Positions 1-64,000 of a DNA stretch of 64,000 bases are shown piece after piece. Location of the stretch: the NCBI RefSeq assembly GCF_014982975.1, contig NZ_JADCKL010000002.1, forward strand, positions 186,001 to 250,000, in the 5' to 3' direction. The stretch is from Claveliimonas monacensis (lineage in GTDB: Bacteria; Bacillota; Clostridia; Lachnospirales; Lachnospiraceae). The first letter of the stretch is position 1. Every line of letters starts with the position of its first letter. A model generated the notes under the pieces. That model did no database searches. It worked only from the letters and a program-made list of their open reading frames with translations, and had not been told where the DNA came from. A program made the translations under genes and the position numbers.

Positions 1-371
1 AAGTGGATCAGCTTCTCTTCGCTCAGGAGCCCCAGGTCCGCCGCACAGACTGCCTCGTCCAGGATCAGCACGTCAAAATTGATGCAGAATTTAGCGATCT
101 CATCCAGTGCCTTTGTGTTGTAATGTCTGTATTCCGCCTTCTCTTCCCTGTTCATCTGGTTGTAGAACTTCACGTGGCGTTTTCCCGGCAGACAGGTCAC
201 ATTGGGAATCTGCTCCAGGATCTTTCTCTCGTTTGAAGTATTATTTTTCATAAACTGGAAGACAAGGACCTTCAGCCCGCTGCCCGCCGCCCGGATTGCC
301 TGGCCCATAGCCGCTGTCGTCTTCCCTTTTCCATCTCCGTAATAAATGTGTATCAGTCCGGTACCTTTCAT
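1..371 (-). CDS. cobO: Cob(I)yrinic acid a,c-diamide adenosyltransferase (C-terminus off window)
   Basis: The first 123 codons of a CobO/BtuR-type adenosyltransferase, which transfers the adenosyl group of ATP to cobalt in corrinoid synthesis or salvage. The start ATG at 371 leads into MKGTGLIHIYYGDGKGKTTA, with the P-loop GDGKGKTT at residues 12-19. Further along, a DVLILDEAV segment matches the family's second conserved block. The reading frame is open to the window edge, so the C-terminal third is missing only because the window ends. No cobalamin riboswitch is visible upstream, and no other cobalamin gene lies in the window. Confidence 0.93.
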   Translation of the reverse strand, partial: MKGTGLIHIYYGDGKGKTTAAMGQAIRAAGSGLKVLVFQFMKNNTSNERKILEQIPNVTCLPGKRHVKFYNQMNREEKAEYRHYNTKALDEIAKFCINFDVLILDEAVCAADLGLLSEEKLIH

Positions 372-460
372 TCCTATACCCCCTTGCTGCTTCATATGTA
401 TTCCCTTATCTTCTCTTCCAGACACTCTGTAAGCTATTTTAAAATCTATCGCCCCCGAAG

Positions 461-612
461 TCAAGACACGATCTCCACCTGGCACATGCCCATGGTCTGA
501 AGAGCCGCCTCGTGGCTGGCAGGTGTGACCCCCGCACAGCTCATCGATGATCTCCCAGACTCCCGTCCACAAAATCCCTCTGCATATCCACCACGATCAA
601 AAGCTTTTTCAT
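461..612 (-). pseudogene. Internally deleted cysteine hydrolase (isochorismatase/nicotinamidase family)
   Basis: From ATG 612 the frame reads MKKLLIVVDMQRDFVDGSLG, the typical start of nicotinamidase-like cysteine hydrolases with the catalytic Asp in VVDMQRDF. It stops at 541-543. Overlapping the stop, a second frame gives SCAGVTPASHEAALQTMGMC and then QVEIVS before a stop at 461, which is the typical end of the same family. The middle, with the catalytic Lys and Cys, is missing (about 130 codons by family length), and the two ends are out of frame. This is a relic. The intact relative at 38271-38810 is a different subfamily. Confidence 0.8.
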
Positions 613-961
613 GTTTATCACACCTCTTTCCTATCTTTAATAGATACACTATCCCCGGGAAATTTGCAAGTGCCACAGCCGGATATTCCCGTTTTAGATT
701 TTCTTCACATTTTTTAGAACTTAATAATCATATCTTCATTTTTTCTTTAGATGAGTGTCACAGATTGGACATATTTCCCCTATATACTAAAACCATCAGA
801 TAAATGAAGCTGACGGGGGTACACAGATATCGGTTCTTGGATTTCCGACAGCTTCGCCTAAAGACATTAAGTTATATTTAGATAGATTTACCTTTTTTCT
901 CTTATTTCCTTTTTTCTGAGGCAGCCGGAAGCGGCTGCCTCTTCCTTTTGTCCCATCCCGG
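613..961. other. Intergenic stretch without a convincing gene
   Basis: About 350 bases with no supportable reading frame. It is AT-rich and ends on the plus strand in a strong hairpin (918-941). A hairpin with no gene before it raises the possibility of a small plus-strand RNA between about 780 and 945, but I recognise no known RNA family and see no good sigma-A promoter ahead of it. Confidence 0.4.
918..949 (+). terminator. Rho-independent terminator
   Basis: Perfect 10-bp stem GAGGCAGCCG / CGGCTGCCTC with a GAAG loop (928-931), followed by a T-rich tract at 942-949. It points along the plus strand, although no plus-strand gene precedes it. Confidence 0.6.
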
Positions 962-970
962 TGCTATAAT
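962..970 (+). promoter_or_regulatory. Extended -10 promoter
   Basis: TGCTATAAT is a perfect extended -10 element. There is no good -35 at the right distance. It lies 34 bases before the start of the gene at 1004. Confidence 0.55.
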
Positions 971-1003
971 GGTTAGACAAACACCTCAGAAAGGATGGCA
1001 CAC

Positions 1004-1270
1004 ATGTTTCGTTTATGGGCAAAAGAATTTAAAGGGGGGCGGATGGTGAGAGATACGGTAGTCTGCGATGGCGGCGACGACACACGCACCCACAAGATCT
1101 TCCGGGCGCTGGATGAGATATGCTATGACTTTGACCTCAGCAAGCCCATCTGGCTGGACTCCACTGTCACTGAGTTCAAGAGACACAGCAAGACCCGGTT
1201 TTATCAGGATAATTTCGTGGACTCCATCGATTTTGACTATCTGGAGATCCAGGTAATAGAAGAAGACTGA
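1004..1270 (+). CDS. Conserved hypothetical protein, 88 aa
   Basis: A small, highly charged soluble protein beginning MFRLWAKEFKGGRMVRDTVV and ending in an acidic tail. The start was placed at ATG 1004 because the ribosome site AGAAAGG (988-994) is 9 bases away; an in-frame ATG at 995 abuts that site and is unlikely. I see no signal peptide, membrane segment or known motif. It has its own extended -10 promoter and its stop codon sits inside the following terminator, so it is a single-gene unit. Function unknown. Confidence 0.7.
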   Translation: MFRLWAKEFKGGRMVRDTVVCDGGDDTRTHKIFRALDEICYDFDLSKPIWLDSTVTEFKRHSKTRFYQDNFVDSIDFDYLEIQVIEED

Positions 1271-1296
1271 TCCCAAGAGGGACCAGTCTTCTTTTT
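1262..1296. terminator. Terminator between convergent genes
   Basis: Stem GAAGACTG.TCCC / GGGA.CAGTCTTC with an AAGA loop and one A-C mismatch, then TTTTT on the plus strand. On the minus strand the stem is followed by a mixed sequence, so it mainly serves the plus-strand gene. Confidence 0.75.
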
Positions 1297-1300
1297 AGTC

Positions 1301-2761
1301 TCACCCGTTCTGTATGGCCGCAAGAGGGCTCAGCCTCATGGCCCGCAGGGCGGGGATATATCCCGCGCCCATCCCCACCAGCATGGAAAATCCCACTGCC
1401 GCCAGGACCAGCCAGGGAGGAATGAAGGATATCCCTCCTCCCACACCCATGATGTTCTTTGTGGCTGTCAGGGCATTGATGACAGTGGACACCGCAAAGC
1501 TCAGCACGCAGCCCGCCGCGCCTCCCATCAGCCCGATGAAGGCCGCCTCCAGAAGAAACATCTGGCGGATATTTTTCAGGCTGCAGCCCAGCACCTTGAT
1601 AACGCCGATCTCCTTTGTCCTCTCGTAGATGGACATCATCATGGTGTTGGCGATGCCGATAGCCGCCACCAGAAGAGAGACCGCGCCGATCCCTCCCAGC
1701 ACTGCCTGGATGATCGCAAGCTGGCTTTTCATGCTCTTCATGAACTCAGCGTTTGTCTCCGCGTTGTATCCCATCTGGCGGATGGCCGCCGCCACGCTGT
1801 CCGCCTGGTGGATATCGTCCACCCGCACGAGAGCCTGGCTGTAGCAGAACTCCCTGTAGGGCTTTCCGGACTTTGTGACCGGCTGTCCCGGCAGGGCACG
1901 GCCTGCAAATTCCTTTTTCAGCGCCTGCTTCAGCGTGTCCAGGTCACAGTACACACTGGAGAAATGTTCGCCGTAATCCTCCTGACCGCCCGCTACCACT
2001 CCGCTTGCCTGCACCGCATATTTTCGCACAGACTTCCCGGTTCCCGTGGCAGCGCCGCTCTCCCCGGAGCTGCTCCCAGGAGCCGGCGATGCGGCTCCGG
2101 ACGCAGTCTCACCGGAGAAGCCGGCCGGGGACATACCACCTTCCCGGCTCTGGCTGTAGCCGCTCTCGTCCAGGACGAGGAACAGGGTGTCATGTGCCAG
2201 ATCTATATCCGGCAGCCGTGCGTATTCGTCATAGGTCCCGCCGCCCCTGCTGTCCGCAAAGGAGGAGAGGACACCGTTTCCGTAGACAAGCTCCAGCTTC
2301 CCCCTGCCGCTCTCCGGCAGGCGCCCGCCGGGGGCCAGCTTTATGTTCCTGCTCTCCAGCCCCTCCGGCGTCATGCCGGTGAGCTGGACTGTCGCCTCAT
2401 ATCCGCCCTTCAGCAGAACAGCTGACACGGTATAGACCGGCTGCACGCTTTTTACATGCTCAATCCCCGCGAGCTGGGACACAAGCTGGTCTGTCACCTG
2501 CTTACGCTCCTGTCCTTTCTTGCCGCCCGCGCTCCCCTCCGGGGAGCCCGGCCCGGCTTCCTTCCCGGTGACAGTGATCGTGTTCAGTCCCCCTGTCTCC
2601 TCGATCTGCCGGTACATCGCTTTCTGCATGCCCAGCCCGAGAGAGAACATGACCACAATAGAGGTGGTGCCGATGATGACTCCCAGCACTGTCAGGAAGG
2701 TCCGGAGCTTTCTCTTCAGCAGACTGCTGCTACTCATCCTCAGAAGGTCCATCCAGCTCAT
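1301..2761 (-). CDS. ABC transporter permease, MacB/FtsX type
   Basis: Membrane subunit of an exporter of the MacB class. The N-terminus has the typical basic stretch and first membrane helix (KRKLRTFLTVLGVIIGTTSI). A large extracytoplasmic domain follows, then three C-terminal helices (about 350-480) with the FtsX core pattern YERTKEIGVIKVLG. The extracellular domain contains a low-complexity Gly/Ser/Ala insert (about residues 215-245). Its start lies 32 bases inside the upstream gene, so the two are probably translationally coupled. With the ATPase at 4255-4974 and the exported protein at 2730-4271 it forms a three-gene operon. Substrate unknown. Confidence 0.9.
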   Translation of the reverse strand: MSWMDLLRMSSSSLLKRKLRTFLTVLGVIIGTTSIVVMFSLGLGMQKAMYRQIEETGGLNTITVTGKEAGPGSPEGSAGGKKGQERKQVTDQLVSQLAGIEHVKSVQPVYTVSAVLLKGGYEATVQLTGMTPEGLESRNIKLAPGGRLPESGRGKLELVYGNGVLSSFADSRGGGTYDEYARLPDIDLAHDTLFLVLDESGYSQSREGGMSPAGFSGETASGAASPAPGSSSGESGAATGTGKSVRKYAVQASGVVAGGQEDYGEHFSSVYCDLDTLKQALKKEFAGRALPGQPVTKSGKPYREFCYSQALVRVDDIHQADSVAAAIRQMGYNAETNAEFMKSMKSQLAIIQAVLGGIGAVSLLVAAIGIANTMMMSIYERTKEIGVIKVLGCSLKNIRQMFLLEAAFIGLMGGAAGCVLSFAVSTVINALTATKNIMGVGGGISFIPPWLVLAAVGFSMLVGMGAGYIPALRAMRLSPLAAIQNG

Positions 2762-4271
2762 ACAGCACCTCCTCTTCCGCTGCCCTCTTCTTTCTCTTCC
2801 ATATCACTGCCGCCGTCGTTCCGGCTGCGGCTGCAAGGACCGCTGCCGCCACGGGCACGAAGGGGAAAGAGGGGGCCGGCTTCATATCCGCTTCCTCCCA
2901 CTCTGTGGTCTCCACGGCCTCCGCGACCTCCAGCTGCAGCTCCTTTTCCGCTTTCGATATCTTGCCCGCCTCGTCCTCATAGGTTACAGTCATCTTTACC
3001 TTCTCCGGGCCCTTTGTCTTCTTCTCGCCCTCCAGCATGGCGTCTATGGCAGCGCTTGCCCCCGGCTCCACACTGCCCACAAAGAGCTCCTCCTTCTTGA
3101 TGCCCTTCCCTTCAAACAATACCTTTACATTATAGAGCTTCACCCGCCCCATGTTGTAGAGGCTGCAGGATACGTTGGACTCCTCGCCGGGACTGATGAC
3201 CGTCGGCGTCACCTCAAAATCACTGAACTCGAACCTCGCCTCCTGTCTGACCGGGATGGAAATGCTGGACTGGGCTTCGATCTGAGCTGCGTTCTGGTCC
3301 TCATATTTCATCGCAAGGTTTATGCTGTAGGGCTTCTGCACCAGGTCGGCCTTGGCGTTCAGCTGTATGGAAATATCCGCCGTTCCTCCTGCCCCGATCT
3401 GGTCCAGATAGAGGGAGCTGGCACCTGACGCAGGCAGGAAGGCCGGCGCCGTGGTCTGCTCATCCCGCCCTTCCGTGGGCGCTGCCAGCTCAAAGAGCAG
3501 ATTGCTTACCCTGGAGGCTTTGGACGTGTTTTTCAGATGGATCGTCAGCTTAAAGTCAGTCCCAGCTTTTACCTCTCCCGGGTCTGTGTCAAATCCGGTG
3601 ACGATCACCCGGGGCACCGTGCCTGACGAAGCCTGCCCGCCGCCTGTCACAGGGCCGTTCTCAAAGCTCCCTGCCAGGGCCGCCATGGAGCCGCCCTCTG
3701 TCTGTACCTCTCTGGCCGCCGTCCAGCCCGCAGGGCCGTCCTGAGCGCCGCCGGCTCCCTGCCAGGACTCCCCGGCGCCTCCCTGAGGCTTTGAACCGTC
3801 AGGCTCCTTCCCGCTCTCGTTTGCAGTAACATTTACGTAGAAGGAGCTGCTGCCGCCGATGTCCTCCCCACCGGACCCTGTGGCGGACACGTCGAAGACC
3901 ACCCTATACCGCCCCGGAGCGGCATCCCCTCTGGCTGTAAATCCGAAGGAGGCCTGCCATGTCTCCCCCGGGGCCATGCTTTCTTTTCCCTCCTCATAGC
4001 TCTGGTAATCTGTCGCAAAGGGCCACTGTCCTTCCTCGCCCTCCAGCCTGGGCACTGCTTTTATGTTTTTCAGCTCATCCGGTCCGTTGTTCTTCACCTC
4101 CAGGACAAAGGTCTTTGTCTCTCCCTGCTCGTACGCGGGAACCCTGTTCTCCGGAACAGATACCTGTATCCTGGCGGCCGCAGCCCTGGACTCTCCCTGG
4201 GGCATCAGCGCCATCCCAAACACAACTGCTGCCACAGCTCCCGCTGTGATCCTCTTAAACCATTTCTTCAT
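2730..4271 (-). CDS. Exported CARDB-like protein with C-terminal membrane anchor
   Basis: A 513-residue secreted protein. It has an N-terminal signal (KRITAGAVAAVVFGMALMP, then an Ala-rich site), two or three Ig-like beta domains of the kind seen in CARDB/S-layer-like proteins (for example VFVLEVKNNGPDELKN and later KLTIHLKNTSKASRVSNLLF), a Gly/Ser/Gln-rich linker, and a C-terminal helix followed by KRKKR. It overlaps both neighbours (17 bases with the ATPase, 32 with the permease). It therefore probably works as the outer-face partner of this exporter, taking the place of the adaptor in MacAB systems (inference). Confidence 0.75.
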   Translation of the reverse strand: MKKWFKRITAGAVAAVVFGMALMPQGESRAAAARIQVSVPENRVPAYEQGETKTFVLEVKNNGPDELKNIKAVPRLEGEEGQWPFATDYQSYEEGKESMAPGETWQASFGFTARGDAAPGRYRVVFDVSATGSGGEDIGGSSSFYVNVTANESGKEPDGSKPQGGAGESWQGAGGAQDGPAGWTAAREVQTEGGSMAALAGSFENGPVTGGGQASSGTVPRVIVTGFDTDPGEVKAGTDFKLTIHLKNTSKASRVSNLLFELAAPTEGRDEQTTAPAFLPASGASSLYLDQIGAGGTADISIQLNAKADLVQKPYSINLAMKYEDQNAAQIEAQSSISIPVRQEARFEFSDFEVTPTVISPGEESNVSCSLYNMGRVKLYNVKVLFEGKGIKKEELFVGSVEPGASAAIDAMLEGEKKTKGPEKVKMTVTYEDEAGKISKAEKELQLEVAEAVETTEWEEADMKPAPSFPFVPVAAAVLAAAAGTTAAVIWKRKKRAAEEEVLYELDGPSEDE

Positions 4272-4974
4272 CTTCTGTACTCTCCTTTTTCTTTACTTCA
4301 ATACTCACTATCTTCCCGTCAATGACTTTGATGATCCGATCCGCCCAGGACGCAAGCTGGGGGTCGTGGGTGACCATTACGAGGGTGCAGCCCTGCTCCT
4401 TTACCACCTTCTGCATCAGGGCCATGATCTCCCTGGACGTGCGGGAGTCCAGGTTTCCCGTAGGCTCGTCCGCAAAGATGATCTCCGGATCTGACACGAG
4501 AGCCCGGGCCACGCCCACTCTCTGCTGCTGTCCCCCCGACATCTGATTGGGGAAATGCTTTCTGTATTTTCCAAGCTTGACCCTCTCCAGCATCAGGCGG
4601 GCCTTCGCTGTCCTCTCGCTTCTCTTCACACCCCGGAAGTTCAGGGGAAGCGCCACATTTTCCTCCGCGTCCATGGAAGCGATGAGCTGGTAGGCCTGGA
4701 AGATAAAGCCCACCCGGCGCCTGCGGAAGCTGACAAGCTGCTCCTCGTTCATCCGCTCCAGATGGTGTCCGCTGATGACCACCTCCCCTTTTGTGGGCTT
4801 TTCAAGACCCGCCAGCATATTCAGGAGCGTGGACTTCCCCGACCCGGATGTACCTACAATGGCACAGAACTCGCCCTTTTTGATCTCAAAATCCACGCCG
4901 TCCAGGGCCCGCACCGTCTCCTCGCCCAGGTAGTACAGCTTGTACAGGTTTTTTACTTGTATCACGCTCTGCAC
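4255..4974 (-). CDS. ABC transporter ATP-binding protein, MacB/LolD type
   Basis: ATPase subunit of the exporter encoded by the next two genes. It shows the Walker A GTSGSGKST, signature MSGGQQQR, Walker B IIFADEPTG and a switch His in VMVTHDP. I chose GTG 4974 as the start: it is six bases after GGAGGG (4981-4986) and gives the usual 239-aa length. The upstream in-frame ATG at 5052 would add 26 residues without a ribosome site and would fall inside the promoter. Confidence 0.92.
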   Translation of the reverse strand: MQSVIQVKNLYKLYYLGEETVRALDGVDFEIKKGEFCAIVGTSGSGKSTLLNMLAGLEKPTKGEVVISGHHLERMNEEQLVSFRRRRVGFIFQAYQLIASMDAEENVALPLNFRGVKRSERTAKARLMLERVKLGKYRKHFPNQMSGGQQQRVGVARALVSDPEIIFADEPTGNLDSRTSREIMALMQKVVKEQGCTLVMVTHDPQLASWADRIIKVIDGKIVSIEVKKKESTEDEEMV

Positions 4975-5047
4975 GTTCAACCCTCCTTTTATCTTTGTTC
5001 GTCCTCCCATATCCCGGTCAGAGATGAGTGCACGACAAAGTGAGGGT

Positions 5048-5077
5048 ATCATATAAATCCTAAGGCTTTGCTGGCAA
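5048..5077 (-). promoter_or_regulatory. Sigma-A-type promoter of the ABC exporter operon
   Basis: TTGCCA (minus strand, 5077-5072), 18 bases, TATGAT (5053-5048). It stands about 70 bases before the GTG start at 4974. Confidence 0.5.
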
Positions 5078-5119
5078 TTTATTTAAGATTTTATGAAGAT
5101 AAATGAATATCATTTTCAA

Positions 5120-5476
5120 TCATTTCTTCATCTTCGGCTCAAACACGAGGGAGGCCATGTATCCGAAGATGAGGGCGGCCGAGATGCCGGCGGCGCTGGC
5201 TTTGAAGCCTCCCAGGAAAATGCCGATAAATCCCTCCTCTTCTACCGCCTCCTTCACCCCGTTCCACAGAGTGTTCCCAAAGCCAAGCAGAGGGACAGAG
5301 GCCCCTCCCCCGGCGAACTCTGCGAAGGGCTGGTAGATCCCCAGGAATCCCAGCACCGCGCCGGTGCACACCAGAAGGACCATGACTCTCCCAGGCATGA
5401 GTTTTGTGCGGTCCAGCAGGATCTGAACGAGAGCGCAGATGGCGCCTCCCACCCAGAATGCATTGATATATTCCAT
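5120..5476 (-). CDS. spoVAE: Stage V sporulation protein AE
   Basis: A small membrane protein of the SpoVA channel, which moves calcium dipicolinate into the forespore and releases it at germination. At 118 aa it has the expected length and four hydrophobic segments, beginning MEYINAFWVGGAICALVQIL. ATG 5476 follows GGAGG and lies one base after the spoVAD stop. It is the last gene of the spoIIA-sigF-spoVA array. The reading frame also extends upstream inside spoVAD, but that extension has no family support. Confidence 0.95.
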   Translation of the reverse strand: MEYINAFWVGGAICALVQILLDRTKLMPGRVMVLLVCTGAVLGFLGIYQPFAEFAGGGASVPLLGFGNTLWNGVKEAVEEEGFIGIFLGGFKASAAGISAALIFGYMASLVFEPKMKK

Positions 5477-5477
5477 C

Positions 5478-6512
5478 CTAATCTTCCTCCTTCCAGTCCG
5501 GGCACTGTTCCAGCACAATGCCGTGGGCGATTCCCGGGACGCTGGCTCCCTCGTTGTAGCTGACCGTGGACATGAGAGCCCCGGTGGGGACAAACAGAAC
5601 CCGCCTCCACTCCCCGGAAATGATCTTGGGCAGGATGTAGGAGGCCAGGGTCACGGCCGCACAGCCGCAGCCGCTCCCTCCCGCGTGGGTGTCCTGGGTC
5701 TGCTGGTCAAAGATCAGTTTCCCGCAGTCCAGGTGAAGACCGCTGATGTCGATCCCCCGCTCCCGCATGAGGTCCAGCAGGATGCTCTGCCCCACATATC
5801 CCAGGTCCCCGGTAATGATCCGGTCGTACTCCTGCGCCTCCCGGCCAAAGTCTTCCAGGTTGCGGGCTATCGTGTCCGCCGCCGCAGGAGCCATGCAGGC
5901 TCCCATATTCTGGGAGTCCTTGAGTCCAAAATCCACAATCTTCCCCACCGTCACACCGGCGATCCGCACAGGTCCGGGCCGGCTGCTCACAAGAAAGGCC
6001 GCACTTCCTGTTACGGTCCATTGGGCTGAGAGGGGGCGCTGGCTGGCATAGCTTAAGGGAAACCGGAATTCTTTCTCCGCCGTCCCAAAATGGCTGGATG
6101 TGACCGCCAGCATGTACTCCCCATACCCGGCCGCGGCGCTCATGGAGGCCAGGGCCAGCGCCTCCCCGGAGGTGGAGCAGGCGCCAAACAGGCCGAACAT
6201 GGGAATCTGAAGCTCCTCCGCTCCCATGGATGTAGCGATCCCCTGGCGGAGAAGATCTCCCCCGTACAGATAGCGCACCTGGTCCGGTCCCACATGGGCC
6301 TTTCCCAGGGCCAGCACACAGGCCTCCTTCTGGATGCGGCTCTCCGCCTCCTCCCAGGTCTTCTCCCCGAAGAGATCATCCTCCCCGGCCATGTCAAACA
6401 GATCTCCCAGCGGGCCCTCGCTCTCCTTTTTCCCCACCACGGAAGCGCTGCTTATAATGCAGGGCGCCTCGGTGAACGCAAGGCTCTGCGCTCCCATTGT
6501 CTTCTGGATCAT
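5478..6512 (-). CDS. spoVAD: Stage V sporulation protein AD
   Basis: Thiolase-fold protein (344 aa) that binds dipicolinic acid as part of the SpoVA machinery. Family marks include the block FGLFGACSTSGEALALAS and the Gly-rich stretch HAGGSGCGCAAV. ATG 6512 overlaps the spoVAC stop as ATGA and follows a GGGGGTG ribosome site, so an extension to 6545 is not needed. As in other SpoVAD proteins it is soluble, with no membrane helices. Confidence 0.96.
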   Translation of the reverse strand: MIQKTMGAQSLAFTEAPCIISSASVVGKKESEGPLGDLFDMAGEDDLFGEKTWEEAESRIQKEACVLALGKAHVGPDQVRYLYGGDLLRQGIATSMGAEELQIPMFGLFGACSTSGEALALASMSAAAGYGEYMLAVTSSHFGTAEKEFRFPLSYASQRPLSAQWTVTGSAAFLVSSRPGPVRIAGVTVGKIVDFGLKDSQNMGACMAPAAADTIARNLEDFGREAQEYDRIITGDLGYVGQSILLDLMRERGIDISGLHLDCGKLIFDQQTQDTHAGGSGCGCAAVTLASYILPKIISGEWRRVLFVPTGALMSTVSYNEGASVPGIAHGIVLEQCPDWKEED

Positions 6513-6976
6513 CGGATCACCCCCATTTCTTTCGCGATCCACCACAAAAGTCCCAGAAGGGAGCTGGTAAAGATCCCGTACAGGATCACCGGGCCGGCAA
6601 TGGTGAAGATCTTGCAGCCGATCCCCATGACCTGCCCTTCTTTCTTGTATTCAATGGCAGGCGCTGCCACAGAATTGGCAAATCCTGTGATGGGGACAAG
6701 GGCCCCCGCGCCGCCCCACTTGGCGATCCTGCCGTACAGATTGACTCCTGTCAAAAGAACGCTCAAAAAGATCAGCAGGATACAGCACCAGCTGGCACTT
6801 GTATCTTTGTCAAGTCCCATCTTCTCCGCATAATTTAAAATAAATTCCCCCAGGGTGCAGATGGCGCCCCCTGTAAGGAATGCCTTAACCATATTCAAAG
6901 GCAGACCGTGGACAGGTGTCTTTGTTTTCACGTAGTCCCGGTATGCCTGTACATCTTTTTCTGTTTTATTTCCCAT
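6509..6976 (-). CDS. spoVAC: Stage V sporulation protein AC
   Basis: Integral membrane channel component of the SpoVA system; the Bacillus homologue acts as a mechanosensitive channel. At 155 aa it has a basic N-terminal tail (NKTEKDVQAYRDYVKTKTP) and about four membrane helices, starting around VKAFLTGGAICTLGEFIL. It overlaps spoVAD by four bases, and 48 bases separate it from spoVAB. Expression in the forespore from a sigma-G promoter is the rule for the family; I did not identify that promoter here. Confidence 0.95.
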   Translation of the reverse strand: MGNKTEKDVQAYRDYVKTKTPVHGLPLNMVKAFLTGGAICTLGEFILNYAEKMGLDKDTSASWCCILLIFLSVLLTGVNLYGRIAKWGGAGALVPITGFANSVAAPAIEYKKEGQVMGIGCKIFTIAGPVILYGIFTSSLLGLLWWIAKEMGVIR

Positions 6977-7024
6977 GTCAATCTCCTCCTGCCTGTCTTT
7001 TCCCGCCGCTTCTCCCGGCAGAAA

Positions 7025-7447
7025 CTAACTCCCCCACTGGTTCCAGAAGAACACAAACGCCCCCAGGCCTTTCCCGATAGCCATGCCCAGGATCGCCCAG
7101 GAGACGCACTTTGCCAGATTGATCCTTCGGATAAAGACCGGGAATACATTCAGCACCTCCGCCAGAGCCATAGCCCAGCATCCTGTAAAGATCCCGGCAA
7201 GCAGTCCAAAAACTGCCAGCAGCTGTCCTCCTCCTGGCAGCGGGATCTGGTAGATGAAGACCAGGTTCCCCACTGCGCCGCCCAGGGCCGCCGCATCCTC
7301 GTAGAGAAGGACATGATCCCCTGTGTGAGTCCTGTCCGCAAAATCAGCCAGGATTCCCAGCTCAATAATGAAGGAAAACAGTCCTCCCGCCACAATGATC
7401 CCGGCGCTAAGTCCCAGAATTCCCAGAACGATCTGCTGTATCCACAT
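7025..7447 (-). CDS. spoVAB: Stage V sporulation protein AB
   Basis: A 140-aa membrane protein of the SpoVA operon with four predicted helices (IVLGILGLSAGIIVAGGLF at the start). It overlaps the end of spoVAA by 41 bases, a larger overlap than is common in this array and consistent with tight coupling. Its exact biochemical part in dipicolinate transport is not known for the family. Confidence 0.92.
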   Translation of the reverse strand: MWIQQIVLGILGLSAGIIVAGGLFSFIIELGILADFADRTHTGDHVLLYEDAAALGGAVGNLVFIYQIPLPGGGQLLAVFGLLAGIFTGCWAMALAEVLNVFPVFIRRINLAKCVSWAILGMAIGKGLGAFVFFWNQWGS

Positions 7448-8093
7448 CTATCTCTTTCCCCTTTCTGGAATACGTCTCGATCAGCGCGTTTTGTATCTCA
7501 GCCTCATAGGTCCGCATCTGCACCTCGATAGGCGTGGGGTCCTCAGAAAAACGCTTCTTCCCGAAATGATTGAAAAAGATCAGTATGCCTGCCACAAGTC
7601 CGATACTGTAACTCAGCTCCAGGATCGTAAATCCCTGCTCTTTTGTCCCCGTGACCAGCTCATAGACCTGGCTGAAAAGCCTTGTGACATCCACATCATT
7701 GTTAAAAGCCATAATGGAGAAGGCTGCCCCCGCAAATGTCAGGACAGCCACCCCCGCCGTCTTCACATAGTGCAGTAACTTTCCTCCTGACCGGGGCTCC
7801 CTGTAGGTGACAATCACATCCGGACTTCCCAGGCTGACCACTTCAGCCTTTGGGAATTCCCCGTGTATGGCCTCCACTGCCCTAAGGACTGAGAGGGCTC
7901 TTCGCATGATCTTCTTGTTCCCGGCCGGACTCTCCCCATCCCGGAACCGGAAAAGGCGTATAGTCTTGATCTTCGCCTTCTGAAGGGCACCGGCGCACTC
8001 TATCTGAAATACATCCCCCACGGTCACAGACGGTTTGTCTACCTCTACGTTGCCGTCTGCCTTTATATAGACTGTATCTGTCCTGTCCGCCAT
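7407..8093 (-). CDS. spoVAA: Stage V sporulation protein AA
   Basis: A 228-aa protein with a soluble N-terminal domain (MADRTDTVYIKADGNVEV...) and two C-terminal membrane segments (about residues 105-130 and 165-185). ATG 8093 follows GGAGAGAAACT; the longer in-frame extension overlaps the preceding small gene and lacks a ribosome site. It is the first spoVA gene, directly after sigF and one short ORF, the usual clostridial order. Confidence 0.92.
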   Translation of the reverse strand: MADRTDTVYIKADGNVEVDKPSVTVGDVFQIECAGALQKAKIKTIRLFRFRDGESPAGNKKIMRRALSVLRAVEAIHGEFPKAEVVSLGSPDVIVTYREPRSGGKLLHYVKTAGVAVLTFAGAAFSIMAFNNDVDVTRLFSQVYELVTGTKEQGFTILELSYSIGLVAGILIFFNHFGKKRFSEDPTPIEVQMRTYEAEIQNALIETYSRKGKEIDVDTADRSGNSGT

Positions 8094-8263
8094 AGTTTCT
8101 CTCCATCTGTACCCGGCAGGGCGTCTTCCGCCTCCACCAAAGTTCCTTCTGTCACACTCGTATTTTTCTTCATTTCCTGGAAATACCAGACAGCCCCCAG
8201 GATCACGGCCAGAGCCACCACACAGAGAAGGCATACCCTTATCTTTTTCCTTGCTTTCTCCAT
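8063..8263 (-). CDS. Small single-pass membrane protein between sigF and spoVAA
   Basis: A 66-aa protein with a basic N-terminus (MEKARKKIR), one membrane helix (VCLLCVVALAVILGAVWYF) and a short hydrophilic tail. ATG 8263 is seven bases after AGGAGG; the ATG at 8269 is too close. It overlaps spoVAA by 31 bases and is 80 bases from the sigF stop. By position it belongs to the sporulation operon, but I know no characterised homologue. Confidence 0.65.
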   Translation of the reverse strand: MEKARKKIRVCLLCVVALAVILGAVWYFQEMKKNTSVTEGTLVEAEDALPGTDGEKLWRTGQIQSI

Positions 8264-8342
8264 ATCCATTCCTCCTTTGCTGCCGTCTCTGGAAATAGTA
8301 TGGATATGCCCCCGGAAAAATATACGTCAGGGTATGCCTTTT

Positions 8343-9056
8343 TCAGATTTTTTCTCGCATTCTTCCCAGTATTTTTTTCTCCATCCTGGAGACCTGCACC
8401 TGGGAGATCCCCATCATCTTTCCCACCTCCGACTGAGTTTTGTCTGCAAAATACCGCAGATAGATAATCCTTCTCTCCAGGGGTTCCAGCTGCTCCAGAA
8501 GCTGGGAGAGGAGCATGTGGTCCAGAAGCTTCTCTTCTCTTTCCTCCCTTTCTTCCAGTTTGTCCAGGAGCTGGATCTCACGCCCGTCTTTCTGATAGAT
8601 CGTCTTGTGGAGGGACTCTACCTCCGCTCCCGCCTCCATGGCAAGCACCAGCTCCTCTGTCTCCACCCCGGCCTCCCGGGCCACCTCCTCTACCGTTGGC
8701 TCCTTCCCTGTGCGCTCCCGCAATTTTTCCCTGCAGAGACTGGCTTTGTAGGCGGTCTCTTTCAGGGACCGGCTCACCTTGATCATGCCGTCATCCCGCA
8801 GGAACCGCTTGATCTCCCCGGATATCATGGGCACTGCGTAGGTGGAAAACTTCACGTCATAGGACAGGTCAAACTTGTCGATGGCTTTCAGAAGGCCGAT
8901 GCTGCCGATCTGGAACAGATCCTCCACCTCCGCTCCCCTCCCCCGGAAGCGTTTTACAATGCACCATATCAGTCCTGTATTTTCCTCCACAATCTGTGCT
9001 TTCGCCTCTTCATCCCCTTCGTGAGACTTCTGTATCAAAGCGATTGTGTGGTCCAT
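8343..9056 (-). CDS. sigF: RNA polymerase sigma factor SigF
   Basis: First forespore-specific sigma factor, held inactive by SpoIIAB until SpoIIAA is dephosphorylated. At 237 aa it shows region 2 (DLFQIGSIGLLKAIDKFD), the KFSTYAVPMI block, region 3 and a region 4 helix-turn-helix (KTQSEVGKMMGISQVQVSR). It starts 22 bases inside spoIIAB, the usual overlap, after AGGAAGGGAG. Confidence 0.97.
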   Translation of the reverse strand: MDHTIALIQKSHEGDEEAKAQIVEENTGLIWCIVKRFRGRGAEVEDLFQIGSIGLLKAIDKFDLSYDVKFSTYAVPMISGEIKRFLRDDGMIKVSRSLKETAYKASLCREKLRERTGKEPTVEEVAREAGVETEELVLAMEAGAEVESLHKTIYQKDGREIQLLDKLEEREEREEKLLDHMLLSQLLEQLEPLERRIIYLRYFADKTQSEVGKMMGISQVQVSRMEKKILGRMREKI

Positions 9057-9502
9057 AGCTCCCTTCCTCTGCCGATCTCCTTTCTCATTTTCACTGTGGT
9101 GCCTTTCCCAGGCTCCGACTCCACTTCCAGCTCATCCATAAAAGCCTCCATAAAGGAAAATCCCATGCCGGACCGCTCCATCTCCGGCTTTGTGGTGAAG
9201 AGAGGCTCCATGGCTTTCTTCACATCCGGGATCCCCACGCCCTTGTCAGCCACTTCCAGAAACAGGCTCTTCCCTTGGATCCAGGCCCTGATATGTACTT
9301 TGTGGAGTGTGTTCTCATAGCCGTGTATGATGGCGTTGGTGACCGCCTCCGACACGGCTGTCTTCACATCCGACACCTCCTCCACCGTGGGGTTCAGCTG
9401 GGTCATAAAGGCTGCCACCGTCACTCTGGCAAAAGCCTCGTTGGACGAGTGGCTGTCAAAATAAAGTTCCATTTCATTTGTCACATCCCCTATACGCTCC
9501 AT
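9035..9502 (-). CDS. spoIIAB: Anti-sigma F factor, serine kinase
   Basis: GHKL-type protein kinase that binds SigF and phosphorylates SpoIIAA. The 155-aa sequence has the N-box (EAVTNAIIHGYEN) and G1/G2 ATP-lid motifs (DKGVGIPD, RSGMGFSFME). I chose ATG 9502, nine bases after GAGGAGG; the ATG six codons earlier overlaps that ribosome site and the end of spoIIAA. Confidence 0.96.
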   Translation of the reverse strand: MERIGDVTNEMELYFDSHSSNEAFARVTVAAFMTQLNPTVEEVSDVKTAVSEAVTNAIIHGYENTLHKVHIRAWIQGKSLFLEVADKGVGIPDVKKAMEPLFTTKPEMERSGMGFSFMEAFMDELEVESEPGKGTTVKMRKEIGRGRELWTTQSL

Positions 9503-9503
9503 C

Positions 9504-9830
9504 TTATTTATCCTCCTCATAGATCTGCATAATCTTCATAACGCCGGACATGGTCAGGATCTTTCTCATCCTCTCATTCGTGTGGACCGCCCACACTTCG
9601 CCTCCCATCATATATACCTTTTTGTACCGTCCCATGATGACTCCTATGCCGGAGCTGTCCATAAAACCGGTGTCCGCAAAATCAAAAATAATATATCGGA
9701 TGTGCTCTCTGTCGATGAGTCTGTCCGCCTCCCTCTTGATCTCTTCCGCATTGTGATGATCCACATCTTCCGGCAGAAAAATGGTGAGACAATTCTCCTG
9801 TACCTGATACTTCAATTGCAATTCCTCCAT
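9504..9830 (-). CDS. spoIIAA: Anti-sigma F factor antagonist
   Basis: STAS-domain protein of 108 aa. Its phosphorylation switch lies in FMDSSGIGVIMGRYK, where the first Ser (residue 59) matches the serine phosphorylated by SpoIIAB. It is the first gene of the spoIIA operon, and its stop is one base before the spoIIAB start. Confidence 0.96.
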   Translation of the reverse strand: MEELQLKYQVQENCLTIFLPEDVDHHNAEEIKREADRLIDREHIRYIIFDFADTGFMDSSGIGVIMGRYKKVYMMGGEVWAVHTNERMRKILTMSGVMKIMQIYEEDK

Positions 9831-9862
9831 CCTTTTCTTTTTTCCGGCCCGTAGGAGGGCCT

Positions 9863-9893
9863 CTATCCTGCAGGAAGGCCCGGCCTTTCCTGT
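9863..9893 (-). promoter_or_regulatory. Possible sigma-H promoter of the spoIIA operon
   Basis: On the minus strand ACAGGAAAG (9893-9885) fits the sigma-H -35 pattern RnAGGAwww. Thirteen bases later GCAGGATAG (9871-9863) is one mismatch from the -10 pattern RnnGAATww. spoIIA operons are known sigma-H targets, which is why I report it; the spacing is one base longer than usual. Confidence 0.35.
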
Positions 9894-9894
9894 A

Positions 9895-9937
9895 GAAAAA
9901 AAGAGAAGGATATACTTTCTTCTGTATATCCTTCTCT
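9895..9937 (-). terminator. Terminator after the TPR gene
   Basis: Perfect 14-bp stem AGAGAAGGATATAC / GTATATCCTTCTCT with an 8-base loop, followed on the minus strand by a run of seven T. It closes the transcription unit ending at 9978. Confidence 0.85.
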
Positions 9938-9977
9938 TTTGTGTCTTTTTTATACGCTTGTCAGCCGCCGGGCACCC

Positions 9978-11309
9978 CTACTCGGAAGCGTCCTCCCCGG
10001 AGCTGTCGCCGCCTCCGGATGTATCAATATTGGGGTACTCCGTCTGTACCCTCTCTGTCCATGTGTTGGCATTCTCCGTATCACCGGAGGCAGAGTAGGA
10101 CTGGGCCAGAAGCCACATGGCCTGTCCATCGTCGTAGCCTGCGTTCATCTGCATAACTGTGTTCAGGTTTGCAATGGCGTCCGCATAGTTGGCCACCTCA
10201 AAGTTCTGCTGGGCTGTGTAGTAGAGCGTCTCGCAGTATCTGCCGTAAATGTCCTCTGTCATCGTGTCAAACTGCTCTCTTCCGACTGCCCCGAGAGAAT
10301 CCGGATTGACTTTCAAAAGCTCCTCCACCATAGCAGCGTCACTCATGTCCTCCGCCTGGTAGTGATCATACATGTTCAGGACGATCTCATAGCTGTCCTG
10401 GGTGGATGCCGCCGTCTGCTGGGCTGTCTCCGTGGCCTCGCTGTTGGCCCGATACTGTTCCAGCTCCGTCTGCAGCGCACTGATCTGGGCCTCCTGCTCC
10501 GCGATCTGGCTGCTGAACTCTTTCACCTGCCGGTTGGTCCTCTCTGCTGTTGAACTGTTCACAGCCGGCATGATCAGGAACCACATGACAGCCACGCCCA
10601 CCACCAGACCGATCACAATGTTCACAATCGTCATAAGACCCGCATTTTCTTTTACACCTGCGGAAGCCGGCTGAATAATCGTCTCATTTCCGATATTGTA
10701 GGTGACTGTCTGGGGTTTTTCTTTTTTTCCCTCTTTGTCCGCCTGGCGGAGCGCCCTGTTCCTGCGCAGCTCGTTCATCTCATGCATGTACCGCAGGGTG
10801 ATGTCGTTGGTCGTGTCCAGCCTGTGGGCCTCCTTCAGAGTGTGGCGCGCTTTCCCGTACTGCTGGGTATGCAGGTACAGCAGGGATAAAAGCTGGTAAG
10901 CCTTCAGAAAAGTGGGGTGATCCGCCACCACTTTTTTCAGCTGGATAATGGCCAGATCCTCCCCGTCCTGATAGCAGTAGGAGAGACTCTGGTTAAATTT
11001 GCGGATCGCCTGGTTTACTTTCTCAAGCTCCGTCGGATTTTCCTGCAGTTTCTTTATATAGTAATTGGCGATGTTCTCATGGGCCTGGAAATTCTTGCTG
11101 AGGATCCACTCCACAAGTGCCTCCCCGACTTCTCCCCGTCCATAATAGACAAGTCCCAGAAGGTTTCTCGCCGCGATGTTTTCTCTGTTATACTGAAGGC
11201 TTTTCTTCAGGGATGTGACCGCTCCGGACATGTCCCTGATCCTGGCCCTCTTAAGTCCGTCATTGTACCAGTAGTTGGACTGGTACACCAGTTTCTGTGT
11301 ATACTCCAT
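9978..11309 (-). CDS. Membrane-anchored TPR protein
   Basis: A 443-aa protein. Residues 1-190 form TPR-type helical repeats (AVTSLKKSLQYNRENIAARN, AYQLLSLLYLHTQQYGKARH). A membrane helix follows at about 228-250 (MTIVNIVIGLVVGVAVMWFL), then a coiled coil (about 260-300, many Glu/Gln), and a second set of TPR-like repeats outside the membrane ending in a Gly/Ser/Glu tail. It is probably a scaffold. It follows a 47-aa ORF and folC, and is closed by a strong terminator. Confidence 0.8.
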   Translation of the reverse strand: MEYTQKLVYQSNYWYNDGLKRARIRDMSGAVTSLKKSLQYNRENIAARNLLGLVYYGRGEVGEALVEWILSKNFQAHENIANYYIKKLQENPTELEKVNQAIRKFNQSLSYCYQDGEDLAIIQLKKVVADHPTFLKAYQLLSLLYLHTQQYGKARHTLKEAHRLDTTNDITLRYMHEMNELRRNRALRQADKEGKKEKPQTVTYNIGNETIIQPASAGVKENAGLMTIVNIVIGLVVGVAVMWFLIMPAVNSSTAERTNRQVKEFSSQIAEQEAQISALQTELEQYRANSEATETAQQTAASTQDSYEIVLNMYDHYQAEDMSDAAMVEELLKVNPDSLGAVGREQFDTMTEDIYGRYCETLYYTAQQNFEVANYADAIANLNTVMQMNAGYDDGQAMWLLAQSYSASGDTENANTWTERVQTEYPNIDTSGGGDSSGEDASE

Positions 11310-11327
11310 ATGATCCCCGTATTCTTT

Positions 11328-11471
11328 CTACTTACTGTTGTTTGTCTGCTCGATCATCTCCCGCAGAATATCACTCATATCCGTCAGATCTTCCTGGTAT
11401 ACTGCGTCCTCTATGTCTTCCACTTCCACGCTGGGCTGGAATTTCTTCAGTTCTTCTTCGTAGTTCAGCAT
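11328..11471 (-). CDS. Small acidic protein, 47 aa
   Basis: Reading frame MLNYEEELKKFQPSVEVEDI followed by an acidic helix and the end EQTNNSK. ATG 11471 is nine bases after AGGAGG, an excellent ribosome site. The stop at 11328 is 18 bases before the TPR gene. It is rich in Glu/Asp and predicted soluble. I recognise no family; the good ribosome site and the fit in the operon are the reasons to call it. Confidence 0.65.
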   Translation of the reverse strand: MLNYEEELKKFQPSVEVEDIEDAVYQEDLTDMSDILREMIEQTNNSK

Positions 11472-11486
11472 AAATCTATACCTCCT

Positions 11487-12785
11487 CTATGTGCAGGCAG
11501 CATTCTCTTCAAATAGTCTCCGCAGCTCTCCGATCAGATAAAGAGAGCCAAGGCAGCAGATACAGCGGTCATGCCGCCTTGCCAGCGCCTCCTGAAGGGC
11601 CTCTGCGGGCTCCCGGCACACCAGCACCTGACTGTCCGTATATCTGCGGAAGATCTCTCCCAGCTCCCTCGCAGGAACCTTTCTGCTGTCTTTGATTTCT
11701 GTGACAATATAAAGTCCGGTCTTCACCCTGCCGCACAGGATGGAGACCATCTTTTCATACTCCTTGTCCGACACAGCGGAAAAAAGGATCACCGGCCCCC
11801 TCTCCCCGAGCGCATCCAGCGTGTCTGCAAAAGCTTCCACAGCCCCCGGATTGTGGGCTCCGTCCAGGAAGATCCCCGGTCGTATTTCCTCCATCCGGCC
11901 CTTCCAGACAACGCGGGAGACCGCTTTTTTCCATCTTTCATAATCTACATATTCCTCCGGGAGCACCGTCTCCAGCGCCGCAAGAGCCAGGGACACATTC
12001 ATCATCTGGTAAGTCCCGCATCCCCGAATCGTCCAGAGTTCATCTTTATCATACGCACTGCCCCTTGAAAATGCAATATGTTTCCTTGTAATTTCCCGGA
12101 TTTCGAACGCATTTTTCCCAAGCTTTCTACAATCTGCGTGGAGGGCCTTTGCCCGCGCTTCTATGACTGCCGCAGCCCCCGGATCTGTCCCGTCAAAGAT
12201 GACAGGAACTCCCTCCTTGATGATCCCGGCCTTCTCAGCTGCGATCTGCTCCACCGTATCCCCCAGATACGCCGTGTGATCCAGACTGATGGAAGTGATC
12301 ACCGCGACGGCCGGGTGCTCCACTGCGTTGGTGGCATCCAGCCTGCCTCCCAGCCCTGTCTCCAGGATGATATACTCCACATCTGCCTGGGCAAAAGCCA
12401 GCATGGCCATTCCAAAAAGAAACTCAAAATAAGAAGGATGGGAGACGCCGTCCGCTGCCATCCCATCCACTGTCTCTTTCACCTGCTCAAACACGGCGAG
12501 AAATTCTGCATCATCTATCTGTTCCCGGTCCACCACGATCCGCTCATTTATGGATATCAGATGGGGGGACGTAAAAAATCCTGTCCGTCTCCCCATCTCC
12601 AGGAGCACCGCCTGCATGTAGGCACAGACGGACCCCTTCCCATTGGTTCCCGCCACATGGATGATCTTTCTGTCCATCCCCGGGTTTCCCATTCTTTTCA
12701 GAAAGTCACGTATATAGGCCAGGGAATGCTTCTCTGTAAATTTCGGTATCTCTTCTATATAAGCAACAGCCTCTTGATAAGTCAT
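11487..12785 (-). CDS. folC: Bifunctional folylpolyglutamate/dihydrofolate synthase
   Basis: Mur-ligase-type enzyme that adds glutamate to folates (and to dihydropteroate). At 432 aa it has the ATP loop HVAGTNGKGSVCAYMQ, the family block SPHLISINERI, the GLGGRLDATN motif and FLDGAHNPGA in the C-terminal domain. The gene starts two bases after the LtaS-like gene ends. Confidence 0.94.
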   Translation of the reverse strand: MTYQEAVAYIEEIPKFTEKHSLAYIRDFLKRMGNPGMDRKIIHVAGTNGKGSVCAYMQAVLLEMGRRTGFFTSPHLISINERIVVDREQIDDAEFLAVFEQVKETVDGMAADGVSHPSYFEFLFGMAMLAFAQADVEYIILETGLGGRLDATNAVEHPAVAVITSISLDHTAYLGDTVEQIAAEKAGIIKEGVPVIFDGTDPGAAAVIEARAKALHADCRKLGKNAFEIREITRKHIAFSRGSAYDKDELWTIRGCGTYQMMNVSLALAALETVLPEEYVDYERWKKAVSRVVWKGRMEEIRPGIFLDGAHNPGAVEAFADTLDALGERGPVILFSAVSDKEYEKMVSILCGRVKTGLYIVTEIKDSRKVPARELGEIFRRYTDSQVLVCREPAEALQEALARRHDRCICCLGSLYLIGELRRLFEENAACT

Positions 12786-12787
12786 TT

Positions 12788-15001
12788 CTACTCTTCCTCT
12801 TCTCCGTTTGCCACAACCCAGGATACACCCTCCTGGTCTGCGCTTCCTGTTCCCGGCACTTTATTCAGCGTGCCATCCTGGTAAACATACTCACACGAAG
12901 TGCGGAAGATCGTATTGCTGGACCCCACCTGGCTGACAGTCACTACATCGCCGTTTTCCAGAGTGGTCTCCGGCAGCTCGATCCTTGTATTATTCAGGAA
13001 GGAACTCTTCTGCCGCTCGCCGTTCACGTAGACCCGGCTGTTCTTGGTAAAGTTCTCGCCATACAGACTGTAGCCTTCCTCCAGCTTTGGCACCAGATCC
13101 GTGATCTCCACATCCTTCACACCCATCTGCATATGTCCCTCGGTGATGGGCGGTTCGCCATCGTACACATACTGCTCTCCGTACATGATATCGTACTGCA
13201 GAAGCTCCAGGTCTGCCAGGTAATTCTTGGTCTGCCGGCGCTCCTGGTGATAGTTGAAGACTGCACCGGAGTGGATGTCCAGACGCTCCATCACATCTGC
13301 CATGATCTGGTAGGAAGGAATGTTCCTGTCCTCCTTTGCAAGGCCGATGTTGTCCCAGATCACATAGTTTGTATTGTAGAGATAGCGGCTCTTTAAGTCC
13401 TCCGCCTCCAGCCCCATGGTGGGAAGGTGGTCTCCATAGAACACGACCACTGTGGGCTCTCCTCTCTCCTCAATAGCAGCCACCAGGTCGCCTGCGAACT
13501 TGTCCATCTCATAGACCTGATTCACATAGTATTCCCATTTATTCTTGAGAGCCTCATCCTCGATGCCCTCTACCGTGATCTTCGGATTCTCGATGACCTG
13601 CTCCTCCGGATAATCTCCGTGTCCCTGGACGCTGACGCCGAACACAAAGTCCTGCTGCTGCGTGGTGTCCATGGCCTCCAGGATATGGTCGATGAGTATC
13701 TCATCCTTGGACCAGCCGTTTTCTGTAGTCTGGAGAATGTTCATAAACTCTTTGCTCGTAAATGAGTCAAAGCCCATCATATTGTACACTCTGGCACGGC
13801 TGTAGAAATTCCCTCCGTTGTTGTGGAGGGCGTGGGTCCCGTATCCAAGGGCGCCAAACGCCGTGGCAGCACTCTCCGTGGGCTGAAACTTCACGATCGT
13901 CTTGTAGGGGTACTCTCCAGGGCCAAAGTAGCGCATGTTCATACCAGTGAGCACCTCAAATTCTGTGTTGGCTGTCCCCGCCCCCACAGAAGGCACTTTA
14001 AAATAGCCAGACGAGTACTGCTCCGCCATGGCGTGAAGGTTGGGAGTGGCATCCTCAGAAGTTGTGAAAAACTCTGCCTCCTCCACATCAAAGTAGGATT
14101 CCAGCTGTATAAAGATCACATTGGGCAGCTCTTCTTCTGAGCGGCCTGTCTCATTCTTTGTGATCTCCCCGTTACTGCTGATCTGGTCCATCGTCTCCTG
14201 GCTGTAGCCGTTGGGCTCGTCGATACCTGTATTAAAGAGACTGGCCATAAAGCAGTAGGGAAGTCCATAATCCTCGTAGGCGAATGCTATATTTCCAAAA
14301 TAATTGGAGACAACCCGCTTGTCCAGAGCCACCTGGGAGATGAATGTGTAGGCGCCGAAGCACACTACAACGCCCACAAGCGCCAGAATGCGGTGCATCT
14401 TCCCCTCAAACTGGCCGCCCCGCCTCCACATGGACACGCTCCACACGATGACAGCAGCCAGGCCCACGATCACCAGCACCAGCTCCAGCGGATCAAAGTA
14501 GTTGTTGATCAGGGCCAGTCCCTCTCCAGCCGCCTTCAGATCCTGGGCGTTAAAGGGGGTCACACGGACCATCAGCATGTAGCCGTTGGCCACGCCCAGA
14601 ACCAGCCAGAGCACGCTGATGACGATGCGGGCGAAAACCCGCCTCCGCACCAGGTACACCACCGTGAAGGTCATAAAGATCATAAATGCATTGTACAGGA
14701 ACACCAGCGGCGATCCCACCATATAATCCCAGGCCTCAAAGGGTGAATGCCTGGAGATGGCCTCTATGGCAAAATTGATCAGACATGCCAGCAGGGCATG
14801 AAACACCAGTGAAAAGCGGTTCATAAAAGCGTAGACCGGCTTCATTTTCTGGGCAAACGGCCCGTTACGGCGGGCCTCCAGGATCCTCTCCCGGCGCTCC
14901 TTCCTTGCCCGGTACCACGCCTTTATATCTTCTTTTTTCAAATGTCTGATTTTATAAAGGGCGCCCTTGATATCAGGCTTTTTCAAGTGAATTTTTTTCA
15001 T
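12788..15001 (-). CDS. LtaS-like sulfatase-family synthase
   Basis: A 737-aa membrane enzyme of the lipoteichoic-acid synthase/phosphoglycerol transferase superfamily. It has a basic cytoplasmic N-terminus, five membrane helices (about 60-230) and an extracellular sulfatase-fold domain. The Thr near residue 343 in GTANTEFE aligns with the catalytic Thr of LtaS, and VVFYGDHLPTMG carries metal ligands. A C-terminal region of about 100 residues (YSLYGENFTKNSRVYVNG...) reads like an extra IPT-type beta domain, absent from classical LtaS. ATG 15001 was preferred to ATG 15007 for ribosome-site spacing. Confidence 0.87.
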   Translation of the reverse strand: MKKIHLKKPDIKGALYKIRHLKKEDIKAWYRARKERRERILEARRNGPFAQKMKPVYAFMNRFSLVFHALLACLINFAIEAISRHSPFEAWDYMVGSPLVFLYNAFMIFMTFTVVYLVRRRVFARIVISVLWLVLGVANGYMLMVRVTPFNAQDLKAAGEGLALINNYFDPLELVLVIVGLAAVIVWSVSMWRRGGQFEGKMHRILALVGVVVCFGAYTFISQVALDKRVVSNYFGNIAFAYEDYGLPYCFMASLFNTGIDEPNGYSQETMDQISSNGEITKNETGRSEEELPNVIFIQLESYFDVEEAEFFTTSEDATPNLHAMAEQYSSGYFKVPSVGAGTANTEFEVLTGMNMRYFGPGEYPYKTIVKFQPTESAATAFGALGYGTHALHNNGGNFYSRARVYNMMGFDSFTSKEFMNILQTTENGWSKDEILIDHILEAMDTTQQQDFVFGVSVQGHGDYPEEQVIENPKITVEGIEDEALKNKWEYYVNQVYEMDKFAGDLVAAIEERGEPTVVVFYGDHLPTMGLEAEDLKSRYLYNTNYVIWDNIGLAKEDRNIPSYQIMADVMERLDIHSGAVFNYHQERRQTKNYLADLELLQYDIMYGEQYVYDGEPPITEGHMQMGVKDVEITDLVPKLEEGYSLYGENFTKNSRVYVNGERQKSSFLNNTRIELPETTLENGDVVTVSQVGSSNTIFRTSCEYVYQDGTLNKVPGTGSADQEGVSWVVANGEEEE

Positions 15002-15094
15002 TGTCATCCCTTTCCTTTTCCCTGTGGATCATCTGCTGACATTCTGACAGTTGTCGGTTCTCTTCTGTCTGCTCTTGCGGCACCTGCCGCCCCT

Positions 15095-17755
15095 CTAAGC
15101 CATCTTCTCTTTCAGTGAGGCAAGGCGGTCTTTTACCTGGGCCATCATCTGCTCATATTTTTCCAGCTTCTCCCTCTCCTCCTGCACTTTGGCGGCGGGA
15201 GCCTTGCTGACAAATTTCTCGTTGCCCAGCATGCCATTGGACCGCGCGATCTCTTTTGTGAGACGGGCCTCCTCTTTTGTGAGGCGCTCGATCTCCTGGT
15301 CAAAGTCGATCATATCTTCAAGCGGCAGGTAGGCTGTCGCATCCGGAACCACCACAGAGATGGCGTCCTCCGCAATGCCCGTCTTGTCCTGCTGCACGAT
15401 AAAGTCTGACGCGTTGGCAAGCCTCAGCACTGCGTCTTTCAGCATCTGGAAACCGGTCAGCAGCTCCTGCTCCTGGCTCACCACGTAGATCTTGATCTTT
15501 CTGCCGGCAGGCACATTCATCTCCGCCCGGATGTTTCTCACGCCGCTGGCCAGGAGCTTCAAGTGCTCCACCACGTTCTCCGCATGTGGGAACTCCCACT
15601 CCTTTTTATACTGCGGCCAGTCGGACATCATCAGAGACTCCTCCTGGGGAATGAGCTTACTGTAGATCTCCTCTGTCACAAAGGGCATGAAGGGATGGAG
15701 CAGCTTCAGCGCGTTCTTCAGCACCTCTCTCAGTGTCCAGAGCGCCTTATCTGCAGACTCCGGATCCTCCTTGGCATTGTACATTCTCTGCTTTACAAAC
15801 TCAATGTACCAGTCGCAGAACTCATCCCAGATAAAGTCGTACACCTTCTGGAGGGCAATGCCCAGCTCGAATTTGTCCATGTTCTCGGTCACTTCCCGGA
15901 TCAGCTTATTGCACTTGGAGAGGATCCAGCGGTCCGCGGGAAGCAGCTTAAAGAGCTCCGGCTCTGTGATCTCCTTGTCCTCCATGTTCATGAGGATGAA
16001 CCTGGAAGCGTTCCACACCTTGTTTGCGAAATTGCGGCTTGCCTCCACCCGCTCGTTGTAGAAGCGCATGTCGTTTCCGGGGGCATTTCCTGTCACCAGG
16101 GTCATACGCAGGGCGTCCGCGCCGTACTGGTCAATGATCTCCAGCGGGTCAATGCCGTTTCCTAAGGACTTGCTCATCTTGCGTCCCTGGGAGTCTCTCA
16201 CAAGGCCGTGGATGAACACGGTGTGGAAGGGGCTCTTTCCTGTATGGGCATACCCGGAAAATACCATGCGGATCACCCAGAAGAAAATGATATCGTATCC
16301 TGTCACAAGTACATCTGTGGGATAGAAGTAGTCCAGGTCCTCGCTCTTTTCCGGCCATCCCAGCGTGGAAAAGGGCCACAGGGCAGAACTGAACCAGGTG
16401 TCCAGCGTATCCTCATCCTGTGTAAGATGGGTGCAGCCGCACTTCGGGCATTTCTCCGGCATTCCCCTGGATACTACTACCTCGCCGCACTCGTCGCAGT
16501 AGTAGGCCGGGATCCGGTGTCCCCACCAGATCTGACGGGAAATACACCAGTCACGGATATTTTCAAGCCAGTGCAGGTAGATCTTGTCAAACCGCTCCGG
16601 CACAAATTTCAGATCGCCGTTTTTCACAGCCTCGATGGCAGGCTTTGCCAGCTCATCCATCTTCACAAACCACTGCTGCTTGATGAGAGGCTCCACTGTG
16701 GTGTGGCAGCGGTCGTGGGTTCCTACGTTGTGAGAGTGGGGCTCTACCTTTACAAGGTATCCCTGCTCTTCCAGATCCTTCACCATGGCCTTCCTGGCCT
16801 CGTAGCGGTCCATACCGGCATATTTTCCACCGTACTGCTCATTGATGGTGGCGTCGTCGTTCATGATGTTGAGCTCAGGCAGGTTATGCCGTTTTCCCAC
16901 CTCAAAGTCGTTGGGGTCGTGGGCCGGTGTGATCTTCACGGCACCGGTCCCAAATTCTTTGTCTACATAGTAGTCCGCCACAATGGGGATCTCCCGGTCT
17001 GTCAGCGGAAGCAGACATTTCTTTCCTACGATGTCTTTGTATCTCTCATCGTCCGGATGCACAGCGATGGCTGTATCTCCCAGCATGGTCTCCGGACGGG
17101 TAGTCGCGATCTCCAGATAGTCATCTGTCCCTACAATGGGGTACTTGATGTGCCAGAAATGTCCATCCTGCTCCTCGTGCTCCACTTCCGCGTCGGAGAG
17201 GGATGTCTTACATACCGGACACCAGTTGATGATCCTGGATCCTTTATAGATATAGCCTTTCTCATACAGGCTGATGAACACTTCCTCCACTGCCTTGGAA
17301 CAGCCCTCGTCCATGGTGAACCGCTCTCTGTCCCAGTCACAGGAAACACCCAGCTTCTTGAGCTGTCCCTCGATGGTTCCCGCGTACTCTTCCTTCCACT
17401 GCCAGGTGCGCTCCAGGAATTTCTCCCGTCCCAGTTCCTTCTTGTCAATTCCTTCCTCTTTGAGCTGGTTTGTCACCTTCACCTCTGTGGAGATGGCAGC
17501 GTGGTCTGTTCCCGGGATCCACAGGGCATTGTATCCCTGCATCCTCTTATAGCGGATCAGGATATCCTGCAGTGTGTTGTCCAGGGCGTGGCCCATATGC
17601 AGCTTTCCTGTGATATTCGGGGGCGGCATGACAGTTGTAAAAGGTTTTCTGCTCCTGTCTACCTCAGCGTGGAAGTATTTGTTCTCACACCACTTGTCAT
17701 ACAGTTTCGGTTCAATCTCTTTTGGATTGTAGGTTTTCTCCAGATTCTGGCTCAT
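15095..17755 (-). CDS. valS: Valyl-tRNA synthetase
   Basis: Class I aminoacyl-tRNA synthetase of 886 aa. The HIGH-type motif is [17 protein letters not shown] and the KMSKS motif is [11 protein letters not shown]. The editing domain ([17 protein letters not shown]) and the C-terminal coiled coil (EERLTKEE... [11 protein letters not shown]) are present. ATG 17755 follows GAGGAGG by six bases. Expression is controlled by the T-box leader directly upstream. Confidence 0.98.
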
Positions 17756-17829
17756 GGTCTTCCTCCTCATAATCATTCTTCCTGCGGATACACAGTGTAT
17801 GTAACTGACACAGCGAAGGGATCTGATGA

Positions 17830-18109
17830 ATAAAAAATCACCCCTCACTGAAACGTAAAGGGCGAATAACTTGTCCGCGGTACCACCTTTATTTAATATG
17901 GAAGAAACGCCTCCATATATCTTCTCTTATTCTGTAACGTGAACGACTCCGGGATGACTTACCTGCTGTCTGCCATTCAGCCATCCGGCTCCAAAGCTAC
18001 CTTCCGCAGTTCCTTCTCCAGGCCGCCTCTCAGCCCACGGACAGCCCTCTCTTTTGTGGAGCGGTAACACCTGCGTACTCCTCTTCTTCTCCGCCTTTTT
18101 CATAAACTA
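17830..18109 (-). promoter_or_regulatory. T-box leader of valS
   Basis: tRNA-sensing transcription switch. On the minus strand the T-box motif GGTGGTACCGCGG lies at 17887-17875. In Stem I the sequence GGAAGGTAGCTTTGGAGC places GTA, a valine codon, in the specifier loop (18000-17998). A terminator stem CGCCCT / AGGGGTG followed by TTTTTT lies just after the T-box, near 17830-17855. Uncharged tRNA-Val would favour the antiterminator and valS expression. Confidence 0.93.
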
Positions 18110-18115
18110 TCCATA

Positions 18116-18144
18116 ATGATAGCCAGACAGTGTGGTTTTGTCAA
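18116..18144 (-). promoter_or_regulatory. Promoter of the valS leader
   Basis: TTGACA (18144-18139), 17 bases, TATCAT (18121-18116) on the minus strand. A start near 18109 gives a leader of about 350 bases before the valS ATG. Confidence 0.8.
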
Positions 18145-18319
18145 GGAATTCACTGAATTTTCATAAACTCTTAAGAACTGGGATGTGGGGACTACAGACA
18201 AAAAATCAGAGAAAAAAGAGTGGAACCACAAGAGAGGATATGATATACTTTTTAAATAAATTTTGATATATGTCGTTGTAATTTCATTCTATCATTTATC
18301 TGCTTTTGGCAGGTCCCCA

Positions 18320-18348
18320 TTTAACAGTCAAACAGAATAATGTATTTA
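18320..18348 (+). promoter_or_regulatory. Likely promoter of the toxin RNA
   Basis: TTTAAC, 17 bases, TATTTA. A start at about 18353-18355 puts GGGAGCCGTTGG at the 5' end of the transcript. Confidence 0.45.
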
Positions 18349-18407
18349 CCCAGGGAGCCGTTGGGGTGCTATACCAGCCGCCAGATTTTGCAAAGGAGGC
18401 TGGTACT

Positions 18408-18497
18408 ATGGTTACATACAGTGATCTTTTTACTTTTGTTATCATGCTGTGCGCTGTAATTACCCTTGTCATTACCTTTTACAGGCACAAAAAATAG
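18408..18497 (+). CDS. Holin-like type I toxin peptide, 29 aa
   Basis: A tiny membrane peptide: MVTYSDLFTFVIMLCAVITL followed by VITFYRHKK. One hydrophobic helix with a basic C-terminal tail is the typical form of the Firmicutes holin-like/TxpA-type toxins. The ribosome site AAAGGAGG (18392-18399) is eight bases before ATG 18408. A convergent RNA gene with a strong promoter lies downstream and shares the terminator, which supports a type I toxin-antitoxin locus. Toxicity itself is inferred. Confidence 0.72.
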   Translation: MVTYSDLFTFVIMLCAVITLVITFYRHKK

Positions 18498-18583
18498 TGC
18501 CCCTGTCCTGGTAAGATAAGGCACTATTTTAAGACTTTATTGTACCGGCGGCCAGGTGTGCACTGGCCAACGGCTCCCTTGTT
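18488..18583 (-). ncRNA. Candidate antisense (antitoxin) RNA
   Basis: A perfect-spacing promoter at 18590-18618 drives a minus-strand RNA of about 95 bases that ends at the shared terminator and overlaps the 3' end of the toxin mRNA. Its first 12 bases after the start region, GGGAGCCGTTGG, are the same as the presumed 5' end of the toxin RNA. It contains a hairpin GGCCAG / CTGGCC. Expression is inferred from the promoter and terminator. Confidence 0.6.
18491..18530. terminator. Shared bidirectional terminator of the toxin and antisense RNAs
   Basis: AAAATAGTGCC at 18491-18501 pairs with GGCACTATTTT at 18520-18530 over an 18-base loop. The minus strand then has six T, and the plus strand has TTTT within the stem end. 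The first arm overlaps the toxin's last codons. Confidence 0.75.
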
Positions 18584-18589
18584 AAGTAC

Positions 18590-18618
18590 ATTATACATTA
18601 TGTCACGAAATACGTCAA
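18590..18618 (-). promoter_or_regulatory. Promoter of the antisense RNA
   Basis: TTGACG (18618-18613), exactly 17 bases, TATAAT (18595-18590) on the minus strand. This is one of the best sigma-A matches in the window and drives no protein gene. Confidence 0.75.
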
Positions 18619-18638
18619 ATATTTTCGCTCAGTGGATG

Positions 18639-18740
18639 TTATTTTTTGACCCTTTTGTAACAGATAAAAATATCTTTGTCTAATAGTCTTTTTACCTCTT
18701 CTTGTTTCTTTTGAACTTCAGACTTAATAATTTCACTCAT
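18639..18740 (-). CDS. Small charged ORF, 33 aa
   Basis: MSEIIKSEVQKKQEEVKRLL continues with DKDIFICYKRVKK. ATG 18740 has GAGGAG nine to ten bases upstream. It is AT-rich, highly charged and probably helical. It lies behind the antisense promoter of the toxin locus. It could be a real peptide or the remnant of a longer gene; no family recognised. Confidence 0.35.
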   Translation of the reverse strand: MSEIIKSEVQKKQEEVKRLLDKDIFICYKRVKK

Positions 18741-18834
18741 GGTACATTACTCCTCTGCGTATAAGTTAAAAATTTTGATATTCCATACATCTCATCTACA
18801 TACTATTAACCCGTTTGCCCAAAATTTTCACGTT

Positions 18835-18857
18835 TTATCCACCGCAGATGTGGATAA
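18835..18857. other. Inverted pair of DnaA-box-like sequences
   Basis: TTATCCACC, five bases, TGTGGATAA. The right copy is a perfect DnaA box (reverse of TTATCCACA) and the left differs at one base. A looser GGGGATAAG follows at about 18873. They lie between the small ORF and the macrodomain gene. A DnaA titration or regulatory role is possible; it may also be chance or a terminator stem without a U-run. Confidence 0.4.
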
Positions 18858-18900
18858 CTTATTTCAGTCCGGGGGATAAGTAACCTGTTTTTTCACACGA

Positions 18901-19704
18901 TCACCGGAAAATCTTCTGATAAATATGCAGGTCCTCCTCCTTAAACACATCAATTACCACCCGCTCAAGCCTGGAGCCGGACAAATATCTGTCGATCGTC
19001 TCCACAGCGATCCGGGCTGCCAGCTTGCCTGGAAAATGAAATTCCCCTGTGGAGATGCAGCAGAAGGCCACCGATTTAAGCCCGCTCTTCTCCGCCAGCT
19101 TCAGGCAGCTCCTGTAGCAGGAGGCCAGCTCCTCCTTCTGCTTTTCCGTCACCTGCACGCCCACCACCGGGCCCACTGTGTGGATCACATGCCTGGCAGG
19201 CAGATTGTAGCCCCCTGTGATCTTTGCCTTTCCCACGGGCTCCTCGTGGCCCTGGGCTTCCATCAGCTGTGCGCACTCATTCCGCAGCTGGACCCCCGCT
19301 GCCGAGTGGATGGCATTGTCGATGCAGCCGTGGCAGGGGACAAAGCAGCCCAGCATCTGGGAGTTGGCCGCATTGACTATGGCGTCCACAGCCAGGGTGG
19401 TGATGTCTCCCCTCCAGAGCACGATTCGGTCGTCGTTTTTTATGGCCGTGCAGGGATACTGCTCCCGGATCACCGGCAGCGCCTCTCCATCTGTGACACC
19501 TTTTTCCTCCAGCTCCTCCCTGAGAAGCTCATCCTGCACCCGCAGGAACTCAGGGCTCACTCTTCCGGGCCACCGCACATTCATAAGGCTTCGCAGAAGC
19601 CTCCTCTTCTCCGTCTCATTCATCGGCTCCCGGATGACTTCATAGCCTGGATTTTCTTTTTTCAGCTCCCGGATCAGCCAGGATACTTTCTCAGAACGGG
19701 TCAT
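18901..19704 (-). CDS. Zinc-type macrodomain protein-ADP-ribose hydrolase
   Basis: A 267-aa protein with a helical N-terminal part (1-90) and a macrodomain. The sequence DAIVNAANSQMLGCFVPCHG followed by CIDNAIH carries the Cys/His zinc ligands of the SAV0325/SpyMacroD class, which removes ADP-ribose from proteins. ATG 19704 is preceded by TTGGAGG; an earlier start at 19731 would overlap the DUF1848 gene by four bases without a ribosome site. The usual partners in staphylococci and streptococci (sirtuin, lipoate ligase, GcvH-like) are absent. Here the operon partner is a DUF1848 protein. Confidence 0.88.
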   Translation of the reverse strand: MTRSEKVSWLIRELKKENPGYEVIREPMNETEKRRLLRSLMNVRWPGRVSPEFLRVQDELLREELEEKGVTDGEALPVIREQYPCTAIKNDDRIVLWRGDITTLAVDAIVNAANSQMLGCFVPCHGCIDNAIHSAAGVQLRNECAQLMEAQGHEEPVGKAKITGGYNLPARHVIHTVGPVVGVQVTEKQKEELASCYRSCLKLAEKSGLKSVAFCCISTGEFHFPGKLAARIAVETIDRYLSGSRLERVVIDVFKEEDLHIYQKIFR

Positions 19705-19727
19705 TGTCTTCCTCCAACAGATCATTT

Positions 19728-20654
19728 TCACATAAAATCAAACAGCGACAGCTGGATGTCCCTGCTGGACTCCACTTCCCTGTCTGTGATTGTCTCATCT
19801 CCCTGCAGGTGTCCGATCAGAATGGGCGACTCCGGATCATGCTCACTCCTCCTGCTCTTTGCGCTGGCAAGGCTGGCCGTGGCATAGCAGTAGTGGCATC
19901 CGTGGACGCAGGTGTCGTACATGCCGATGTCAATGCTCTCGCAGCAGCCGCACTCCTTCCTCTGTCCCCTGTCCTTCTTCAGGTCCAGCTTGTATCCGAT
20001 GATCTCCCTTATCTTCTCCCTGTCAACACAGGCAGCGTGGCGGATGCCGTACTGCTCCAGATCGATCTTCTCCGCGCAGGTGTACAGGGGCAGACCATAC
20101 CTGGCGGCAATTTTGGAAAGCCCCTCCGCCAGCATGACCTTCTCCTCGTCCTCCGGCTCCCTGAATGGGCTGCCTCTGTAGGAGTCCACAAAGCTGAAAA
20201 TGCACCGGGTCGTATAGGGATGCAGCCACTCGCACATCATGTCGAATTTCTCAAGGTGATAGTCAATGGTATATTTCTCCGTCAGGAGGATGGGATCAAA
20301 GCGGAAATCCACCCTGTTTTTCCCCAGCCGCTGGCTCAGAAGGATAAAGGTGGCAATGGACTCCTCCGTGGACGGCAGATGGGGTTCAATGTCCTTCTCA
20401 TAGTCCGTGATCGTCATCTGAAAATAATACTGGTAGTCCAGCCTGTCGATCATCTTCAGATAGGGCAGCATGGGTTCCGGATTTTTCGTCCAGAACACAA
20501 AGCAGTCCACCACCTCAGGCGTAAGGCGGATACGGCTCACCTTTTTTCTGTTGTAGGGGTTGGGGACCAGGACTTCCTCTGCCAGCAGCCGGTTCATAAA
20601 CCACTCCGGATACAGGGCAGGAATGTCGGTCCTCCTGCTTGCGCTGATGATCAT
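19728..20654 (-). CDS. DUF1848 family protein with C-terminal Cys cluster
   Basis: A 308-aa protein starting MIISASRRTDIPALYPEWF, the typical DUF1848 N-terminus. The C-terminus has CGCCESIDIGMYDTCVHGCHYC followed by YA, a cysteine arrangement that suggests an iron-sulfur cluster of radical-SAM character at an unusual C-terminal position. Its biochemical role is not established. It is the first gene of a two-gene operon with the macrodomain hydrolase, 23 bases apart. Confidence 0.82.
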   Translation of the reverse strand: MIISASRRTDIPALYPEWFMNRLLAEEVLVPNPYNRKKVSRIRLTPEVVDCFVFWTKNPEPMLPYLKMIDRLDYQYYFQMTITDYEKDIEPHLPSTEESIATFILLSQRLGKNRVDFRFDPILLTEKYTIDYHLEKFDMMCEWLHPYTTRCIFSFVDSYRGSPFREPEDEEKVMLAEGLSKIAARYGLPLYTCAEKIDLEQYGIRHAACVDREKIREIIGYKLDLKKDRGQRKECGCCESIDIGMYDTCVHGCHYCYATASLASAKSRRSEHDPESPILIGHLQGDETITDREVESSRDIQLSLFDFM

Positions 20655-20743
20655 AAGTCCTCCCTGGCACCGCGGGGCCCGATTTGTGCAGACTCATGCC
20701 GCCGTGAAATGCATGGTCTTTTGCCCCGCATCATACATCATAA

Positions 20744-20807
20744 ATTATACCACATCCCGCTTTTGAATGACAGAAAAATCAGAGCACTCTCTGTAGCTTA
20801 AACTACA
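20744..20807 (-). promoter_or_regulatory. Promoter with CRP-like site for the DUF1848-macrodomain operon
   Basis: On the minus strand: TGTCAT (20772-20767), 17 bases, TATAAT (20749-20744) with an extended TGG. Upstream at 20792-20807 lies TGTAG-N6-CTACA, with the same half-site length and spacing as CRP sites. Its centre is about 62 bases before the expected start, the class I activator position. The CRP/FNR-type regulator gene begins 700 bases away and its stop is at 20879. Confidence 0.5.
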
Positions 20808-20878
20808 GACAATCCTCCTGCTTTCATGTATGATGGTCGTGAAGGATCCCAAGCCGTATCTGTCTTTGGGACCCGTTT

Positions 20879-21550
20879 TCATACGGTCTCGCTGGAGCAG
20901 AAATCCGCCAGCAGATCCGGCCGCAGCACCTGGATCTGCTTCCGTCCTGTGGAGATGATCCCCTCCTGGCGGAGCCTGGAAAGATGTCTGGAAAGGTTGA
21001 CTCTGTTTACAGCAAGGACATCTGCAAGCTCCTCCTGGCTCAGATGGATCTGCCTGTCATCCGGTCCGCCTTTTTTATCTGAAAGAAGATAGAGAAGATT
21101 GCACAGCTTGAGGAGCGCACTGTTGTACTCCTGGTGCGCCGTCTCATAGAGAAGCAGATTCACATAAGACGCGTACCAGTCTATGACGGCATCCGTAAAA
21201 GAAAAGTTCTCTTGCATCATGCCGCGGAACTGTGCTCCAGTGAACTCCAGCGCTTCCACCTCTTCAAGAGCCTGGGTGACGATGGATCTTTCTATTTTAA
21301 ACTGGTTGGCGTGATAGACCGGAAAGACTGTCCCCCTGCCGTGGAAAGACAAGATTTTCCTGCGCCCCTCCTCGTGGTGGATGCAGGTCATCGCAGTCCC
21401 GGACAAAATATAGTAAATAGGCGAAAACGGCTGTCCTGACGCCCACAGGCTGTCGCCTTTCTCAAAGGACACTCTTCTGTGTGGAGCAGCTTTAAAAACT
21501 TCCTCAAATCCGGAAAAATCATCCGTAAAAATATATGTAGGTGTCTGCAT
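20879..21550 (-). CDS. Crp/Fnr family transcriptional regulator
   Basis: A 223-aa regulator with a cyclic-nucleotide-binding-type beta-barrel (residues 20-110: FEKGDSLWASGQPFSPIYYI), a dimer helix and a C-terminal winged helix (LSQEELADVLAVNRVNLSRHLSRLRQEG). There is no N-terminal Cys cluster, so it is not a classical FNR. It lies directly upstream of the DUF1848-macrodomain operon in the same direction and could act on the dyad at 20792-20807. Ligand unknown. Confidence 0.88.
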   Translation of the reverse strand: MQTPTYIFTDDFSGFEEVFKAAPHRRVSFEKGDSLWASGQPFSPIYYILSGTAMTCIHHEEGRRKILSFHGRGTVFPVYHANQFKIERSIVTQALEEVEALEFTGAQFRGMMQENFSFTDAVIDWYASYVNLLLYETAHQEYNSALLKLCNLLYLLSDKKGGPDDRQIHLSQEELADVLAVNRVNLSRHLSRLRQEGIISTGRKQIQVLRPDLLADFCSSETV

Positions 21551-21673
21551 GACAATCCCCCTTTTCTGGGCAGCATTTTAGGATGATCTCATAATAATAC
21601 ATACAGGCGCCTGCCTGCAAGGTTTCCCATGTTTCTTCCAGGCGCCGCAGCACAAATAAGGAGGTAATGATTG

Positions 21674-22021
21674 ATGATGAAACAGGTAAAGATTACTGTA
21701 CTGAAAACAACTCTTGACAAGGAACTGGCTGAAGAATACGGAGTCGAAGGGCTGACCGCCTGTCACATGATGAAGGAGGGGCAGATCTTCTATGCGGACT
21801 ACGCAAAGCCGGAAGGCATGTGCGATGAGGCCTGGAAAGCCATCTACCAGTATGTCTTCGCCCTGGCTCACGGAGCAGGGGAAGATCTCTTCTACTACGG
21901 AGACTGGATCAAAAAACCGGGCATCGCCATCGTCTCCTGCAACGACGGGCTGCGCCCTGTCATCTTCAAACTGGAGGCCACGGAAGAAGAATCAAAGATC
22001 AGCTACACGCCGGTCAGATAA
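21674..22021 (+). CDS. TIGR04076 family protein
   Basis: A 115-aa protein beginning MMKQVKITVLKTTLDKELAE, with the family's features: CHMMKEGQIF near residue 33, a central AWKAIYQYVFALAHG block, and DGLRPVIFKLE near the end. ATG 21674 lies nine bases after AAGGAGG. The function of the family is unknown. The next two genes, on the same strand, are a Cys-rich protein and a GNAT acetyltransferase. Confidence 0.75.
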   Translation: MMKQVKITVLKTTLDKELAEEYGVEGLTACHMMKEGQIFYADYAKPEGMCDEAWKAIYQYVFALAHGAGEDLFYYGDWIKKPGIAIVSCNDGLRPVIFKLEATEEESKISYTPVR

Positions 22022-22114
22022 ACAGCAAGAAAACAGATATGGACATCTCCGCCGGATAGTGATACACTGCTCCACAGAAAGAGCGAAAAAGACTGCTTAT
22101 ATCAGGAGGCGTAT

Positions 22115-22444
22115 ATGATAATCGAAAACAATCCAAAAGAACTGGCCGCAATGAAGGAATTTCATAAAGGGAACCGTTCGGAAGGCCTGAAACTCCAGGA
22201 AGAATTTGCCGCTCAGTTCAGAGAGGAATACAAAGATAAGGACCACTGCCCCTGCAAAAAAGCGTGCCGCTATCACGGCAACTGCAAAGAGTGCGTAGCC
22301 ATACACCGGGCCCACCAGGAGCATGTCCCCAACTGCATGAGACCCATGCTGAACAAAAAGCTCCGGCTCCTGTCCGAGCTCACCGAACACACGCTGGCCA
22401 ATGAGATCGAGCCGCCAAAGGAGGTCCTGAGGAAAGACTTATGA
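22115..22444 (+). CDS. Cysteine-rich hypothetical protein
   Basis: A 109-aa protein with a zinc-binding-like cluster in the middle, CPCKKACRYHGNCKECVAIH, followed by a distal His and Cys. The arrangement resembles the Cys-rich core of DUF6485-type proteins (resemblance only). N- and C-terminal parts are helical and charged. Its end overlaps the GNAT gene as ATGA, so the two are co-translated. Confidence 0.65.
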   Translation: MIIENNPKELAAMKEFHKGNRSEGLKLQEEFAAQFREEYKDKDHCPCKKACRYHGNCKECVAIHRAHQEHVPNCMRPMLNKKLRLLSELTEHTLANEIEPPKEVLRKDL

Positions 22445-22917
22445 TCTACAGAGCATATACCTCAGAGGACCTTGCCGCCGTCGTCCGCCTGTTCCAGGAT
22501 ACGGTCCACACGGTCTGCGCCCGGGACTACACCTCCAAGCAGCTGGACGCGTGGTCTCCAAAAGAACTGGATATGAAAAAGTGGCAGGCCACACTTTCAG
22601 CCCACCACACCATTGTTGCAGAAAAAAGCGGTATCATTGTCGGATTTGGCGACATGGACGACACAGGCTACCTGGACCGCCTCTATGTACATAAAGATTT
22701 TCAGCGCCAGGGCATAGCCACTGCCATCTGCGACCGTCTGGAAGCTGCCCTCTCTCCGGAGCTTTCCCCCGTCCGGTTTACGACCCACGCTTCCATCACC
22801 GCAAAGCCTTTTTTTGAAAAAAGAGGATACCGCATTGTAAAAGAACAGACCGTGGAGCGCCGCGGTATCCAGCTGACGAACTACGCTATGGAGAAGCCGT
22901 GCCGGAAAGCTGAGTGA
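22441..22917 (+). CDS. GNAT family N-acetyltransferase
   Basis: A 158-aa acetyltransferase. The acetyl-CoA site is RLYVHKDFQRQGIATAICDR (Q/R-x-x-G-x-A motif), with the substrate half before it (IVAEKSGIIVGFGDMDD) and the usual C-terminal FFEKRGYRIV. It resembles YafP-type single-domain GNATs. Translation is coupled to the Cys-rich gene. Its last 32 bases overlap the end of the convergent nuclease/transposase gene. Confidence 0.87.
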   Translation: MIYRAYTSEDLAAVVRLFQDTVHTVCARDYTSKQLDAWSPKELDMKKWQATLSAHHTIVAEKSGIIVGFGDMDDTGYLDRLYVHKDFQRQGIATAICDRLEAALSPELSPVRFTTHASITAKPFFEKRGYRIVKEQTVERRGIQLTNYAMEKPCRKAE

Positions 22918-23869
22918 TCAGCTCTTCCACCGTCTCCAGACTCTCCTCCAGATCTTCCGCGATCTCCTGTGCTGTCTTTCCCCTGGACAGCTTTTTCTTT
23001 ATCTTCTCCCTCAGCACGGACTCTTTCCCGGCTTGATACCCTTCATCCTTCCCAGCCTGATATCCGTCATCCTTTCCAGCCTGATAGCCGTCCTCATAGG
23101 CTTCGCTCTTCACGGCCTTCTCATACTTCTCTTTGTCAAATGTCTCAAGTATCACCTGCACCACCTCCGCTTTCTGCTGGATCAGGATGTCCCTCAGAAT
23201 TTCGTCCCGGATGCAGTCGTCTATCGTCTGCATGATTGCTTCCTCCAGCGGCTTTCCGGCCTTCAGATTTCTCCGCACCCTGTCCACAAAGATGGCGTAC
23301 TCCTCCAGCCGCCGGCACTTCTCCAAAAGGGCTCTGTTGTGTCCGTAGTTGATATTCAGCATCACCGTGATACATTCCAGCGCAGGAGTTTTCCCTTCCC
23401 CGCTCCTCTCGAAAAGATCGGAGAGCCGGAGAATCGTCCGATCCGGCTGGTTTTCCGTCCCATTGTAGAACACAATATGCTGCGGAAAAGGAAACTTCTT
23501 GGAGCTGGAGCTGTAGATATTTATATTGTTCTGGGCAATAATCTTTCCGTACAGCCTGGCAAAATACAACACTCCCCTCATGGGCATATTGGGATTGTAG
23601 GTGCTCTGGTGCTCATATAAGTTCAGGGTGCCGCTGACAAGGAAAGAAATGTCATTTTTCATGGAAAGATAGAGCACATTTCCCAGCGTGTTGATCTCCA
23701 GCTCATCCGGATTCTCATACTGCGCGCCTGCCACGGCGTTGTAAAGGGACAGAAGATCAGCCTTATTATTGAACACAAGCCGAAAGAGCCGGTCTTTGTA
23801 TTCCCGGTCAGCTGTGGGATATTCTGAGTCATCCACATTTACCATATTTACTTTTTTCGTCATGCACAT
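22886..23869 (-). CDS. Rpn/PD-(D/E)XK family putative transposase or nuclease
   Basis: A 327-aa member of the Rpn-like family (recombination-promoting nuclease/putative transposase). The N-terminal DREYKDRLFRLVF and the LYEHQSTYNPNMPMRGVLYF stretch are typical. Near the C-terminus an eight-residue unit is repeated three times (GYQAGKDD, GYQAGKDE, GYQAGKES); the DNA repeat lies at about 23031-23100. It is followed by a short coiled coil. Such repeats vary in number between family copies. No terminal inverted repeats were seen. Confidence 0.78.
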   Translation of the reverse strand: MCMTKKVNMVNVDDSEYPTADREYKDRLFRLVFNNKADLLSLYNAVAGAQYENPDELEINTLGNVLYLSMKNDISFLVSGTLNLYEHQSTYNPNMPMRGVLYFARLYGKIIAQNNINIYSSSSKKFPFPQHIVFYNGTENQPDRTILRLSDLFERSGEGKTPALECITVMLNINYGHNRALLEKCRRLEEYAIFVDRVRRNLKAGKPLEEAIMQTIDDCIRDEILRDILIQQKAEVVQVILETFDKEKYEKAVKSEAYEDGYQAGKDDGYQAGKDEGYQAGKESVLREKIKKKLSRGKTAQEIAEDLEESLETVEELITQLSGTASP

Positions 23870-24125
23870 AAAGATGTCACACCTCCATTATAGACATAAA
23901 AACAACGGACTGCAACCTTTTCACCTGTCTGCAGACTTCATAAAAAGGAATATCTGTAGCGGAAACCGCCCCGGACGAATGCCGGATGATCACAAATAAG
24001 AATGGCTGCCGGGCAGCCTCAGAGAAAAGATTTTCTCTGTAGATGGTTTACATTATACAAGAAACTAACAAGGGTATCAATAGGACATATTGTACAAATT
24101 TATGAAAACGAATTTAGGGAAATGA

Positions 24126-24154
24126 TAGACACTGCAAAACAGAGATGATACACT
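24126..24154 (+). promoter_or_regulatory. Promoter of the DUF2200 gene
   Basis: TAGACA, 17 bases, TACACT. It stands 26 bases before ATG 24181, which has AAAGGAGG upstream. Confidence 0.5.
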
Positions 24155-24180
24155 ATGAATAACAAAAGGAGGCGGTTCCA

Positions 24181-24531
24181 ATGGCAGAAAACAAAGTATT
24201 TTCTTATCCTTTCGCAGACATCTATCCTCTGTATCTTCAGAAAGCACAGAAAAAAGGACGGACCAAGGAAGAGGTAGACACTGTCATCTGCTGGCTCACA
24301 GGATACGATGAGCCAGGACTTGCACGGCAGCTTGACTCGGGGGCGGACTTAAAGGCATTTTTTGAGAACGCACCCCGGATCAACCCCGCCTCTTCTCTCA
24401 TCAAGGGGGTTGTCTGCGGTGTCCGTGTGGAGGAAATCCAGGATCCGCTCATGCAGAAGATCCGCTATATGGATAAACTCATTGACGAGCTGGCCAAAGG
24501 CAAGTCCCTGGAGAAAATCCTGCGCAGCTGA
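24181..24531 (+). CDS. DUF2200 family protein
   Basis: A 116-aa protein matching the DUF2200 pattern: VFSYPFADIYPLYLQKAQKK near the N-terminus, then EEVDTVICWLTGYD, and IRYMDKLIDELAKGKSLEKI at the end. Small, soluble, single-domain. Function unknown for the family. It stands alone, with its own promoter. Confidence 0.85.
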   Translation: MAENKVFSYPFADIYPLYLQKAQKKGRTKEEVDTVICWLTGYDEPGLARQLDSGADLKAFFENAPRINPASSLIKGVVCGVRVEEIQDPLMQKIRYMDKLIDELAKGKSLEKILRS

Positions 24532-24576
24532 TAAAAAAGCACGCCCTCTACATATCCGCCTTGGGCAGTTTCCGGT

Positions 24577-24592
24577 GCAACCGCAAAGTTGC
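24577..24592. promoter_or_regulatory. Dyad upstream of the first XRE gene
   Basis: GCAAC-N6-GTTGC. A related dyad, GCAACC-N3-GGTTGC, lies upstream of the second XRE gene at 25714. Both are followed by GCGC or GCGCTATT. They are probably operators of related regulators. Confidence 0.35.
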
Positions 24593-24658
24593 GCCCGGGT
24601 TGATAGATGCAACTGCGCATACATGCTATGCTGTATCCATCAAAAGGAGGGATCCTAT

Positions 24659-25024
24659 ATGGAAATTTTATCTGCTTTATCTGTTGTTATTGCATTTTTT
24701 AATCTCATCTATGTCCTTGGGACCTTTGTGGGCGGCGTCTATCTCTTCATTTTGGTCGTGAAAGCCCTAAGGAAATACATCCGGTCCGGCAATGTCACCC
24801 CGGAGACGGCCAGGACAAGGAAATCCCTGGGCGAAGTGCTGAAGAAACACCGCACGGACAGTGGGATGACCCAGGAATTCGTGGCCCAGGCGCTGGGAAT
24901 CAGCAGGCAGGCTGTCTCCAAATGGGAAAACGGCACCTCGGAACCCACCACCACCAATCTCATTGCCCTGGCAAAGCTGTTTGGAGTGGCGCCGGAGGAC
25001 CTGCTGCAGGAGGTACAGAAATGA
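24659..25024 (+). CDS. XRE regulator with N-terminal membrane helix
   Basis: A 121-aa protein with a hydrophobic N-terminus (residues 1-37, AFFNLIYVLGTFVGGVYLFI) and a C-terminal HTH_3 domain (57-118: MTQEFVAQALGISRQAVSKW). The order membrane-then-HTH is less common than the reverse. ATG 24659 follows AAAGGAGG. The gene overlaps the DNA-repair gene downstream (ATGA), and a dyad lies upstream. Confidence 0.78.
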   Translation: MEILSALSVVIAFFNLIYVLGTFVGGVYLFILVVKALRKYIRSGNVTPETARTRKSLGEVLKKHRTDSGMTQEFVAQALGISRQAVSKWENGTSEPTTTNLIALAKLFGVAPEDLLQEVQK

Positions 25025-25692
25025 ACCAGAGCATGGAAAAATATCTTGCTGTCAAAAAGAGATTTGAGGAACAGGAAGACAGAGAAAACGCTGTCAAAAT
25101 GTCCAGGTACATGAGGGAACTGTTCCCCTTCTACGGTCTTCCCACCCCGAAGCGCAGAGCGCTGTACAGAGATTTTCTCAGACAGGAAAAGAAAGCCGGA
25201 AGGATCGACTGGACTTTCCTCGACCAGTGCTACGCAGACGGGCACCGGGAATTCCAGTATCTGGCGGGAGACTATCTGAGGACTATGCAGGACCTGCTCA
25301 CTTATGAGGATATCCCTAAGATAAGGACCTACATCAAGGCAAAGCAGTGGTGGGACACCATTGACCTCTTTGACCAGGTCGTCGGCCTCATTGGCCTTCA
25401 GGACAGCCGGGTGGATGACCTGATGCTGGAGTGGTCTCTGGATGAGGACTTCTGGCTGCGCAGGATCGCCATCGACCATCAGCTTGGCAGGAAAGAGAAG
25501 ACCAACACAGAGCTGCTGGAGAAAATCCTCGTCAACAATCTGGGAAGCCGGGAGTTTTTCATCAACAAGGCCATCGGCTGGAGCCTGCGGGATTACTCAA
25601 AGACTGATCCCGAGTGGGTGCGGGACTTTATCCGCACCTATGGGGAAAAGATGGACAAGCTGAGTGTCCGGGAGGGGTCAAAATACCTCTGA
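25021..25692 (+). CDS. DNA alkylation repair protein (AlkD-like)
   Basis: A 223-aa all-helical HEAT-repeat protein of the AlkC/AlkD family of DNA glycosylases. The stretch AKQWWDTIDLFDQVVG carries the conserved Trp/Asp pair of the DNA-binding cleft, and the C-terminal INKAIGWSLRDYSKTDPEWV is a family hallmark. ATG 25021 overlaps the XRE stop. AlkD-type enzymes excise bulky or cationic alkylated bases such as 3- and 7-alkylpurines. Confidence 0.88.
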   Translation: MNQSMEKYLAVKKRFEEQEDRENAVKMSRYMRELFPFYGLPTPKRRALYRDFLRQEKKAGRIDWTFLDQCYADGHREFQYLAGDYLRTMQDLLTYEDIPKIRTYIKAKQWWDTIDLFDQVVGLIGLQDSRVDDLMLEWSLDEDFWLRRIAIDHQLGRKEKTNTELLEKILVNNLGSREFFINKAIGWSLRDYSKTDPEWVRDFIRTYGEKMDKLSVREGSKYL

Positions 25693-25713
25693 TATACCTC
25701 TGAAATATAAAAT

Positions 25714-25728
25714 GCAACCCCAGGTTGC
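25714..25728. promoter_or_regulatory. Dyad upstream of the second XRE gene
   Basis: GCAACC-N3-GGTTGC. It is followed by a possible -10 TATGAT near 25774. It matches the dyad at 24577-24592. Confidence 0.35.
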
Positions 25729-25857
25729 GCTATTGCAAGCCAGGGTTGGTGGCCTGCTCAGGGCATTTCCGCTATGATACAGGCATACCACAACGGCCCG
25801 CCGCACATGGAAGCGGCCGGATCTGACAGCATATCACACATAAAAGGAGGCACCCCT

Positions 25858-25971
25858 ATGAGCTTTGGAGAAAATCTTCGCACAGTAAGAAAAGAAAGAA
25901 ATATTTCCCAGGAGGAGCTGGCTGAGCAGCTGCATGTCAGCAGGCAGGCCATCTCCCGATGGGAGCAGGGG
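25858..25971 (+). pseudogene. XRE regulator, 5' half, split by the mobile element
   Basis: The first 38 codons of an HTH_3 regulator: MSFGENLRTVRKERNISQEE and on to VSRQAISRWEQG, with ribosome site AAAGGAGG at 25843-25850. The frame then runs into the element and stops after VSLS. The other half resumes at 30111 in the matching frame with TGNGYPEMEK, exactly what follows SRWEQG or SRWEQE in this family. Excision of the element would restore a protein of about 207 aa. Confidence 0.9.
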
Positions 25972-25991
25972 GTTTCACTTAGTTAAAGATA
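25972..25991. repeat. Left terminal inverted repeat of the element
   Basis: GTTTCACTTAGTTAAAGATA. It matches the reverse complement of 30093-30112 in 19 of 20 bases. Confidence 0.85.
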
Positions 25992-26046
25992 CCACATCAA
26001 TCCCACGCTGACTTTTGCTCAACCGATACAGCCGGAGGGCTGGATA

Positions 26047-26165
26047 ACAAGAAAAGGCGGTATGCGCCCCGTGGAGGGGTAGCGTACCGCCTTTTCTTGT
26101 GGGGGTTTCCAAAGGGGGCAACGCCCCCATTTGGCACACGACTTTGCGAAGCAAAGTGTAGTGTG
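26047..26165. other. Three consecutive hairpins, possible transfer origin
   Basis: First a perfect 16-bp inverted repeat (26047-26062 with 26085-26100) enclosing a CCCC/GGGG stem. Next GGGGGC-AAC-GCCCCC (26114-26128). Last a compound stem CACAC...GTGTG (26135-26165) around ACTTTGC-GAA-GCAAAGT. Arrays like this occur at transfer origins upstream of mobilisation genes in Firmicutes elements, and a relaxase fragment lies downstream on the same strand. Identification as oriT is inference. Confidence 0.45.
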
Positions 26166-26699
26166 TTATACGCTCTGTCGGCGTTGCCGTGAAAATGCCG
26201 TTGCCGCCGGGGAGGGCAAGGGCATTTGAAGCGGCAGGAAAACAGTGCTGTGCTTGTGTGGCGTGGAGCCGCAAGCGCAGGTCTGTTTTCGACAGCAGAC
26301 AGGGCGTATATGAACGCCCCGTTCTTCGTCCTACGCTCTGACTTGTGGACAAAGTGTCCCGAAGTTGTGGCCACACTCTCGGAAAAATAGCAGGACAGCG
26401 GGCAACCGTCAAGACTGAAATGAACGGGTTTACACCCGGCCTTGACCGCCGCCCGCCGTTCCGCTGAATGGATGGACAAGGCGGCCAATCCCTCAAAGTG
26501 CTTGGCCGCACTCTTTCCAATTTTGAAGTGCTTCTTTTCTCGAAATTGAAATGGGCGGGAAGCCATTTTAGGGCTTTCCCGCCTTGATTACCCTTTAGCA
26601 AAGACGGGCGGGGCTGTCAACGGCGGCGCACTTGTGCGCCGTTCATCTTGACCGTTGACTGGCTCGGCTGGCTTTGCTATTTCACGAATAATAAAAGAA
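26166..26699. other. Left arm of the element without a convincing gene
   Basis: About 530 bases. Long minus-strand frames exist here (for example a 189-codon frame starting MASRPFQFREK), but their composition is odd (many Arg, Pro, His), and they run through the hairpins, so I do not call them. A further dyad GGCGCAC-TT-GTGCGCC lies near 26623-26640. Confidence 0.4.
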
Positions 26700-27317
26700 T
26701 TACATCTTAATTTTTTTACAAACTACGCAGAGCCAGCCTTTTTTATTTTTGTGTATTTTTATGTCTGTAAAACCAGCGTCCTCTAAAGATTTTTTAACTT
26801 GTTCAGAATTGTATATTTTCATTCCTTGTATCATTTTAGTCCACTTTTCTTCTTTGGGATTTTCTCCATTTGACTCGTTGCAAATCATAAAAGTTCCAGT
26901 ATTTTTTAAAACTCTATATATTTGCTTAAAAGCGCCACTAATATCAGGCCAAAAATATATTGTTTCAAATGCAGTAATCACATCAAAAGTTTCATTTCCA
27001 AACGGAAGTTCCATTACATTACCTTGTAAGATTTTGCAACGCTTATTTGATATTTCTGCTTTGTTGATTTTTTGAGATTTTTCCACACTGATTTCTGAGT
27101 AATCAATACCCGTCACTTTGCCGTGAGGACTTTTTTCTAACAGTTTTTTAACATTGGCACCACCGCCACACCCAATATCCAGACATATATTATTCTCAGC
27201 AATTTCTATATGTGTAAAGCCCCATTCAGCCATAGATGAATGTCCTGAATTCATCATATTAACCATAATTTTCCCGCCAATTCCTTTTGGCTTGCAAGTA
27301 TTTTGAAAAAAAGACAT
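26700..27317 (-). CDS. Class I SAM-dependent methyltransferase (element cargo)
   Basis: A 205-aa methyltransferase of the Methyltransf_11 type. Motif I is ICLDIGCGGGANVKKLLEKS, motif II is KVTGIDYSE, and motif IV is FDVITAFETIYFW. Substrate not predictable. ATG 27317 lies eight bases after GGAG. The gene is clearly more AT-rich than the chromosome and than the recombinase beside it, so it probably came to the element from elsewhere. It points against the recombinase. Confidence 0.85.
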   Translation of the reverse strand: MSFFQNTCKPKGIGGKIMVNMMNSGHSSMAEWGFTHIEIAENNICLDIGCGGGANVKKLLEKSPHGKVTGIDYSEISVEKSQKINKAEISNKRCKILQGNVMELPFGNETFDVITAFETIYFWPDISGAFKQIYRVLKNTGTFMICNESNGENPKEEKWTKMIQGMKIYNSEQVKKSLEDAGFTDIKIHKNKKGWLCVVCKKIKM

Positions 27318-27423
27318 ACACAATGCTCCTTTCGGCGTTAGTTGTAGCTAATTTAGATTATATCTCACTTCCTTTTTGGCGGCAATATGAAAATTTCATT
27401 TTCGGTTTCTGCACTTTTTATGC

Positions 27424-27696
27424 TTACTTTCTTGTCTGCTCCATCATCTTCTTCGCCAGCTTTTGAAACAGGTCGGCGGCTTCCTCGTCCATCGGCGCAA
27501 GCTGTCCGATCTGTCCGGCAACCATCGCCGTTACATCGTCAATGGAAAGCGGTTTTTGTTTCTGCTCCGCCAGTGCGTCCCGCATGGCTTGGAACATAGC
27601 GGCGGTCACAGCTTCCCCCGGCTGTTCCCCGTTGTCAATATCTTTCTTAATGACTTGGAGCGTGGGGAAAGTGCCAGCAAGACAGGCCGGAAGCAT
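27424..27696 (-). CDS. Unrecognised ORF in the element, possibly truncated
   Basis: A 90-codon frame: MLPACLAGTFPTLQVIKKDI, then an Ala/Gln/Asp-rich helical region ending KKMMEQTRK. It reads like real protein (charged, amphipathic) but has only a weak GTGGGG ribosome site, and its 5' end abuts the relaxase fragment on the other strand. It could be the C-terminal part of a larger element protein. No function assigned. Confidence 0.4.
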   Translation of the reverse strand: MLPACLAGTFPTLQVIKKDIDNGEQPGEAVTAAMFQAMRDALAEQKQKPLSIDDVTAMVAGQIGQLAPMDEEAADLFQKLAKKMMEQTRK

Positions 27697-27699
27697 ATC

Positions 27700-28080
27700 C
27701 CCACCCGGCTTTTCAAACAGGCGGTTTCCCTCTCCAAACAGGCCAGAGCCATTGAAGCCGCCCTTGACGGCATTAACCCGCTGAACGCCGGAAAGAAAAA
27801 AGAGGAAGCCCTCTCCATGCTGAAAAAGTGGTTTCCGCAGATGGAGAATTTCTCCGGGCAGTTGAAAAAGTACAAGGTCACAATCAATGACCTGTTGGCG
27901 GAGAATGAGAAGCTGGAAGCAAGGGCAAAGGCCAGTGAAAAAGGCAAGATGAAAGATACGATGGAACGGGCAAAGCTGAAAAGCGAACTGGACAATTTAC
28001 AGCGGCTGGTTGACCGTATCCCGCCGGAAGTGCTGGCGGAACTGAAACGGCAGCGACGGCACACGGTAAAGGAAAGGTGA
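27700..28080 (+). pseudogene. 3' fragment of a mobilisation relaxase
   Basis: About 126 codons in frame to a stop at 28080. The stretch AALDGINPLNAGKKKEEALS followed by LLAENEKLEARAKASEKGKM and PPEVLAEL is the coiled-coil C-terminal end of Mob-type relaxases of small clostridial mobilisable elements. The catalytic N-terminal two thirds are missing, replaced upstream by the methyltransferase and an unknown ORF. Confidence 0.6.
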
Positions 28081-28152
28081 TAGATATAAGCAGAAATTTT
28101 CGCCGCCCCTGTGCGGCATTGTACCTTGAAAACTGAATATGGAGGACACTGG

Positions 28153-28347
28153 ATGGCAAAAAGCGAAAGCGTTATTTTTACACCCCGGACAGGGCAGGTC
28201 ATACAAACAGAGAACGACACGCAGTATTTTGTATGTGGGAACAACCGTATAAAAATCTCCGAACACTTCGCCGCAGGCGGGAAGCCCCTCGGTGATCTGA
28301 TTGTAGATGTGGTGCGGCATACCGCAGAAAAAGCCGCTTCAACCTGA
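28153..28347 (+). CDS. TnpW-like small element protein
   Basis: A 64-aa protein beginning MAKSESVIFTPRTGQVIQTE, with a C-terminal block IKISEHFAAGGKPLGDLIVD. ATG 28153 follows GGAGG by seven bases. Its size, its position directly before the large serine recombinase and the K/R-x-S-x-H-F pattern suggest the TnpW family of Tn4451-like elements. Role unknown. Confidence 0.5.
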   Translation: MAKSESVIFTPRTGQVIQTENDTQYFVCGNNRIKISEHFAAGGKPLGDLIVDVVRHTAEKAAST

Positions 28348-28447
28348 TAGCCCATCATTGATAACACGCCCACGCTTATGATATAATTGCCATAGAGCAA
28401 AAGTATTGTAAGCGTGGGTTGTTTCTTTAGAAGGAGGATTTTTAACG

Positions 28448-30070
28448 GTGAAACAACCTTACAATACTACGATTTACAACACGGCGCTTTATATGAGATT
28501 GAGCCGGGACGATGAACTGCAAGGAGAAAGCGGGAGTATTCAGACACAACGCATGATGCTCCGGCAATATGCCGCCGAGCATGGCCTGAATGTCATAGAT
28601 GAATATATCGACGATGGATGGTCTGGAACGAACTTTGACAGGCCGGATTTTCAGAGAATGATTGATGACATTGAGGACGGGAAAATCAACTGCGTTGTTA
28701 CAAAGGATTTATCCCGCTTAGGCAGAAACTACATTCTGACCGGCCAGTACACGGAAATCTACTTTCCCAGCAGAGGCGTCCGCTATATTGCTGTCAATGA
28801 CAATGTGGACACCATCAACGGAGAGAATGAGCTTGCCCCATTCCTCAACATTCTGAATGAAATGCACGCCCGCCAGACCAGCAAAAAGGTAAAAGCGGCC
28901 ATGCGGACACGGTTTGCAAATGGCGCACACTATGGAGCCTATGCCCCGCTGGGCTATGTCAAAGACCCGGATAAGAAAGGTCATCTTTTGGTTGACCCGG
29001 AAACAAGGTGGATTATCGAAAAGATTTTTGACCTTGCCGTTCATGGCCGGGGAGCCGCCAGCATTACACGGATTTTGGTCGAAGAAAAAGTACCTACTCC
29101 CGGCTGGCTGAATTTCCAGAGATACGGCACTTTCGCAAATATCTATGCCGGAGCGCCGGAGGAAAAAGCCTATGCGTGGACGATAGCGCAGGTAAAAAGT
29201 ATTCTGAAAGAGGAAACCTATATCGGACACAGCGTCCACAATAAGCAGACCAACATTTCATTCAAAAACAAGAAGAAAGTACGCAAGCCAAAAGAGGAAT
29301 GGTATCGTGTGGAGAACACCCACGAAGCGATTATTTCCGAAGATGTGTTCCGTCAAGTACAGGAGCAGATTTGCAACAGGCGCAGACGGCAGAAGAACGG
29401 CACAACGCAGATATTTTGCGGGCTGGTAAAATGTGCGGACTGCGGTTGGTCGCTGGCCTATGGTGTGAACAGTCAGAACAAAAATCCCTATGCCCACTAC
29501 CATTGTAGCAAGTACGGGCAAGGATTGCACCAGTGTTCCATGCACTATATCCGTTATGATGTGCTTTACGCCTATGTCCTTTCCCGTCTGCAATACTGGT
29601 CTGTGCTGGCACAGCAGGACGGGGACAAACTTCTGAAACGGCTACTTAACGCCAGCGACAAGGAACGCAATACTGCAAGGAAGCGGCAGACAGCCGAACT
29701 GAAAAAGGCGGAAAAACGCAAAGCAGAAGTAGACACCCTGTTTGCAAAAATGTATGAGGACTGGTCTGCCGGACGCATTACAGAATACAATTTCAATATG
29801 CTGTCCGAAAAGTATCAGGGCGAACAGCGAGAATTGGACGCAAAAATTGAACGGCTTCACGAAGCGATGGAGGCCGCCGCCCAGACAGCGGTTGACGCTG
29901 AAAAGTGGATAGGTCTGATGAAACAGTATGTCAATCCCACAGAATTGACGGCTGAACTTCTGAATACGCTGATTGAAAAAATCCTTATCCATGAAGCGGT
30001 CAAAAGTGAGGACGGAAGCCGGGAACAGGAGGTAGAAATCTTCTACCGCTTTATCGGCAAAATCGAATGA
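28448..30070 (+). CDS. Large serine recombinase (DUF4368 type)
   Basis: A 540-aa site-specific recombinase that would catalyse excision and integration of this element. The resolvase domain has the nucleophile Ser19 in ALYMRLSRDD and the family blocks DDGWSGTNFDRPDFQRM and TKDLSRLGRNY. It is followed by the recombinase domain, a zinc ribbon (CADCGW ... HCSKYGQGLHQC), a long coiled coil and a DUF4368-like end. GTG 28448 lies after AAGGAGG. It is placed at the right end of the element, transcribed outward, as in Tn4451/Tn5397-like elements. Confidence 0.95.
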   Translation: MKQPYNTTIYNTALYMRLSRDDELQGESGSIQTQRMMLRQYAAEHGLNVIDEYIDDGWSGTNFDRPDFQRMIDDIEDGKINCVVTKDLSRLGRNYILTGQYTEIYFPSRGVRYIAVNDNVDTINGENELAPFLNILNEMHARQTSKKVKAAMRTRFANGAHYGAYAPLGYVKDPDKKGHLLVDPETRWIIEKIFDLAVHGRGAASITRILVEEKVPTPGWLNFQRYGTFANIYAGAPEEKAYAWTIAQVKSILKEETYIGHSVHNKQTNISFKNKKKVRKPKEEWYRVENTHEAIISEDVFRQVQEQICNRRRRQKNGTTQIFCGLVKCADCGWSLAYGVNSQNKNPYAHYHCSKYGQGLHQCSMHYIRYDVLYAYVLSRLQYWSVLAQQDGDKLLKRLLNASDKERNTARKRQTAELKKAEKRKAEVDTLFAKMYEDWSAGRITEYNFNMLSEKYQGEQRELDAKIERLHEAMEAAAQTAVDAEKWIGLMKQYVNPTELTAELLNTLIEKILIHEAVKSEDGSREQEVEIFYRFIGKIE

Positions 30071-30092
30071 CACATCTTGAGATACCCAACAA

Positions 30093-30112
30093 TATCTTTA
30101 ACTAAGGGAAAC
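30093..30112. repeat. Right terminal inverted repeat of the element
   Basis: Reverse complement reads GTTTCCCTTAGTTAAAGATA. One mismatch from the left end. It overlaps the first codon of the resumed XRE frame by two bases. Confidence 0.85.
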
Positions 30113-30617
30113 TGGAAACGGATACCCGGAGATGGAGAAAATGATCACCCTCTCCCGGATATTGAAGGTCTCCCTGGACTATCTGGTCTCAGACCAGTCA
30201 GACAGCCAGGAGCAGGCAGGCCCTGCTTCCGAGAGCCCGTCACCGGCCTCTCCCGCTCCCGCCCCCGCGGCAGTGTCCACAGGCAAGATCATGATCCGCA
30301 GCCACGACGGCAAACAGCTGGTCAACTGCTATAAGGTGATGTCCATGCGCGTATCCAGCCACCCGGACGCGCCTCATTTTGCCCTCTTCGGAGTGGACAG
30401 CTCCTCCTTCTGGGGCGAGAACAGGACCATGCTCGGCTGGTATGCCCACGAGGCGGATGTCCAGAAGGAGACCGCGGCTATCTCACAGGCCATGCTGGAT
30501 GGAAAAACGTCCTATGAGCTGCAGTATGCCGCCAAAGTAAAGGAAAGTTTTCTGCGGGTCAGCCTCGTCAGAGAGGAGGACACCGCACCAGAGAAAGGAA
30601 GGGACACAGACATATGA
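30111..30617 (+). pseudogene. XRE regulator, 3' half
   Basis: Continuation of the split regulator: TGNGYPEMEKMITLSRILKV (end of the HTH domain), a Ser/Pro/Ala-rich linker and a C-terminal domain of about 110 residues (KIMIRSHDGKQLVNCYKVMS...) that may be a ligand or partner domain. An internal ATG at 30132 exists, but without a good ribosome site. The stop overlaps the next start as ATGA. Confidence 0.85.
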
Positions 30618-30886
30618 TCATCAAGCTTTGCATTGACAGCGCCCCTGCGCAGCCCCTGGAAGAGGGCATGCAGGTTGTAGAGGCGCCGGATAAGATTTCC
30701 AAAAAAAACGGCAAAGCTCACCGGGGAGGCGCTTCGGGAAATGCTTTTTGACGTGGAGTGGCACTGCAGCGACACAGGCCTGGCCGCAGACGGGTTTCAG
30801 GTCCTGCTGCCTTCCCCGACGAGGAAACCCGGACATTTTATGGGAAATCCCTGCGCAAGATGGGGATACCCTTTATTTCAGAATAA
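30614..30886 (+). pseudogene. Hypothetical gene broken by two frameshifts
   Basis: Starts MIIKLCIDSAPAQPLEEGMQ and is coupled to the XRE gene. After a run of eight A (about 30697-30705) the sensible frame shifts to TAKLTGEALREMLFDVEWHC. Near 30805-30815 it shifts again to PDEETRTFYGKSLRKMGIPF, with a stop at 30886. Each segment looks like good protein. The A8 run could be slippery, but one slip would not repair both breaks. Confidence 0.6.
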
Positions 30887-30912
30887 ATTTTCAGATTAAA
30901 GGAGGAACCACT

Positions 30913-31365
30913 ATGCTGGAAATCGGAACAAAGGCACCGGCATTTTCTCTGCCGGACCAGAACGGAGACATGCACACACTGGAGGAATACAGGGGAAAGA
31001 AGGTCATCCTCTATTTTTATCCCAAAGACAACACTCCCGGCTGCACCAAACAGGCCTGCGGCTTCGGGGACCTCTATCCCCAGTTTGCCGAGAAGGGCGC
31101 TGTCGTCCTTGGCGTCAGCAAGGACAGCGTGGCCTCCCACAAGAAATTTGAGGAAAAGTACGGCCTTCCCTTCACCCTGCTCTCCGATCCGGAGCTCACC
31201 TGCATCCAGGCCTACGATGTGTGGAAGGAGAAAAATATGTACGGGAAAAAGACCATGGGCGTGGTGCGCACCACCTACCTGATCGATGAGGAGGGCACCA
31301 TTGTCAAAGCCTTCGGGAAGGTGAAGGCAGCCGACAACCCGGCCCAGATGCTGGCAGAGCTGTAG
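30913..31365 (+). CDS. bcp: Thioredoxin-dependent thiol peroxidase (Bcp-type peroxiredoxin)
   Basis: A 150-aa peroxiredoxin that reduces peroxides with electrons from thioredoxin. The peroxidatic Cys is in FYPKDNTPGCTKQACGF, followed five residues later by the second Cys typical of the Bcp/PrxQ group. The Arg in GVVRTTYLID is the other conserved active-site residue. GGAGG lies seven bases before ATG 30913. It stands directly after the decayed gene and before a small membrane protein. Confidence 0.94.
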   Translation: MLEIGTKAPAFSLPDQNGDMHTLEEYRGKKVILYFYPKDNTPGCTKQACGFGDLYPQFAEKGAVVLGVSKDSVASHKKFEEKYGLPFTLLSDPELTCIQAYDVWKEKNMYGKKTMGVVRTTYLIDEEGTIVKAFGKVKAADNPAQMLAEL

Positions 31366-31396
31366 TCTGCCCCGGCCCGGAAAGGAGGGCAGAAGG

Positions 31397-31738
31397 ATGA
31401 AAAAATACAGGAAAGAGCTTGTACTTGCTCTGATACAGGCTGTCATGTTTTATCTGTTTCCCCTGACCGCCGGCCCCACTGATATGATGGGACTGGTGGT
31501 CGTCCTGCTGTTCTCCACTTTTCTCCTCTCTCTTCTTCTGGGCGCTCTGTCCCGGGCCCCTTTCAAATATGCCTATCCGCTCCTCGTATGCGCCCTGTTC
31601 CTTCCCACAGTTCCCATCCACTACAATGCCACCGCCCTTCCACATGTCCTCTGGTATCTGGCGGACGGATACCTGGGGCTTGGAGTGGGGTGTCTCTTCA
31701 GGGCTGTCATTTATACTATCAGTATGAAAAATCATTGA
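31397..31738 (+). CDS. Small integral membrane protein, 113 aa
   Basis: Four predicted membrane helices (LALIQAVMFYLFPL; MMGLVVVLLFSTFLLSLLLG; YAYPLLVCALFLPTVPI; VLWYLADGYLGLGVGCLF). ATG 31397 follows AAAGGAGGGCAG. No family recognised. Its stop codon overlaps the -35 box of the tetR promoter, so it ends exactly where the next unit begins. Confidence 0.7.
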   Translation: MKKYRKELVLALIQAVMFYLFPLTAGPTDMMGLVVVLLFSTFLLSLLLGALSRAPFKYAYPLLVCALFLPTVPIHYNATALPHVLWYLADGYLGLGVGCLFRAVIYTISMKNH

Positions 31739-31789
31739 CACCTTACGCTCTGCCCGCTATACTATATACATACCAAACGAATGTATGTA
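31735..31789 (+). promoter_or_regulatory. tetR promoter and operator
   Basis: TTGACA (31735-31740), 17 bases, TATACT (31758-31763): near-consensus sigma-A. Just after it lies the palindrome TACATAC-N9-GTATGTA (31767-31789). The core ATACC-AAACGAA-TGTATGT recurs reversed in the promoter of the ABC genes at 32480. Confidence 0.8.
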
Positions 31790-31799
31790 GGAGGATGCC

Positions 31800-32441
31800 A
31801 TGGCGAGAAACAAGTACCCGGAAGTCACTGTAGAGAAGATACTGGATGTATCACAGCGGCTCTTTCTGGAAAAAGGATATGACCATACGACGATCCAGGA
31901 CATTGTAGACGAGCTGGGGGGTTTAAGCAAGGGTGCCATCTACCACCACTTCAAGTCAAAGGAAGATATCCTGAATGCCCTGGGAGACAGGCTCTTTTTC
32001 AAAAATAATCCCTTTGAGGAGGTAAAGAAGCGGACGGATCTGAATGGCCTGGAAAAGATGAAGCTGGCCATCCTGCTGAACCAGTCCAACGAAGAGCAGG
32101 CCAGCTTTTCCGCCCATGCTGTCCCACTCCTTAAAAATCCCCGGATCCTGGCAGGGATGCTGGAGACAAACCGCCGCACCTTATGCCCCCGCTGGCTGGA
32201 ACTCATCGAGGAAGGCTGCCGTGACGGTTCCATCCAGACAGACTATCCCAAGGAGCTGTCCGAGCTAATGGTCCTTCTGGATGTCTGGCTGATCCCATCC
32301 GTCTTTCCCGGCAGTGCCGAGGAGATATTCCGCAGGTACCAGTGCAGCTGTGAAGTGCTTGCCAGGATGGGGCTTCCCATCTATGATAAAAAGGCGGCTG
32401 ACCTGATCAAAAATCACCCTGCTCTGCAGCAGGACGTATAA
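31800..32441 (+). CDS. TetR family repressor
   Basis: A 213-aa regulator. The N-terminal helix-turn-helix (TTIQDIVDELGGLSKGAIYHHFKSKEDIL) is typical TetR, and the ligand domain is helical. ATG 31800 is five bases after TAGGAGG. The identical operator core at its own promoter and at that of the ABC exporter 100 bases downstream suggests that it represses both and responds to an exported compound (inference). Confidence 0.92.
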   Translation: MARNKYPEVTVEKILDVSQRLFLEKGYDHTTIQDIVDELGGLSKGAIYHHFKSKEDILNALGDRLFFKNNPFEEVKKRTDLNGLEKMKLAILLNQSNEEQASFSAHAVPLLKNPRILAGMLETNRRTLCPRWLELIEEGCRDGSIQTDYPKELSELMVLLDVWLIPSVFPGSAEEIFRRYQCSCEVLARMGLPIYDKKAADLIKNHPALQQDV

Positions 32442-32443
32442 GA

Positions 32444-32466
32444 TTGCCTTTCATAGGCAATTTTAT
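32444..32466 (+). terminator. Weak terminator after tetR
   Basis: TTGCC-TTTCATA-GGCAA followed by TTTTAT. A short 5-bp stem, so leaky at best. Confidence 0.5.
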
Positions 32467-32473
32467 ATTAAAC

Positions 32474-32502
32474 TTATACATACCTTCGTTCGGTATTAAA
32501 AT
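32474..32502 (+). promoter_or_regulatory. Promoter of the ABC exporter with operator in the spacer
   Basis: TTATAC (32474-32479), 17 bases, TAAAAT (32497-32502). The whole spacer is the inverted repeat ATACC-TTCGTTC-GGTAT. Read backwards it gives ATACC-GAACGAA-GGTATGT, nearly the tetR operator. A repressor bound here would block polymerase directly. Confidence 0.65.
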
Positions 32503-32547
32503 TTGAACATGGAAATACAAAACACAACTCAAAGAAGGAGGTCCTCC

Positions 32548-33507
32548 ATGGAAAAAACAGATGTATCGATTTTCGTATCCTCACTGAAAAAGAGCTATAA
32601 AGACAAAGAGATTCTGAAAGATGTCACCTTTTCAGTTCCCACAGGGACCATCTACGCTCTCCTTGGCTCCAATGGCGCCGGAAAAACCACTACAATCCGC
32701 ATATTGACCACTCAGATCCGCCCCGATGGAGGGACTGCCCATATCCAGGGATTTGATGTAGCAAAAGAGCCAGAGAAGGTCCACCGGGTCATCAGTCTGA
32801 CCGGACAGTTCTCCGCCCTGGACGAGAGCCTGACTGGAATGGAGAACCTTCTCATCATGGGTCGTCTGCACCACCTGTCAGCCCCCGAAAAATCAGCGGT
32901 CCGGCTTCTGGAATATTTTGATCTCTCCGCCTCCTCATCCAGAAGAGTCTCCAGCTGGTCGGGAGGAATGAAGCGTAAGCTGGACATCGCTATGAGTCTT
33001 GTAGGCAGTCCCAGTGTCCTTTTCTTAGATGAGCCCACCACCGGCCTGGATCCCCAGAGTCGCCTGGCTATGTGGCAGATTGTCCGCAGACTCCGGGACG
33101 GCGGCATGACTGTCCTCCTCACCACCCAGTACCTGGAGGAGGCGGAGCAGCTGGCTGACCAGATCGGCATCTTGCACAGAGGAAGGATCCTGGCACAGGG
33201 AACCCCCTCCCAGCTGAAATCTCTCCTGCCCCAAGGAGCCGTGCGTTTTACCTTCCGTGACCAGGAGGATCTGCGATGTGCGGCCTTTCTTCTTGGAAAA
33301 TGGCAGACCAGCTCCCATCCGGCGGAATGCGCTCTGACCGTATTTACAGACGGAAGGGCAGATACTCTGAGAGAACTCTTTCGCCATCTTCGGGAGGGAC
33401 ACATTTCTGTCCGGAAATTCTCAGAGCTTTCCCCCTCACTGGAAGATGTATTTTTAACCATGATCAAGGAGGAAAAATCGTATGGAAAAAACAAAGCGAA
33501 ACTATAG
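32548..33507 (+). CDS. ABC-2 type exporter ATPase (DrrA-like)
   Basis: ATP-binding subunit of a drug-type exporter, 319 aa. Walker A GSNGAGKTT, signature WSGGMKRKLD, Walker B VLFLDEPTTGLDP, and a C-terminal extension of about 80 residues as in DrrA. ATG 32548 follows AAGGAGG by six bases; the frame opens earlier at 32503, but without a ribosome site. It overlaps the permease by 26 bases. Confidence 0.93.
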   Translation: MEKTDVSIFVSSLKKSYKDKEILKDVTFSVPTGTIYALLGSNGAGKTTTIRILTTQIRPDGGTAHIQGFDVAKEPEKVHRVISLTGQFSALDESLTGMENLLIMGRLHHLSAPEKSAVRLLEYFDLSASSSRRVSSWSGGMKRKLDIAMSLVGSPSVLFLDEPTTGLDPQSRLAMWQIVRRLRDGGMTVLLTTQYLEEAEQLADQIGILHRGRILAQGTPSQLKSLLPQGAVRFTFRDQEDLRCAAFLLGKWQTSSHPAECALTVFTDGRADTLRELFRHLREGHISVRKFSELSPSLEDVFLTMIKEEKSYGKNKAKL

Positions 33508-34255
33508 GGACACCCTCACTATCGCCTGGCGCTGTCTGCTCCTGTCCTGCAGAAACCCGGAAACTTTTCTCACCAGCATCCTACTCCCCGCTCTCATGAT
33601 GCTGCTCTTTGTCTCTCTCTTCGGCAGCCTGATCCATGTAGGCGGCACATCCTACACAGCCTACATCGTCCCCGGCGTTCTCATCCAGTGTGCGGCTCAG
33701 GGGTCCTCCACCACTGCCATCATGATAAACCAGGATATCACCAGTGGGATCATGAGCAGATTTGCCACCCTTCCCATCCGCCGGAGAACTCTCCTATCCG
33801 GCCATGTACTGGAGGCGTACGGACGGAGCCTTGTGACATCTGCTGTCGTCCTCCTCATCGCACTGCTAATGGGCTTTCGCCCTGCCCTCAGCCTGCCGGG
33901 CCTGGGGATTTCATTCCTCCTTTTGTCAGGCATGATCCTGGCGCTGTCCTGGCTTTCTGCCACTGTGGGCATTCTGTCAAAAAGCGCCCAGGGCGCCAGT
34001 TCTCTCTCCTCTCTGGCCATCATCCTGCCCTATCTGAGTTCCGGTTTTGTCCCTGCCGAACATCTGCCGCCCCTGCTGCGGACCTTTGCCCGGTATCAGC
34101 CCATGACCCCTGTCATCGACTCCATGAGAGCCGCCCTGGCAGGTGCCCCTACAGATGCCGGTACTCTCGCTGCCGCCTTGATCTGGTGCGCTTTTCTCAC
34201 CGTCGTCTTTTACCCGGTCTCTGTGTTAGCTATGCAAAAAAGACTGAGCAGGTAA
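33482..34255 (+). CDS. ABC-2 type exporter permease (DrrB-like)
   Basis: A 257-aa membrane subunit with six helices. The stretch GVLIQCAAQGSSTTAIMINQ and the loop SRFATLPIRRRTLLSGHVL are the typical ABC-2 permease signature. Coupled to the ATPase gene and closed by a strong terminator. Substrate unknown; control by the TetR protein is likely. Confidence 0.9.
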   Translation: MEKTKRNYRDTLTIAWRCLLLSCRNPETFLTSILLPALMMLLFVSLFGSLIHVGGTSYTAYIVPGVLIQCAAQGSSTTAIMINQDITSGIMSRFATLPIRRRTLLSGHVLEAYGRSLVTSAVVLLIALLMGFRPALSLPGLGISFLLLSGMILALSWLSATVGILSKSAQGASSLSSLAIILPYLSSGFVPAEHLPPLLRTFARYQPMTPVIDSMRAALAGAPTDAGTLAAALIWCAFLTVVFYPVSVLAMQKRLSR

Positions 34256-34260
34256 AAAGA

Positions 34261-34307
34261 AAAGACCAGATATGCAGCTTCCCCACTCTGCGTATCTGGT
34301 CTTTTTT
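34261..34307. terminator. Bidirectional terminator
   Basis: AAAGACCAGATA.GCAG pairs with CTGC.TATCTGGTCTTT, with TTTTTT on the plus strand and an A-rich start giving T on the minus strand. It separates two convergent genes. Confidence 0.85.
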
Positions 34308-34308
34308 C

Positions 34309-34845
34309 CTAACCGAAATTTTTCTGGATCAACCGGCAGTATTCCTGGAATACCGATTCTTTCTGAAAGTCCTTGGCAAGGGCATCCCGGATGCCCTTGT
34401 AGTACCAGCCGATCATCTTCTTATCTTTCATGCGGAAGCGGTTCCAGAGCTCCTCCCCCACCTTGGGATAGTCCCTGTCAATGTCCCGCATGTTGGACAA
34501 TTTGTCTGCCAGTCCGATCATCTGCACCTCCCTGGGGGCGCTCCCGATGGACTGGATCGTTGCGCTTTTCCTCTCCAGCCAGGTTTTGGATTTGTCTTCG
34601 CTCTCTCCCGCCACCATAGCTGCCACCCTGGGACTAAACTCCAGCGCCAGCACTTCCCGGGTCACTCCCTGGCAGTCCTCAATGGTGTCGTGGAGCACCG
34701 CAGCGCTGATCACCTCCTCATCCCGGGTCATGGTGGACACAATGTCCTTGACCTCTATGGGATGGACGATATAGGGGCGCCTTGTCCCCTTTCGGAACTG
34801 TCCTTCGTGAGCCTTCGTCGCAAATTCAACTGCCCTGTCGATCAT
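34309..34845 (-). CDS. HD-domain (p)ppGpp hydrolase-like protein
   Basis: A 178-aa HD phosphohydrolase related to the hydrolase domain of RelA/SpoT and to Mesh1. Metal-site residues are in AHEGQFRKGTRRPYIVHPIE and AAVLHDTIEDC, with a later LADKLSNMRDI. There is no synthetase, TGS or ACT domain. ATG 34845 is seven bases after GAGG; ATG 34851 is too close. It could hydrolyse alarmones or other nucleotides. Confidence 0.85.
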   Translation of the reverse strand: MIDRAVEFATKAHEGQFRKGTRRPYIVHPIEVKDIVSTMTRDEEVISAAVLHDTIEDCQGVTREVLALEFSPRVAAMVAGESEDKSKTWLERKSATIQSIGSAPREVQMIGLADKLSNMRDIDRDYPKVGEELWNRFRMKDKKMIGWYYKGIRDALAKDFQKESVFQEYCRLIQKNFG

Positions 34846-34974
34846 ATTCATACCTCTTTTTCATCCTCTGCTTCCATCGCTAATGATAATTGTCTCCGAA
34901 TTCTCCTCTCCCTGCAAAAATAACTTGTCTAAATTATGCATACATCATAGCATCAGTGGACAGAAATAGCAACT

Positions 34975-35907
34975 CTATTGTTTGATTTGATACATCCTTT
35001 CCGCCATATTCTTCCCCTGCTTTCCCTTTCTGTACTCTCCGGCGCTCATATGGTAATGCTGTCGGAATTTCCGGCAAAAATAGCCGGCGCTTGCAAAGCC
35101 CGTGTCCGATGCGATAACAGAAACCGGCTTCTGGGTTGTCAGGAGCTCCGCCGCCGCACGGGACAGCCGGTAACCTATAAGGTACGCTACCGGGGATGTA
35201 TGAATGCCTGACTGAAAAATATGCAGGGCGCCACTTTTGCTCAGAGAGGCCGCCCCCGCGATCTCCTCCAGTGTTATTTCCTCCATATAGTGGTCGTGGA
35301 TAAACTGTATCATGGTCTGCAGCTGCGCCTGCTTATGGTTCAGCCGGCGCAGCTTCGGCAGACCGGATGCCTGCGCCATATTTTTCTCCAGCAGATCCCA
35401 TATCTCCAGAAGCATCCTGACAGTAGAAAGCTCGTTTCTTCCTCCTTCCTCCTGAAGCGCAAAAATCTGTCCCAAAATCTGGAGGATCTGTCTTTGCCAT
35501 ACAATATGAGGTTCAAGGATCTGGTATGGAGCAGAGAGTACTATGACCGGTCTGACGTACTTCTGATAAATAAGGGACTCTTCCGGTGCAAGGAGTGACG
35601 GTGCGAAAACAATGTTGGGTGCATATACGCTCTGATATGCCTCGAACCGATGCAGGATACCGCTGTTGATAAACACGCCGCATCCCTGAGGCAGATTGAT
35701 CTTATCTTCTCCGACACAGCAGACCGCATTTCCACTGGCTGCCACAAGAAACTCCAGCTCGTTATGCCAGTGCCAGCCGATCCTATGAAAATCAAATCTC
35801 CATATATCTTCCGGATAGTACGCAAACGGATAATCGCTTTTCCCGTGCGATACCGCTTCCCGGAGCGTTTCATCCGTGATCGTCCTGCAGACTCCCACCG
35901 TCCTCAC
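34975..35907 (-). CDS. AraC family transcriptional regulator
   Basis: A 310-aa regulator with an N-terminal cupin-like sensor (HWHNELEFLVAASGNAV) and a C-terminal pair of helix-turn-helix units (EITLEEIAGAASLSKSGALHIFQ and PVSVIASDTGFASAGYFCRKF). The start GTG 35907 has only a weak ribosome site (ATGAG); the next GTG at 35898 is an alternative. It is divergent from an MFS transporter, which is its likely target. Confidence 0.9.
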   Translation of the reverse strand: MRTVGVCRTITDETLREAVSHGKSDYPFAYYPEDIWRFDFHRIGWHWHNELEFLVAASGNAVCCVGEDKINLPQGCGVFINSGILHRFEAYQSVYAPNIVFAPSLLAPEESLIYQKYVRPVIVLSAPYQILEPHIVWQRQILQILGQIFALQEEGGRNELSTVRMLLEIWDLLEKNMAQASGLPKLRRLNHKQAQLQTMIQFIHDHYMEEITLEEIAGAASLSKSGALHIFQSGIHTSPVAYLIGYRLSRAAAELLTTQKPVSVIASDTGFASAGYFCRKFRQHYHMSAGEYRKGKQGKNMAERMYQIKQ

Positions 35908-35927
35908 CTCATATCAAACGAATTTAA

Positions 35928-35994
35928 TTTTGTGATATTATACCATATTTTAGTGATTTTATTCAATGTCTTCCCGTTTTTTATGTGATATAAT
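35928..35994. promoter_or_regulatory. Divergent promoters with three GTGAT repeats
   Basis: Three direct repeats of the form TTTT-n-GTGAT-n-T-n-AT at 35928-35941, 35948-35962 and 35980-35994. The GTGAT cores are 21 and 32 bases apart, two and three helical turns. The outer copies overlap extended -10 boxes (TGGTATAAT for araC on the minus strand, TGATATAAT for the MFS gene). They are probable AraC-protein sites. Confidence 0.55.
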
Positions 35995-36020
35995 CCCATC
36001 TGAAGCAAGGAGGAACAAAC

Positions 36021-37229
36021 ATGTCAAACAAATATACAAAAACAATAGCAGCCTGTTTTACAGGATATATCGTACAGGCTGTCGTCAACAACTTTGCGCC
36101 GCTGCTATTTTTACTTTTTCAGAACATCTACCATATCCCGCTTTCACAGATCACGCTGCTCGTGACCTTTAACTTCGGGATACAGCTTCTGACCGATCTT
36201 CTCTCCGTTTCTTTTGTGGACAGGATCGGCTACAGAGTCTCTATGATCGCAGCCCATATTTTGTCAGCTGCAGGTCTGATCCTCCTCACTGTCCTGCCTG
36301 AAATCCTGCCTGCTCCATTTGCCGGCATATTGATTTCTGTCATGATCTACGCAGTCGGAGGCGGACTCCTCGAAGTATTGGTCAGCCCTGTTGTAGAAGC
36401 CTGCCCCACGAAGCACAAGGAGAAGGCCATGAGCATGCTCCACTCATTTTACTGCTGGGGCTATGCGGGGGTTGTGCTTGTATCGACACTGTTTTTCCAG
36501 ATTGCAGGCACAGAAAACTGGAAGCTGCTGGCACTGACCTGGGCGATCCTCCCCATCTGCAATGCCTTTGCGTTTGCCAGGGTTCCTATAGCTCCGTTGC
36601 AAGAAGGCGGTGAAGACTGCATGAAAACAGGAGACCTGTTCAGAAACAGGCTGTTCTGGGTCCTGCTTGTCATGATGGTATGCGCCGGGGCAAGCGAACA
36701 GGCGGTGAGCCAGTGGGCGTCTGTATTTGCCGAGAAGGGTCTGGGGATTTCCAAAACAGCGGGAGACCTGGCAGGGCCCATGGCATTTGCCGTCCTGATG
36801 GGACTGTCACGGCTGTTTTACGGAAAATACGGTCATCTCATCCACCTGGAACGCTTCATGGTCTATAGCGGGGCTCTGTGCGTTCTGTCTTATCTTGGGA
36901 TTTCGCTCATGCCATTCCCTCTTCTCAGTCTGGCCTCCTGCGCCGTCTGCGGTCTGTCCGTCGGCATCATGTGGCCAGGTACTTTCAGCAAGGCTTCTGC
37001 CGCTCTCCCAAAAGGCGGAACGGCCCTGTTTGCCTTACTGGCCCTTGGCGGAGATGTAGGCTGCTCAGCAGGTCCCACCCTGGTAGGCCTGGTATCCGGA
37101 GCAATGGATGACAATCTGAAAGCGGGCGTTCTGGCAGGTGTCATTTTCCCGCTCCTTCTGCTGACGGGAATCGCACTCGCCAAAAAACCAAAGGAGGGCT
37201 GCTGCAATGAGAGGGAAGCTGTCTGTTGA
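36021..37229 (+). CDS. MFS transporter
   Basis: A 402-aa major facilitator with 12 membrane helices. After helix 2 comes the loop DLLSVSFVDRIGYRVSM (the MFS D-x-x-x-D-R-x-G-x-R motif). It resembles the FucP-like group of sugar or organic solute transporters; the substrate cannot be read from sequence. AAGGAGG lies seven bases before ATG 36021. Divergent to the AraC gene; its end overlaps the next small gene by 23 bases. Confidence 0.85.
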   Translation: MSNKYTKTIAACFTGYIVQAVVNNFAPLLFLLFQNIYHIPLSQITLLVTFNFGIQLLTDLLSVSFVDRIGYRVSMIAAHILSAAGLILLTVLPEILPAPFAGILISVMIYAVGGGLLEVLVSPVVEACPTKHKEKAMSMLHSFYCWGYAGVVLVSTLFFQIAGTENWKLLALTWAILPICNAFAFARVPIAPLQEGGEDCMKTGDLFRNRLFWVLLVMMVCAGASEQAVSQWASVFAEKGLGISKTAGDLAGPMAFAVLMGLSRLFYGKYGHLIHLERFMVYSGALCVLSYLGISLMPFPLLSLASCAVCGLSVGIMWPGTFSKASAALPKGGTALFALLALGGDVGCSAGPTLVGLVSGAMDDNLKAGVLAGVIFPLLLLTGIALAKKPKEGCCNEREAVC

Positions 37230-37449
37230 AAAAACTGAAGAAGGACATACTTTTATCGTATTTTCTGTGGATAATACAGAAACGGTAAACAAATTGACCG
37301 TGGACATGCTGGACACCGGGCTGGATATCCTGTATGAACCCAAAGTCACAGACAAAGGATATGAGAGCTGTTTTATATGCACTGAAGAAACGGCAATAAA
37401 AATACGCGCCCGGACAGCCGGCTGGACACCAGACCGGACTCTGTTGTAA
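37207..37449 (+). CDS. Hypothetical protein, 80 aa, coupled to the MFS gene
   Basis: MRGKLSVEKTEEGHTFIVFS continues into an alternating, probably alpha/beta protein ending WTPDRTLL. It starts inside the MFS gene after AAGGAGGGCTGCA and ends just before the SDR gene's upstream region. No membrane helix or known motif. Confidence 0.55.
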   Translation: MRGKLSVEKTEEGHTFIVFSVDNTETVNKLTVDMLDTGLDILYEPKVTDKGYESCFICTEETAIKIRARTAGWTPDRTLL

Positions 37450-37480
37450 AATGGAGCAAAAGGGAAAAAGGAGAATGTTC

Positions 37481-38227
37481 ATGTCCGCAAAACCGTCTGC
37501 AAAATACGCACTTATCACAGGAGCCTCCAGGGGCATTGGCCGGGCCTGCGCCCTTCGATTTGCCCGGGAGGGGTGGCACGTCTTTCTCAACTGCCGCTCA
37601 TCCCTGGATGAGCTGGAGGAGGTCCAGGAAGAAATCCAGAAGCATCTTCCCGGAGACTGTACCCTGGTTCCGGGAGACGTGGGCAGCCCGGCGGATGTCC
37701 GGCAGATATTTGAGAAAATTTATCAGATCTGTCCCTGCCTGGACGTGCTTGTCAACAATGCAGGCATCGCCCATATGGGACTGCTCACTGACATGACAGA
37801 CACCGAGTGGCAAAGACTTCTTGACACCAATCTGTCCTCCGTCTTCTACTGCTGCCGCAGCGCCATCCCGCCTATGGTGACCCGGAAACAGGGAAGGATT
37901 ATCAGCATCTCCTCTATGTGGGGAACCGTGGGGGCATCCTGCGAGGCCGCCTACTCGGCCGCCAAGTCCGGCATCCACGGACTGACCAGGGCGCTGGCCA
38001 AAGAGCTGGCTCCAAGCGGCATCCAGGTCAACGCCATCGCCTGCGGCGTCATCGACACAGCCATGAACGGCTGGCTTTCTCCCGAAGAGAATCAGGAGCT
38101 GAAAGAGGAGATTCCCACCGGCCGTTTTGGAACGCCGGAGGAAGTGGCGGATCTCGTGTGGCAGATCTCCCATGCTCCCCACTATATGACCGGACAGATC
38201 ATAGGAATAGACGGAGGGTATATCTGA
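37481..38227 (+). CDS. Short-chain dehydrogenase/reductase (FabG/YmfI-like)
   Basis: A 248-aa NAD(P)-dependent reductase. Cofactor loop TGASRGIGRA, NNAG motif (VLVNNAGIAHMG), catalytic Ser in ISISSMWG, and YSAAKSG carrying the Tyr-x-x-x-Lys pair. The C-terminal IIGIDGGYI is typical of FabG-like enzymes. The sequence also resembles the YmfI reductase that modifies EF-P (resemblance only). ATG 37481 is seven bases after GGAG. Confidence 0.87.
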   Translation: MSAKPSAKYALITGASRGIGRACALRFAREGWHVFLNCRSSLDELEEVQEEIQKHLPGDCTLVPGDVGSPADVRQIFEKIYQICPCLDVLVNNAGIAHMGLLTDMTDTEWQRLLDTNLSSVFYCCRSAIPPMVTRKQGRIISISSMWGTVGASCEAAYSAAKSGIHGLTRALAKELAPSGIQVNAIACGVIDTAMNGWLSPEENQELKEEIPTGRFGTPEEVADLVWQISHAPHYMTGQIIGIDGGYI

Positions 38228-38253
38228 TCTGCCTCAGATCAGATATACCCTCC
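38213..38253. terminator. Perfect 18-bp hairpin between convergent genes
   Basis: Arms 38213-38230 and 38236-38253 are exact complements with a GCCTC loop. The stop of the SDR gene lies in the left arm. T-tracts on both sides are weak. Confidence 0.7.
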
Positions 38254-38270
38254 ATTTACGTCTGTGCTTC

Positions 38271-38810
38271 TTATTTTACAAGCCTCTGGATCTTCTTGCT
38301 CTCGTCTGTCCCGGCTTTTTCAAGCAGCTCAAAGAGCAGGGCCTCGTATGTCGTGAGGATGGCTCCCTCCTGCTGTGCTCTTATGAAAGCTGTTTCGCAG
38401 TCTGCCCTTCTGCGGCTGGAGACACAGTCTGTCACAAGAACAGGCACATAGCCTGCCTCCTTCAGATCGATCAATGTCTGCAGCACACAGATGTGGGCTT
38501 CCACACCGCACAGGATGATATATTTTTTCTCCTGTATCTGCGGACAGCTTCTGATCACATCTTCAAAGGCACTAAAGCGGATTTTTTCTACGAACTCTTC
38601 TGTCCCCGCAGCCCGGGTCAGTTCTTTCACTGTACTTCCCAGTCCCTTTGTGTACTGCTGGGTAAGCACCATGGGAATGCCCAATGTGCGCAGCCCCGCC
38701 AGCAGGATAGAAGAATTCTCAGTGAGAGCTTCCTTTCTGTCCATGGCAGGCATCAGTTTCTCCTGGTAATCAATGACAATGGCTGCCGTGTGTTCTCTTT
38801 CGATCCTCAT
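38271..38810 (-). CDS. Isochorismatase-family cysteine hydrolase
   Basis: A 179-aa hydrolase. The catalytic triad is visible: Asp14 in AIVIDYQEKLMP, Lys in VEKIRFSAFE, and the nucleophilic Cys in LCGVEAHICVLQT, with the cis-peptide V-E before it. Related to YcaC-type hydrolases; substrate unknown. ATG 38810 is preceded by GGGGAGG. It is a complete relative of the family whose relic lies at 461-612. Confidence 0.9.
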   Translation of the reverse strand: MRIEREHTAAIVIDYQEKLMPAMDRKEALTENSSILLAGLRTLGIPMVLTQQYTKGLGSTVKELTRAAGTEEFVEKIRFSAFEDVIRSCPQIQEKKYIILCGVEAHICVLQTLIDLKEAGYVPVLVTDCVSSRRRADCETAFIRAQQEGAILTTYEALLFELLEKAGTDESKKIQRLVK

Positions 38811-38839
38811 AAATGCGCCCTCCCCTTTCTTTTATCCTG

Positions 38840-39592
38840 TTATTTGAGATCCAGCTCCACCGGACAGTGGTCAGATCCCATCACATCTGTCAGTATTTTC
38901 GCATCCTCCAGCCTGTCCTCCAGGCATTTGGACACACAGAAATAGTCAATACGCCACCCTGCATTCTTCTCTCTGGCTTTAAACCGGTAGGACCACCAGG
39001 AGTAGATCCCCTCCTTTTCGGGGTAGAAATAGCGGAAGGTATCAATAAATCCAGCCTCCAGAAGTTCGGTAAACTTCTGCCTCTCCTCATCTGTAAATCC
39101 CGCATTCTTCCTGTTTGTCTTCGGATTTTTCAGATCGATCTCCCTGTGGGCCACGTTCAGGTCCCCGCAGAAGATCACAGGCTTCTTTTCCTCCAGCTTT
39201 TTCAGATATGCCAGGAAATCTGTCTCCCACTGCATCCTGTAGGGAAGCCTTGCCAGTTCATTCTGGGAGTTGGGGGTGTACACGGTGACAAAATAAAACT
39301 TCGGGTACTCCAGGGTAATGACCCTGCCCTCCTGATCATGCTCCTCCATGCCGATGCCGTAGGATACAGACAACGGCTCTTCCTTCGTAAACACAGCCGT
39401 GCCGGAGTATCCTTTCTTCACAGCATAGTTCCAGTACTGATGATAACCCGGGGTCTCCAGGTCGATCTGTCCCTCCTGCAGCTTTGTCTCCTGGACACAG
39501 AAGATGTCCGCATCCGCCTCTTTAAAAAAGTCTGCAAAGCCTTTCTGGACACAGGCCCGCAGGCCGTTCACATTCCAGGAAATCAATTTCAT
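38840..39592 (-). CDS. xthA: Exodeoxyribonuclease III
   Basis: A 250-aa AP endonuclease/3'-5' exonuclease of base-excision repair. [14 protein letters not shown] and the metal ligand Glu in [11 protein letters not shown] start the fold. [12 protein letters not shown] and the C-terminal [12 protein letters not shown] (catalytic His) close it. ATG 39592 follows AAGGAG. Confidence 0.96.
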
Positions 39593-39624
39593 AGTCTAGT
39601 TTCTCCTTGTTATCTATTTGCCAT

Positions 39625-40359
39625 CTAATAATATACTTTTCTCAAAAACAGGCCTCTGGCCGGAGCGAGAAATCCCGCCAGGCTGCGGTCCTCCGCCGCT
39701 ATGACCACCGGGAGCTTGCTGGCATCCCTCCGTCCTGTCCCGATCTCGATCAGCGTCCCTGTCAGGATACGCACCATATGGTAGAGAAAACCGGAACCAT
39801 AGTAGGTGATCCTCACTTTCTCCCCGGAGCGCACGATCTTGATATTGTAGATCCTGCGGACTGTATCGTTTGTTTCTTTGTTGTCCGTAAAGCTGGCAAA
39901 ATTCTTGACGCCGATGAGATATTTCACAGCATCCCGCATGGCTTCTATGTCCAGTTTCTCCGGATAATGGTAGCAGTAGCGCCTGGAAAACACATCCGGC
40001 TTTTCCCTGCAGTCTATATAGTATTCGTATTTCTTTCCCTTGGCGCTTTTTCTCGCATGGAAGTTATTCTTTACAAGCTCCACCTTGAGAACGCGGATAT
40101 CTTCCGGAAGATAGCGGTTCAGAGCAGCTTTCAGCTCATCCGGCTCATAGAGGCCGGACAGCTTTACGCTGGCCACCTGCCCTCTTGCGTGAACACCGCT
40201 GTCTGTCCTTCCCGAGCCGTCCACCTGTACCCGGTAGCCAACGATCCTCCCCAGGCTCCACTCCATAATGTACTGTATCGTATTGTCCGTCGTCGCCTGC
40301 CGCTGCCATCCCTGGTAGCGGCTGCCGTCATAGGCAATGGTCAATTTATAGTTTCTCAT
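39625..40359 (-). CDS. truA: tRNA pseudouridine(38-40) synthase
   Basis: A 244-aa TruA. The catalytic Asp is in GRTDSGVHARGQV, and the substrate-binding blocks NNFHARKSAKGKKYEYYI and GSGFLYHMVRILTG are intact. It modifies the anticodon arm of many tRNAs. ATG 40359 is seven bases after GGGTG; a GTG two codons earlier is possible. In line with xthA, 32 bases apart. Confidence 0.95.
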   Translation of the reverse strand: MRNYKLTIAYDGSRYQGWQRQATTDNTIQYIMEWSLGRIVGYRVQVDGSGRTDSGVHARGQVASVKLSGLYEPDELKAALNRYLPEDIRVLKVELVKNNFHARKSAKGKKYEYYIDCREKPDVFSRRYCYHYPEKLDIEAMRDAVKYLIGVKNFASFTDNKETNDTVRRIYNIKIVRSGEKVRITYYGSGFLYHMVRILTGTLIEIGTGRRDASKLPVVIAAEDRSLAGFLAPARGLFLRKVYY

Positions 40360-40403
40360 ATGCACACACCCGATCTATCTGTAAATCTGAAAAAATTTTG
40401 TAT

Positions 40404-40436
40404 ATCAAAAAAGAAGAAGCTGTATATGCTTCCTCT
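40404..40436 (-). terminator. Terminator after the ThrE-like gene
   Basis: On the minus strand AGAGGAAGC / GCTTCTTCT (one G-U pair) with an ATATACA loop, then TTTTTT. Confidence 0.75.
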
Positions 40437-40484
40437 TTTATCATAGCACTTTCCTATAGGATGCGCAATTTATTTCTGGAGCTA

Positions 40485-41735
40485 TCAGATGATATTTTCT
40501 CCTCTGTATTCTTCCCTGCGCACCGCGTAGAGGATGCACCGGGACACCACGTCCACGATCAGAAAACCGAGGGCAATCGCCAGGCAGGTCTCCAGCAACA
40601 CGCTGGTCTCCTGGCTGGCCATAGCGCTGTCGCCGCTGACCCAGCCGTACATCATATAGTACAGATTAGGTCCGGGAATCAGGGGAAAGGCTGAGGCTGT
40701 CAGGAAAATGGTGGCCGGCGCCTTGTTGACCCTTGCCATAATAAAGGCAAATGCCGCCACAAACACGGCTCCCGCCATGGTTGCCCCAAAATTGCTGGGC
40801 CATATCTCATACACCAGACAGTAGATCGCCCATGTAAAGAAAGCTCCGATCCCGGAAAATATGACCTGCTTCCCCTGAATCTTAAACCACAGGGCAAATC
40901 CCACACAGGCCACTGTACAGGAGATAAGCTGAATGGGTACACTGTGGTTCAGGGTAAATCCATCGTAGGCTCCCTCCCCCAGCAGCTTCATGGCAATGGC
41001 GATCCCAAAAGCAATGCCCGCCGCCCCCAGAATAGAGTTCATGATATTGATCAGACCGGAGAGGAAGTCTCTCTGGAGGATCTCCCTGATCCCGTTGGTG
41101 GTACTCAGGGCACTGATCAGCAGCATGACGATCCCGATCATGATCCGGTCCGGGTGCGTCCCGATCCCAAGGGAATCCATGCCGATGATCACTGTCTCTG
41201 AGAGGAAAGCCAGGATCAAATTGTAGATCAGAAGATTGTCCTCCCGCTTTCCCAGCCAGTTCCCCACAAACACGATCATAAACGATACGAGCACAGCCAC
41301 AAAGGCGTCTGTCATGCCGCAGCCAAAAAAGACGGCAAATCCGGTGCCGCCCATGATCCCGGCAAGGTAGGTGAGCCAGAGGGGCTGCTCTTTGCGATTC
41401 ATGACCTCCACATATCTCCTGTGCAGCTCATCCGCGTCCGGCGTGTGGGCGCACACATACCTGGCCAGATTGTTCATATAGTCCAGACGGTCATAGTTGA
41501 TGCCAGTGGACTCAATATGCCGAATCTGTGTAAGGATCTCTCCCTCCGGCGTCTCCACTGTAATCTGGATATTGCTGGGAATGACAAACACGTCATAGCG
41601 CTTGAAGCCGTAGCTTTTACACATCCGGTACATGGTGTCGTCCAGCCTGAAATTTTCCGCTCCGCTGCAGAGCATAGCTTCTCCTATGTCAAGTATGCCT
41701 TCCAAAATCCGCTGATAGTCCATTGTCTTACGCAT
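40485..41735 (-). CDS. ThrE family threonine/serine exporter (fused form)
   Basis: About 416 aa. It has an N-terminal soluble ThrE domain (LEGILDIGEAMLCSGAENFR; IPSNIQITVETPEGEI) and about ten membrane helices covering both the ThrE and the ThrE2-like halves, which many bacteria make as two proteins. The start is uncertain: ATG 41735 lies within the end of nrdR just after AGAGG, while ATG 41723 is after the nrdR stop but 14 bases from that site. Confidence 0.87.
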   Translation of the reverse strand: MRKTMDYQRILEGILDIGEAMLCSGAENFRLDDTMYRMCKSYGFKRYDVFVIPSNIQITVETPEGEILTQIRHIESTGINYDRLDYMNNLARYVCAHTPDADELHRRYVEVMNRKEQPLWLTYLAGIMGGTGFAVFFGCGMTDAFVAVLVSFMIVFVGNWLGKREDNLLIYNLILAFLSETVIIGMDSLGIGTHPDRIMIGIVMLLISALSTTNGIREILQRDFLSGLINIMNSILGAAGIAFGIAIAMKLLGEGAYDGFTLNHSVPIQLISCTVACVGFALWFKIQGKQVIFSGIGAFFTWAIYCLVYEIWPSNFGATMAGAVFVAAFAFIMARVNKAPATIFLTASAFPLIPGPNLYYMMYGWVSGDSAMASQETSVLLETCLAIALGFLIVDVVSRCILYAVRREEYRGENII

Positions 41736-42198
41736 TTCCTCTGTCCAGTATTTTCTTGATCTCATCCATAAAGGTGTTCACATCCTTAAATTCCCTGTAC
41801 ACAGACGCAAACCGGACGTAAGCCACCTCATCCAGCTTTTTCAGCTCATCCATAACGATCTCGCCGATCGTGCTGCTGGGGATCTCCTTTTCTTCCAGGC
41901 TAAAGATCTTTGTCTCGACTCTGTCAATACACTTCTGTATCTCCGCTGCAGACACAGGTCTTTTGTAGCACGCCCGCAGAATGCCCGTTTCGATCTTTCC
42001 GCGGTTGTACTGTTCCCTGTTGTTGTCCTTCTTAATAATGATCAGTGGAATGGTCTCTACTTTTTCATAGGTGGTAAACCGCTTTCCGCAGACATCGCAG
42101 GAGCGTCTTCTGCGGATGGAATTACCGTCATCTGCCGGCCTGGAGTCAATGACTCTGGTGTCCGGATGGTTGCAATATGGGCATTTCATCTTGGTCAT
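41728..42198 (-). CDS. nrdR: Transcriptional repressor NrdR
   Basis: A 156-aa ATP-cone repressor of ribonucleotide reductase genes. The zinc ribbon (CPYCNHPDTRV ... CDVCGKRFTTYE) and the ATP-cone (IIKKDNNREQYNRGKIETGI) are both present. No ribonucleotide reductase gene lies in the window. Confidence 0.96.
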   Translation of the reverse strand: MTKMKCPYCNHPDTRVIDSRPADDGNSIRRRRSCDVCGKRFTTYEKVETIPLIIIKKDNNREQYNRGKIETGILRACYKRPVSAAEIQKCIDRVETKIFSLEEKEIPSSTIGEIVMDELKKLDEVAYVRFASVYREFKDVNTFMDEIKKILDRGNA

Positions 42199-42258
42199 TC
42201 CGTCCTTTCTTGATATTCAAGACAAGTATATATCCCTCCGGCCGGACTTGTCAATTTA

Positions 42259-42513
42259 TTACTTTGGCCTGCGCCTTTTTTCTTCATGGATCTCCACCAG
42301 GATGATGTCCGGTCCGATCTTCCGGATACAGTCAAAGGGAATGACATACTCTCCGTCATCCCCAAACCATCCGCACAGAAGTCCTCCCCGGGGGACGATC
42401 ACTGACTCGATGCAGCCTGTACATTCGTCAAATACCAGGTCAGCCACATAGCCAAGCTTCCGGCAATCGCAGGCATTGATCACTTCTTTCTGCTGAAAAT
42501 CACAGAGCCTCAT
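42259..42513 (-). CDS. YlmC/YmxH family sporulation protein
   Basis: An 84-aa PRC-barrel protein: MRLCDFQQKEVINACDCRKL, then GYVADLVFDE and VIPFDCIRKIGPDIILV. Small YlmC/YmxH proteins of endospore formers are often found near nrdR-type or processing genes. Molecular role unknown. Confidence 0.88.
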   Translation of the reverse strand: MRLCDFQQKEVINACDCRKLGYVADLVFDECTGCIESVIVPRGGLLCGWFGDDGEYVIPFDCIRKIGPDIILVEIHEEKRRRPK

Positions 42514-42618
42514 GCTGTCACCTCCCCTTTCATCTTATGCAGACGCAAAGTGTCCGGTGACAGCACAAGGCTCTTTTATCCGATGTCCTGGCTGCTGCTA
42601 TTCGATTTTGTTTTTCTC

Positions 42619-43836
42619 TTACAGAGCCATGACTTTCTCATTGTTGAATGCCCTGGCGATCAGCACCGTCAGGATACCGCCCAGCGCAAGTGTCTCCACA
42701 AGGGTGATCAGGTACTGGGACATGGTCAGCTCATGGCTCAGGATCGCCTGGAGAGCAATGGCGCTGTTGTAGAACGGGATGTAGTAGTCCCAGGGACCTC
42801 CGTCTCCCATCCGGAACATAGTAAGAAGCCCTACTACCAACACCACCATATATACCGGCATAATGTAGCTGCTGGCCTCTTTTGTCGTCTTTGCAAAGAC
42901 AGAGATGAGAGCCACCACGGCTGAGTACAGAAAGGCGATAGCCACAAGGAGCAGCCCAAGCATAAGGATCTGGTCCGGCCCCAGGTTCAGGTTGAGGGCC
43001 TCATCCATGCCGGTCATGGAGTCCATCATAAAGGGGGTGCAGATCACCATGCCTGCCACATAAACCAGAGAAGAAATGCCCGACACTACCATCAGGGCAA
43101 ATACTTTTCCAAGGACGATAGAGGACCGTTTCACAGGCGCTACCAGCAGGCTTGCCATGGTTCCTCTCTCCTTCTCCCCGGCGATCATATCTGTCCCGAT
43201 TCCCATGGCGCCCGCAAAGAGAAGGATGGTGATAAAGTAAGGAAGCATCATGCCGAGGGCCTGGCCGCTGGCCTTCTCGTCATCCTGGATCACCATGTCG
43301 TCATTGTCCGAATTCACGGTAAATACTGTGATGGCATCCGGATTACCCACCCGGCCGGCAAGCAGGGTCTGTCGATAAGACTCCAGCACGCCCACGGAGA
43401 TTTCCTGGTACGCCTGTGAGGAATACTCCTCCGACGGGTTGTAGTAGGTCTTGATCTGGGGAACTGCATCTCCCTCCTGGAAGCCGGCGATCATTGCGTC
43501 AAAGTCTACCGGGAACTCGATGAGAAGGTCTGCATCCCCGTTCAGGATCGCATCTTCTGCCTCCCCTCTGTCGCTGTCAGAATCAATGGTCCGGATGTCA
43601 TACTCCGCCCCCGCCGATGCAAGGAACGTCTCAAAGCTGTCTGGCTCGTTCTGCATCCAGACGATGGCTTTATGCTCCTCTATATCGGACTGCATCTGGC
43701 CTGCCAGATTGTTGATGATCGTGAGCAGGACCACCATGATCAGGACCGGGAGAAGGAAGACAGAAAAGACCATCTTCTTGTCCTTCAGTATCCTGGCCAT
43801 CTCTTTGCCAAATATCTGCTTGATACCGTTCAGCAT
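42619..43836 (-). CDS. ABC-2 type permease (NatB-like)
   Basis: A 405-aa membrane subunit. One N-terminal helix (VFSVFLLPVLIMVVLLTIIN) is followed by a large extracellular domain (about 45-195) and five helices with the signature AGEKERGTMASLLVAPVKRS. This form matches NatB-type sodium/solute exporters. Its ATG follows the ATPase stop without any gap, so it is translated as a pair. Confidence 0.88.
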   Translation of the reverse strand: MLNGIKQIFGKEMARILKDKKMVFSVFLLPVLIMVVLLTIINNLAGQMQSDIEEHKAIVWMQNEPDSFETFLASAGAEYDIRTIDSDSDRGEAEDAILNGDADLLIEFPVDFDAMIAGFQEGDAVPQIKTYYNPSEEYSSQAYQEISVGVLESYRQTLLAGRVGNPDAITVFTVNSDNDDMVIQDDEKASGQALGMMLPYFITILLFAGAMGIGTDMIAGEKERGTMASLLVAPVKRSSIVLGKVFALMVVSGISSLVYVAGMVICTPFMMDSMTGMDEALNLNLGPDQILMLGLLLVAIAFLYSAVVALISVFAKTTKEASSYIMPVYMVVLVVGLLTMFRMGDGGPWDYYIPFYNSAIALQAILSHELTMSQYLITLVETLALGGILTVLIARAFNNEKVMAL

Positions 43837-44610
43837 TTACATGACCCCCTTTCGCGCTGAGTAGATCTGGAAGAAAGCATCCTCCAGATCATTGGTGCAT
43901 GTCTTTGTCAGGAGTTCATCCAGGGTGCCCTCCGCCTCCTTTTTCCCATCTATGATCATGCCGATCCGGTCGCAGAGCTTCTGGGCTTCAGACATGATAT
44001 GTGTGGAGATGATGACCAGCTTGCCGTCATCCCGCAGCTTTTTCAGATAATCCGTCACATTTCTGGCTGTGATAATATCCAGCCCGTTGGTAGGCTCATC
44101 AAAAATGACAATATCCGGGTCATGTACAAGGCTGACAGCAATGGCCGCCTTCTGCTTCATACCTGTGGACAGCTCCTTGATCTTCTTGTGGGCAAACTCG
44201 CTGATACCAAAGTAGTCAAACAGTTCGTCCCTGCGCTTCTTAAGCACATCCTCCGGCACTTTGTGGAGCCGGCCAAAGAAGCGGAACATATAGTCCGCGT
44301 CAAACTGGTCATCCAGCTTGATGTCGCTTGTGAGAAAACCTATGCTGTTTCGGACTGCCTCCGGTTCTTTCTGCACCTCATGTCCGTCCACGTAGATCTC
44401 ACCGCTGGTGGGCCTTATGATAGTGGAAATACACCTCAAAGTAGTTGTCTTCCCGGCCCCGTTGGGTCCTAAAAGCCCGTAGATCTCACCTTTTTTTGCT
44501 GTTAAGCTGAGATGGTCCACAGCTGTCTTTTTTGGATTTTTCGTGTGGGACTCAGCCATCTGTTTTTTGTTCAGTCTGTACACTTTTGTCAGATCTCTGA
44601 TCTCAATCAT
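43837..44610 (-). CDS. ABC transporter ATPase (NatA-like)
   Basis: ATPase of 257 aa for the permease beside it: Walker [10 protein letters not shown], signature LSTGMKQKA, Walker [13 protein letters not shown], switch His in [12 protein letters not shown] 44610 fits the family start ([11 protein letters not shown]); an upstream frame extension to 44721 runs through the promoter region. Confidence 0.93.
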
Positions 44611-44691
44611 AGCCTTATTTCCTTTCCTCCCGAGGGATGTTCCTTTTCTCTTATTTATTGCCTCGAATATCTGTACTATTGATTTAACACA

Positions 44692-44721
44692 ATAATATAT
44701 CCTCCCCCGAAAATTTGTCAA
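44692..44721 (-). promoter_or_regulatory. Promoter of the NatAB-like operon
   Basis: TTGACA (44721-44716), 18 bases, TATTAT (44697-44692) on the minus strand; TATATT with 16 bases is the alternative. About 80 bases before ATG 44610. Confidence 0.65.
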
Positions 44722-44775
44722 TACTTTTTCCTTAAATTTTACACAATTTCCCAGGCCATATTACACGGGCATGCG

Positions 44776-45225
44776 TCACATCGTTCTATGGAACCAGATC
44801 TTTGCTCCCAGTCCCGCCACACTGACAAAGAGCACGGCTCCGATCAGCGCCGCAAACACGGTCATGCTGAAAAATCCTGCCGCAATGGCTGCTGTCAGAA
44901 GTCCGAACAGACTGATGCAGTAGGCCGCCCGTCCCGACTCCCTCTGGATGGCCTGCAGACGCTCGTCATGCTCCTTGATGTATAGTGCCCGCAGACGCTT
45001 GTCATCACGCAGCGCCCGGACATTTACCACGATCCCATAGACAGCGATGGCTGCCCAGGCAAAGAACAGGCCGCTCTGAAATCCTCTCATAAAGCTGGCC
45101 TCATGCTCGTCCGCCCCCAGCTGCACAGCACTGACGCAACAGATCACAATGACCATGCAGGAAAAAAGGATCCCGGCTGTCATCCATATGATCTGCCGCT
45201 TTAACTTTGCTCTGTACTCCTTCAT
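44776..45225 (-). CDS. Four-helix membrane protein, 149 aa
   Basis: Helices in pairs: IWMTAGILFSCMVIVICCVS and LFFAWAAIAVYGIVVNV, a charged cytoplasmic loop (RALRDDKRLRALYIKEHDER), then CISLFGLLTAAIAAGFFSM and VFAALIGAVLFVSVAGLG. ATG 45225 is nine bases after AGGAGG and directly after the stop of the XRE regulator, the usual pairing of small XRE regulators with DUF2178-like membrane proteins (the family label is a resemblance). Confidence 0.7.
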   Translation of the reverse strand: MKEYRAKLKRQIIWMTAGILFSCMVIVICCVSAVQLGADEHEASFMRGFQSGLFFAWAAIAVYGIVVNVRALRDDKRLRALYIKEHDERLQAIQRESGRAAYCISLFGLLTAAIAAGFFSMTVFAALIGAVLFVSVAGLGAKIWFHRTM

Positions 45226-45226
45226 C

Positions 45227-45439
45227 TCACATCTCCTCCTCATCCACTTCTGAAAAATCAAACACATCTTCAATGGTCACCCCGAAATATCTGGCAATCT
45301 TATAGGCCAGCACGAGGGACGCCGTGTACTTCTCCCTCTCCAGCGAAATGATCGTCTGCCGGGTGACCCCCACCGCCAGAGCAAGCTCCTCCTGGGAAAG
45401 CTTGTATTTCTTGCGCAGTTCCTGAATCCGAGTCTTCAT
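45227..45439 (-). CDS. Small XRE regulator, 70 aa
   Basis: A minimal HTH_3 protein: [20 protein letters not shown] and [20 protein letters not shown] with an acidic tail. The [12 protein letters not shown] pattern marks the YozG-like group that sits in front of small membrane proteins, as here. A palindrome at its promoter suggests autoregulation. Confidence 0.9.
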
Positions 45440-45485
45440 AGGCTTGACATTCCCTTCACAATCGTATAGTTTGCTTTACATTTTA

Positions 45486-45516
45486 AGTATAGTCAACTTT
45501 ACACAAAATGTAAAGT
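45486..45516 (-). promoter_or_regulatory. Promoter and operator of the small XRE gene
   Basis: On the minus strand TTTACA (45514-45509), 17 bases, TATACT (45491-45486). The palindrome ACTTTAC-N7-GTAAAGT (45496-45516) covers the -35 and most of the spacer. Extra TGTAAA copies lie on both sides (about 45473-45480 and 45529-45534). Confidence 0.7.
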
Positions 45517-45540
45517 ATATTTTACAATTATTTATTTCGG

Positions 45541-45567
45541 ACGTAATACTTTTAAAAAGTATTACGT
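45541..45567. repeat. Perfect 27-base palindrome
   Basis: Thirteen-base arms ACGTAATACTTTT and its complement around a central A. No T-run follows on either strand, so it is not an evident terminator. It lies between the XRE operator and the carbamate kinase terminator. Confidence 0.7.
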
Positions 45568-45597
45568 TACCTGTTATCTTTTTAACATTTCCCGGCA

Positions 45598-45633
45598 TAA
45601 AAAATCCCGGCCGTGTTCCTCCACGGCCAGGAT
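45598..45633 (-). terminator. Terminator of arcC
   Basis: Minus strand: ATCCTGGCCGTG / CACGGCCGGGAT (one G-T pair) with GAGGAA loop, then six T. Confidence 0.85.
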
Positions 45634-45681
45634 CAATATCCTACTCATTCTTTTTCTTCTTCACACACCTGCGTCTGCGGT

Positions 45682-46611
45682 TTACCGTATGATCGTGCCG
45701 GTTTTTCCCTTCAGACCATCTTTCAGCTTGTCAAAGGATGTGATCAGAGCGCTTCTTCCCTCACGCTTTTCGATGAACTCTACAGAAGCCTTGAACTTGG
45801 GAAGCATATTATACACGCCGAAATGCCCCTCTTCCATATACTGTTTTGCCTGGGCAAGGGAGATCTCTCCCAGCTCGGACTCCTGCGGTGTGTTCATATT
45901 GATGTGGACTTTCTCCACGCTCGTCAGGATGATCAGCTCATCTGCATCAATCTCCTCCGCCATCTTTCCAGCCGCCAGATCTTTCTCGATCACTGCGCTG
46001 GCTCCTTTCAGACGGTGATCCTGCTCCATAACCGGAATTCCGCCGCCGCCGCATGCGATGACCACCTGGTCCGCATTAACAAGCGCCTTGATGGCATCGA
46101 TCTCCACGATGCTCACCGGATTTGGCGCAGAGACAACGCGCCGGAATCCTTTGCCCGCCTCCTCGATCACATAATTGCCTTTCTTTCGCTCCTCGTTGGC
46201 CTCCTCAGCTGTCATGTACCGTCCCAGCACCTTGGTGGGTGTGTAGAAAGCCTCGTCATAAGGATCCACAGTTACCTGAGTCAAGATGGTGCTGACTGTG
46301 CGGTAAATCCCTCTGTTGAGCAGGGCTTCCCGGATCGCGTTCTGAAGATCATATCCAATATATCCCTGGCTCATGGCTGAACATACGGACATGGGAGCCG
46401 GTGTGTAATCCTGATGTACCTTTCCAAATTCGTTCATGGCAGTGTGGATCATTCCCACCTGGGGTGCGTTGCTGTGGGTGATAGCCACCTGATACCCTTC
46501 CTCGATCAGATCTGCAATAGCGACAGCCGTCCTCTTCACCGCCTCTTTCTGCTCCGGCAGTGTGTTCCCCAGCGCTCTGTGTCCTAATGCAACTACTACT
46601 CTTTTTTTCAT
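45682..46611 (-). CDS. arcC: Carbamate kinase
   Basis: A 309-aa carbamate kinase that makes ATP from carbamoyl phosphate. VVVALGHRALGN at the start and VIACGGGGIPVMEQDHRLKG (phosphate and carbamate site) are conserved, as is the lysine-rich lid region. The Gly-His at positions 10-11, where many homologues have Gly-Gly-Asn, is a small deviation. It stands alone: no arginine deiminase or ornithine transcarbamoylase lies beside it. Confidence 0.93.
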   Translation of the reverse strand: MKKRVVVALGHRALGNTLPEQKEAVKRTAVAIADLIEEGYQVAITHSNAPQVGMIHTAMNEFGKVHQDYTPAPMSVCSAMSQGYIGYDLQNAIREALLNRGIYRTVSTILTQVTVDPYDEAFYTPTKVLGRYMTAEEANEERKKGNYVIEEAGKGFRRVVSAPNPVSIVEIDAIKALVNADQVVIACGGGGIPVMEQDHRLKGASAVIEKDLAAGKMAEEIDADELIILTSVEKVHINMNTPQESELGEISLAQAKQYMEEGHFGVYNMLPKFKASVEFIEKREGRSALITSFDKLKDGLKGKTGTIIR

Positions 46612-46684
46612 CGCTCTTTCTCCTTTACGCCTCTATAGCTTTTAAGACCTTTTTTTGTCTGTCTTTTATGATAAATATAAAGAA

Positions 46685-46713
46685 ATTATATTATCTTTTC
46701 ACGGAAATTGCAA
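46685..46713 (-). promoter_or_regulatory. Promoter of arcC
   Basis: TTGCAA (46713-46708), 17 bases, TATAAT (46690-46685) on the minus strand, about 75 bases before ATG 46611. Confidence 0.7.
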
Positions 46714-46768
46714 TGCATTTTACGTATCATACTTCCTGTCTGATCACAAAATTTTCCGGTACATTTTC

Positions 46769-46796
46769 TTGATTTCTCTATCTGAAGTGGTATAAT
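46769..46796 (+). promoter_or_regulatory. Promoter of tRNA-Ala
   Basis: TTGATT, 16 bases, TATAAT with an extended TGG before it. The expected start is one or two bases before the tRNA. Confidence 0.7.
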
Positions 46797-46804
46797 TTCC
46801 TTAT

Positions 46805-46877
46805 GGGGCATTAGCGCAGTTGGGAGCGCGCCACATTCGCATTGTGGAGGCCACGGGTTCGAATCCCGTATGCTCCA
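46805..46877 (+). tRNA. tRNA-Ala (anticodon CGC)
   Basis: A 73-base cloverleaf: acceptor GGGGCAT / ATGCTCC, D stem GCGC/GCGC, anticodon stem CCACA/TGTGG with loop TTCGCAT, T stem ACGGG/CCCGT around TTCGAAT, discriminator A. The third acceptor pair is G-U, the identity mark of tRNA-Ala. CCA is not encoded. The anticodon CGC reads GCG. Confidence 0.96.
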
Positions 46878-47025
46878 TTGCAGAAGCGGGGTTTCGGAGC
46901 AGCCGGAAAACCCCGCTTTTTTCTGTAACTCAGGATCTGTGGTCAGGCAGATGTTCACCCTCCTCTCGTTCCCTGCATATACTGAACCAGAGCATTGTAA
47001 AACAGACACTCTGAAGGAGTATAAC

Positions 47026-47319
47026 ATGGAACAGCTCACCAGTTATATAAAACCGGAACTGATGATCGTCACCGTCATCCTATATTTTATCGGCGTATGG
47101 CTCAAGCAGATCCAGACGCTCAAAGACAAGTATATCCCCTTTATACTGGGAGCCATCGGCATTGTCCTGTGCGCGGTCTGGGTGCTGGCCACCAGCCCCC
47201 TTCGCACCGGTCAGGAAGTAGCCATGGCTGTATTCACTGCACTGGTCCAGGGAATCCTTGTAGCGGGGCTTTCAACCTACGTCAATCAGATCGTCAAACA
47301 GATCGGAAAAACGGAATAA
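47026..47319 (+). CDS. Phage holin-like protein
   Basis: A 97-aa protein with three hydrophobic segments (MIVTVILYFIGVWL, YIPFILGAIGIVLCAVWVLA, MAVFTALVQGILVAGLSTYV) and short loops, typical of small phage holins. GAAGGAG lies seven bases before ATG 47026. No lysin or other phage gene lies beside it. Its place 150 bases after a tRNA suggests the remnant of an integrated phage (inference). Confidence 0.7.
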   Translation: MEQLTSYIKPELMIVTVILYFIGVWLKQIQTLKDKYIPFILGAIGIVLCAVWVLATSPLRTGQEVAMAVFTALVQGILVAGLSTYVNQIVKQIGKTE

Positions 47320-47322
47320 GCA

Positions 47323-47369
47323 AAAAGCAGCGCCGGAGCTTTACTGAAACTCCAGCGCTGTCTTTTTGT
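47323..47369. terminator. Bidirectional terminator
   Basis: CAGCGC.GGAG pairs with CTCC.GCGCTG over a 11-base loop; AAAAA before and TTTTT after make it work in both directions, for the holin gene and the antiporter gene. Confidence 0.85.
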
Positions 47370-47381
47370 CTTATAGCTGTT

Positions 47382-48686
47382 TTATTGAATAAAGAAAATA
47401 CCAATGATCAGGTAGGCAATGAAGGCCAGAAGACCGCAGATCAGTGCGTAGGGAAGCTGGGTCTTCACGTGATCGATATGATCCGAAGCCGCTCCTGTGG
47501 AGGAGAGAACGGTCGTATCTGACAGCGGGGAACAGTGGTCTCCGAACACACCGCCGCCTGCCACTGCTGCGAAGCATGCCACAATGAGAAGGCTCATCTG
47601 GTTGTCCGTAAAGCTGAATGCCAGCGGAAGGGCGATAGGCATACAGATGGCAAATGTTCCCCAGGAAGATCCTGTGGCAAAAGACATGATGGCCGCCACG
47701 GCAAAAATCACGGCCGGCAGCATGACAGCAGGGATGGCTCCCTTCACGCCGTCTGTCAGCGTGTTCATAACTTCCTTGAAAGAAATGCCCTGGATCATCA
47801 TGCTGATCGTCATGATGATCACCACAAAGAGAAATGCCTCCATTGTCTTGGCTGAGTCAAAGGCTATGTACGTACCAAGAGCAATGCCGATGATCACAAA
47901 GACAGGAAGGATAAAATTCAGCACAACTCTCGGCTTCAGTCCTGGATAGGGCTGCATGTCCGTCAGCTCTTTCCCGATGAGAGGAGTGGCTCCGTCACGG
48001 ATCACTTTTCCCTCTTCCCAGGCCCGCTTCTCCGCCTTCTTCATGGGACCAAAATCCTTAATGATGCCGGAAGCCAGAAGGCCTACGAAAAGCACGGCAA
48101 AAATAGGATAAAAGTTAAACGGGATAGCCCGCAGGAAAAGACGGGATGCATCCTCTGTAGTAGCGATACAACCCACGCCCACAGCCAGGCCCATCAGGTA
48201 CGCCGCCCAGCCGGTAATGGGCATCAGCACGCTTACCGGAGCAGATGTGGAATCCGCAATGTAGGCCAGCTTCTCACGGGAAACCTTCGCCTTGTCAGTG
48301 ATGCTCCTCATAACAGAACCGACAAAAAGCGGGCTGAAGGAATCGCTGAAGTAGATAAAGATACCAAGTACCCAGGCCATGAGCTGGGCGCCTCTGCGGC
48401 TTAAGTTTTTCTCATGAACCTTCTGGGAAAATCCCTGGATGGCACCTGTCTTCTGGAAGTAAGCCACCAGAATGCCGATAAATGTATTCAGCAGCATAAC
48501 CCAGGAAAAGCTGGTTGTTCCCAGGCTGTTCTGCAGAAGCGTGGGAAAGCCGAAGATCCCCTGTCCTGCCAGCAGCGTTCCCGCAATGCAGGCGATCGTC
48601 AGGGAGACGATCGTATTTCTTGTGATAAAGGACAATACAATCGCGAGTATTGCCGGAATGACGGAAATAAATCCCATTGTCTCCAT
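47382..48686 (-). CDS. NhaC family Na+/H+ antiporter
   Basis: A 434-aa transporter with about 11 membrane helices. FSDSFSPLFVGSVMRSITDK and FATGSSWGTFAICMPIALPL are typical of the NhaC/YqkI branch, as is GGGVFGDHCSPLSDTTVLSS near the end. Such proteins often exchange metabolites for sodium. It follows the damaged alanine dehydrogenase gene by 45 bases in the same direction. Confidence 0.9.
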   Translation of the reverse strand: METMGFISVIPAILAIVLSFITRNTIVSLTIACIAGTLLAGQGIFGFPTLLQNSLGTTSFSWVMLLNTFIGILVAYFQKTGAIQGFSQKVHEKNLSRRGAQLMAWVLGIFIYFSDSFSPLFVGSVMRSITDKAKVSREKLAYIADSTSAPVSVLMPITGWAAYLMGLAVGVGCIATTEDASRLFLRAIPFNFYPIFAVLFVGLLASGIIKDFGPMKKAEKRAWEEGKVIRDGATPLIGKELTDMQPYPGLKPRVVLNFILPVFVIIGIALGTYIAFDSAKTMEAFLFVVIIMTISMMIQGISFKEVMNTLTDGVKGAIPAVMLPAVIFAVAAIMSFATGSSWGTFAICMPIALPLAFSFTDNQMSLLIVACFAAVAGGGVFGDHCSPLSDTTVLSSTGAASDHIDHVKTQLPYALICGLLAFIAYLIIGIFFIQ

Positions 48687-48731
48687 GGTGTTACCTCATT
48701 TCTCTCTTATTTTTCCTTTGCTGTACATGCA

Positions 48732-49808
48732 TTACAGACTGATAAAATTGTCGGATCTTGTCACCGTTGCCGGCGGCGCCGGATCCAGTTTCTGGTCCGC
48801 GATACCCAGAATGTCCTCGGGACGGATCCACGGACGGTTCTGCAGAGCGCTTGTCTCCTCATGGGTCAGATAGCCTTTGTATGTTGTAAGGCTTCTTCTT
48901 AAGAATCCATCTTTTGCACAGGCCTGTACCACACCATTGTTCAGAATGCTCCGGAAATGCGGAAGCACGGACGCTGCGTAGGCCACGGATGTGGAGTTTG
49001 CGATGGCTCCCGGAATATTGCTTACGCAGTAGTGAACCACGCCCTCCTCCACGTATCTCGGATTTTCATGTGTGGTCTCGTGGAAGGTCTCGATGGCTCC
49101 CTGCTCGTCATTGCTAATGTCCACAAGGACAGACCCCGGCTCCATGCTGCGTACCATCTCCCTTGTCACTAGGTACTCTGTATTTCCCTTGGGCCATTTC
49201 ACACAGTTCAGGATCCTATCTGTCTCCGGAAGGATAGCGGCAATATTTTCCCTGCTGGAAATCATGGTATTGATGCTCTGGTTGTACTGGCTCTGAAGCG
49301 TGCGCAGAAGTCCGATGTTGATATCCGCCACAGTCACCCATGCTCCCAGGGCGTGCAGGACGCTGAGGGCAGCCTGTCCCACTGTGCCTCCTCCAAGGAT
49401 CAGCACTTTCATGCCGGGAGCTGCGCCAAGGCCGCTGACAAACTTTCCTTTTCCTCCGTTGATGGTCAGCATGGACTCAAGACCCATAAGGGCTCCCTGC
49501 TTTCCTGCCGCCTCACAGTTGGGGGAACCGTATCTGTGGGAGTCCTCCGCCGTAAACGCGATGACCTTCTTGTCAAGAAGCGCCTGCACCTCCTCCGGGT
49601 GTGCGGCTGGATGGATACAGGTGAACACGATCTGTCCTTCCCGGAGCAGATTGTACTCAGACGGCTCAAATTCTTTTACCTTTGCCACAAAATCACAGGT
49701 TCCGTAGATTTCCTCTGCTGTGTCCACCATGACAGCGCCTGCTGCCGCGTACTTCTCATCCGGGAAGCCTGCCTTCTGTCCTGCGCCTTTCTGCACGTAC
49801 ACCTCACT
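48732..49808 (-). pseudogene. ald: Alanine dehydrogenase, 5' end lost
   Basis: About 358 codons match alanine dehydrogenase: KVKEF and CIHPAAH with the catalytic Lys and His, the NAD loop VLILGGGTVGQAA, and GVVHYCVSNIPGAIANSTS at the end. The reading begins in the middle of the first domain (SEVYVQKGAG); about 30 residues including the substrate-binding Arg are missing. The only starts available (GTG 49802 or further in) have no ribosome site. The break lies 22 bases from a hairpin. A shortened protein may be made but should lack activity. Confidence 0.75.
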
Positions 49809-49829
49809 GCTTTGTATATATATTCACAC

Positions 49830-49860
49830 ACAACACCCTCCCAAACGGAAAGGGTGTTGT
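49830..49860. repeat. Hairpin at the alanine dehydrogenase break
   Basis: ACAACACCCT pairs with AGGGTGTTGT over an 11-base loop, without a T-run on the minus strand. It may be the old terminator of the LysR gene or mark the deletion end. Confidence 0.5.
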
Positions 49861-49948
49861 AAACAATGCGTATCTTCTTTGTTATACATGTATACAAGTA
49901 TAAGTTCAAGAATATTTATTTCGAATTTATGCATACATTTTCATTCAC

Positions 49949-50851
49949 TCACAGCAGATCGCCCACACCGCAGAATTTTCTGCCTGCGAAATCCCAGAAA
50001 GCTCCGGCAGCCTGCGGCAGCATCTGGTATCTCCGCCTGACCATATACAGCCGTGACTCTTTCCTGGGTTTCACGATCGTCTTGTAAATGATCCCCTCTC
50101 CCCCGGCAAAGTATCTGGCAGCCCCCGGGCAGATGGCGATGCCCATGCCCCGCTCCACCAGCGGCAACATGGAGGCAGAAGAATTATAATAGCAGAGGAT
50201 CTCTCTGTCCTGGGCGATTTCATTGAACCAGTGGTTGATCTCCTCCTGCAGCGATGCACGGACAGGGATCATCAGCGTCTCCCCGCCAAGCTGCTCCAGC
50301 CGCACCTCATCCCCCTCTTCTGCTGCCAGGGGATGTCGCCGGCTCATGGCTGCCACCCAGGGCTCACTTCGAAGAAAGATCTGCTCACACTGTTCCATGT
50401 AGACCGGCGCCCGCACGATTCCCACATCTGCCAGCCCCCTCTCCAGCTTGTCACGGACTTCATCGCTGTTTCCGCACCAGATCTGGAAATGTACCTGGGG
50501 ATACTCTCTGTGAAACGTCTCCACCATCTCTGACAGAAGGCCGATACCGAAGGACTCCACTGCTGCCACAGATACAAGTCCATGCACGCCGCCTCCCAGT
50601 CTGCCCATCTGCTCCCGGGTCTTCTCCATGAGCTCGATGATCTCCTCCGCCTGCTGCTTGAGGAATCTCCCTTCCTCCGTCAGCTGGATCTTCTTCTTTC
50701 CCCGCAGAAATAAAGTAACCCCCAGTTCTTCCTCCAGAAGCCGTATCTGCCTGCTCAGGGGCGGCTGGGCGATGCACAGTTTTTTCGCCGCCCGGGTAAT
50801 CGTGCCCTCCTGCACCACCGTCAGAAAATACTTCAGCGATTTAATATCCAC
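49949..50851 (-). CDS. LysR family transcriptional regulator
   Basis: A 300-aa regulator: MDIKSLKYFLTVVQEGTITR with the helix-turn-helix AAKKLCIAQPPLSRQIRLLE, and a two-lobed sensor domain (PVRASLQEEINHWF; PLVERGMGIAICPGAARY). Divergent from the YoaK-like gene. A palindrome lies between the two. Confidence 0.92.
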   Translation of the reverse strand: MDIKSLKYFLTVVQEGTITRAAKKLCIAQPPLSRQIRLLEEELGVTLFLRGKKKIQLTEEGRFLKQQAEEIIELMEKTREQMGRLGGGVHGLVSVAAVESFGIGLLSEMVETFHREYPQVHFQIWCGNSDEVRDKLERGLADVGIVRAPVYMEQCEQIFLRSEPWVAAMSRRHPLAAEEGDEVRLEQLGGETLMIPVRASLQEEINHWFNEIAQDREILCYYNSSASMLPLVERGMGIAICPGAARYFAGGEGIIYKTIVKPRKESRLYMVRRRYQMLPQAAGAFWDFAGRKFCGVGDLL

Positions 50852-50910
50852 GCAATTTCCTCCTTATCAGCGCATCCCTGATGGAGGCGCCTTTTTTATC
50901 ATACTTTTTT

Positions 50911-50967
50911 TATATGTTTCTTCATATATTATATGTATTTTTATATACGTATGCAATATGCTATAAT
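50911..50967 (+). promoter_or_regulatory. Palindrome and promoter between lysR and the YoaK-like gene
   Basis: TATATG-N6-CATATA (50911-50928) fits a LysR-type site. An extended -10 TGCTATAAT follows at 50959-50967 for the plus-strand gene. The whole stretch is very AT-rich. Confidence 0.45.
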
Positions 50968-51028
50968 ATCCCGGGCGGCAGTACAGACCGCCGCTCTCTC
51001 AAAAATTTGGATAAGCTGGTGAATACAG

Positions 51029-51715
51029 ATGGAAAATAAGAAAAAGTACGAGACACCCCTTCACTATATGATGGCTTTTGTCGGAGGATTTTTCGGGGTC
51101 TATACGATCCTCAGCTTCTGCGATCTGTTTGGGAACGCGCAGACTGCCAATATGATCTACTTTGTGACAGATCTTCTGGGGCATGACTTCACCGACGCCT
51201 GCCTGCGCCTTGGCGGCGTCTTTCTCTTTGTAGCTGCCATCGCACTGACGGTCTGGCTTCCAAAGCACAGCCGGATCGATCTGCAGGTAGCCAGCCTGTT
51301 TCTGGACGCAGCTGCCGCGGTCATGGCCGGGCTGTTTCCTGCGGACATCCATCCGGTCCTGGCCCTCTACCCCTTCTTCTTCGCCACCGCCTTCCAGTGG
51401 AATAGCTTCAAGGGCGCTAAGGGATTTGCCAGCTCCACTCTGTTTTCCACCAACAACCTGAAGCAGTTCACAATGGCTGCCACGGAAGTGCTTTTAAATA
51501 AAGATAAAACCCACACGGTAAAGGCAAAGTTCTTTGGCTGTACTCTGCTCTTTTTCCATGTGGGTGTCGCTTGTTCCTTTGTAGCCAGATCTTTTATCGG
51601 CCCAAGAAGCATCTGGCTTGCACTGATGCCCCTTTCCATCTCCCTGTACACAGTCTGCCTGGCAAACGACTGGCTCCCTCTTTCTGTGACAGCCGGCGCA
51701 GAAGAAAGGGGATAG
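51029..51715 (+). CDS. YoaK/DUF1275 family membrane protein
   Basis: A 228-aa protein with six membrane helices. The family blocks are FVGGFFGVYTILSFCDLFGN plus AQTANMIYF and FQWNSFKGAKGFASSTLFST plus NNLKQFTMA. Function unknown; members are often next to LysR regulators, as here. Confidence 0.85.
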   Translation: MENKKKYETPLHYMMAFVGGFFGVYTILSFCDLFGNAQTANMIYFVTDLLGHDFTDACLRLGGVFLFVAAIALTVWLPKHSRIDLQVASLFLDAAAAVMAGLFPADIHPVLALYPFFFATAFQWNSFKGAKGFASSTLFSTNNLKQFTMAATEVLLNKDKTHTVKAKFFGCTLLFFHVGVACSFVARSFIGPRSIWLALMPLSISLYTVCLANDWLPLSVTAGAEERG

Positions 51716-51721
51716 GCTCCC

Positions 51722-52423
51722 TCACACATAGAACTCCCGCCCACTGTCAAGGCACAGGCATGCCAGGCATCCCCCCTCTTCCCGGCACTCGTTTCCGGTG
51801 TCGATATCGATGTATTTTTTCCCGTGGAAGATGTTGGCCTGATGGTAATCTTCCAGAAAGATCGTAGGATAATGTCCTACGATTATTTTTTTGTCAAAAC
51901 ACAGTCCTGCAGGGATATAGTGAATATCATCGGAAAAGAGATATCTCTCCTGATCTGACTCCACTGCCGCCCTCACGGAGGCCTCGATATCCACTCTGAT
52001 CTTATCCGGGCAAAGCACCGGAAAGTCCGCGTGGTAGCCGGAGTGGGTCAGAAAATACTCCTGCCCGGCAGCCTCCACCTTCCAGTACACAGGAAGTCCT
52101 CTCAGATAATCCAAAAGCTCTTCTTTCTCCTCCCGGGACAGAAGATCCACCTCCCGGCGTGTTCCCCCGCCCCCACATTTATCCCACAGTTCTCCGCTCA
52201 CGGTACCTGCCAGATACCGTTCACAGAGATACTCATGATTGCCCTTGATCAGCAGCATATTGGGATTTTCTCTGACGAAAGCAAGCATGCGCAGATGCTC
52301 ACACCCTTTATCCAGCACATCACCAAGTATGTACAGCTTATCAGGCGGTAAAAAGCCTATTTTTTTTAGCATCCTCCGAAAATGCGCAAGATCTCCGTGG
52401 ATGTCACTCATTACGTACTGCAT
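51722..52423 (-). CDS. Calcineurin-like metallophosphatase
   Basis: A 233-aa phosphoesterase of the ApaH/PrpA-like type: the metal motifs YVMSDIHGD, ILGDVLDKG, LIKGNHEYL, FLTHSGYH and IVGHYPT are all intact. It may act on phosphoproteins or dinucleoside polyphosphates. Last gene before the converging YoaK-like gene; on the same strand as the nucleotide-enzyme cluster upstream, 21 bases from it. Confidence 0.9.
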   Translation of the reverse strand: MQYVMSDIHGDLAHFRRMLKKIGFLPPDKLYILGDVLDKGCEHLRMLAFVRENPNMLLIKGNHEYLCERYLAGTVSGELWDKCGGGGTRREVDLLSREEKEELLDYLRGLPVYWKVEAAGQEYFLTHSGYHADFPVLCPDKIRVDIEASVRAAVESDQERYLFSDDIHYIPAGLCFDKKIIVGHYPTIFLEDYHQANIFHGKKYIDIDTGNECREEGGCLACLCLDSGREFYV

Positions 52424-52444
52424 ATTTGTCCTTCTATGTACTCC

Positions 52445-53060
52445 TCACTGTTTCATACTCATTTCAAATACTTTTTTCTGCAAATCTCTGGGAAGGAAAA
52501 TCCGCCTTCTTTTCAGGTATCTGTAATGACAGAGTAGCTTATGGTTCACAAACTTCTCAAAATCCGGTTCCGGCCAGCATTCAAAAAACAGCTGGCTCAT
52601 GTCAAGCACTGCCTCAAAGAAACGGATCGCATACGCCGTGTATTCTGACCTTTCTTCCTCCGTCATCTCTCCGCTCCCGGACCGGAGTACAACGGGCCAT
52701 TTCTCAAGCGGACGGATCATATACTTCCGAAAATATTCCGCAAAATTTCTTTCAGCCTGGCTATACGCTTTCAAGACTTCATGTATATCCATACCCGCAA
52801 TATAACTCATAACATCGCGGAAGACTCCTTCTCCTTCCGTGCCCTGCCTTCGTGTATTCCCCCTGTAGCACCAAAGCATAAGCATAAAAAGAAGAAACTC
52901 GTTGTAAAACATCAGGCTGTGCAGCCCCTGTCCAGCTCGGCCATCATACGTATACTCCGCCAGTTCAAGGCATTTTTTCTCAGTCTGACTATTTTTTCTT
53001 CCCCCCTGCGGAACCAGGGATACATGCCAGCCGCCTGTTCTCTGTCTTCTCCACATACAT
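52445..53060 (-). pseudogene. Unknown helical protein, apparent frameshift near its start
   Basis: From 52992 down to 52445 the frame gives a clear protein (TEKKCLELAEYTYDGRAGQG, then LMFYNEFLLFMLMLWCYRG, ending KKVFEMSMKQ), mostly helical, no known motif. The best start, ATG 53060, overlaps the preceding stop as TGATG. It reads MYVEKTENRRLACIPGSAGG in a different frame and breaks at a run of six G and six A (mRNA sense, 53006-52992). A one-base slip there would join the two. The alternative start at 53056 in the main frame has no ribosome site and gives odd sequence. Confidence 0.5.
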
Positions 53061-53244
53061 CAGCGTAGCTCCGGCCCTTTATTTTCCAGATAGTCTTTCT
53101 TCCCGCCCGCGGCTCTGCCGCTGGCCAGAAGCTGCTCGATCTGTCCGGCGCTCTGTTCAAATGTGTCATTGCGGATCGTAATCCCATGATAAAATTTAAT
53201 TCCCCACCTGACCGGCGATAGCTGATAAAAACATCATATTTCAC
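53060..53244 (-). pseudogene. Internally deleted TIR-domain gene
   Basis: GTG 53244, nine bases after AGGAGG, begins VKYDVFISYRRSGG, the unmistakable first strand of a bacterial TIR domain. The rest of the domain is absent. From about 53205 another frame reads HGITIRNDTFEQSAGQIEQL, then LASGRAAGGKKDYLENKGPE and LR to a stop at 53060, presumably the old C-terminus. The gap between creatininase stop and this start is 65 bases. The BB loop and catalytic Glu of TIR enzymes are gone. Confidence 0.6.
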
Positions 53245-53309
53245 GGCTCTGCCCCTCCTCATCTTACTTTTCACGGTAACTTATTATACCATACGCAAAG
53301 GGAAAAGAA

Positions 53310-54023
53310 CTACTCTGCCAATATCTGCAGATAGTCTTCCACTGTCTCCACCTGGTCACGGATACTGCGCTCCAAAATCTTTTTCCCTTTTTCTCTGTCT
53401 ACAATGATATCCTGCCGTTTCGAGACGATCCCATTTCTGCTGATCTCCCTCACCGGATGCAGCTTCATAGCATGACGTCCCGCCGCTTGCCCCCCCAGAA
53501 GCTGCAGATCGTATACTCCCTCTTTGACTTCCGGATTTATGCTGGCATAGACAGATGTTTCAACCGAATCCGCATGTGCGCTGAAAACACCAAACAGTTC
53601 TTCCGCCAGTCTTCTTGAACTTTCACTGAACACATGAAGTACCATAAATTTGGTCCTTTTATACTTCATGTTTAAATGATGACATATAACCGCTGCCGCA
53701 TCCTGGTTTCCGCCATGCCCATTGATAATGACCATCAGCCTGAGCTGTGTCTCATTTTCTGTATAAGAGGCAAGGATCTCTTCCAGAAACTGCATGGCTG
53801 CGGGATAAGAGATACTGACTGTGTCTGCAAATCCACTGTGTTCCTGCGCCATGCCAAACGGAAGGGCCGGCAGGCAAACCGCCTTGTATTGCGGGTGTCT
53901 CTCCGATATGGCCCTGCAGATCTGCTCCGCCTCATATACTGCTATTTCTGTATCTGTGTCTGCCGGGATCAGGGGGCCATGCTGTTCATGGCTCCCCCAC
54001 GGCAGGAAAACTATCTTCTGCAT
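53310..54023 (-). CDS. Creatininase family amidohydrolase
   Basis: A 237-aa metal-dependent amidohydrolase. Metal and catalytic residues are in place: LPWGSHEQHGPLIPADTD (Glu13, His15, Asp22/24), INGHGGN (101-106) and SAHADSVETS (His150, Glu155). The family includes creatininase, MftE and the archaeal formamide hydrolase ArfB that acts on a GTP-derived pyrimidine. With a GTP cyclohydrolase II-like gene in the same cluster, an ArfB-like reaction is conceivable (inference). It overlaps the CYTH gene by 13 bases. Confidence 0.87.
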   Translation of the reverse strand: MQKIVFLPWGSHEQHGPLIPADTDTEIAVYEAEQICRAISERHPQYKAVCLPALPFGMAQEHSGFADTVSISYPAAMQFLEEILASYTENETQLRLMVIINGHGGNQDAAAVICHHLNMKYKRTKFMVLHVFSESSRRLAEELFGVFSAHADSVETSVYASINPEVKEGVYDLQLLGGQAAGRHAMKLHPVREISRNGIVSKRQDIIVDREKGKKILERSIRDQVETVEDYLQILAE

Positions 54024-54709
54024 ACTTCTTCTCCTTCCAGATATGTGTTGAGCTTAGGCATCTGTTCATCGCAGAACAAAATATCATTTTTCTCGCAGAT
54101 ACCTTCATACTCGCACAGTTTTCGGTACATATCGTCGCAGCTGAGACGGCTTGTCCTTTCCTCTTTCAGGCCCAGCGCCTCTGCCATCTCCTTCAGCTCT
54201 CTCTCCTCTCCCTGCTTCAGTTCCAGCTCAACGACGTGCCCATAGGGAAACAGATCGGAAGCCACCTCCACACCTCCCATATAGAATGTTTCGCGGTTTC
54301 TCTCATAGGAGGAGACTCTGGGACACTTCAGCACCTGTTCCAGCAGCAGTATGACCGCATCAATCTCTTCCGCGCTGATCTGCGCTTCGATCTCTTTTTC
54401 TCTGTGGATCTGGTCGCCGGTCAGTTCGGGGATTCTCTGCTTCCAGGTAAGAAGCGCTCCGCCGGGTTCTGTAACTGCCGGAAAGATGTCCGCAGTGCCG
54501 GGCTTTACGGTACGGACGCGCAGGCGTCCGTCTACATCTTTGCTGTAAAAAGAATACTCTGGATTGGGATTATCATACATGACCGTCAGCTCGTGCACTG
54601 CGCGCCCTGTCCTGATATAGTCTTTCCAGTATCTTGCGCGTTCTTTGAACGCCTCGTATTCTCCGTCCGTCAATACAAACCGCATTTCTCTTTCAATTTT
54701 TTCACTCAT
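54011..54709 (-). CDS. CYTH-fold (triphosphate tunnel) protein
   Basis: A 232-aa protein of the CYTH superfamily, whose members hydrolyse triphosphates or act as class IV adenylyl cyclases. The N-terminal IEREMRF stands for the E-x-E-x-K motif, with Arg for Lys. Tunnel residues recur in DGRLRVRTV, LLTWKQRI, HREKEIEA, SYERNRETFY and HVVELELK. ATG 54709 is eight bases after GGAGG and 12 bases from the stop of the preceding gene. Cyclase or phosphatase activity cannot be told apart from sequence. Confidence 0.8.
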   Translation of the reverse strand: MSEKIEREMRFVLTDGEYEAFKERARYWKDYIRTGRAVHELTVMYDNPNPEYSFYSKDVDGRLRVRTVKPGTADIFPAVTEPGGALLTWKQRIPELTGDQIHREKEIEAQISAEEIDAVILLLEQVLKCPRVSSYERNRETFYMGGVEVASDLFPYGHVVELELKQGEERELKEMAEALGLKEERTSRLSCDDMYRKLCEYEGICEKNDILFCDEQMPKLNTYLEGEEVCRR

Positions 54710-54721
54710 CGTCTTTTCCTC

Positions 54722-55618
54722 CTATGAAACTTTCTGTAATCTGCATGTAAATCTGAGAAGCTCTGCCTCCAGACATCTGATCGTCTCTTCCTTTGCGTGC
54801 ATGACCTGTTCCAGCCTTGCCTTCCCTTCCGCCGTTTCCAAAATCCCGGCGGCCTTTTCACACATGCGCAGCGCTCTCTCCGGCATCCTTTCCCTGCTGC
54901 CAAGAAGCGCGATCACCTGCTCCATCTCATCCTCTGCAAAGCAGTAGCCCTTCTCGATCCACTTGGTCAGGTACTCTCCCAAATTCTCCATATTCATCTC
55001 TGAAGTCAGGTCGATCCTGCCCTTCACATCGATCCCTTCTTCTTCAAGCGCCTTCAGCTTGCCGGGATTTCTGCTGATCACGCGGTAGGAATATTTCTCC
55101 AGACCGAGGTCGCAGAACAGGCTGGCGATCACATCGTACTCCCTCACGTCAATGACTGCGTGCCCCCGCAGGATCCTGGCCGCCTCCGCCTGCGTCTTCA
55201 TTCCGATATATCTTCCACTTTGAAGACGTCCGTGCACCTGGAGCTGGAGCTCCTCCGCCTTATAGAACAGGCCGTTCCCCTGCGCTTCCTGGGGCATGTG
55301 TACGTATATTCCGCCGTTCTCTCCGATAAACTGCAGCGCTTTCTTCCGTTCATCTTCGCAGTTGCAGTGGGAATCACCGAACATTCCAAACATGCACTCT
55401 GATCCGAACCTGAGGCAGGGTGTCATTCTCCCGAAAAGATCTGTCCTCCTGATATCTTCCAGGCTCTCCACCTGCTCGTATGTCTTCTGGTCCGTCTTGA
55501 TAAATGTCAGAAGCTCCGGGCGGGTAAACCCTGCCGGGGTCTTGTCCAGCTTTGTAACGATGGCCAGACAATTCCCCAGGTATTCGTTCTTTTCCATTTT
55601 GTATAATACATGTTTCAT
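54722..55618 (-). CDS. Divergent GTP cyclohydrolase II-like enzyme
   Basis: A 298-aa relative of RibA. The zinc ligands are kept: Cys75 in RFGSECMFG and Cys85, Cys87 in GDSHCNCEDE. The QEGRGIGL motif of true cyclohydrolase II is QEAQGNGL (110-117), so the active-site Arg is Gln. The later block LRGHAVIDVREYDVIASLF matches the family's D-x-R-x-Y/D-Y-G segment. There is no DHBP synthase domain and no other riboflavin gene, and a C-terminal helical tail of about 90 residues is extra. It probably acts on a GTP-like substrate in a different pathway. First gene of a cluster with CYTH and creatininase genes. Confidence 0.75.
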   Translation of the reverse strand: MKHVLYKMEKNEYLGNCLAIVTKLDKTPAGFTRPELLTFIKTDQKTYEQVESLEDIRRTDLFGRMTPCLRFGSECMFGMFGDSHCNCEDERKKALQFIGENGGIYVHMPQEAQGNGLFYKAEELQLQVHGRLQSGRYIGMKTQAEAARILRGHAVIDVREYDVIASLFCDLGLEKYSYRVISRNPGKLKALEEEGIDVKGRIDLTSEMNMENLGEYLTKWIEKGYCFAEDEMEQVIALLGSRERMPERALRMCEKAAGILETAEGKARLEQVMHAKEETIRCLEAELLRFTCRLQKVS

Positions 55619-55715
55619 AGCGCTTCCTCCTTTTTTTATTTGATCTGATTTAAGGATAAACGCCCTTCGACATCCCCCCGTTCATTTTTTCAGAAATTAC
55701 ATCTTTTCAGAAATT

Positions 55716-57038
55716 TTATTTTTGTTCCAGATACCGGCAAGCCTCGCCTGCCACCTCTGCCGGATCCACCATGGAAGTCTCATAGTCTGCCACCTCGATA
55801 AAAAATACCATATCGGAAGACTCTATATAGCCTGCCAGCAGCTTATGTACTCCGTCCTGGTGCTCTGCACTTCCTGTCTTTGCCACTGTGATATCCCTGT
55901 GATACTCCTCTGCCGGATAGTATGCCCTGTAGGCATTCTGCCAGATCTGGCAGACTTCCCCCGCATTCTCCTGACTCACCATCTGTGTATATGCGGTCTT
56001 GTCTGTTTCAAGCAGGTGGGCTTCCGGGGCCCTGCCGTCGTGGACTACCGCGCTGACGATCCTGCACATATCCACGGGGCTGACCTGCGTCTGCCCCTGC
56101 CCGATCAGAGACCATGTGCTGGAAAAGCTGCCGCTCCCGTCAAAGTCTGTGGACGATCCCTGACAGATCAGGCCGTCTACATCTTTGGCCTCCGGCTCTC
56201 TGGAAAATCCCATGTTCTCCAGCATCTCCCATGACTTGTCGGCCTGCGGATCCAGAACCTGCAGGATCTGTTCTCCGTAGTAGATGTTGCAGGATACCCC
56301 CATAGCACTCTCTATGTCGTGTACGCCCCGCTGCGTGATACAGGTGATATCCCCTGCCGGCCTCTCGTACCTCCCGTCGCATCTCACCTTCTCATGCGCC
56401 AGATCCTCATCCAGTTCATTGAGGAGCAGCGTCGTCACGATCTTCATCGTGGAGCCGGGCGTGACAGACAAAAAGTTTTTATTGAGAAGGGCCCCCTCCG
56501 GGAGCCCTTCCACTCCATCCGGCACCGCTCCGGGAAGGGAAACGGCAGCACGTATCTTTCCCGTACCTGCCTCCATGAACAGGGCACTCCCGCTTCGGAT
56601 CTGCCTGTCCTTCATATACTGATAAATGTCTTCATTCAATCCCCTGTCTATCGTGAGAACAACCGTCTCCCCTGTTCCCTCCAGGGAGTCCGCACCTTCC
56701 GCGGCCCGGTATTGTTCCGGGTGCAGCAGGCTGCCCTCCATTAACAGCGCGGCTGTATTCTCTGCATAAGGGACATCCTTCAGCTCCCCCACCAGGCTGT
56801 ATGTGTCCCCATAGCCTCGAAATTCCCGGCTCCACAACACTTCTCCGTTGGTATCCACGATCTCTCCGGTACTCCCGGGAATATCGCCGGCCCACTCCAT
56901 ATACGCCTCTGTGGAGAGGCTTTCCACCGCCTCTCCTGCGCCGGCAAAAAGCCGCCCCGTTCCTGTGATAAGGATCGCTTCGAGAAGGATCGCCGCAGCC
57001 AGGATGATCCACTTTTTCTGATTTGTTTTACGTATCAT
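55716..57038 (-). CDS. Penicillin-binding transpeptidase (class B-like, short)
   Basis: A 440-aa peptidoglycan transpeptidase with one N-terminal membrane anchor. Active-site motifs: Ser196-x-x-Lys199 in TPGSTMKIV, Ser249-x-Asn251 in GVSCNIYY, and Lys387-Thr-Gly in VAKTGSAE. The N-terminal pedestal is short, like that of PbpA of actinobacteria rather than FtsI. It overlaps the FtsW-like gene by 11 bases, the typical SEDS/PBP pairing. Last gene of the block. Confidence 0.9.
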   Translation of the reverse strand: MIRKTNQKKWIILAAAILLEAILITGTGRLFAGAGEAVESLSTEAYMEWAGDIPGSTGEIVDTNGEVLWSREFRGYGDTYSLVGELKDVPYAENTAALLMEGSLLHPEQYRAAEGADSLEGTGETVVLTIDRGLNEDIYQYMKDRQIRSGSALFMEAGTGKIRAAVSLPGAVPDGVEGLPEGALLNKNFLSVTPGSTMKIVTTLLLNELDEDLAHEKVRCDGRYERPAGDITCITQRGVHDIESAMGVSCNIYYGEQILQVLDPQADKSWEMLENMGFSREPEAKDVDGLICQGSSTDFDGSGSFSSTWSLIGQGQTQVSPVDMCRIVSAVVHDGRAPEAHLLETDKTAYTQMVSQENAGEVCQIWQNAYRAYYPAEEYHRDITVAKTGSAEHQDGVHKLLAGYIESSDMVFFIEVADYETSMVDPAEVAGEACRYLEQK

Positions 57039-58341
57039 ATTCTTTCTCCTTTCTCAGTTTTTCAAATGCCGGACTAAAGCTGACAAGCACTCCTCCCCAG
57101 AGAAGAAAGGAGCTGATCATGTTGGAGCCGCCCTGGCTGATAAAGCTTGCGCATATTCCCGTAAACGGTAATATGTCCAGACCGCCGCCCATATGAAGGA
57201 CATACTGTGCGAACAGGACCACCGCCGACAGAAGACCCATCATATAGTGAAAGGGCGACAAGACCGGAGTCCAGAGGAGCTGGACCAGAAGCAGGATCAG
57301 CAGACCCGCCAGCAGGATCAGCACCGGCACCCCGAAAATGGCCGTCAGCACGTTTACCCCAAAGTCTGTGGACGAGGATGTGACCCATGTGGCAGAGACT
57401 GTGTCACCTCCCGCCCCCATTCCCTTCAGCCCGCCCCGGACAATGGCCATCACAGGCTGGTAGTGCTGCCCTGTACCGCTATCCAGCGCATGGAAGCACT
57501 GGAAGAACCGGGCCCGCACATAGGGGACGCAGATCACCGAAGCCACTACCCCTATGGCGGCGGCCAGGAAGATCTCCGCGCTGACCATCCAGTCGTCAAA
57601 AAGAAAGTAGGAGGAGACGACAAGGAGGATCACAAGGACAGCTGCATTGCCCAGATCCCGGCAAGCGGCAAGCACAACCGCTGATCCGCCGCAGAGTGCC
57701 ATATAGATGTATGACAGCCTGCGGTTGATCCGTATCTTATAACAGCACGCTGACAGGAGGATCACCGCCACCTTCAGACTCTCTCCTGGCTGTACTGTCA
57801 CGCCGGCAAAGGAAAGCCAGGCGTAACTGCCGTTGATGCCGCCCCCGCTCACTACTCCTGCCAGAAGACAGAAAAGCTGTACGGCGATCAGAGCTGCCGT
57901 GCCGCCGATCACCCACCTTAGTTTCCTGTCGTCCAGCCTGACCCTGCACAGGAAATAATAGAGGATCATACAGAAAAATCCCGCCGCCGCAAAGAAAATA
58001 TGTCTCTTCAGGTTTTCCCCGCCATTGTAGAAGGCCTGCAGGAGCATGCCGTGGTAGAGGAGCATGCCAAACACTGCCGCGCATCCGGCCAGGCCGGACC
58101 TCATATGTATGCCCCAGAGGACGACCGCCGTCTCCGCCAGGAGTGTCACGGCCAGGCCGGCAAGAAGAGGCCCTGCCGCCTGATACTTTTCCGGGGAATA
58201 GTATAAAACTCCTTCCACCTCCGTCCATTTGGCATAGGAAAGCTCGCCTCCTGTCCCGACCAGGATCACGGCAAGGCTCCCTACCTGGTACAGCGCGGTA
58301 AGGATATATACCGCCCACTCGATTCGTCTCATCCTCTTCAT
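57028..58341 (-). CDS. FtsW/RodA/SpoVE-type SEDS glycosyltransferase
   Basis: A 437-aa polytopic protein. The loops GGGINGSYAWLSFAGVTVQP plus GESLKV and the C-terminal SQGGSNMISSFLLWGGVL are typical of SEDS proteins, as is GKG-type GGLKGMGAGGD. It has about 12-13 helices; three or four extra N-terminal helices precede the core, as in the actinobacterial RodA. It would polymerise glycan strands together with the PBP encoded next. It overlaps the FHA gene by four bases. Confidence 0.9.
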   Translation of the reverse strand: MKRMRRIEWAVYILTALYQVGSLAVILVGTGGELSYAKWTEVEGVLYYSPEKYQAAGPLLAGLAVTLLAETAVVLWGIHMRSGLAGCAAVFGMLLYHGMLLQAFYNGGENLKRHIFFAAAGFFCMILYYFLCRVRLDDRKLRWVIGGTAALIAVQLFCLLAGVVSGGGINGSYAWLSFAGVTVQPGESLKVAVILLSACCYKIRINRRLSYIYMALCGGSAVVLAACRDLGNAAVLVILLVVSSYFLFDDWMVSAEIFLAAAIGVVASVICVPYVRARFFQCFHALDSGTGQHYQPVMAIVRGGLKGMGAGGDTVSATWVTSSSTDFGVNVLTAIFGVPVLILLAGLLILLLVQLLWTPVLSPFHYMMGLLSAVVLFAQYVLHMGGGLDILPFTGICASFISQGGSNMISSFLLWGGVLVSFSPAFEKLRKEKEYDT

Positions 58342-58790
58342 TCGTGGTACACCCCCCTGTAAAATGTGATCTGGTATGTTCCAAAGTTAATGTTCATGCC
58401 ATGCAGAAGCTTCCTCTCAGAATCCCCCTCCAGCAGCACCTCCTCCGTCTGTCCGATCTTTGTCAGAACAGGGGTATCTGTCAGATTGCGGATATAGAAC
58501 CATCCGTCCTCCCTCGCACACACCTGCACGTGGAGAGGCTTTATACCCCAAAGGCACCCTCTGTACTCCCCGCGATCCGCTCCCGGAATCCCCAGCTTCA
58601 GGTCCGCGTTCTTCCCTGTCCCGATGAAGATCTCTCCTGCCTCCACCTGATAGATCCGCCCGTCCGGCAGGATGAAACAGGCCGCGAAATGGCGCCTCAC
58701 ATATTCTTCTCTTCTTGCGTCGCTCTCCTGCCGGGCTGCCCAGAATAAAAATCCGAACATTCCGGCCAGCAGCAATATCTTTAAAATCAT
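58338..58790 (-). CDS. Membrane-anchored FHA-like protein
   Basis: A 150-aa protein: one N-terminal helix (LKILLLAGMFGFLFWAA), then a domain with FHA features. FIGTGKNADLKL stands at the first FHA loop, KPLHVQVCAREDGWFYIRNL at the His and core strands, and TPVLTKIGQ near the end. The phosphothreonine-binding Arg of classical FHA (G-R-x) is not kept. ATG 58790 after GGGAGAAAGG. It is coupled to both neighbours (ATGA overlaps). It probably links signalling to the SEDS/PBP pair. Confidence 0.65.
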   Translation of the reverse strand: MILKILLLAGMFGFLFWAARQESDARREEYVRRHFAACFILPDGRIYQVEAGEIFIGTGKNADLKLGIPGADRGEYRGCLWGIKPLHVQVCAREDGWFYIRNLTDTPVLTKIGQTEEVLLEGDSERKLLHGMNINFGTYQITFYRGVYHE

Positions 58791-59956
58791 CCTTTCTCCC
58801 TCCTCTCGCGCCTCGCTCTGCGCACATCTTCCAGGATCTCTGTCAGCAGGAAGCAGACTGCAAACTGCAGGAGAAAGCAGAGAAAATCTCCCGACACATG
58901 AACTGTGTACTCTCTTGCCCCCACTTCCTGGATCTGGATCATAAAAGCAAGCCATGACAGCGAGGCGATCAGTCCGGCTACTTTCCCGGCCAGCAGGATA
59001 TTCCCCCTTTTTTCTCTCCTCTTCTTCATGCTTACTGAAGTCTCCCGGCTGCCGCCCGGCGCGCTGGTGTTCCTGCTCTTCATCTCTCTTTTTGTCCCTG
59101 CATACCAGGACAGACAGTCCAGCACGCTTCTTCTGTCCCCTCCTGACCGGTCACAGCGCCTCCAGGCCTGTTTCCTGATCTCAGCCGCCCGGTAGCGCTC
59201 CCACAGAGCGTCAAGTTCCTTATCTTCCGCCCCGCGCACGACCTTGTCGCCTTCAAGGACAATTCTCCTGACCGCCTTTCCCCCCGCGTAGCCGCTCTGC
59301 TCCAGTCCGGCATATGTCTCGCGGTCCATTGCATTCAGTTCGTAGTTATTGCACTCCCTCATAGTCTTGGCATTTGTGTTCCAGGAGATATACTTTCTCA
59401 TCTTAGGCGGAAACAGCTTCAGCGCTGCCATGACTGTCCCCTCCCTCTCTTCTCTGCCACCCGGAACGACATGAAGGACCTGGCATCTCCATCCTTCCCC
59501 TACATTGTCAAAAACAGCCTCAAAATACTGCTTCTGCACCTCTTCCGGCAGTTTCTTTTCTGCGGCAGGAGCGCCCTTCCCTGCCGTCTCCAGCCTCAGG
59601 GGACGGCGCGCTTCCTTTCCCATATCATCCGGTGTCACGCAGTGCCTCAAACGGGGGATCTTTCCAGGCTCCCGCAGCAGCTTGTCCGCCGCCTCGTCAT
59701 CAAGGATATAGGCATGGACAAAGCTCTGTCCCCGCGCTTCTCTTTTGCTGCCTTCCGGAAGGAATGTCACAAACGAGAGCAGGTACTCTCCCTCCTCCGT
59801 CGGCATCCCGCGGATACTCGTCTCCCTCTGATCCGTGTTCAGCACTTTGTCCAGATATTTCCCGTATCGCATAGGATCGACCTCCGGATCACAAAAGATA
59901 AATCCATATCCCTTTCCATCACCTTGCTGCCCGTACATGCACTCTCTGATCTTCAT
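58787..59956 (-). CDS. GAP1-like GTPase-associated protein
   Basis: A 389-aa protein. The N-terminal half (MYGQQGDGKGYGFIFCDPEV, then SFVHAYILDDEAADKLL) resembles the GAP1-N domain of GTPase-associated protein 1, followed by a middle domain (LKLFPPKMRKYISWNTNAKT). A Lys/Arg-rich linker leads to two C-terminal membrane helices (VAGLIASLSWLAFMI; FLCFLLQFAVCFLLTEIL) and a basic end. It lies directly after a zinc-ribbon GTPase gene, the pairing described for GAP1 in bacterial conflict systems. Family match by eye only. Confidence 0.55.
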   Translation of the reverse strand: MKIRECMYGQQGDGKGYGFIFCDPEVDPMRYGKYLDKVLNTDQRETSIRGMPTEEGEYLLSFVTFLPEGSKREARGQSFVHAYILDDEAADKLLREPGKIPRLRHCVTPDDMGKEARRPLRLETAGKGAPAAEKKLPEEVQKQYFEAVFDNVGEGWRCQVLHVVPGGREEREGTVMAALKLFPPKMRKYISWNTNAKTMRECNNYELNAMDRETYAGLEQSGYAGGKAVRRIVLEGDKVVRGAEDKELDALWERYRAAEIRKQAWRRCDRSGGDRRSVLDCLSWYAGTKREMKSRNTSAPGGSRETSVSMKKRREKRGNILLAGKVAGLIASLSWLAFMIQIQEVGAREYTVHVSGDFLCFLLQFAVCFLLTEILEDVRRARRERREKG

Positions 59957-59971
59957 AGCCTTCTCCCCTTC

Positions 59972-61087
59972 CTAAAACTCATATCTGTACAACCCCTGTC
60001 TGGCAAGGATATATTTTAAAGGATCATAGATATTCTCAGCCTTCTCCAGGTTCAGCGCTATTCCTCCGTCCTCCCGCGTTGTTCCCGAGGAGATAAGGAA
60101 GTAGCCCACGTCTTTTCTGTTCTCGCTGATCACGCTGGCTACTGCCGGGTGGATACTTCGGATAATGCTCTTGTCCAGGATCATTCTCTTCACCTTCTCA
60201 TAGTAACCGGCTTCCGCCAGTTTCTTCTGCCGCTCGAAGTATCCGCCGGTTATGACCGGACGCCCGCGGACCATCAGAGGGCTGCTGCTGCATCTGTCCC
60301 GGAGCTTATCAGACTTGGTCATGGTAACAGCCACCGGAATCCGCCCCTTTGAGTATGTCATAAGGTTCGACAGCCACTCTCCATCGATCTCTGTCTCTTT
60401 GCTGCCATCGATCATGTACACGATTCCATCGCAGCGGTCCACTCTTGACATATGCCACTCATAGTCCGTGATCTGCTCGTCACCGCTCTGTGTCTCCAGC
60501 TCCCCCGGCGTGTCGATCAGGAGCAGCCTGGCCTCCTTATCCCCTCTCTCTCCTTTGATCTCCAGCACGGTGGTAAGCCCGTCTCTGGCCCCCATATTTG
60601 TGACCGTCTCCCGGGTGAGCGGCTGGGTCTCAACCCGCTCTGCCCCCAGGCACTGACACTTTAACAGGTTTCTCCCGTACACGCAGGCGTGCCTCCATGC
60701 CGTCTTCCCGGCGGATGGTCTCCCCACGACACCTACGATGTACGTGTCATAGTAACCCGACCATGCCGGCAGATATTCGATCCTGTTCTCCTGCTCCAGG
60801 CAGTGCGGGCAGATCCTCTTGCCGCTCCTTAAAGTAAACTCCCACTTTTCGCGGCCCCGTTCCGCCTCCACCTTAAACAGCATCGGAAGGCCCCGCATTT
60901 TCTCAGGCTTTTCCGTAATATGGATCTGATACGTCTTTTTATCCTCCTCACGGACCGGAAACACCTGATAATCTCCCAGGATATTGCGGACCGCCTTCAC
61001 AATAAGATTGAGCTGCGGAATATAGTACCACCACTCATCCACCGGCCTCAGACAATTCGTACACACTGCTTTTCCATATTTGATCAT
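59972..61087 (-). CDS. Zinc-ribbon GTPase (double-GTPase-like)
   Basis: A 371-aa GTPase. Cys9/Cys12 and Cys93/Cys96 (ICPHC) frame an N-terminal zinc domain. The G domain has P-loop GRPSAGKT (122-129), Walker B LLLIDTPGE (188-196) and TKSDKL (257-262) at the base-specificity motif. It resembles the DO-GTPase group that accompanies GAP1. ATG 61087 follows GAGAGGAG. The long spacing between P-loop and DTPGE is unlike Ras-type GTPases. Confidence 0.72.
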   Translation of the reverse strand: MIKYGKAVCTNCLRPVDEWWYYIPQLNLIVKAVRNILGDYQVFPVREEDKKTYQIHITEKPEKMRGLPMLFKVEAERGREKWEFTLRSGKRICPHCLEQENRIEYLPAWSGYYDTYIVGVVGRPSAGKTAWRHACVYGRNLLKCQCLGAERVETQPLTRETVTNMGARDGLTTVLEIKGERGDKEARLLLIDTPGELETQSGDEQITDYEWHMSRVDRCDGIVYMIDGSKETEIDGEWLSNLMTYSKGRIPVAVTMTKSDKLRDRCSSSPLMVRGRPVITGGYFERQKKLAEAGYYEKVKRMILDKSIIRSIHPAVASVISENRKDVGYFLISSGTTREDGGIALNLEKAENIYDPLKYILARQGLYRYEF

Positions 61088-61106
61088 TGTTTTCTACTCC
61101 TCTCTG

Positions 61107-61772
61107 TTACATGTAAGCGATATAAATACCGCCAGTTTCCATGGCCTGCCCTTTTTCCAGAACCCGTCTCTGCTCCTGGGGCATGATCACCGTCATCTGT
61201 CGGGTTTTCCCGTCATACAGGATCTGCATCTGTTCTGTGATATGCCACAGTCTGACCTTCGCCATATCCTCACAGAATTCCCTGTTTCCGGAGATGATCC
61301 TGCACAGCGCCATCTGTTCCGCCTCCTGCACCATATCTCTGTCGCACCGCAGGAAACAGGACCGCAGACGCTCTTTGATCTTCCAGAAAAGCGGTGTGAT
61401 ATCTCCGCTGTATCCTCCCCCGCTCCTGAACGAGCGATAGGGTCTTTTCCGCTTTTTTGTCTCGTAGATCCGCCCCTTCAGGAGGATCTGAAACCGCACT
61501 GCAATGAACAGCAGTACGGAAGGCGCCCCTGTCAGAAAGTAAATGAAAGGATACCACTCCAGGCTCCAGAACCACTGGCACAGCGGGCGCAGCACAATAC
61601 CGGGCACTCCGTTATAAATATATGTCACGATCCATCCGTACACAGTCTCCGTGTACGGCATGCCGCTCTGCCTCAAAAACGCAGGCACGTAGTGGAACAA
61701 CGCTGCGATCAGCAGGATGTGTGAAATCTTTCTCAGCACTCTGTTATTTTTCTGCCGTTTTCTCTTTTTCAT
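61107..61772 (-). CDS. Membrane protein of unknown family in the GTPase block
   Basis: A 221-aa protein: very basic start (MKKRKRQKNNRVLRK), helices around 18-32 and 70-98 (YPFIYFLTGAPSVLLFIAVRF), then a soluble cytoplasmic part of about 120 residues with basic and aromatic stretches. No known motif. GGAG lies ten bases before ATG 61772, and the GTPase gene follows after 19 bases. Confidence 0.65.
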   Translation of the reverse strand: MKKRKRQKNNRVLRKISHILLIAALFHYVPAFLRQSGMPYTETVYGWIVTYIYNGVPGIVLRPLCQWFWSLEWYPFIYFLTGAPSVLLFIAVRFQILLKGRIYETKKRKRPYRSFRSGGGYSGDITPLFWKIKERLRSCFLRCDRDMVQEAEQMALCRIISGNREFCEDMAKVRLWHITEQMQILYDGKTRQMTVIMPQEQRRVLEKGQAMETGGIYIAYM

Positions 61773-61799
61773 CTGTCCTCATCTCCTTTGCAATCCTTT

Positions 61800-62504
61800 T
61801 TAAGCAGGATCAGAATACTGTATCAAAAACAGACTCTGATCGTCTTTTTCCTCCTGTCTCCTCAATACCTCTTCCACATTCTCCATCTTCTGGACCAGCA
61901 CCTGTCTGGCCAGATCTGTAAGTTCTCTCTCCCTATAGAACCGGGCCATGGCTCCATCCGTCATCATGCCGACCCGCTCAGGCCTGTCAATGACTCCTGT
62001 CCGGAAATGTCTCTCCATGTTCTGGCTCGTGGTGGCAAAGGTATACTTTGGCGTGATCCCATGCCGGGGATGGGAGACGACCTGCACCTGTCCGTCCTGC
62101 GTCTGAAAGATCAGCCCGTCTCCTATGTGTATCCATCTGATCTTCCCGGTGTCCCTTTGAGCGGCCAGCATCATCAGGGTGGAGGCAAACTCTTCCCTGT
62201 CTGCTCCCGCCTGCTCTGACAGATCACGGATCGTATCTCGCAGCAGGTCAATGCACCTTCTCTTTACTTTCTCATCTGACCACAGCTCTTCGTCCGGCAT
62301 CCCCGCCAGGCAGCTACCCAGCGCCTCCTGGACCTTCCTCGCCCCCTGCACAGCGTATTTTTTCTTCGTCACTCCGTCTGACAGGGAAAATACCTGCCTG
62401 TCCCCGCTGATCAGGGTGTATTCTACATCTTTGCATTCTCTCCTCTCCTTTCCCTGGCTGATATAGCAGGAAATCTCATACTGTCGCATCTGTCTGTTCT
62501 TCAA
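61800..62504 (-). CDS. PP2C-like protein phosphatase
   Basis: A 234-aa metal-dependent Ser/Thr phosphatase-like protein. Metal aspartates are visible at SDG (Asp43), GDG (Asp129), TDG (Asp183) and DDQS (Asp222). The usual first motif (R-x-x-N-x-D) is not seen, so it is a divergent member. The start is taken at TTG 62504, eight bases after AGGAG; ATG 62489 has no ribosome site. It is the first gene after the terminator at 62596, hence the probable start of the eight-kb block. No protein kinase gene is in the window. Confidence 0.75.
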   Translation of the reverse strand: MKNRQMRQYEISCYISQGKERRECKDVEYTLISGDRQVFSLSDGVTKKKYAVQGARKVQEALGSCLAGMPDEELWSDEKVKRRCIDLLRDTIRDLSEQAGADREEFASTLMMLAAQRDTGKIRWIHIGDGLIFQTQDGQVQVVSHPRHGITPKYTFATTSQNMERHFRTGVIDRPERVGMMTDGAMARFYRERELTDLARQVLVQKMENVEEVLRRQEEKDDQSLFLIQYSDPA

Positions 62505-62595
62505 ATCTCTCTCTCCTCTCTGGTTTGATCTTTACATCATCACTTTATCCCACCCCTGCACCAACTCCCCTCCGTTTTTTCAAAAGGCAGCAAAA

Positions 62596-62631
62596 ATGCC
62601 GCACGTGAGTTCTTTTTCTCACGTGCGGCAT
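62596..62631 (-). terminator. Strong terminator
   Basis: Perfect 14-bp stem ATGCCGCACGTGAG / CTCACGTGCGGCAT with an 8-base loop. T-runs on both sides (TTTTT on the minus strand after the stem, TTTTTT on the plus strand). It ends the transcript of the gene at 62664 and separates it from the PP2C gene. Confidence 0.9.
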
Positions 62632-62663
62632 CATTTTTTGCCTCTGCTTTTTACTTTTCCTTC

Positions 62664-64000
62664 CTAAAAACCCCTCAGTATCTCAGGGATATGCGCGATC
62701 AGTACTCCGTCCGTCTCCTTGTAGTCGTGGAAATGTCTGTACTCCTGGTACACGGACACACCCTCGTACAGATCAGCAAAGTATCTGCACATCTCCTCAT
62801 CCTGCTGCTCCTCTATATCCCTGCGCGCGTCCTCCATCACCTGTTTCCACTCCCCGGAGAATGGCCCGCGCTCTTCCCGGATATGCGCAAGCAGCCTTTT
62901 CACCCTGATCCAGCTCTCCGGCATCTCATCGCCCTGCATGGCAAAGCCGGCTTCTATCTCACTCACCCTGTGCCGCATGACCTGCTCCTTATTTTGACAC
63001 AGCACGCCAGCTCTTGCATGAAGCCACACAGAGACCTGGTCCAGATGATCCAGTTCTGTATCTTCCTTCCGTATCTTCTCCATTTCCTTACTCCACTGCT
63101 CACCGGGAATTCCCCTGAGGGCACAGCCCTCCCCGCGTTCACAGTCCACCATACAGGGATGCCGCTTTCTTCCCGCATCCTTATACCCGGTCTGGCGGCC
63201 ATACTTGATCCTCTCCAAACCAAAACGGTCGTAAGCATCCCAGCCTCTGGCCGCCATGCTGGCCATCCATCTGCGGTGTTCCAGAAAAAGCAGTTCTCTA
63301 TAAAGAGGGGTATCCTCCCCTCCGTCAAGCACTCGCTTCTCAAACAGATCCGCCGCTCTTGCCTCATTCTCCTCGTGAAGGCCACAGTAAAACAGCTTAC
63401 AGTCCAGGTGCATGGCATTTTCTATCGACGACTGATAACGGTAAATGTTTCTGCAGAAGCTGTCGAATCTGGCGCTGTCCTTCCCGCTTGGTATTCCCTC
63501 ATACGCCTGATCAATGAGGAAGGCCTGCTTGATCAGCTTTATATAGAATTCCTCGTCCACCTGACTCCTGCTCCGCCCGAAGGAGCACAGCACAGCATTC
63601 CCTTCTCTTCTCTCCTCATTCTTTTCCGCACAGCAGCCGATAAATACCTGTTCTTCTCTGCCTGACGCCAGCCTGTCGGCCAGCTCTCCTACTCGCATCC
63701 TGTTTCTCTCCATGTTCCTGTCGGCCAGAAGATAGTAGCGGACCGGATCCCCCAGTCCCTCCTCTTCTTTCTCAAGAAACCGTCGCCATGTCAGAAAATC
63801 CACCTCTGCCAGAGGAGAGTACAAAAGTCCGTATTTCCCCGTCTCGTTATTTCTGTCCAGAACAGCCATCTTCTCCAACGCCGGCATTTCCTTCTTCTTC
63901 TCTCTCTTCCTGTATTCCGGATTCTCGCAGGTGAGATAGATATGCAGCCTCTTATCCAGCATCTGCCCACAGCATCCGAACACGGCCCGAAAGGCGGCGT
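62664..64000 (-). CDS. RyR-like domain protein (N-terminus off window)
   Basis: At least 445 residues; the frame is open to the window edge (AAFRAVFGCCGQMLDKRLHI before the first in-window start), so the gene begins outside. In the C-terminal half LFLEHRRWMASMAARGWDAY and KRHPCMVDCERGEGCALRGI resemble the H-x-x-W...GW and K-x-HP blocks of RyR domains, found in bacterial conflict proteins together with NAD- or ion-sensing parts. The beginning, with RLHIYLTCENPEYRK, could be the end of a TrkA-N-like Rossmann domain. Assignment by pattern only. Confidence 0.5.
   Translation of the reverse strand, partial: AAFRAVFGCCGQMLDKRLHIYLTCENPEYRKREKKKEMPALEKMAVLDRNNETGKYGLLYSPLAEVDFLTWRRFLEKEEEGLGDPVRYYLLADRNMERNRMRVGELADRLASGREEQVFIGCCAEKNEERREGNAVLCSFGRSRSQVDEEFYIKLIKQAFLIDQAYEGIPSGKDSARFDSFCRNIYRYQSSIENAMHLDCKLFYCGLHEENEARAADLFEKRVLDGGEDTPLYRELLFLEHRRWMASMAARGWDAYDRFGLERIKYGRQTGYKDAGRKRHPCMVDCERGEGCALRGIPGEQWSKEMEKIRKEDTELDHLDQVSVWLHARAGVLCQNKEQVMRHRVSEIEAGFAMQGDEMPESWIRVKRLLAHIREERGPFSGEWKQVMEDARRDIEEQQDEEMCRYFADLYEGVSVYQEYRHFHDYKETDGVLIAHIPEILRGF

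Follow-up and report, generated by a model that had tools for sequence, protein, structure and literature searches.

The question raised by this locus is whether a cell-wall synthase of the SEDS/PBP type may be wired to a GTPase switch, or whether the genes concerned are neighbours only by accident. The window, i.e. the whole stretch of 64,000 nucleotides analysed (Claveliimonas monacensis, contig NZ_JADCKL010000002.1, positions 186,001 to 250,000), carries a minus-strand run of seven ORFs at 55716..62504. The tight packing described by the initial annotation—a single direction, with overlaps or gaps below 100 nt—is confirmed: gaps of 27, 19 and 15 nt separate PP2C from the TM protein, the TM protein from the GTPase and the GTPase from the GAP1-like gene, while GAP1/FHA, FHA/SEDS and SEDS/PBP overlap by 4, 4 and 11 nt respectively. 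Six of these genes constitute the core: membrane protein, GTPase, GAP1-like, FHA-like, SEDS and PBP.

Table 1. Features of the locus, with positions in the window.
Feature	Position	Strand	Basis
Short class B PBP, 440 aa	55716..57038	-	Transpeptidase 8e-16; STMK, SCN, KTG; one N-terminal TM
Diverged SEDS (FtsW/RodA-like) polymerase, 437 aa	57028..58341	-	PF01098 1.4e-26; core-SEDS clade; Asp column kept
FHA-like protein, 150 aa, N-terminal TM	58338..58790	-	hhalign vs 19 FHA domains
GAP1-like protein, 389 aa, two C-terminal TM segments	58787..59956	-	hhalign; TM prediction
Zinc-ribbon DO-GTPase-like protein, 371 aa	59972..61087	-	hhalign; GKT, DTPGE, two CxxC
Membrane protein, 221 aa, no known family	61107..61772	-	slot before GTPase; TM prediction
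PP2C-like phosphatase, 234 aa	61800..62504	-	PP2C_2 9.6e-25
Hairpin, 14-bp, possible terminator	62596..62631	.	within 159-nt kinase/PP2C gap
Kinase gene 3' part, accessory, not core	62664..64000	-	820-aa ORF continuing to contig C12:251126

The same six genes lie together in two other Lachnospiraceae genomes, G401 and G087, so that the DO-GTPase/GAP1-like pair joined in one run to FHA-like, SEDS and PBP genes recurs in three loci and is more than a coincidence within a single genome. Their orders are three rotations of one cyclic order, and in G087 SEDS and PBP are fused in a single 1,051-aa ORF. As the core proteins of these two loci share merely 14–31% identity with those of the window (23–24% for the GTPase), the linkage has outlasted much change. 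The set is present in all three loci found with this GTPase subtype, whereas a SEDS or PBP gene stands beside the classical DO-GTPase in none of six control loci (8–9.5 kb scanned), which indicates a linkage beyond chance; the proposed association of GTPase/GAP1 with SEDS/PBP genes thus stands for this subtype and falls for the classical DO-GTPases. The controls were labelled tubulin-theme by eye and without a profile, on account of a glycine-rich motif in their 1,100-aa proteins; a seventh locus (G780) was excluded since its contig is 3.4 kb long. That the genes are accidental or hitch-hiking neighbours devoid of joint function appears highly improbable: the instances are few and the kinase/PP2C part is separable, but the six remain linked in every locus despite rotation and divergence, and a rough arithmetic from the SEDS genes of the own genome (5 in 3.0 Mb) gives a chance of about 0.02 per locus of meeting one within 5 kb. 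Being related to one another, the three loci do not count as independent trials of origin.

Seven genes travelling together in many Clostridia, the pattern which the initial annotation proposed to look for, were not encountered. The core occurs in 3 of 397 genomes of the family and in one of 391 in a class-wide sample, namely the own genome, and PP2C adjoins it in the window only. Within the own genus it is restricted to the own genome (1 of 11), as it is to G401 and G087 in theirs (1 of 3 and 1 of 1). No match to the GTPase was found in phage and plasmid records. A contig scan with the GTPase alignment, which may omit the own genome, gave 65 pattern matches with a single relative, taken to be G401. 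The weak matches G159, G151, G152, G521 and G701, which appear unrelated by eye, were dropped before counting, as was G014, a 45-aa frame with a stop.

Profile comparison places the GTPase among the DO-GTPases described by Kaur et al. (2020, eLife 9:e52696, PMC7159879): compared with six classical members by hhalign it gives E 4e-23, while in Pfam it matches MMR_HSR1 (4e-6) and falls just short for DO-GTPase2 (26.1 bits, cut-off 27). All three core copies have DxxGE, with Glu in Walker B, and two CxxC pairs from which N-terminal zinc ribbons are predicted; none carries a predicted TM. The sole PDB match of the profile, 6g6o (E 5.5e-4), is uninformative. In the three loci the GAP1-like gene directly follows the GTPase gene, and its product has predicted C-terminal TM anchors. 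Against six classical GAP1 it aligns by its N-terminal part alone (hhalign probability 83, E 9e-6, 150 columns); Pfam GAP1-N2 remains below the cut-off (E 0.066), the core GAP1 HMM does not retrieve classical GAP1 proteins, which are found by profile-profile comparison alone, and the three-domain architecture (N, M, C) is absent from these proteins of 389–466 aa, versus 772–964 aa in the classical loci. The membrane protein has no Pfam match above cut-off; compared with the protein of the same slot in classical loci, with the FNIII-repeat component of those systems in view, it gave no match (probability 0.1). Alignments of the GAP1-like and TM proteins are weak. Of the families initially put forward, Pfam therefore recognises PP2C_2, SEDS, transpeptidase and MMR_HSR1, leaves DO-GTPase2 and GAP1-N2 below cut-off and finds no FHA; profile-profile comparison backs the DO-GTPase, GAP1 and diverged FHA identities, the GAP1 link being the weaker.

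Kaur et al. describe GAP1-N2-type DO-GTPase systems which resemble the core by the GTPase with DxxGE and predicted zinc ribbons, by the membrane setting and by the gene placed immediately after that of the GTPase, whose product has a C-terminal TM and, in the core, is a putative relative of GAP1. By contrast the core is devoid of the tubulin/vWA, HSP70/GrpE or kinase/PP2C/vWA themes—HSP70-like and kinase ORFs lie above the core of the window only, within an apparently separable module—and its partners are SEDS, PBP and FHA-like proteins; the TM protein before the GTPase does not match theirs, and the GAP1-like protein is half as long. FtsW, RodA, penicillin, transpeptidase and SpoVE are absent from the main text of PMC7159879, in which FHA is present for other systems. 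In agreement with the first impression of novelty, no description of GTPase/GAP1 combined with SEDS/PBP/FHA was found in the literature searched. On sequence grounds we read the core as a DO-GTPase/GAP1-N2-type variant, not yet described in that literature, with a wall synthase as partner.

In a tree that omitted two partial matches, G007 and G010 (36 bits), the three SEDS of the core fall into a clade of their own (support 100/100), apart from 22 housekeeping SEDS. Their branches are long, and for such cases the tree program cautions that the grouping may be false. One Asp column, presumably D297 of E. coli FtsW—equated by motif and not by alignment to FtsW—is kept in all 25 SEDS, including those of the core, and the three core PBPs keep SxxK, SxN and KTG; SEDS and PBP of the core thus look catalytically intact. 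The motif EE(L/M)G, found in the 22 housekeeping SEDS, is missing from the three core ones, so that their activity or its control may differ. Like FtsW-FtsI and RodA-PBP2, the core pair associates a putative polymerase and a putative transpeptidase, both with their catalytic residues; unlike them, it is an extra and fast-evolving pair, without EE(L/M)G and with GTPase and GAP1-like operon partners. The own genome also has a housekeeping pair (L039:9944-12881; PBP of 515 aa), whose PBP is the best of three matches of the core PBP profile (104 bits; the others 32 and 30). There too SEDS adjoins PBP, but the ORFs alongside include no FHA-like or GTPase gene.

The initial annotation pointed to the lack of a kinase. 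This reading is rejected: the gene run extends above PP2C, and the next gene is an 820-aa kinase ORF (Pkinase 2e-11) ending 159 bases above it, whose apparent absence was an artefact of its truncation by the window edge. The kinase has neither a predicted TM nor a PASTA match. Together with a 457-aa neighbour it forms a module which occurs elsewhere without the core, and a PP2C relative (E 3.5e-31) lies next to a helical protein and a kinase in L086. PP2C looks like a better fit with the kinase and the 457-aa neighbour than with the core, from which kinase and PP2C appear separable; it probably derives from this module, and we no longer retain it as a defining part. By phmmer, neither of the two remaining core loci (L012-L015) showed a relative of the kinase, PP2C or 457-aa protein; for kinases this search is a weak test, as those which Pfam detected in L088, L089 and L091 escaped it. 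The hairpin between kinase and PP2C (-38 kcal/mol, z -8.3), listed on the + strand only but with a T run read on the - strand, is a possible terminator. In PADLOC, PP2C matches PDC-M21C (3.7e-7) and the kinase many kinase models.

The FHA-like protein has no Pfam FHA match, and the Pfam FHA search of the own genome gave none. Nevertheless, compared with 19 FHA domains it reaches an hhalign score of 27.1, versus at most 16.6 in 200 shuffles. The altered loop noticed at the outset is seen by eye in all three copies, in which the phosphothreonine-contact positions are not kept and an N-terminal TM anchor is predicted. The best PDB match of its profile, a weak one, is TB39.8 (E 0.5), which we take to be FhaA of the actinobacterial pstP locus; unrelated chains score nearly as well (E 0.56 upward). 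Among 30 FHA loci of relatives, searched with the core HMMs over flanks up to 1.5 kb, none has SEDS or PBP, so their vicinity to FHA is not a general feature there.

These data bear on a phospho-controlled wall operon, in which the FHA protein would relay the action of kinase and PP2C to SEDS/PBP, the GTPase being secondary. Such a locus, pstP-rodA-pbpA-pknAB-fha, is described in the PstP paper (PMC6554272), and resembles ours in that SEDS, short PBP and FHA-type genes lie together, with PP2C and kinase also neighbouring them in the window genome; the TB39.8 match points the same way. But the nearly equal scores of other chains, the FHA positions apparently lost in each copy, the kinase devoid of predicted TM, its module not found by phmmer with the two other cores and the possible terminator speak against this scheme, which we regard as very unlikely. 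The actinobacterial locus has a phosphothreonine-binding FHA protein and a membrane PASTA kinase linked to PP2C, RodA and PbpA; the GTPase/GAP1-like pair is a further difference of ours.

We rather favour, as the probable reading, that the core is a dedicated peptidoglycan synthase controlled by a GTPase switch held at the membrane; both the role and the step under control are inferred from sequence. SEDS and PBP would polymerise and cross-link the wall as a pair; the GAP1-like and TM proteins would hold the GTPase at the membrane, where an envelope signal might change its state and thereby switch the synthase. The FHA-like protein could be an adaptor with no further need for phosphate, and in the window genome the kinase/PP2C module alongside may provide a further layer of control. 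On-demand remodelling or repair of the wall would be its likely use, besides three or four housekeeping SEDS. The base of this explanation is three loci only.

It is tempting, although doubtful at this stage, to extend this reading to the class: GAP1-N2/DO-GTPase systems might not be immunity devices in the main but envelope machines, private and switchable, in which a membrane GTPase/GAP1 drives a tubulin-type filament, an HSP70 (actin-fold) partner or, here, a wall synthase. If so, among them it is the SEDS/PBP variant whose output would be a defined enzymatic one, as in a GTPase-gated analogue of FtsZ-FtsW and MreB-RodA. In the literature searched, the role of these systems so far rests on gene neighbourhoods alone; with partners amenable to standard assays (lipid II polymerisation, transpeptidation, fluorescent D-amino acid labelling), the target of the GTPase switch can be asked directly, and through this variant SEDS/PBP synthases would gain a GTPase-linked mode of control.

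A rival reading of the core, which we hold possible but not probable, is a DO-GTPase-type conflict system, anti-phage or self-limiting, in which a sensed invader would lead the GTPase to unleash misplaced SEDS/PBP wall synthesis, stopping growth, entry or lysis. A conflict role is predicted for the kind by Kaur et al. (PMC7159879). The fast evolution of the core would suit it, but SEDS and PBP appear intact as enzymes, the GTPase is unmatched in phage or plasmid records, and PADLOC matches none of the four proteins submitted (GTPase, GAP1-like, TM protein and SEDS). SEDS and PBP are not known as toxins. The patchy distribution is also compatible with such a role, as are the defence genes nearby: the G401 core is followed by Cas6 and RAMP genes; that of G087 is preceded by an Mrr-type nuclease and followed by a PD-(D/E)XK transposase-family gene, with a 20-copy CRISPR array about 13 kb away from this core; and a TIR protein is encoded above the kinase module of the window.

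The initial annotation described seven genes running in one direction, and our ORF reading of the window bears this out, on the minus strand. From the PP2C gene to the GAP1-like gene the ORFs are spaced by 27, 19 and 15 nt, and the further genes overlap by 4, 4 and 11 nt. Pfam gives clear PP2C_2, SEDS and transpeptidase matches on the seven ORFs and recognizes the GTPase through MMR_HSR1 (4e-6); DO-GTPase2 and GAP1-N2 stay below their own cut-offs, and no window ORF matches FHA. The six genes following PP2C form the core, in the order TM protein, GTPase, GAP1-like, FHA-like, SEDS and PBP. On balance, this core is real, conserved and rare, in a combination without known description in the literature searched.

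The GAP1-like protein retrieved only itself from 61 genomes. The GTPase, searched in 397 genomes of the family, retrieved itself and two others at 26% local identity, both sitting in the same kind of cluster: SEDS, PBP, TM protein, GTPase, GAP1-like, FHA-like in genome G401, and FHA-like, a 1,051-aa SEDS-PBP ORF, TM protein, GTPase, GAP1-like in genome G087. The three orders are rotations of one cyclic order. Identities to the window at these two loci are 24 and 23% for the GTPase, 25 and 23% for GAP1-like, 24 and 14% for the TM protein, 22 and 23% for FHA-like, 29 and 28% for SEDS, and 31 and 30% for PBP. An HMM of the three GTPases found matches at E 0.01 in 10 of the 397 family genomes, three being SEDS-linked (own genome, G087, G401) and three being classical DO-GTPases. 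At E 0.001 it matched 7/391 genomes of a class-wide sample, SEDS-linked in the own genome only. Within the genus, the HMM matched the own genome alone (1/11).

Compared with the classical DO-GTPases, the core GTPases align with a probability of 99.5 (E 4e-23). All three carry GKT, DxxGE and two CxxC pairs; a Walker B Glu and zinc ribbons are marks of DO-GTPases in the relevant part of Kaur et al. 2020 (PMC7159879). The GAP1-like proteins match classical GAP1 over 150 columns (probability 83, E 9e-6), the long remainder of GAP1 being missing; GAP1 of the classical loci L033-L038 measures 772-964 aa. Against 19 FHA domains, the FHA-like proteins reach a probability of 50 (P 1.6e-4) and a score of 27.1 over 65/68 columns; 200 column shuffles gave no more than 16.6, and eight further alignments no more than 16.3. 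In the PDB, TB39.8 comes out on top (E 0.5), closely followed by unrelated chains. By eye, the phosphothreonine-contact positions are not kept in any of the three, though the window protein keeps a His. Pfam FHA domains are absent from the own genome and present in 40/61 genomes of the relatives sample.

Phylogeny of 25 SEDS, drawn from six genomes, places the three core sequences in a single clade (100/100, recovered in every one of the 200 bootstrap trees) and separates them from the 22 housekeeping SEDS; their branches are long (1.9-3.0), and the tree program flags a risk of false joins. A presumed catalytic Asp, matched by motif to D297 of E. coli FtsW (PMC8765783), is kept in 25/25; the EE(L/M)G that follows it occurs in 22/22 housekeeping SEDS and 0/3 core SEDS. 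STMK, SCN and KTG are present in the three core PBPs. Of the PBPs at the SEDS loci fetched from the own genome, the one next to another SEDS gene fits the core PBP profile best (104 bits versus 32 and 30). At the classical loci, with flanks of 8.3-9.5 kb each side, core HMMs (E 0.01) detected SEDS/PBP in 0/6. None of 30 FHA loci of relatives (flanks up to 1.5 kb) has SEDS/PBP beside it; the FHA-SEDS link is therefore special to the core.

TM segments are predicted at the N-terminus of FHA-like and, one or two, at the C-terminus of GAP1-like in all three cores, and none in the GTPase. The simplest reading, of moderate confidence, is that of a membrane-held GTPase switch which, with its GAP1-like and TM partners, would gate a dedicated SEDS/PBP synthase; the switch might respond to an envelope signal, and FHA-like might be a phosphate-independent adaptor. 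The main rival is a role in conflict, as predicted for the DO-GTPase kind in part of Kaur et al. 2020 (PMC7159879). It is favored by the patchy distribution of the core and by the Cas6/RAMP, Mrr-type and PD-(D/E)XK genes and CRISPR array near the two other cores. The themes of GAP1-N2 systems in that part of the paper are tubulin, HSP70 and kinase/PP2C; FHA is named for other systems, and FtsW, RodA, penicillin, transpeptidase, SpoVE and RyR are absent from its main text. The titles searched hold nothing closer to a GTPase/GAP1 and SEDS/PBP combination, supplements and most subscription work lying outside this scope; the source data of Kaur et al., or other work, may contain such loci. Parts of PMC6554272 (pstP), PMC11237479, PMC8195603 and PMC7016017 were also considered.

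The kinase, previously claimed to be lacking, is there: the window edge cuts its gene, which continues on the contig above PP2C. The RyR/kinase/HSP70/TIR mix found there looks like a separate signalling module. Kinase and PP2C are 159 nt apart, and this interval contains a 14-bp hairpin, which the scan lists on the plus strand only, a T run also following on the minus strand; the stretch folds at -38 kcal/mol (z -8.3, equalled by 0/200 shuffles). If this hairpin terminates transcription, PP2C and the core would have their own transcript. Relatives of the 457-aa protein occur in 18/397 family genomes, with a kinase or PP2C within about 1 kb at 8 of the 10 loci fetched (L085, L086, L088, L089, L091, L092 and L093 by Pfam, L087 by phmmer); at L084 and L090, where the protein lies near the contig end and Pfam was not run on the remaining neighbours, none was seen. 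HMM searches detected not one of the six core proteins at any of these ten loci. Around the G401 and G087 cores (L012-L015), phmmer found no relatives of the kinase, PP2C or 457-aa protein, although it likewise failed to pick up the kinases at L088, L089 and L091. The kinase module is separable from the core: G401 has both on separate contigs (C8, C116), and L086 carries consecutively a PP2C (E 3.5e-31 to the window's), the 457-aa protein and a kinase.

Features of the window, of its contig (C12) and of the loci around the two other cores
Feature	Position	Remarks
Seven-ORF run	window 55716-62504	strand -
GTP cyclohydrolase II-like, CYTH ORFs	window 53310-55618	6e-14, 1e-5; same strand, 97 nt past PBP; then a creatininase-like ORF (by eye)
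TIR-like start	window 52445-53274	by eye (Pfam: no match); further ORF in another frame; possibly broken
Kinase ORF	C12, from window 62664	820 aa; Pkinase 2e-11
TIR-TM, HSP70-like, transglutaminase-like, 457-aa, RyR-domain, kinase	L006/L007, C12 ~248664-256962	one strand; just beyond window
RyR-domain ORF		above kinase; 3e-35
457-aa protein		above kinase; no clear family; helical by eye
Transglutaminase-like ORF		above kinase; 9e-10
HSP70-like ORF		above kinase; DnaK models 4e-4, far below cut-off
TIR protein		above kinase; one TM; 1e-12
KptA/Tpt1 RNA 2'-phosphotransferase	L007:7013-7999	4e-38; adjoins TIR gene
Cas6, RAMP genes	L012:16838-17809; L013:2646-6357	after G401 core
CRISPR array	L014:1-1316	G087 contig; 20 repeats
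Single SEDS-class B PBP ORF	L014:14941-18096	G087; 1,051 aa, possibly a sequencing error; overlapping separate genes in the other two cores
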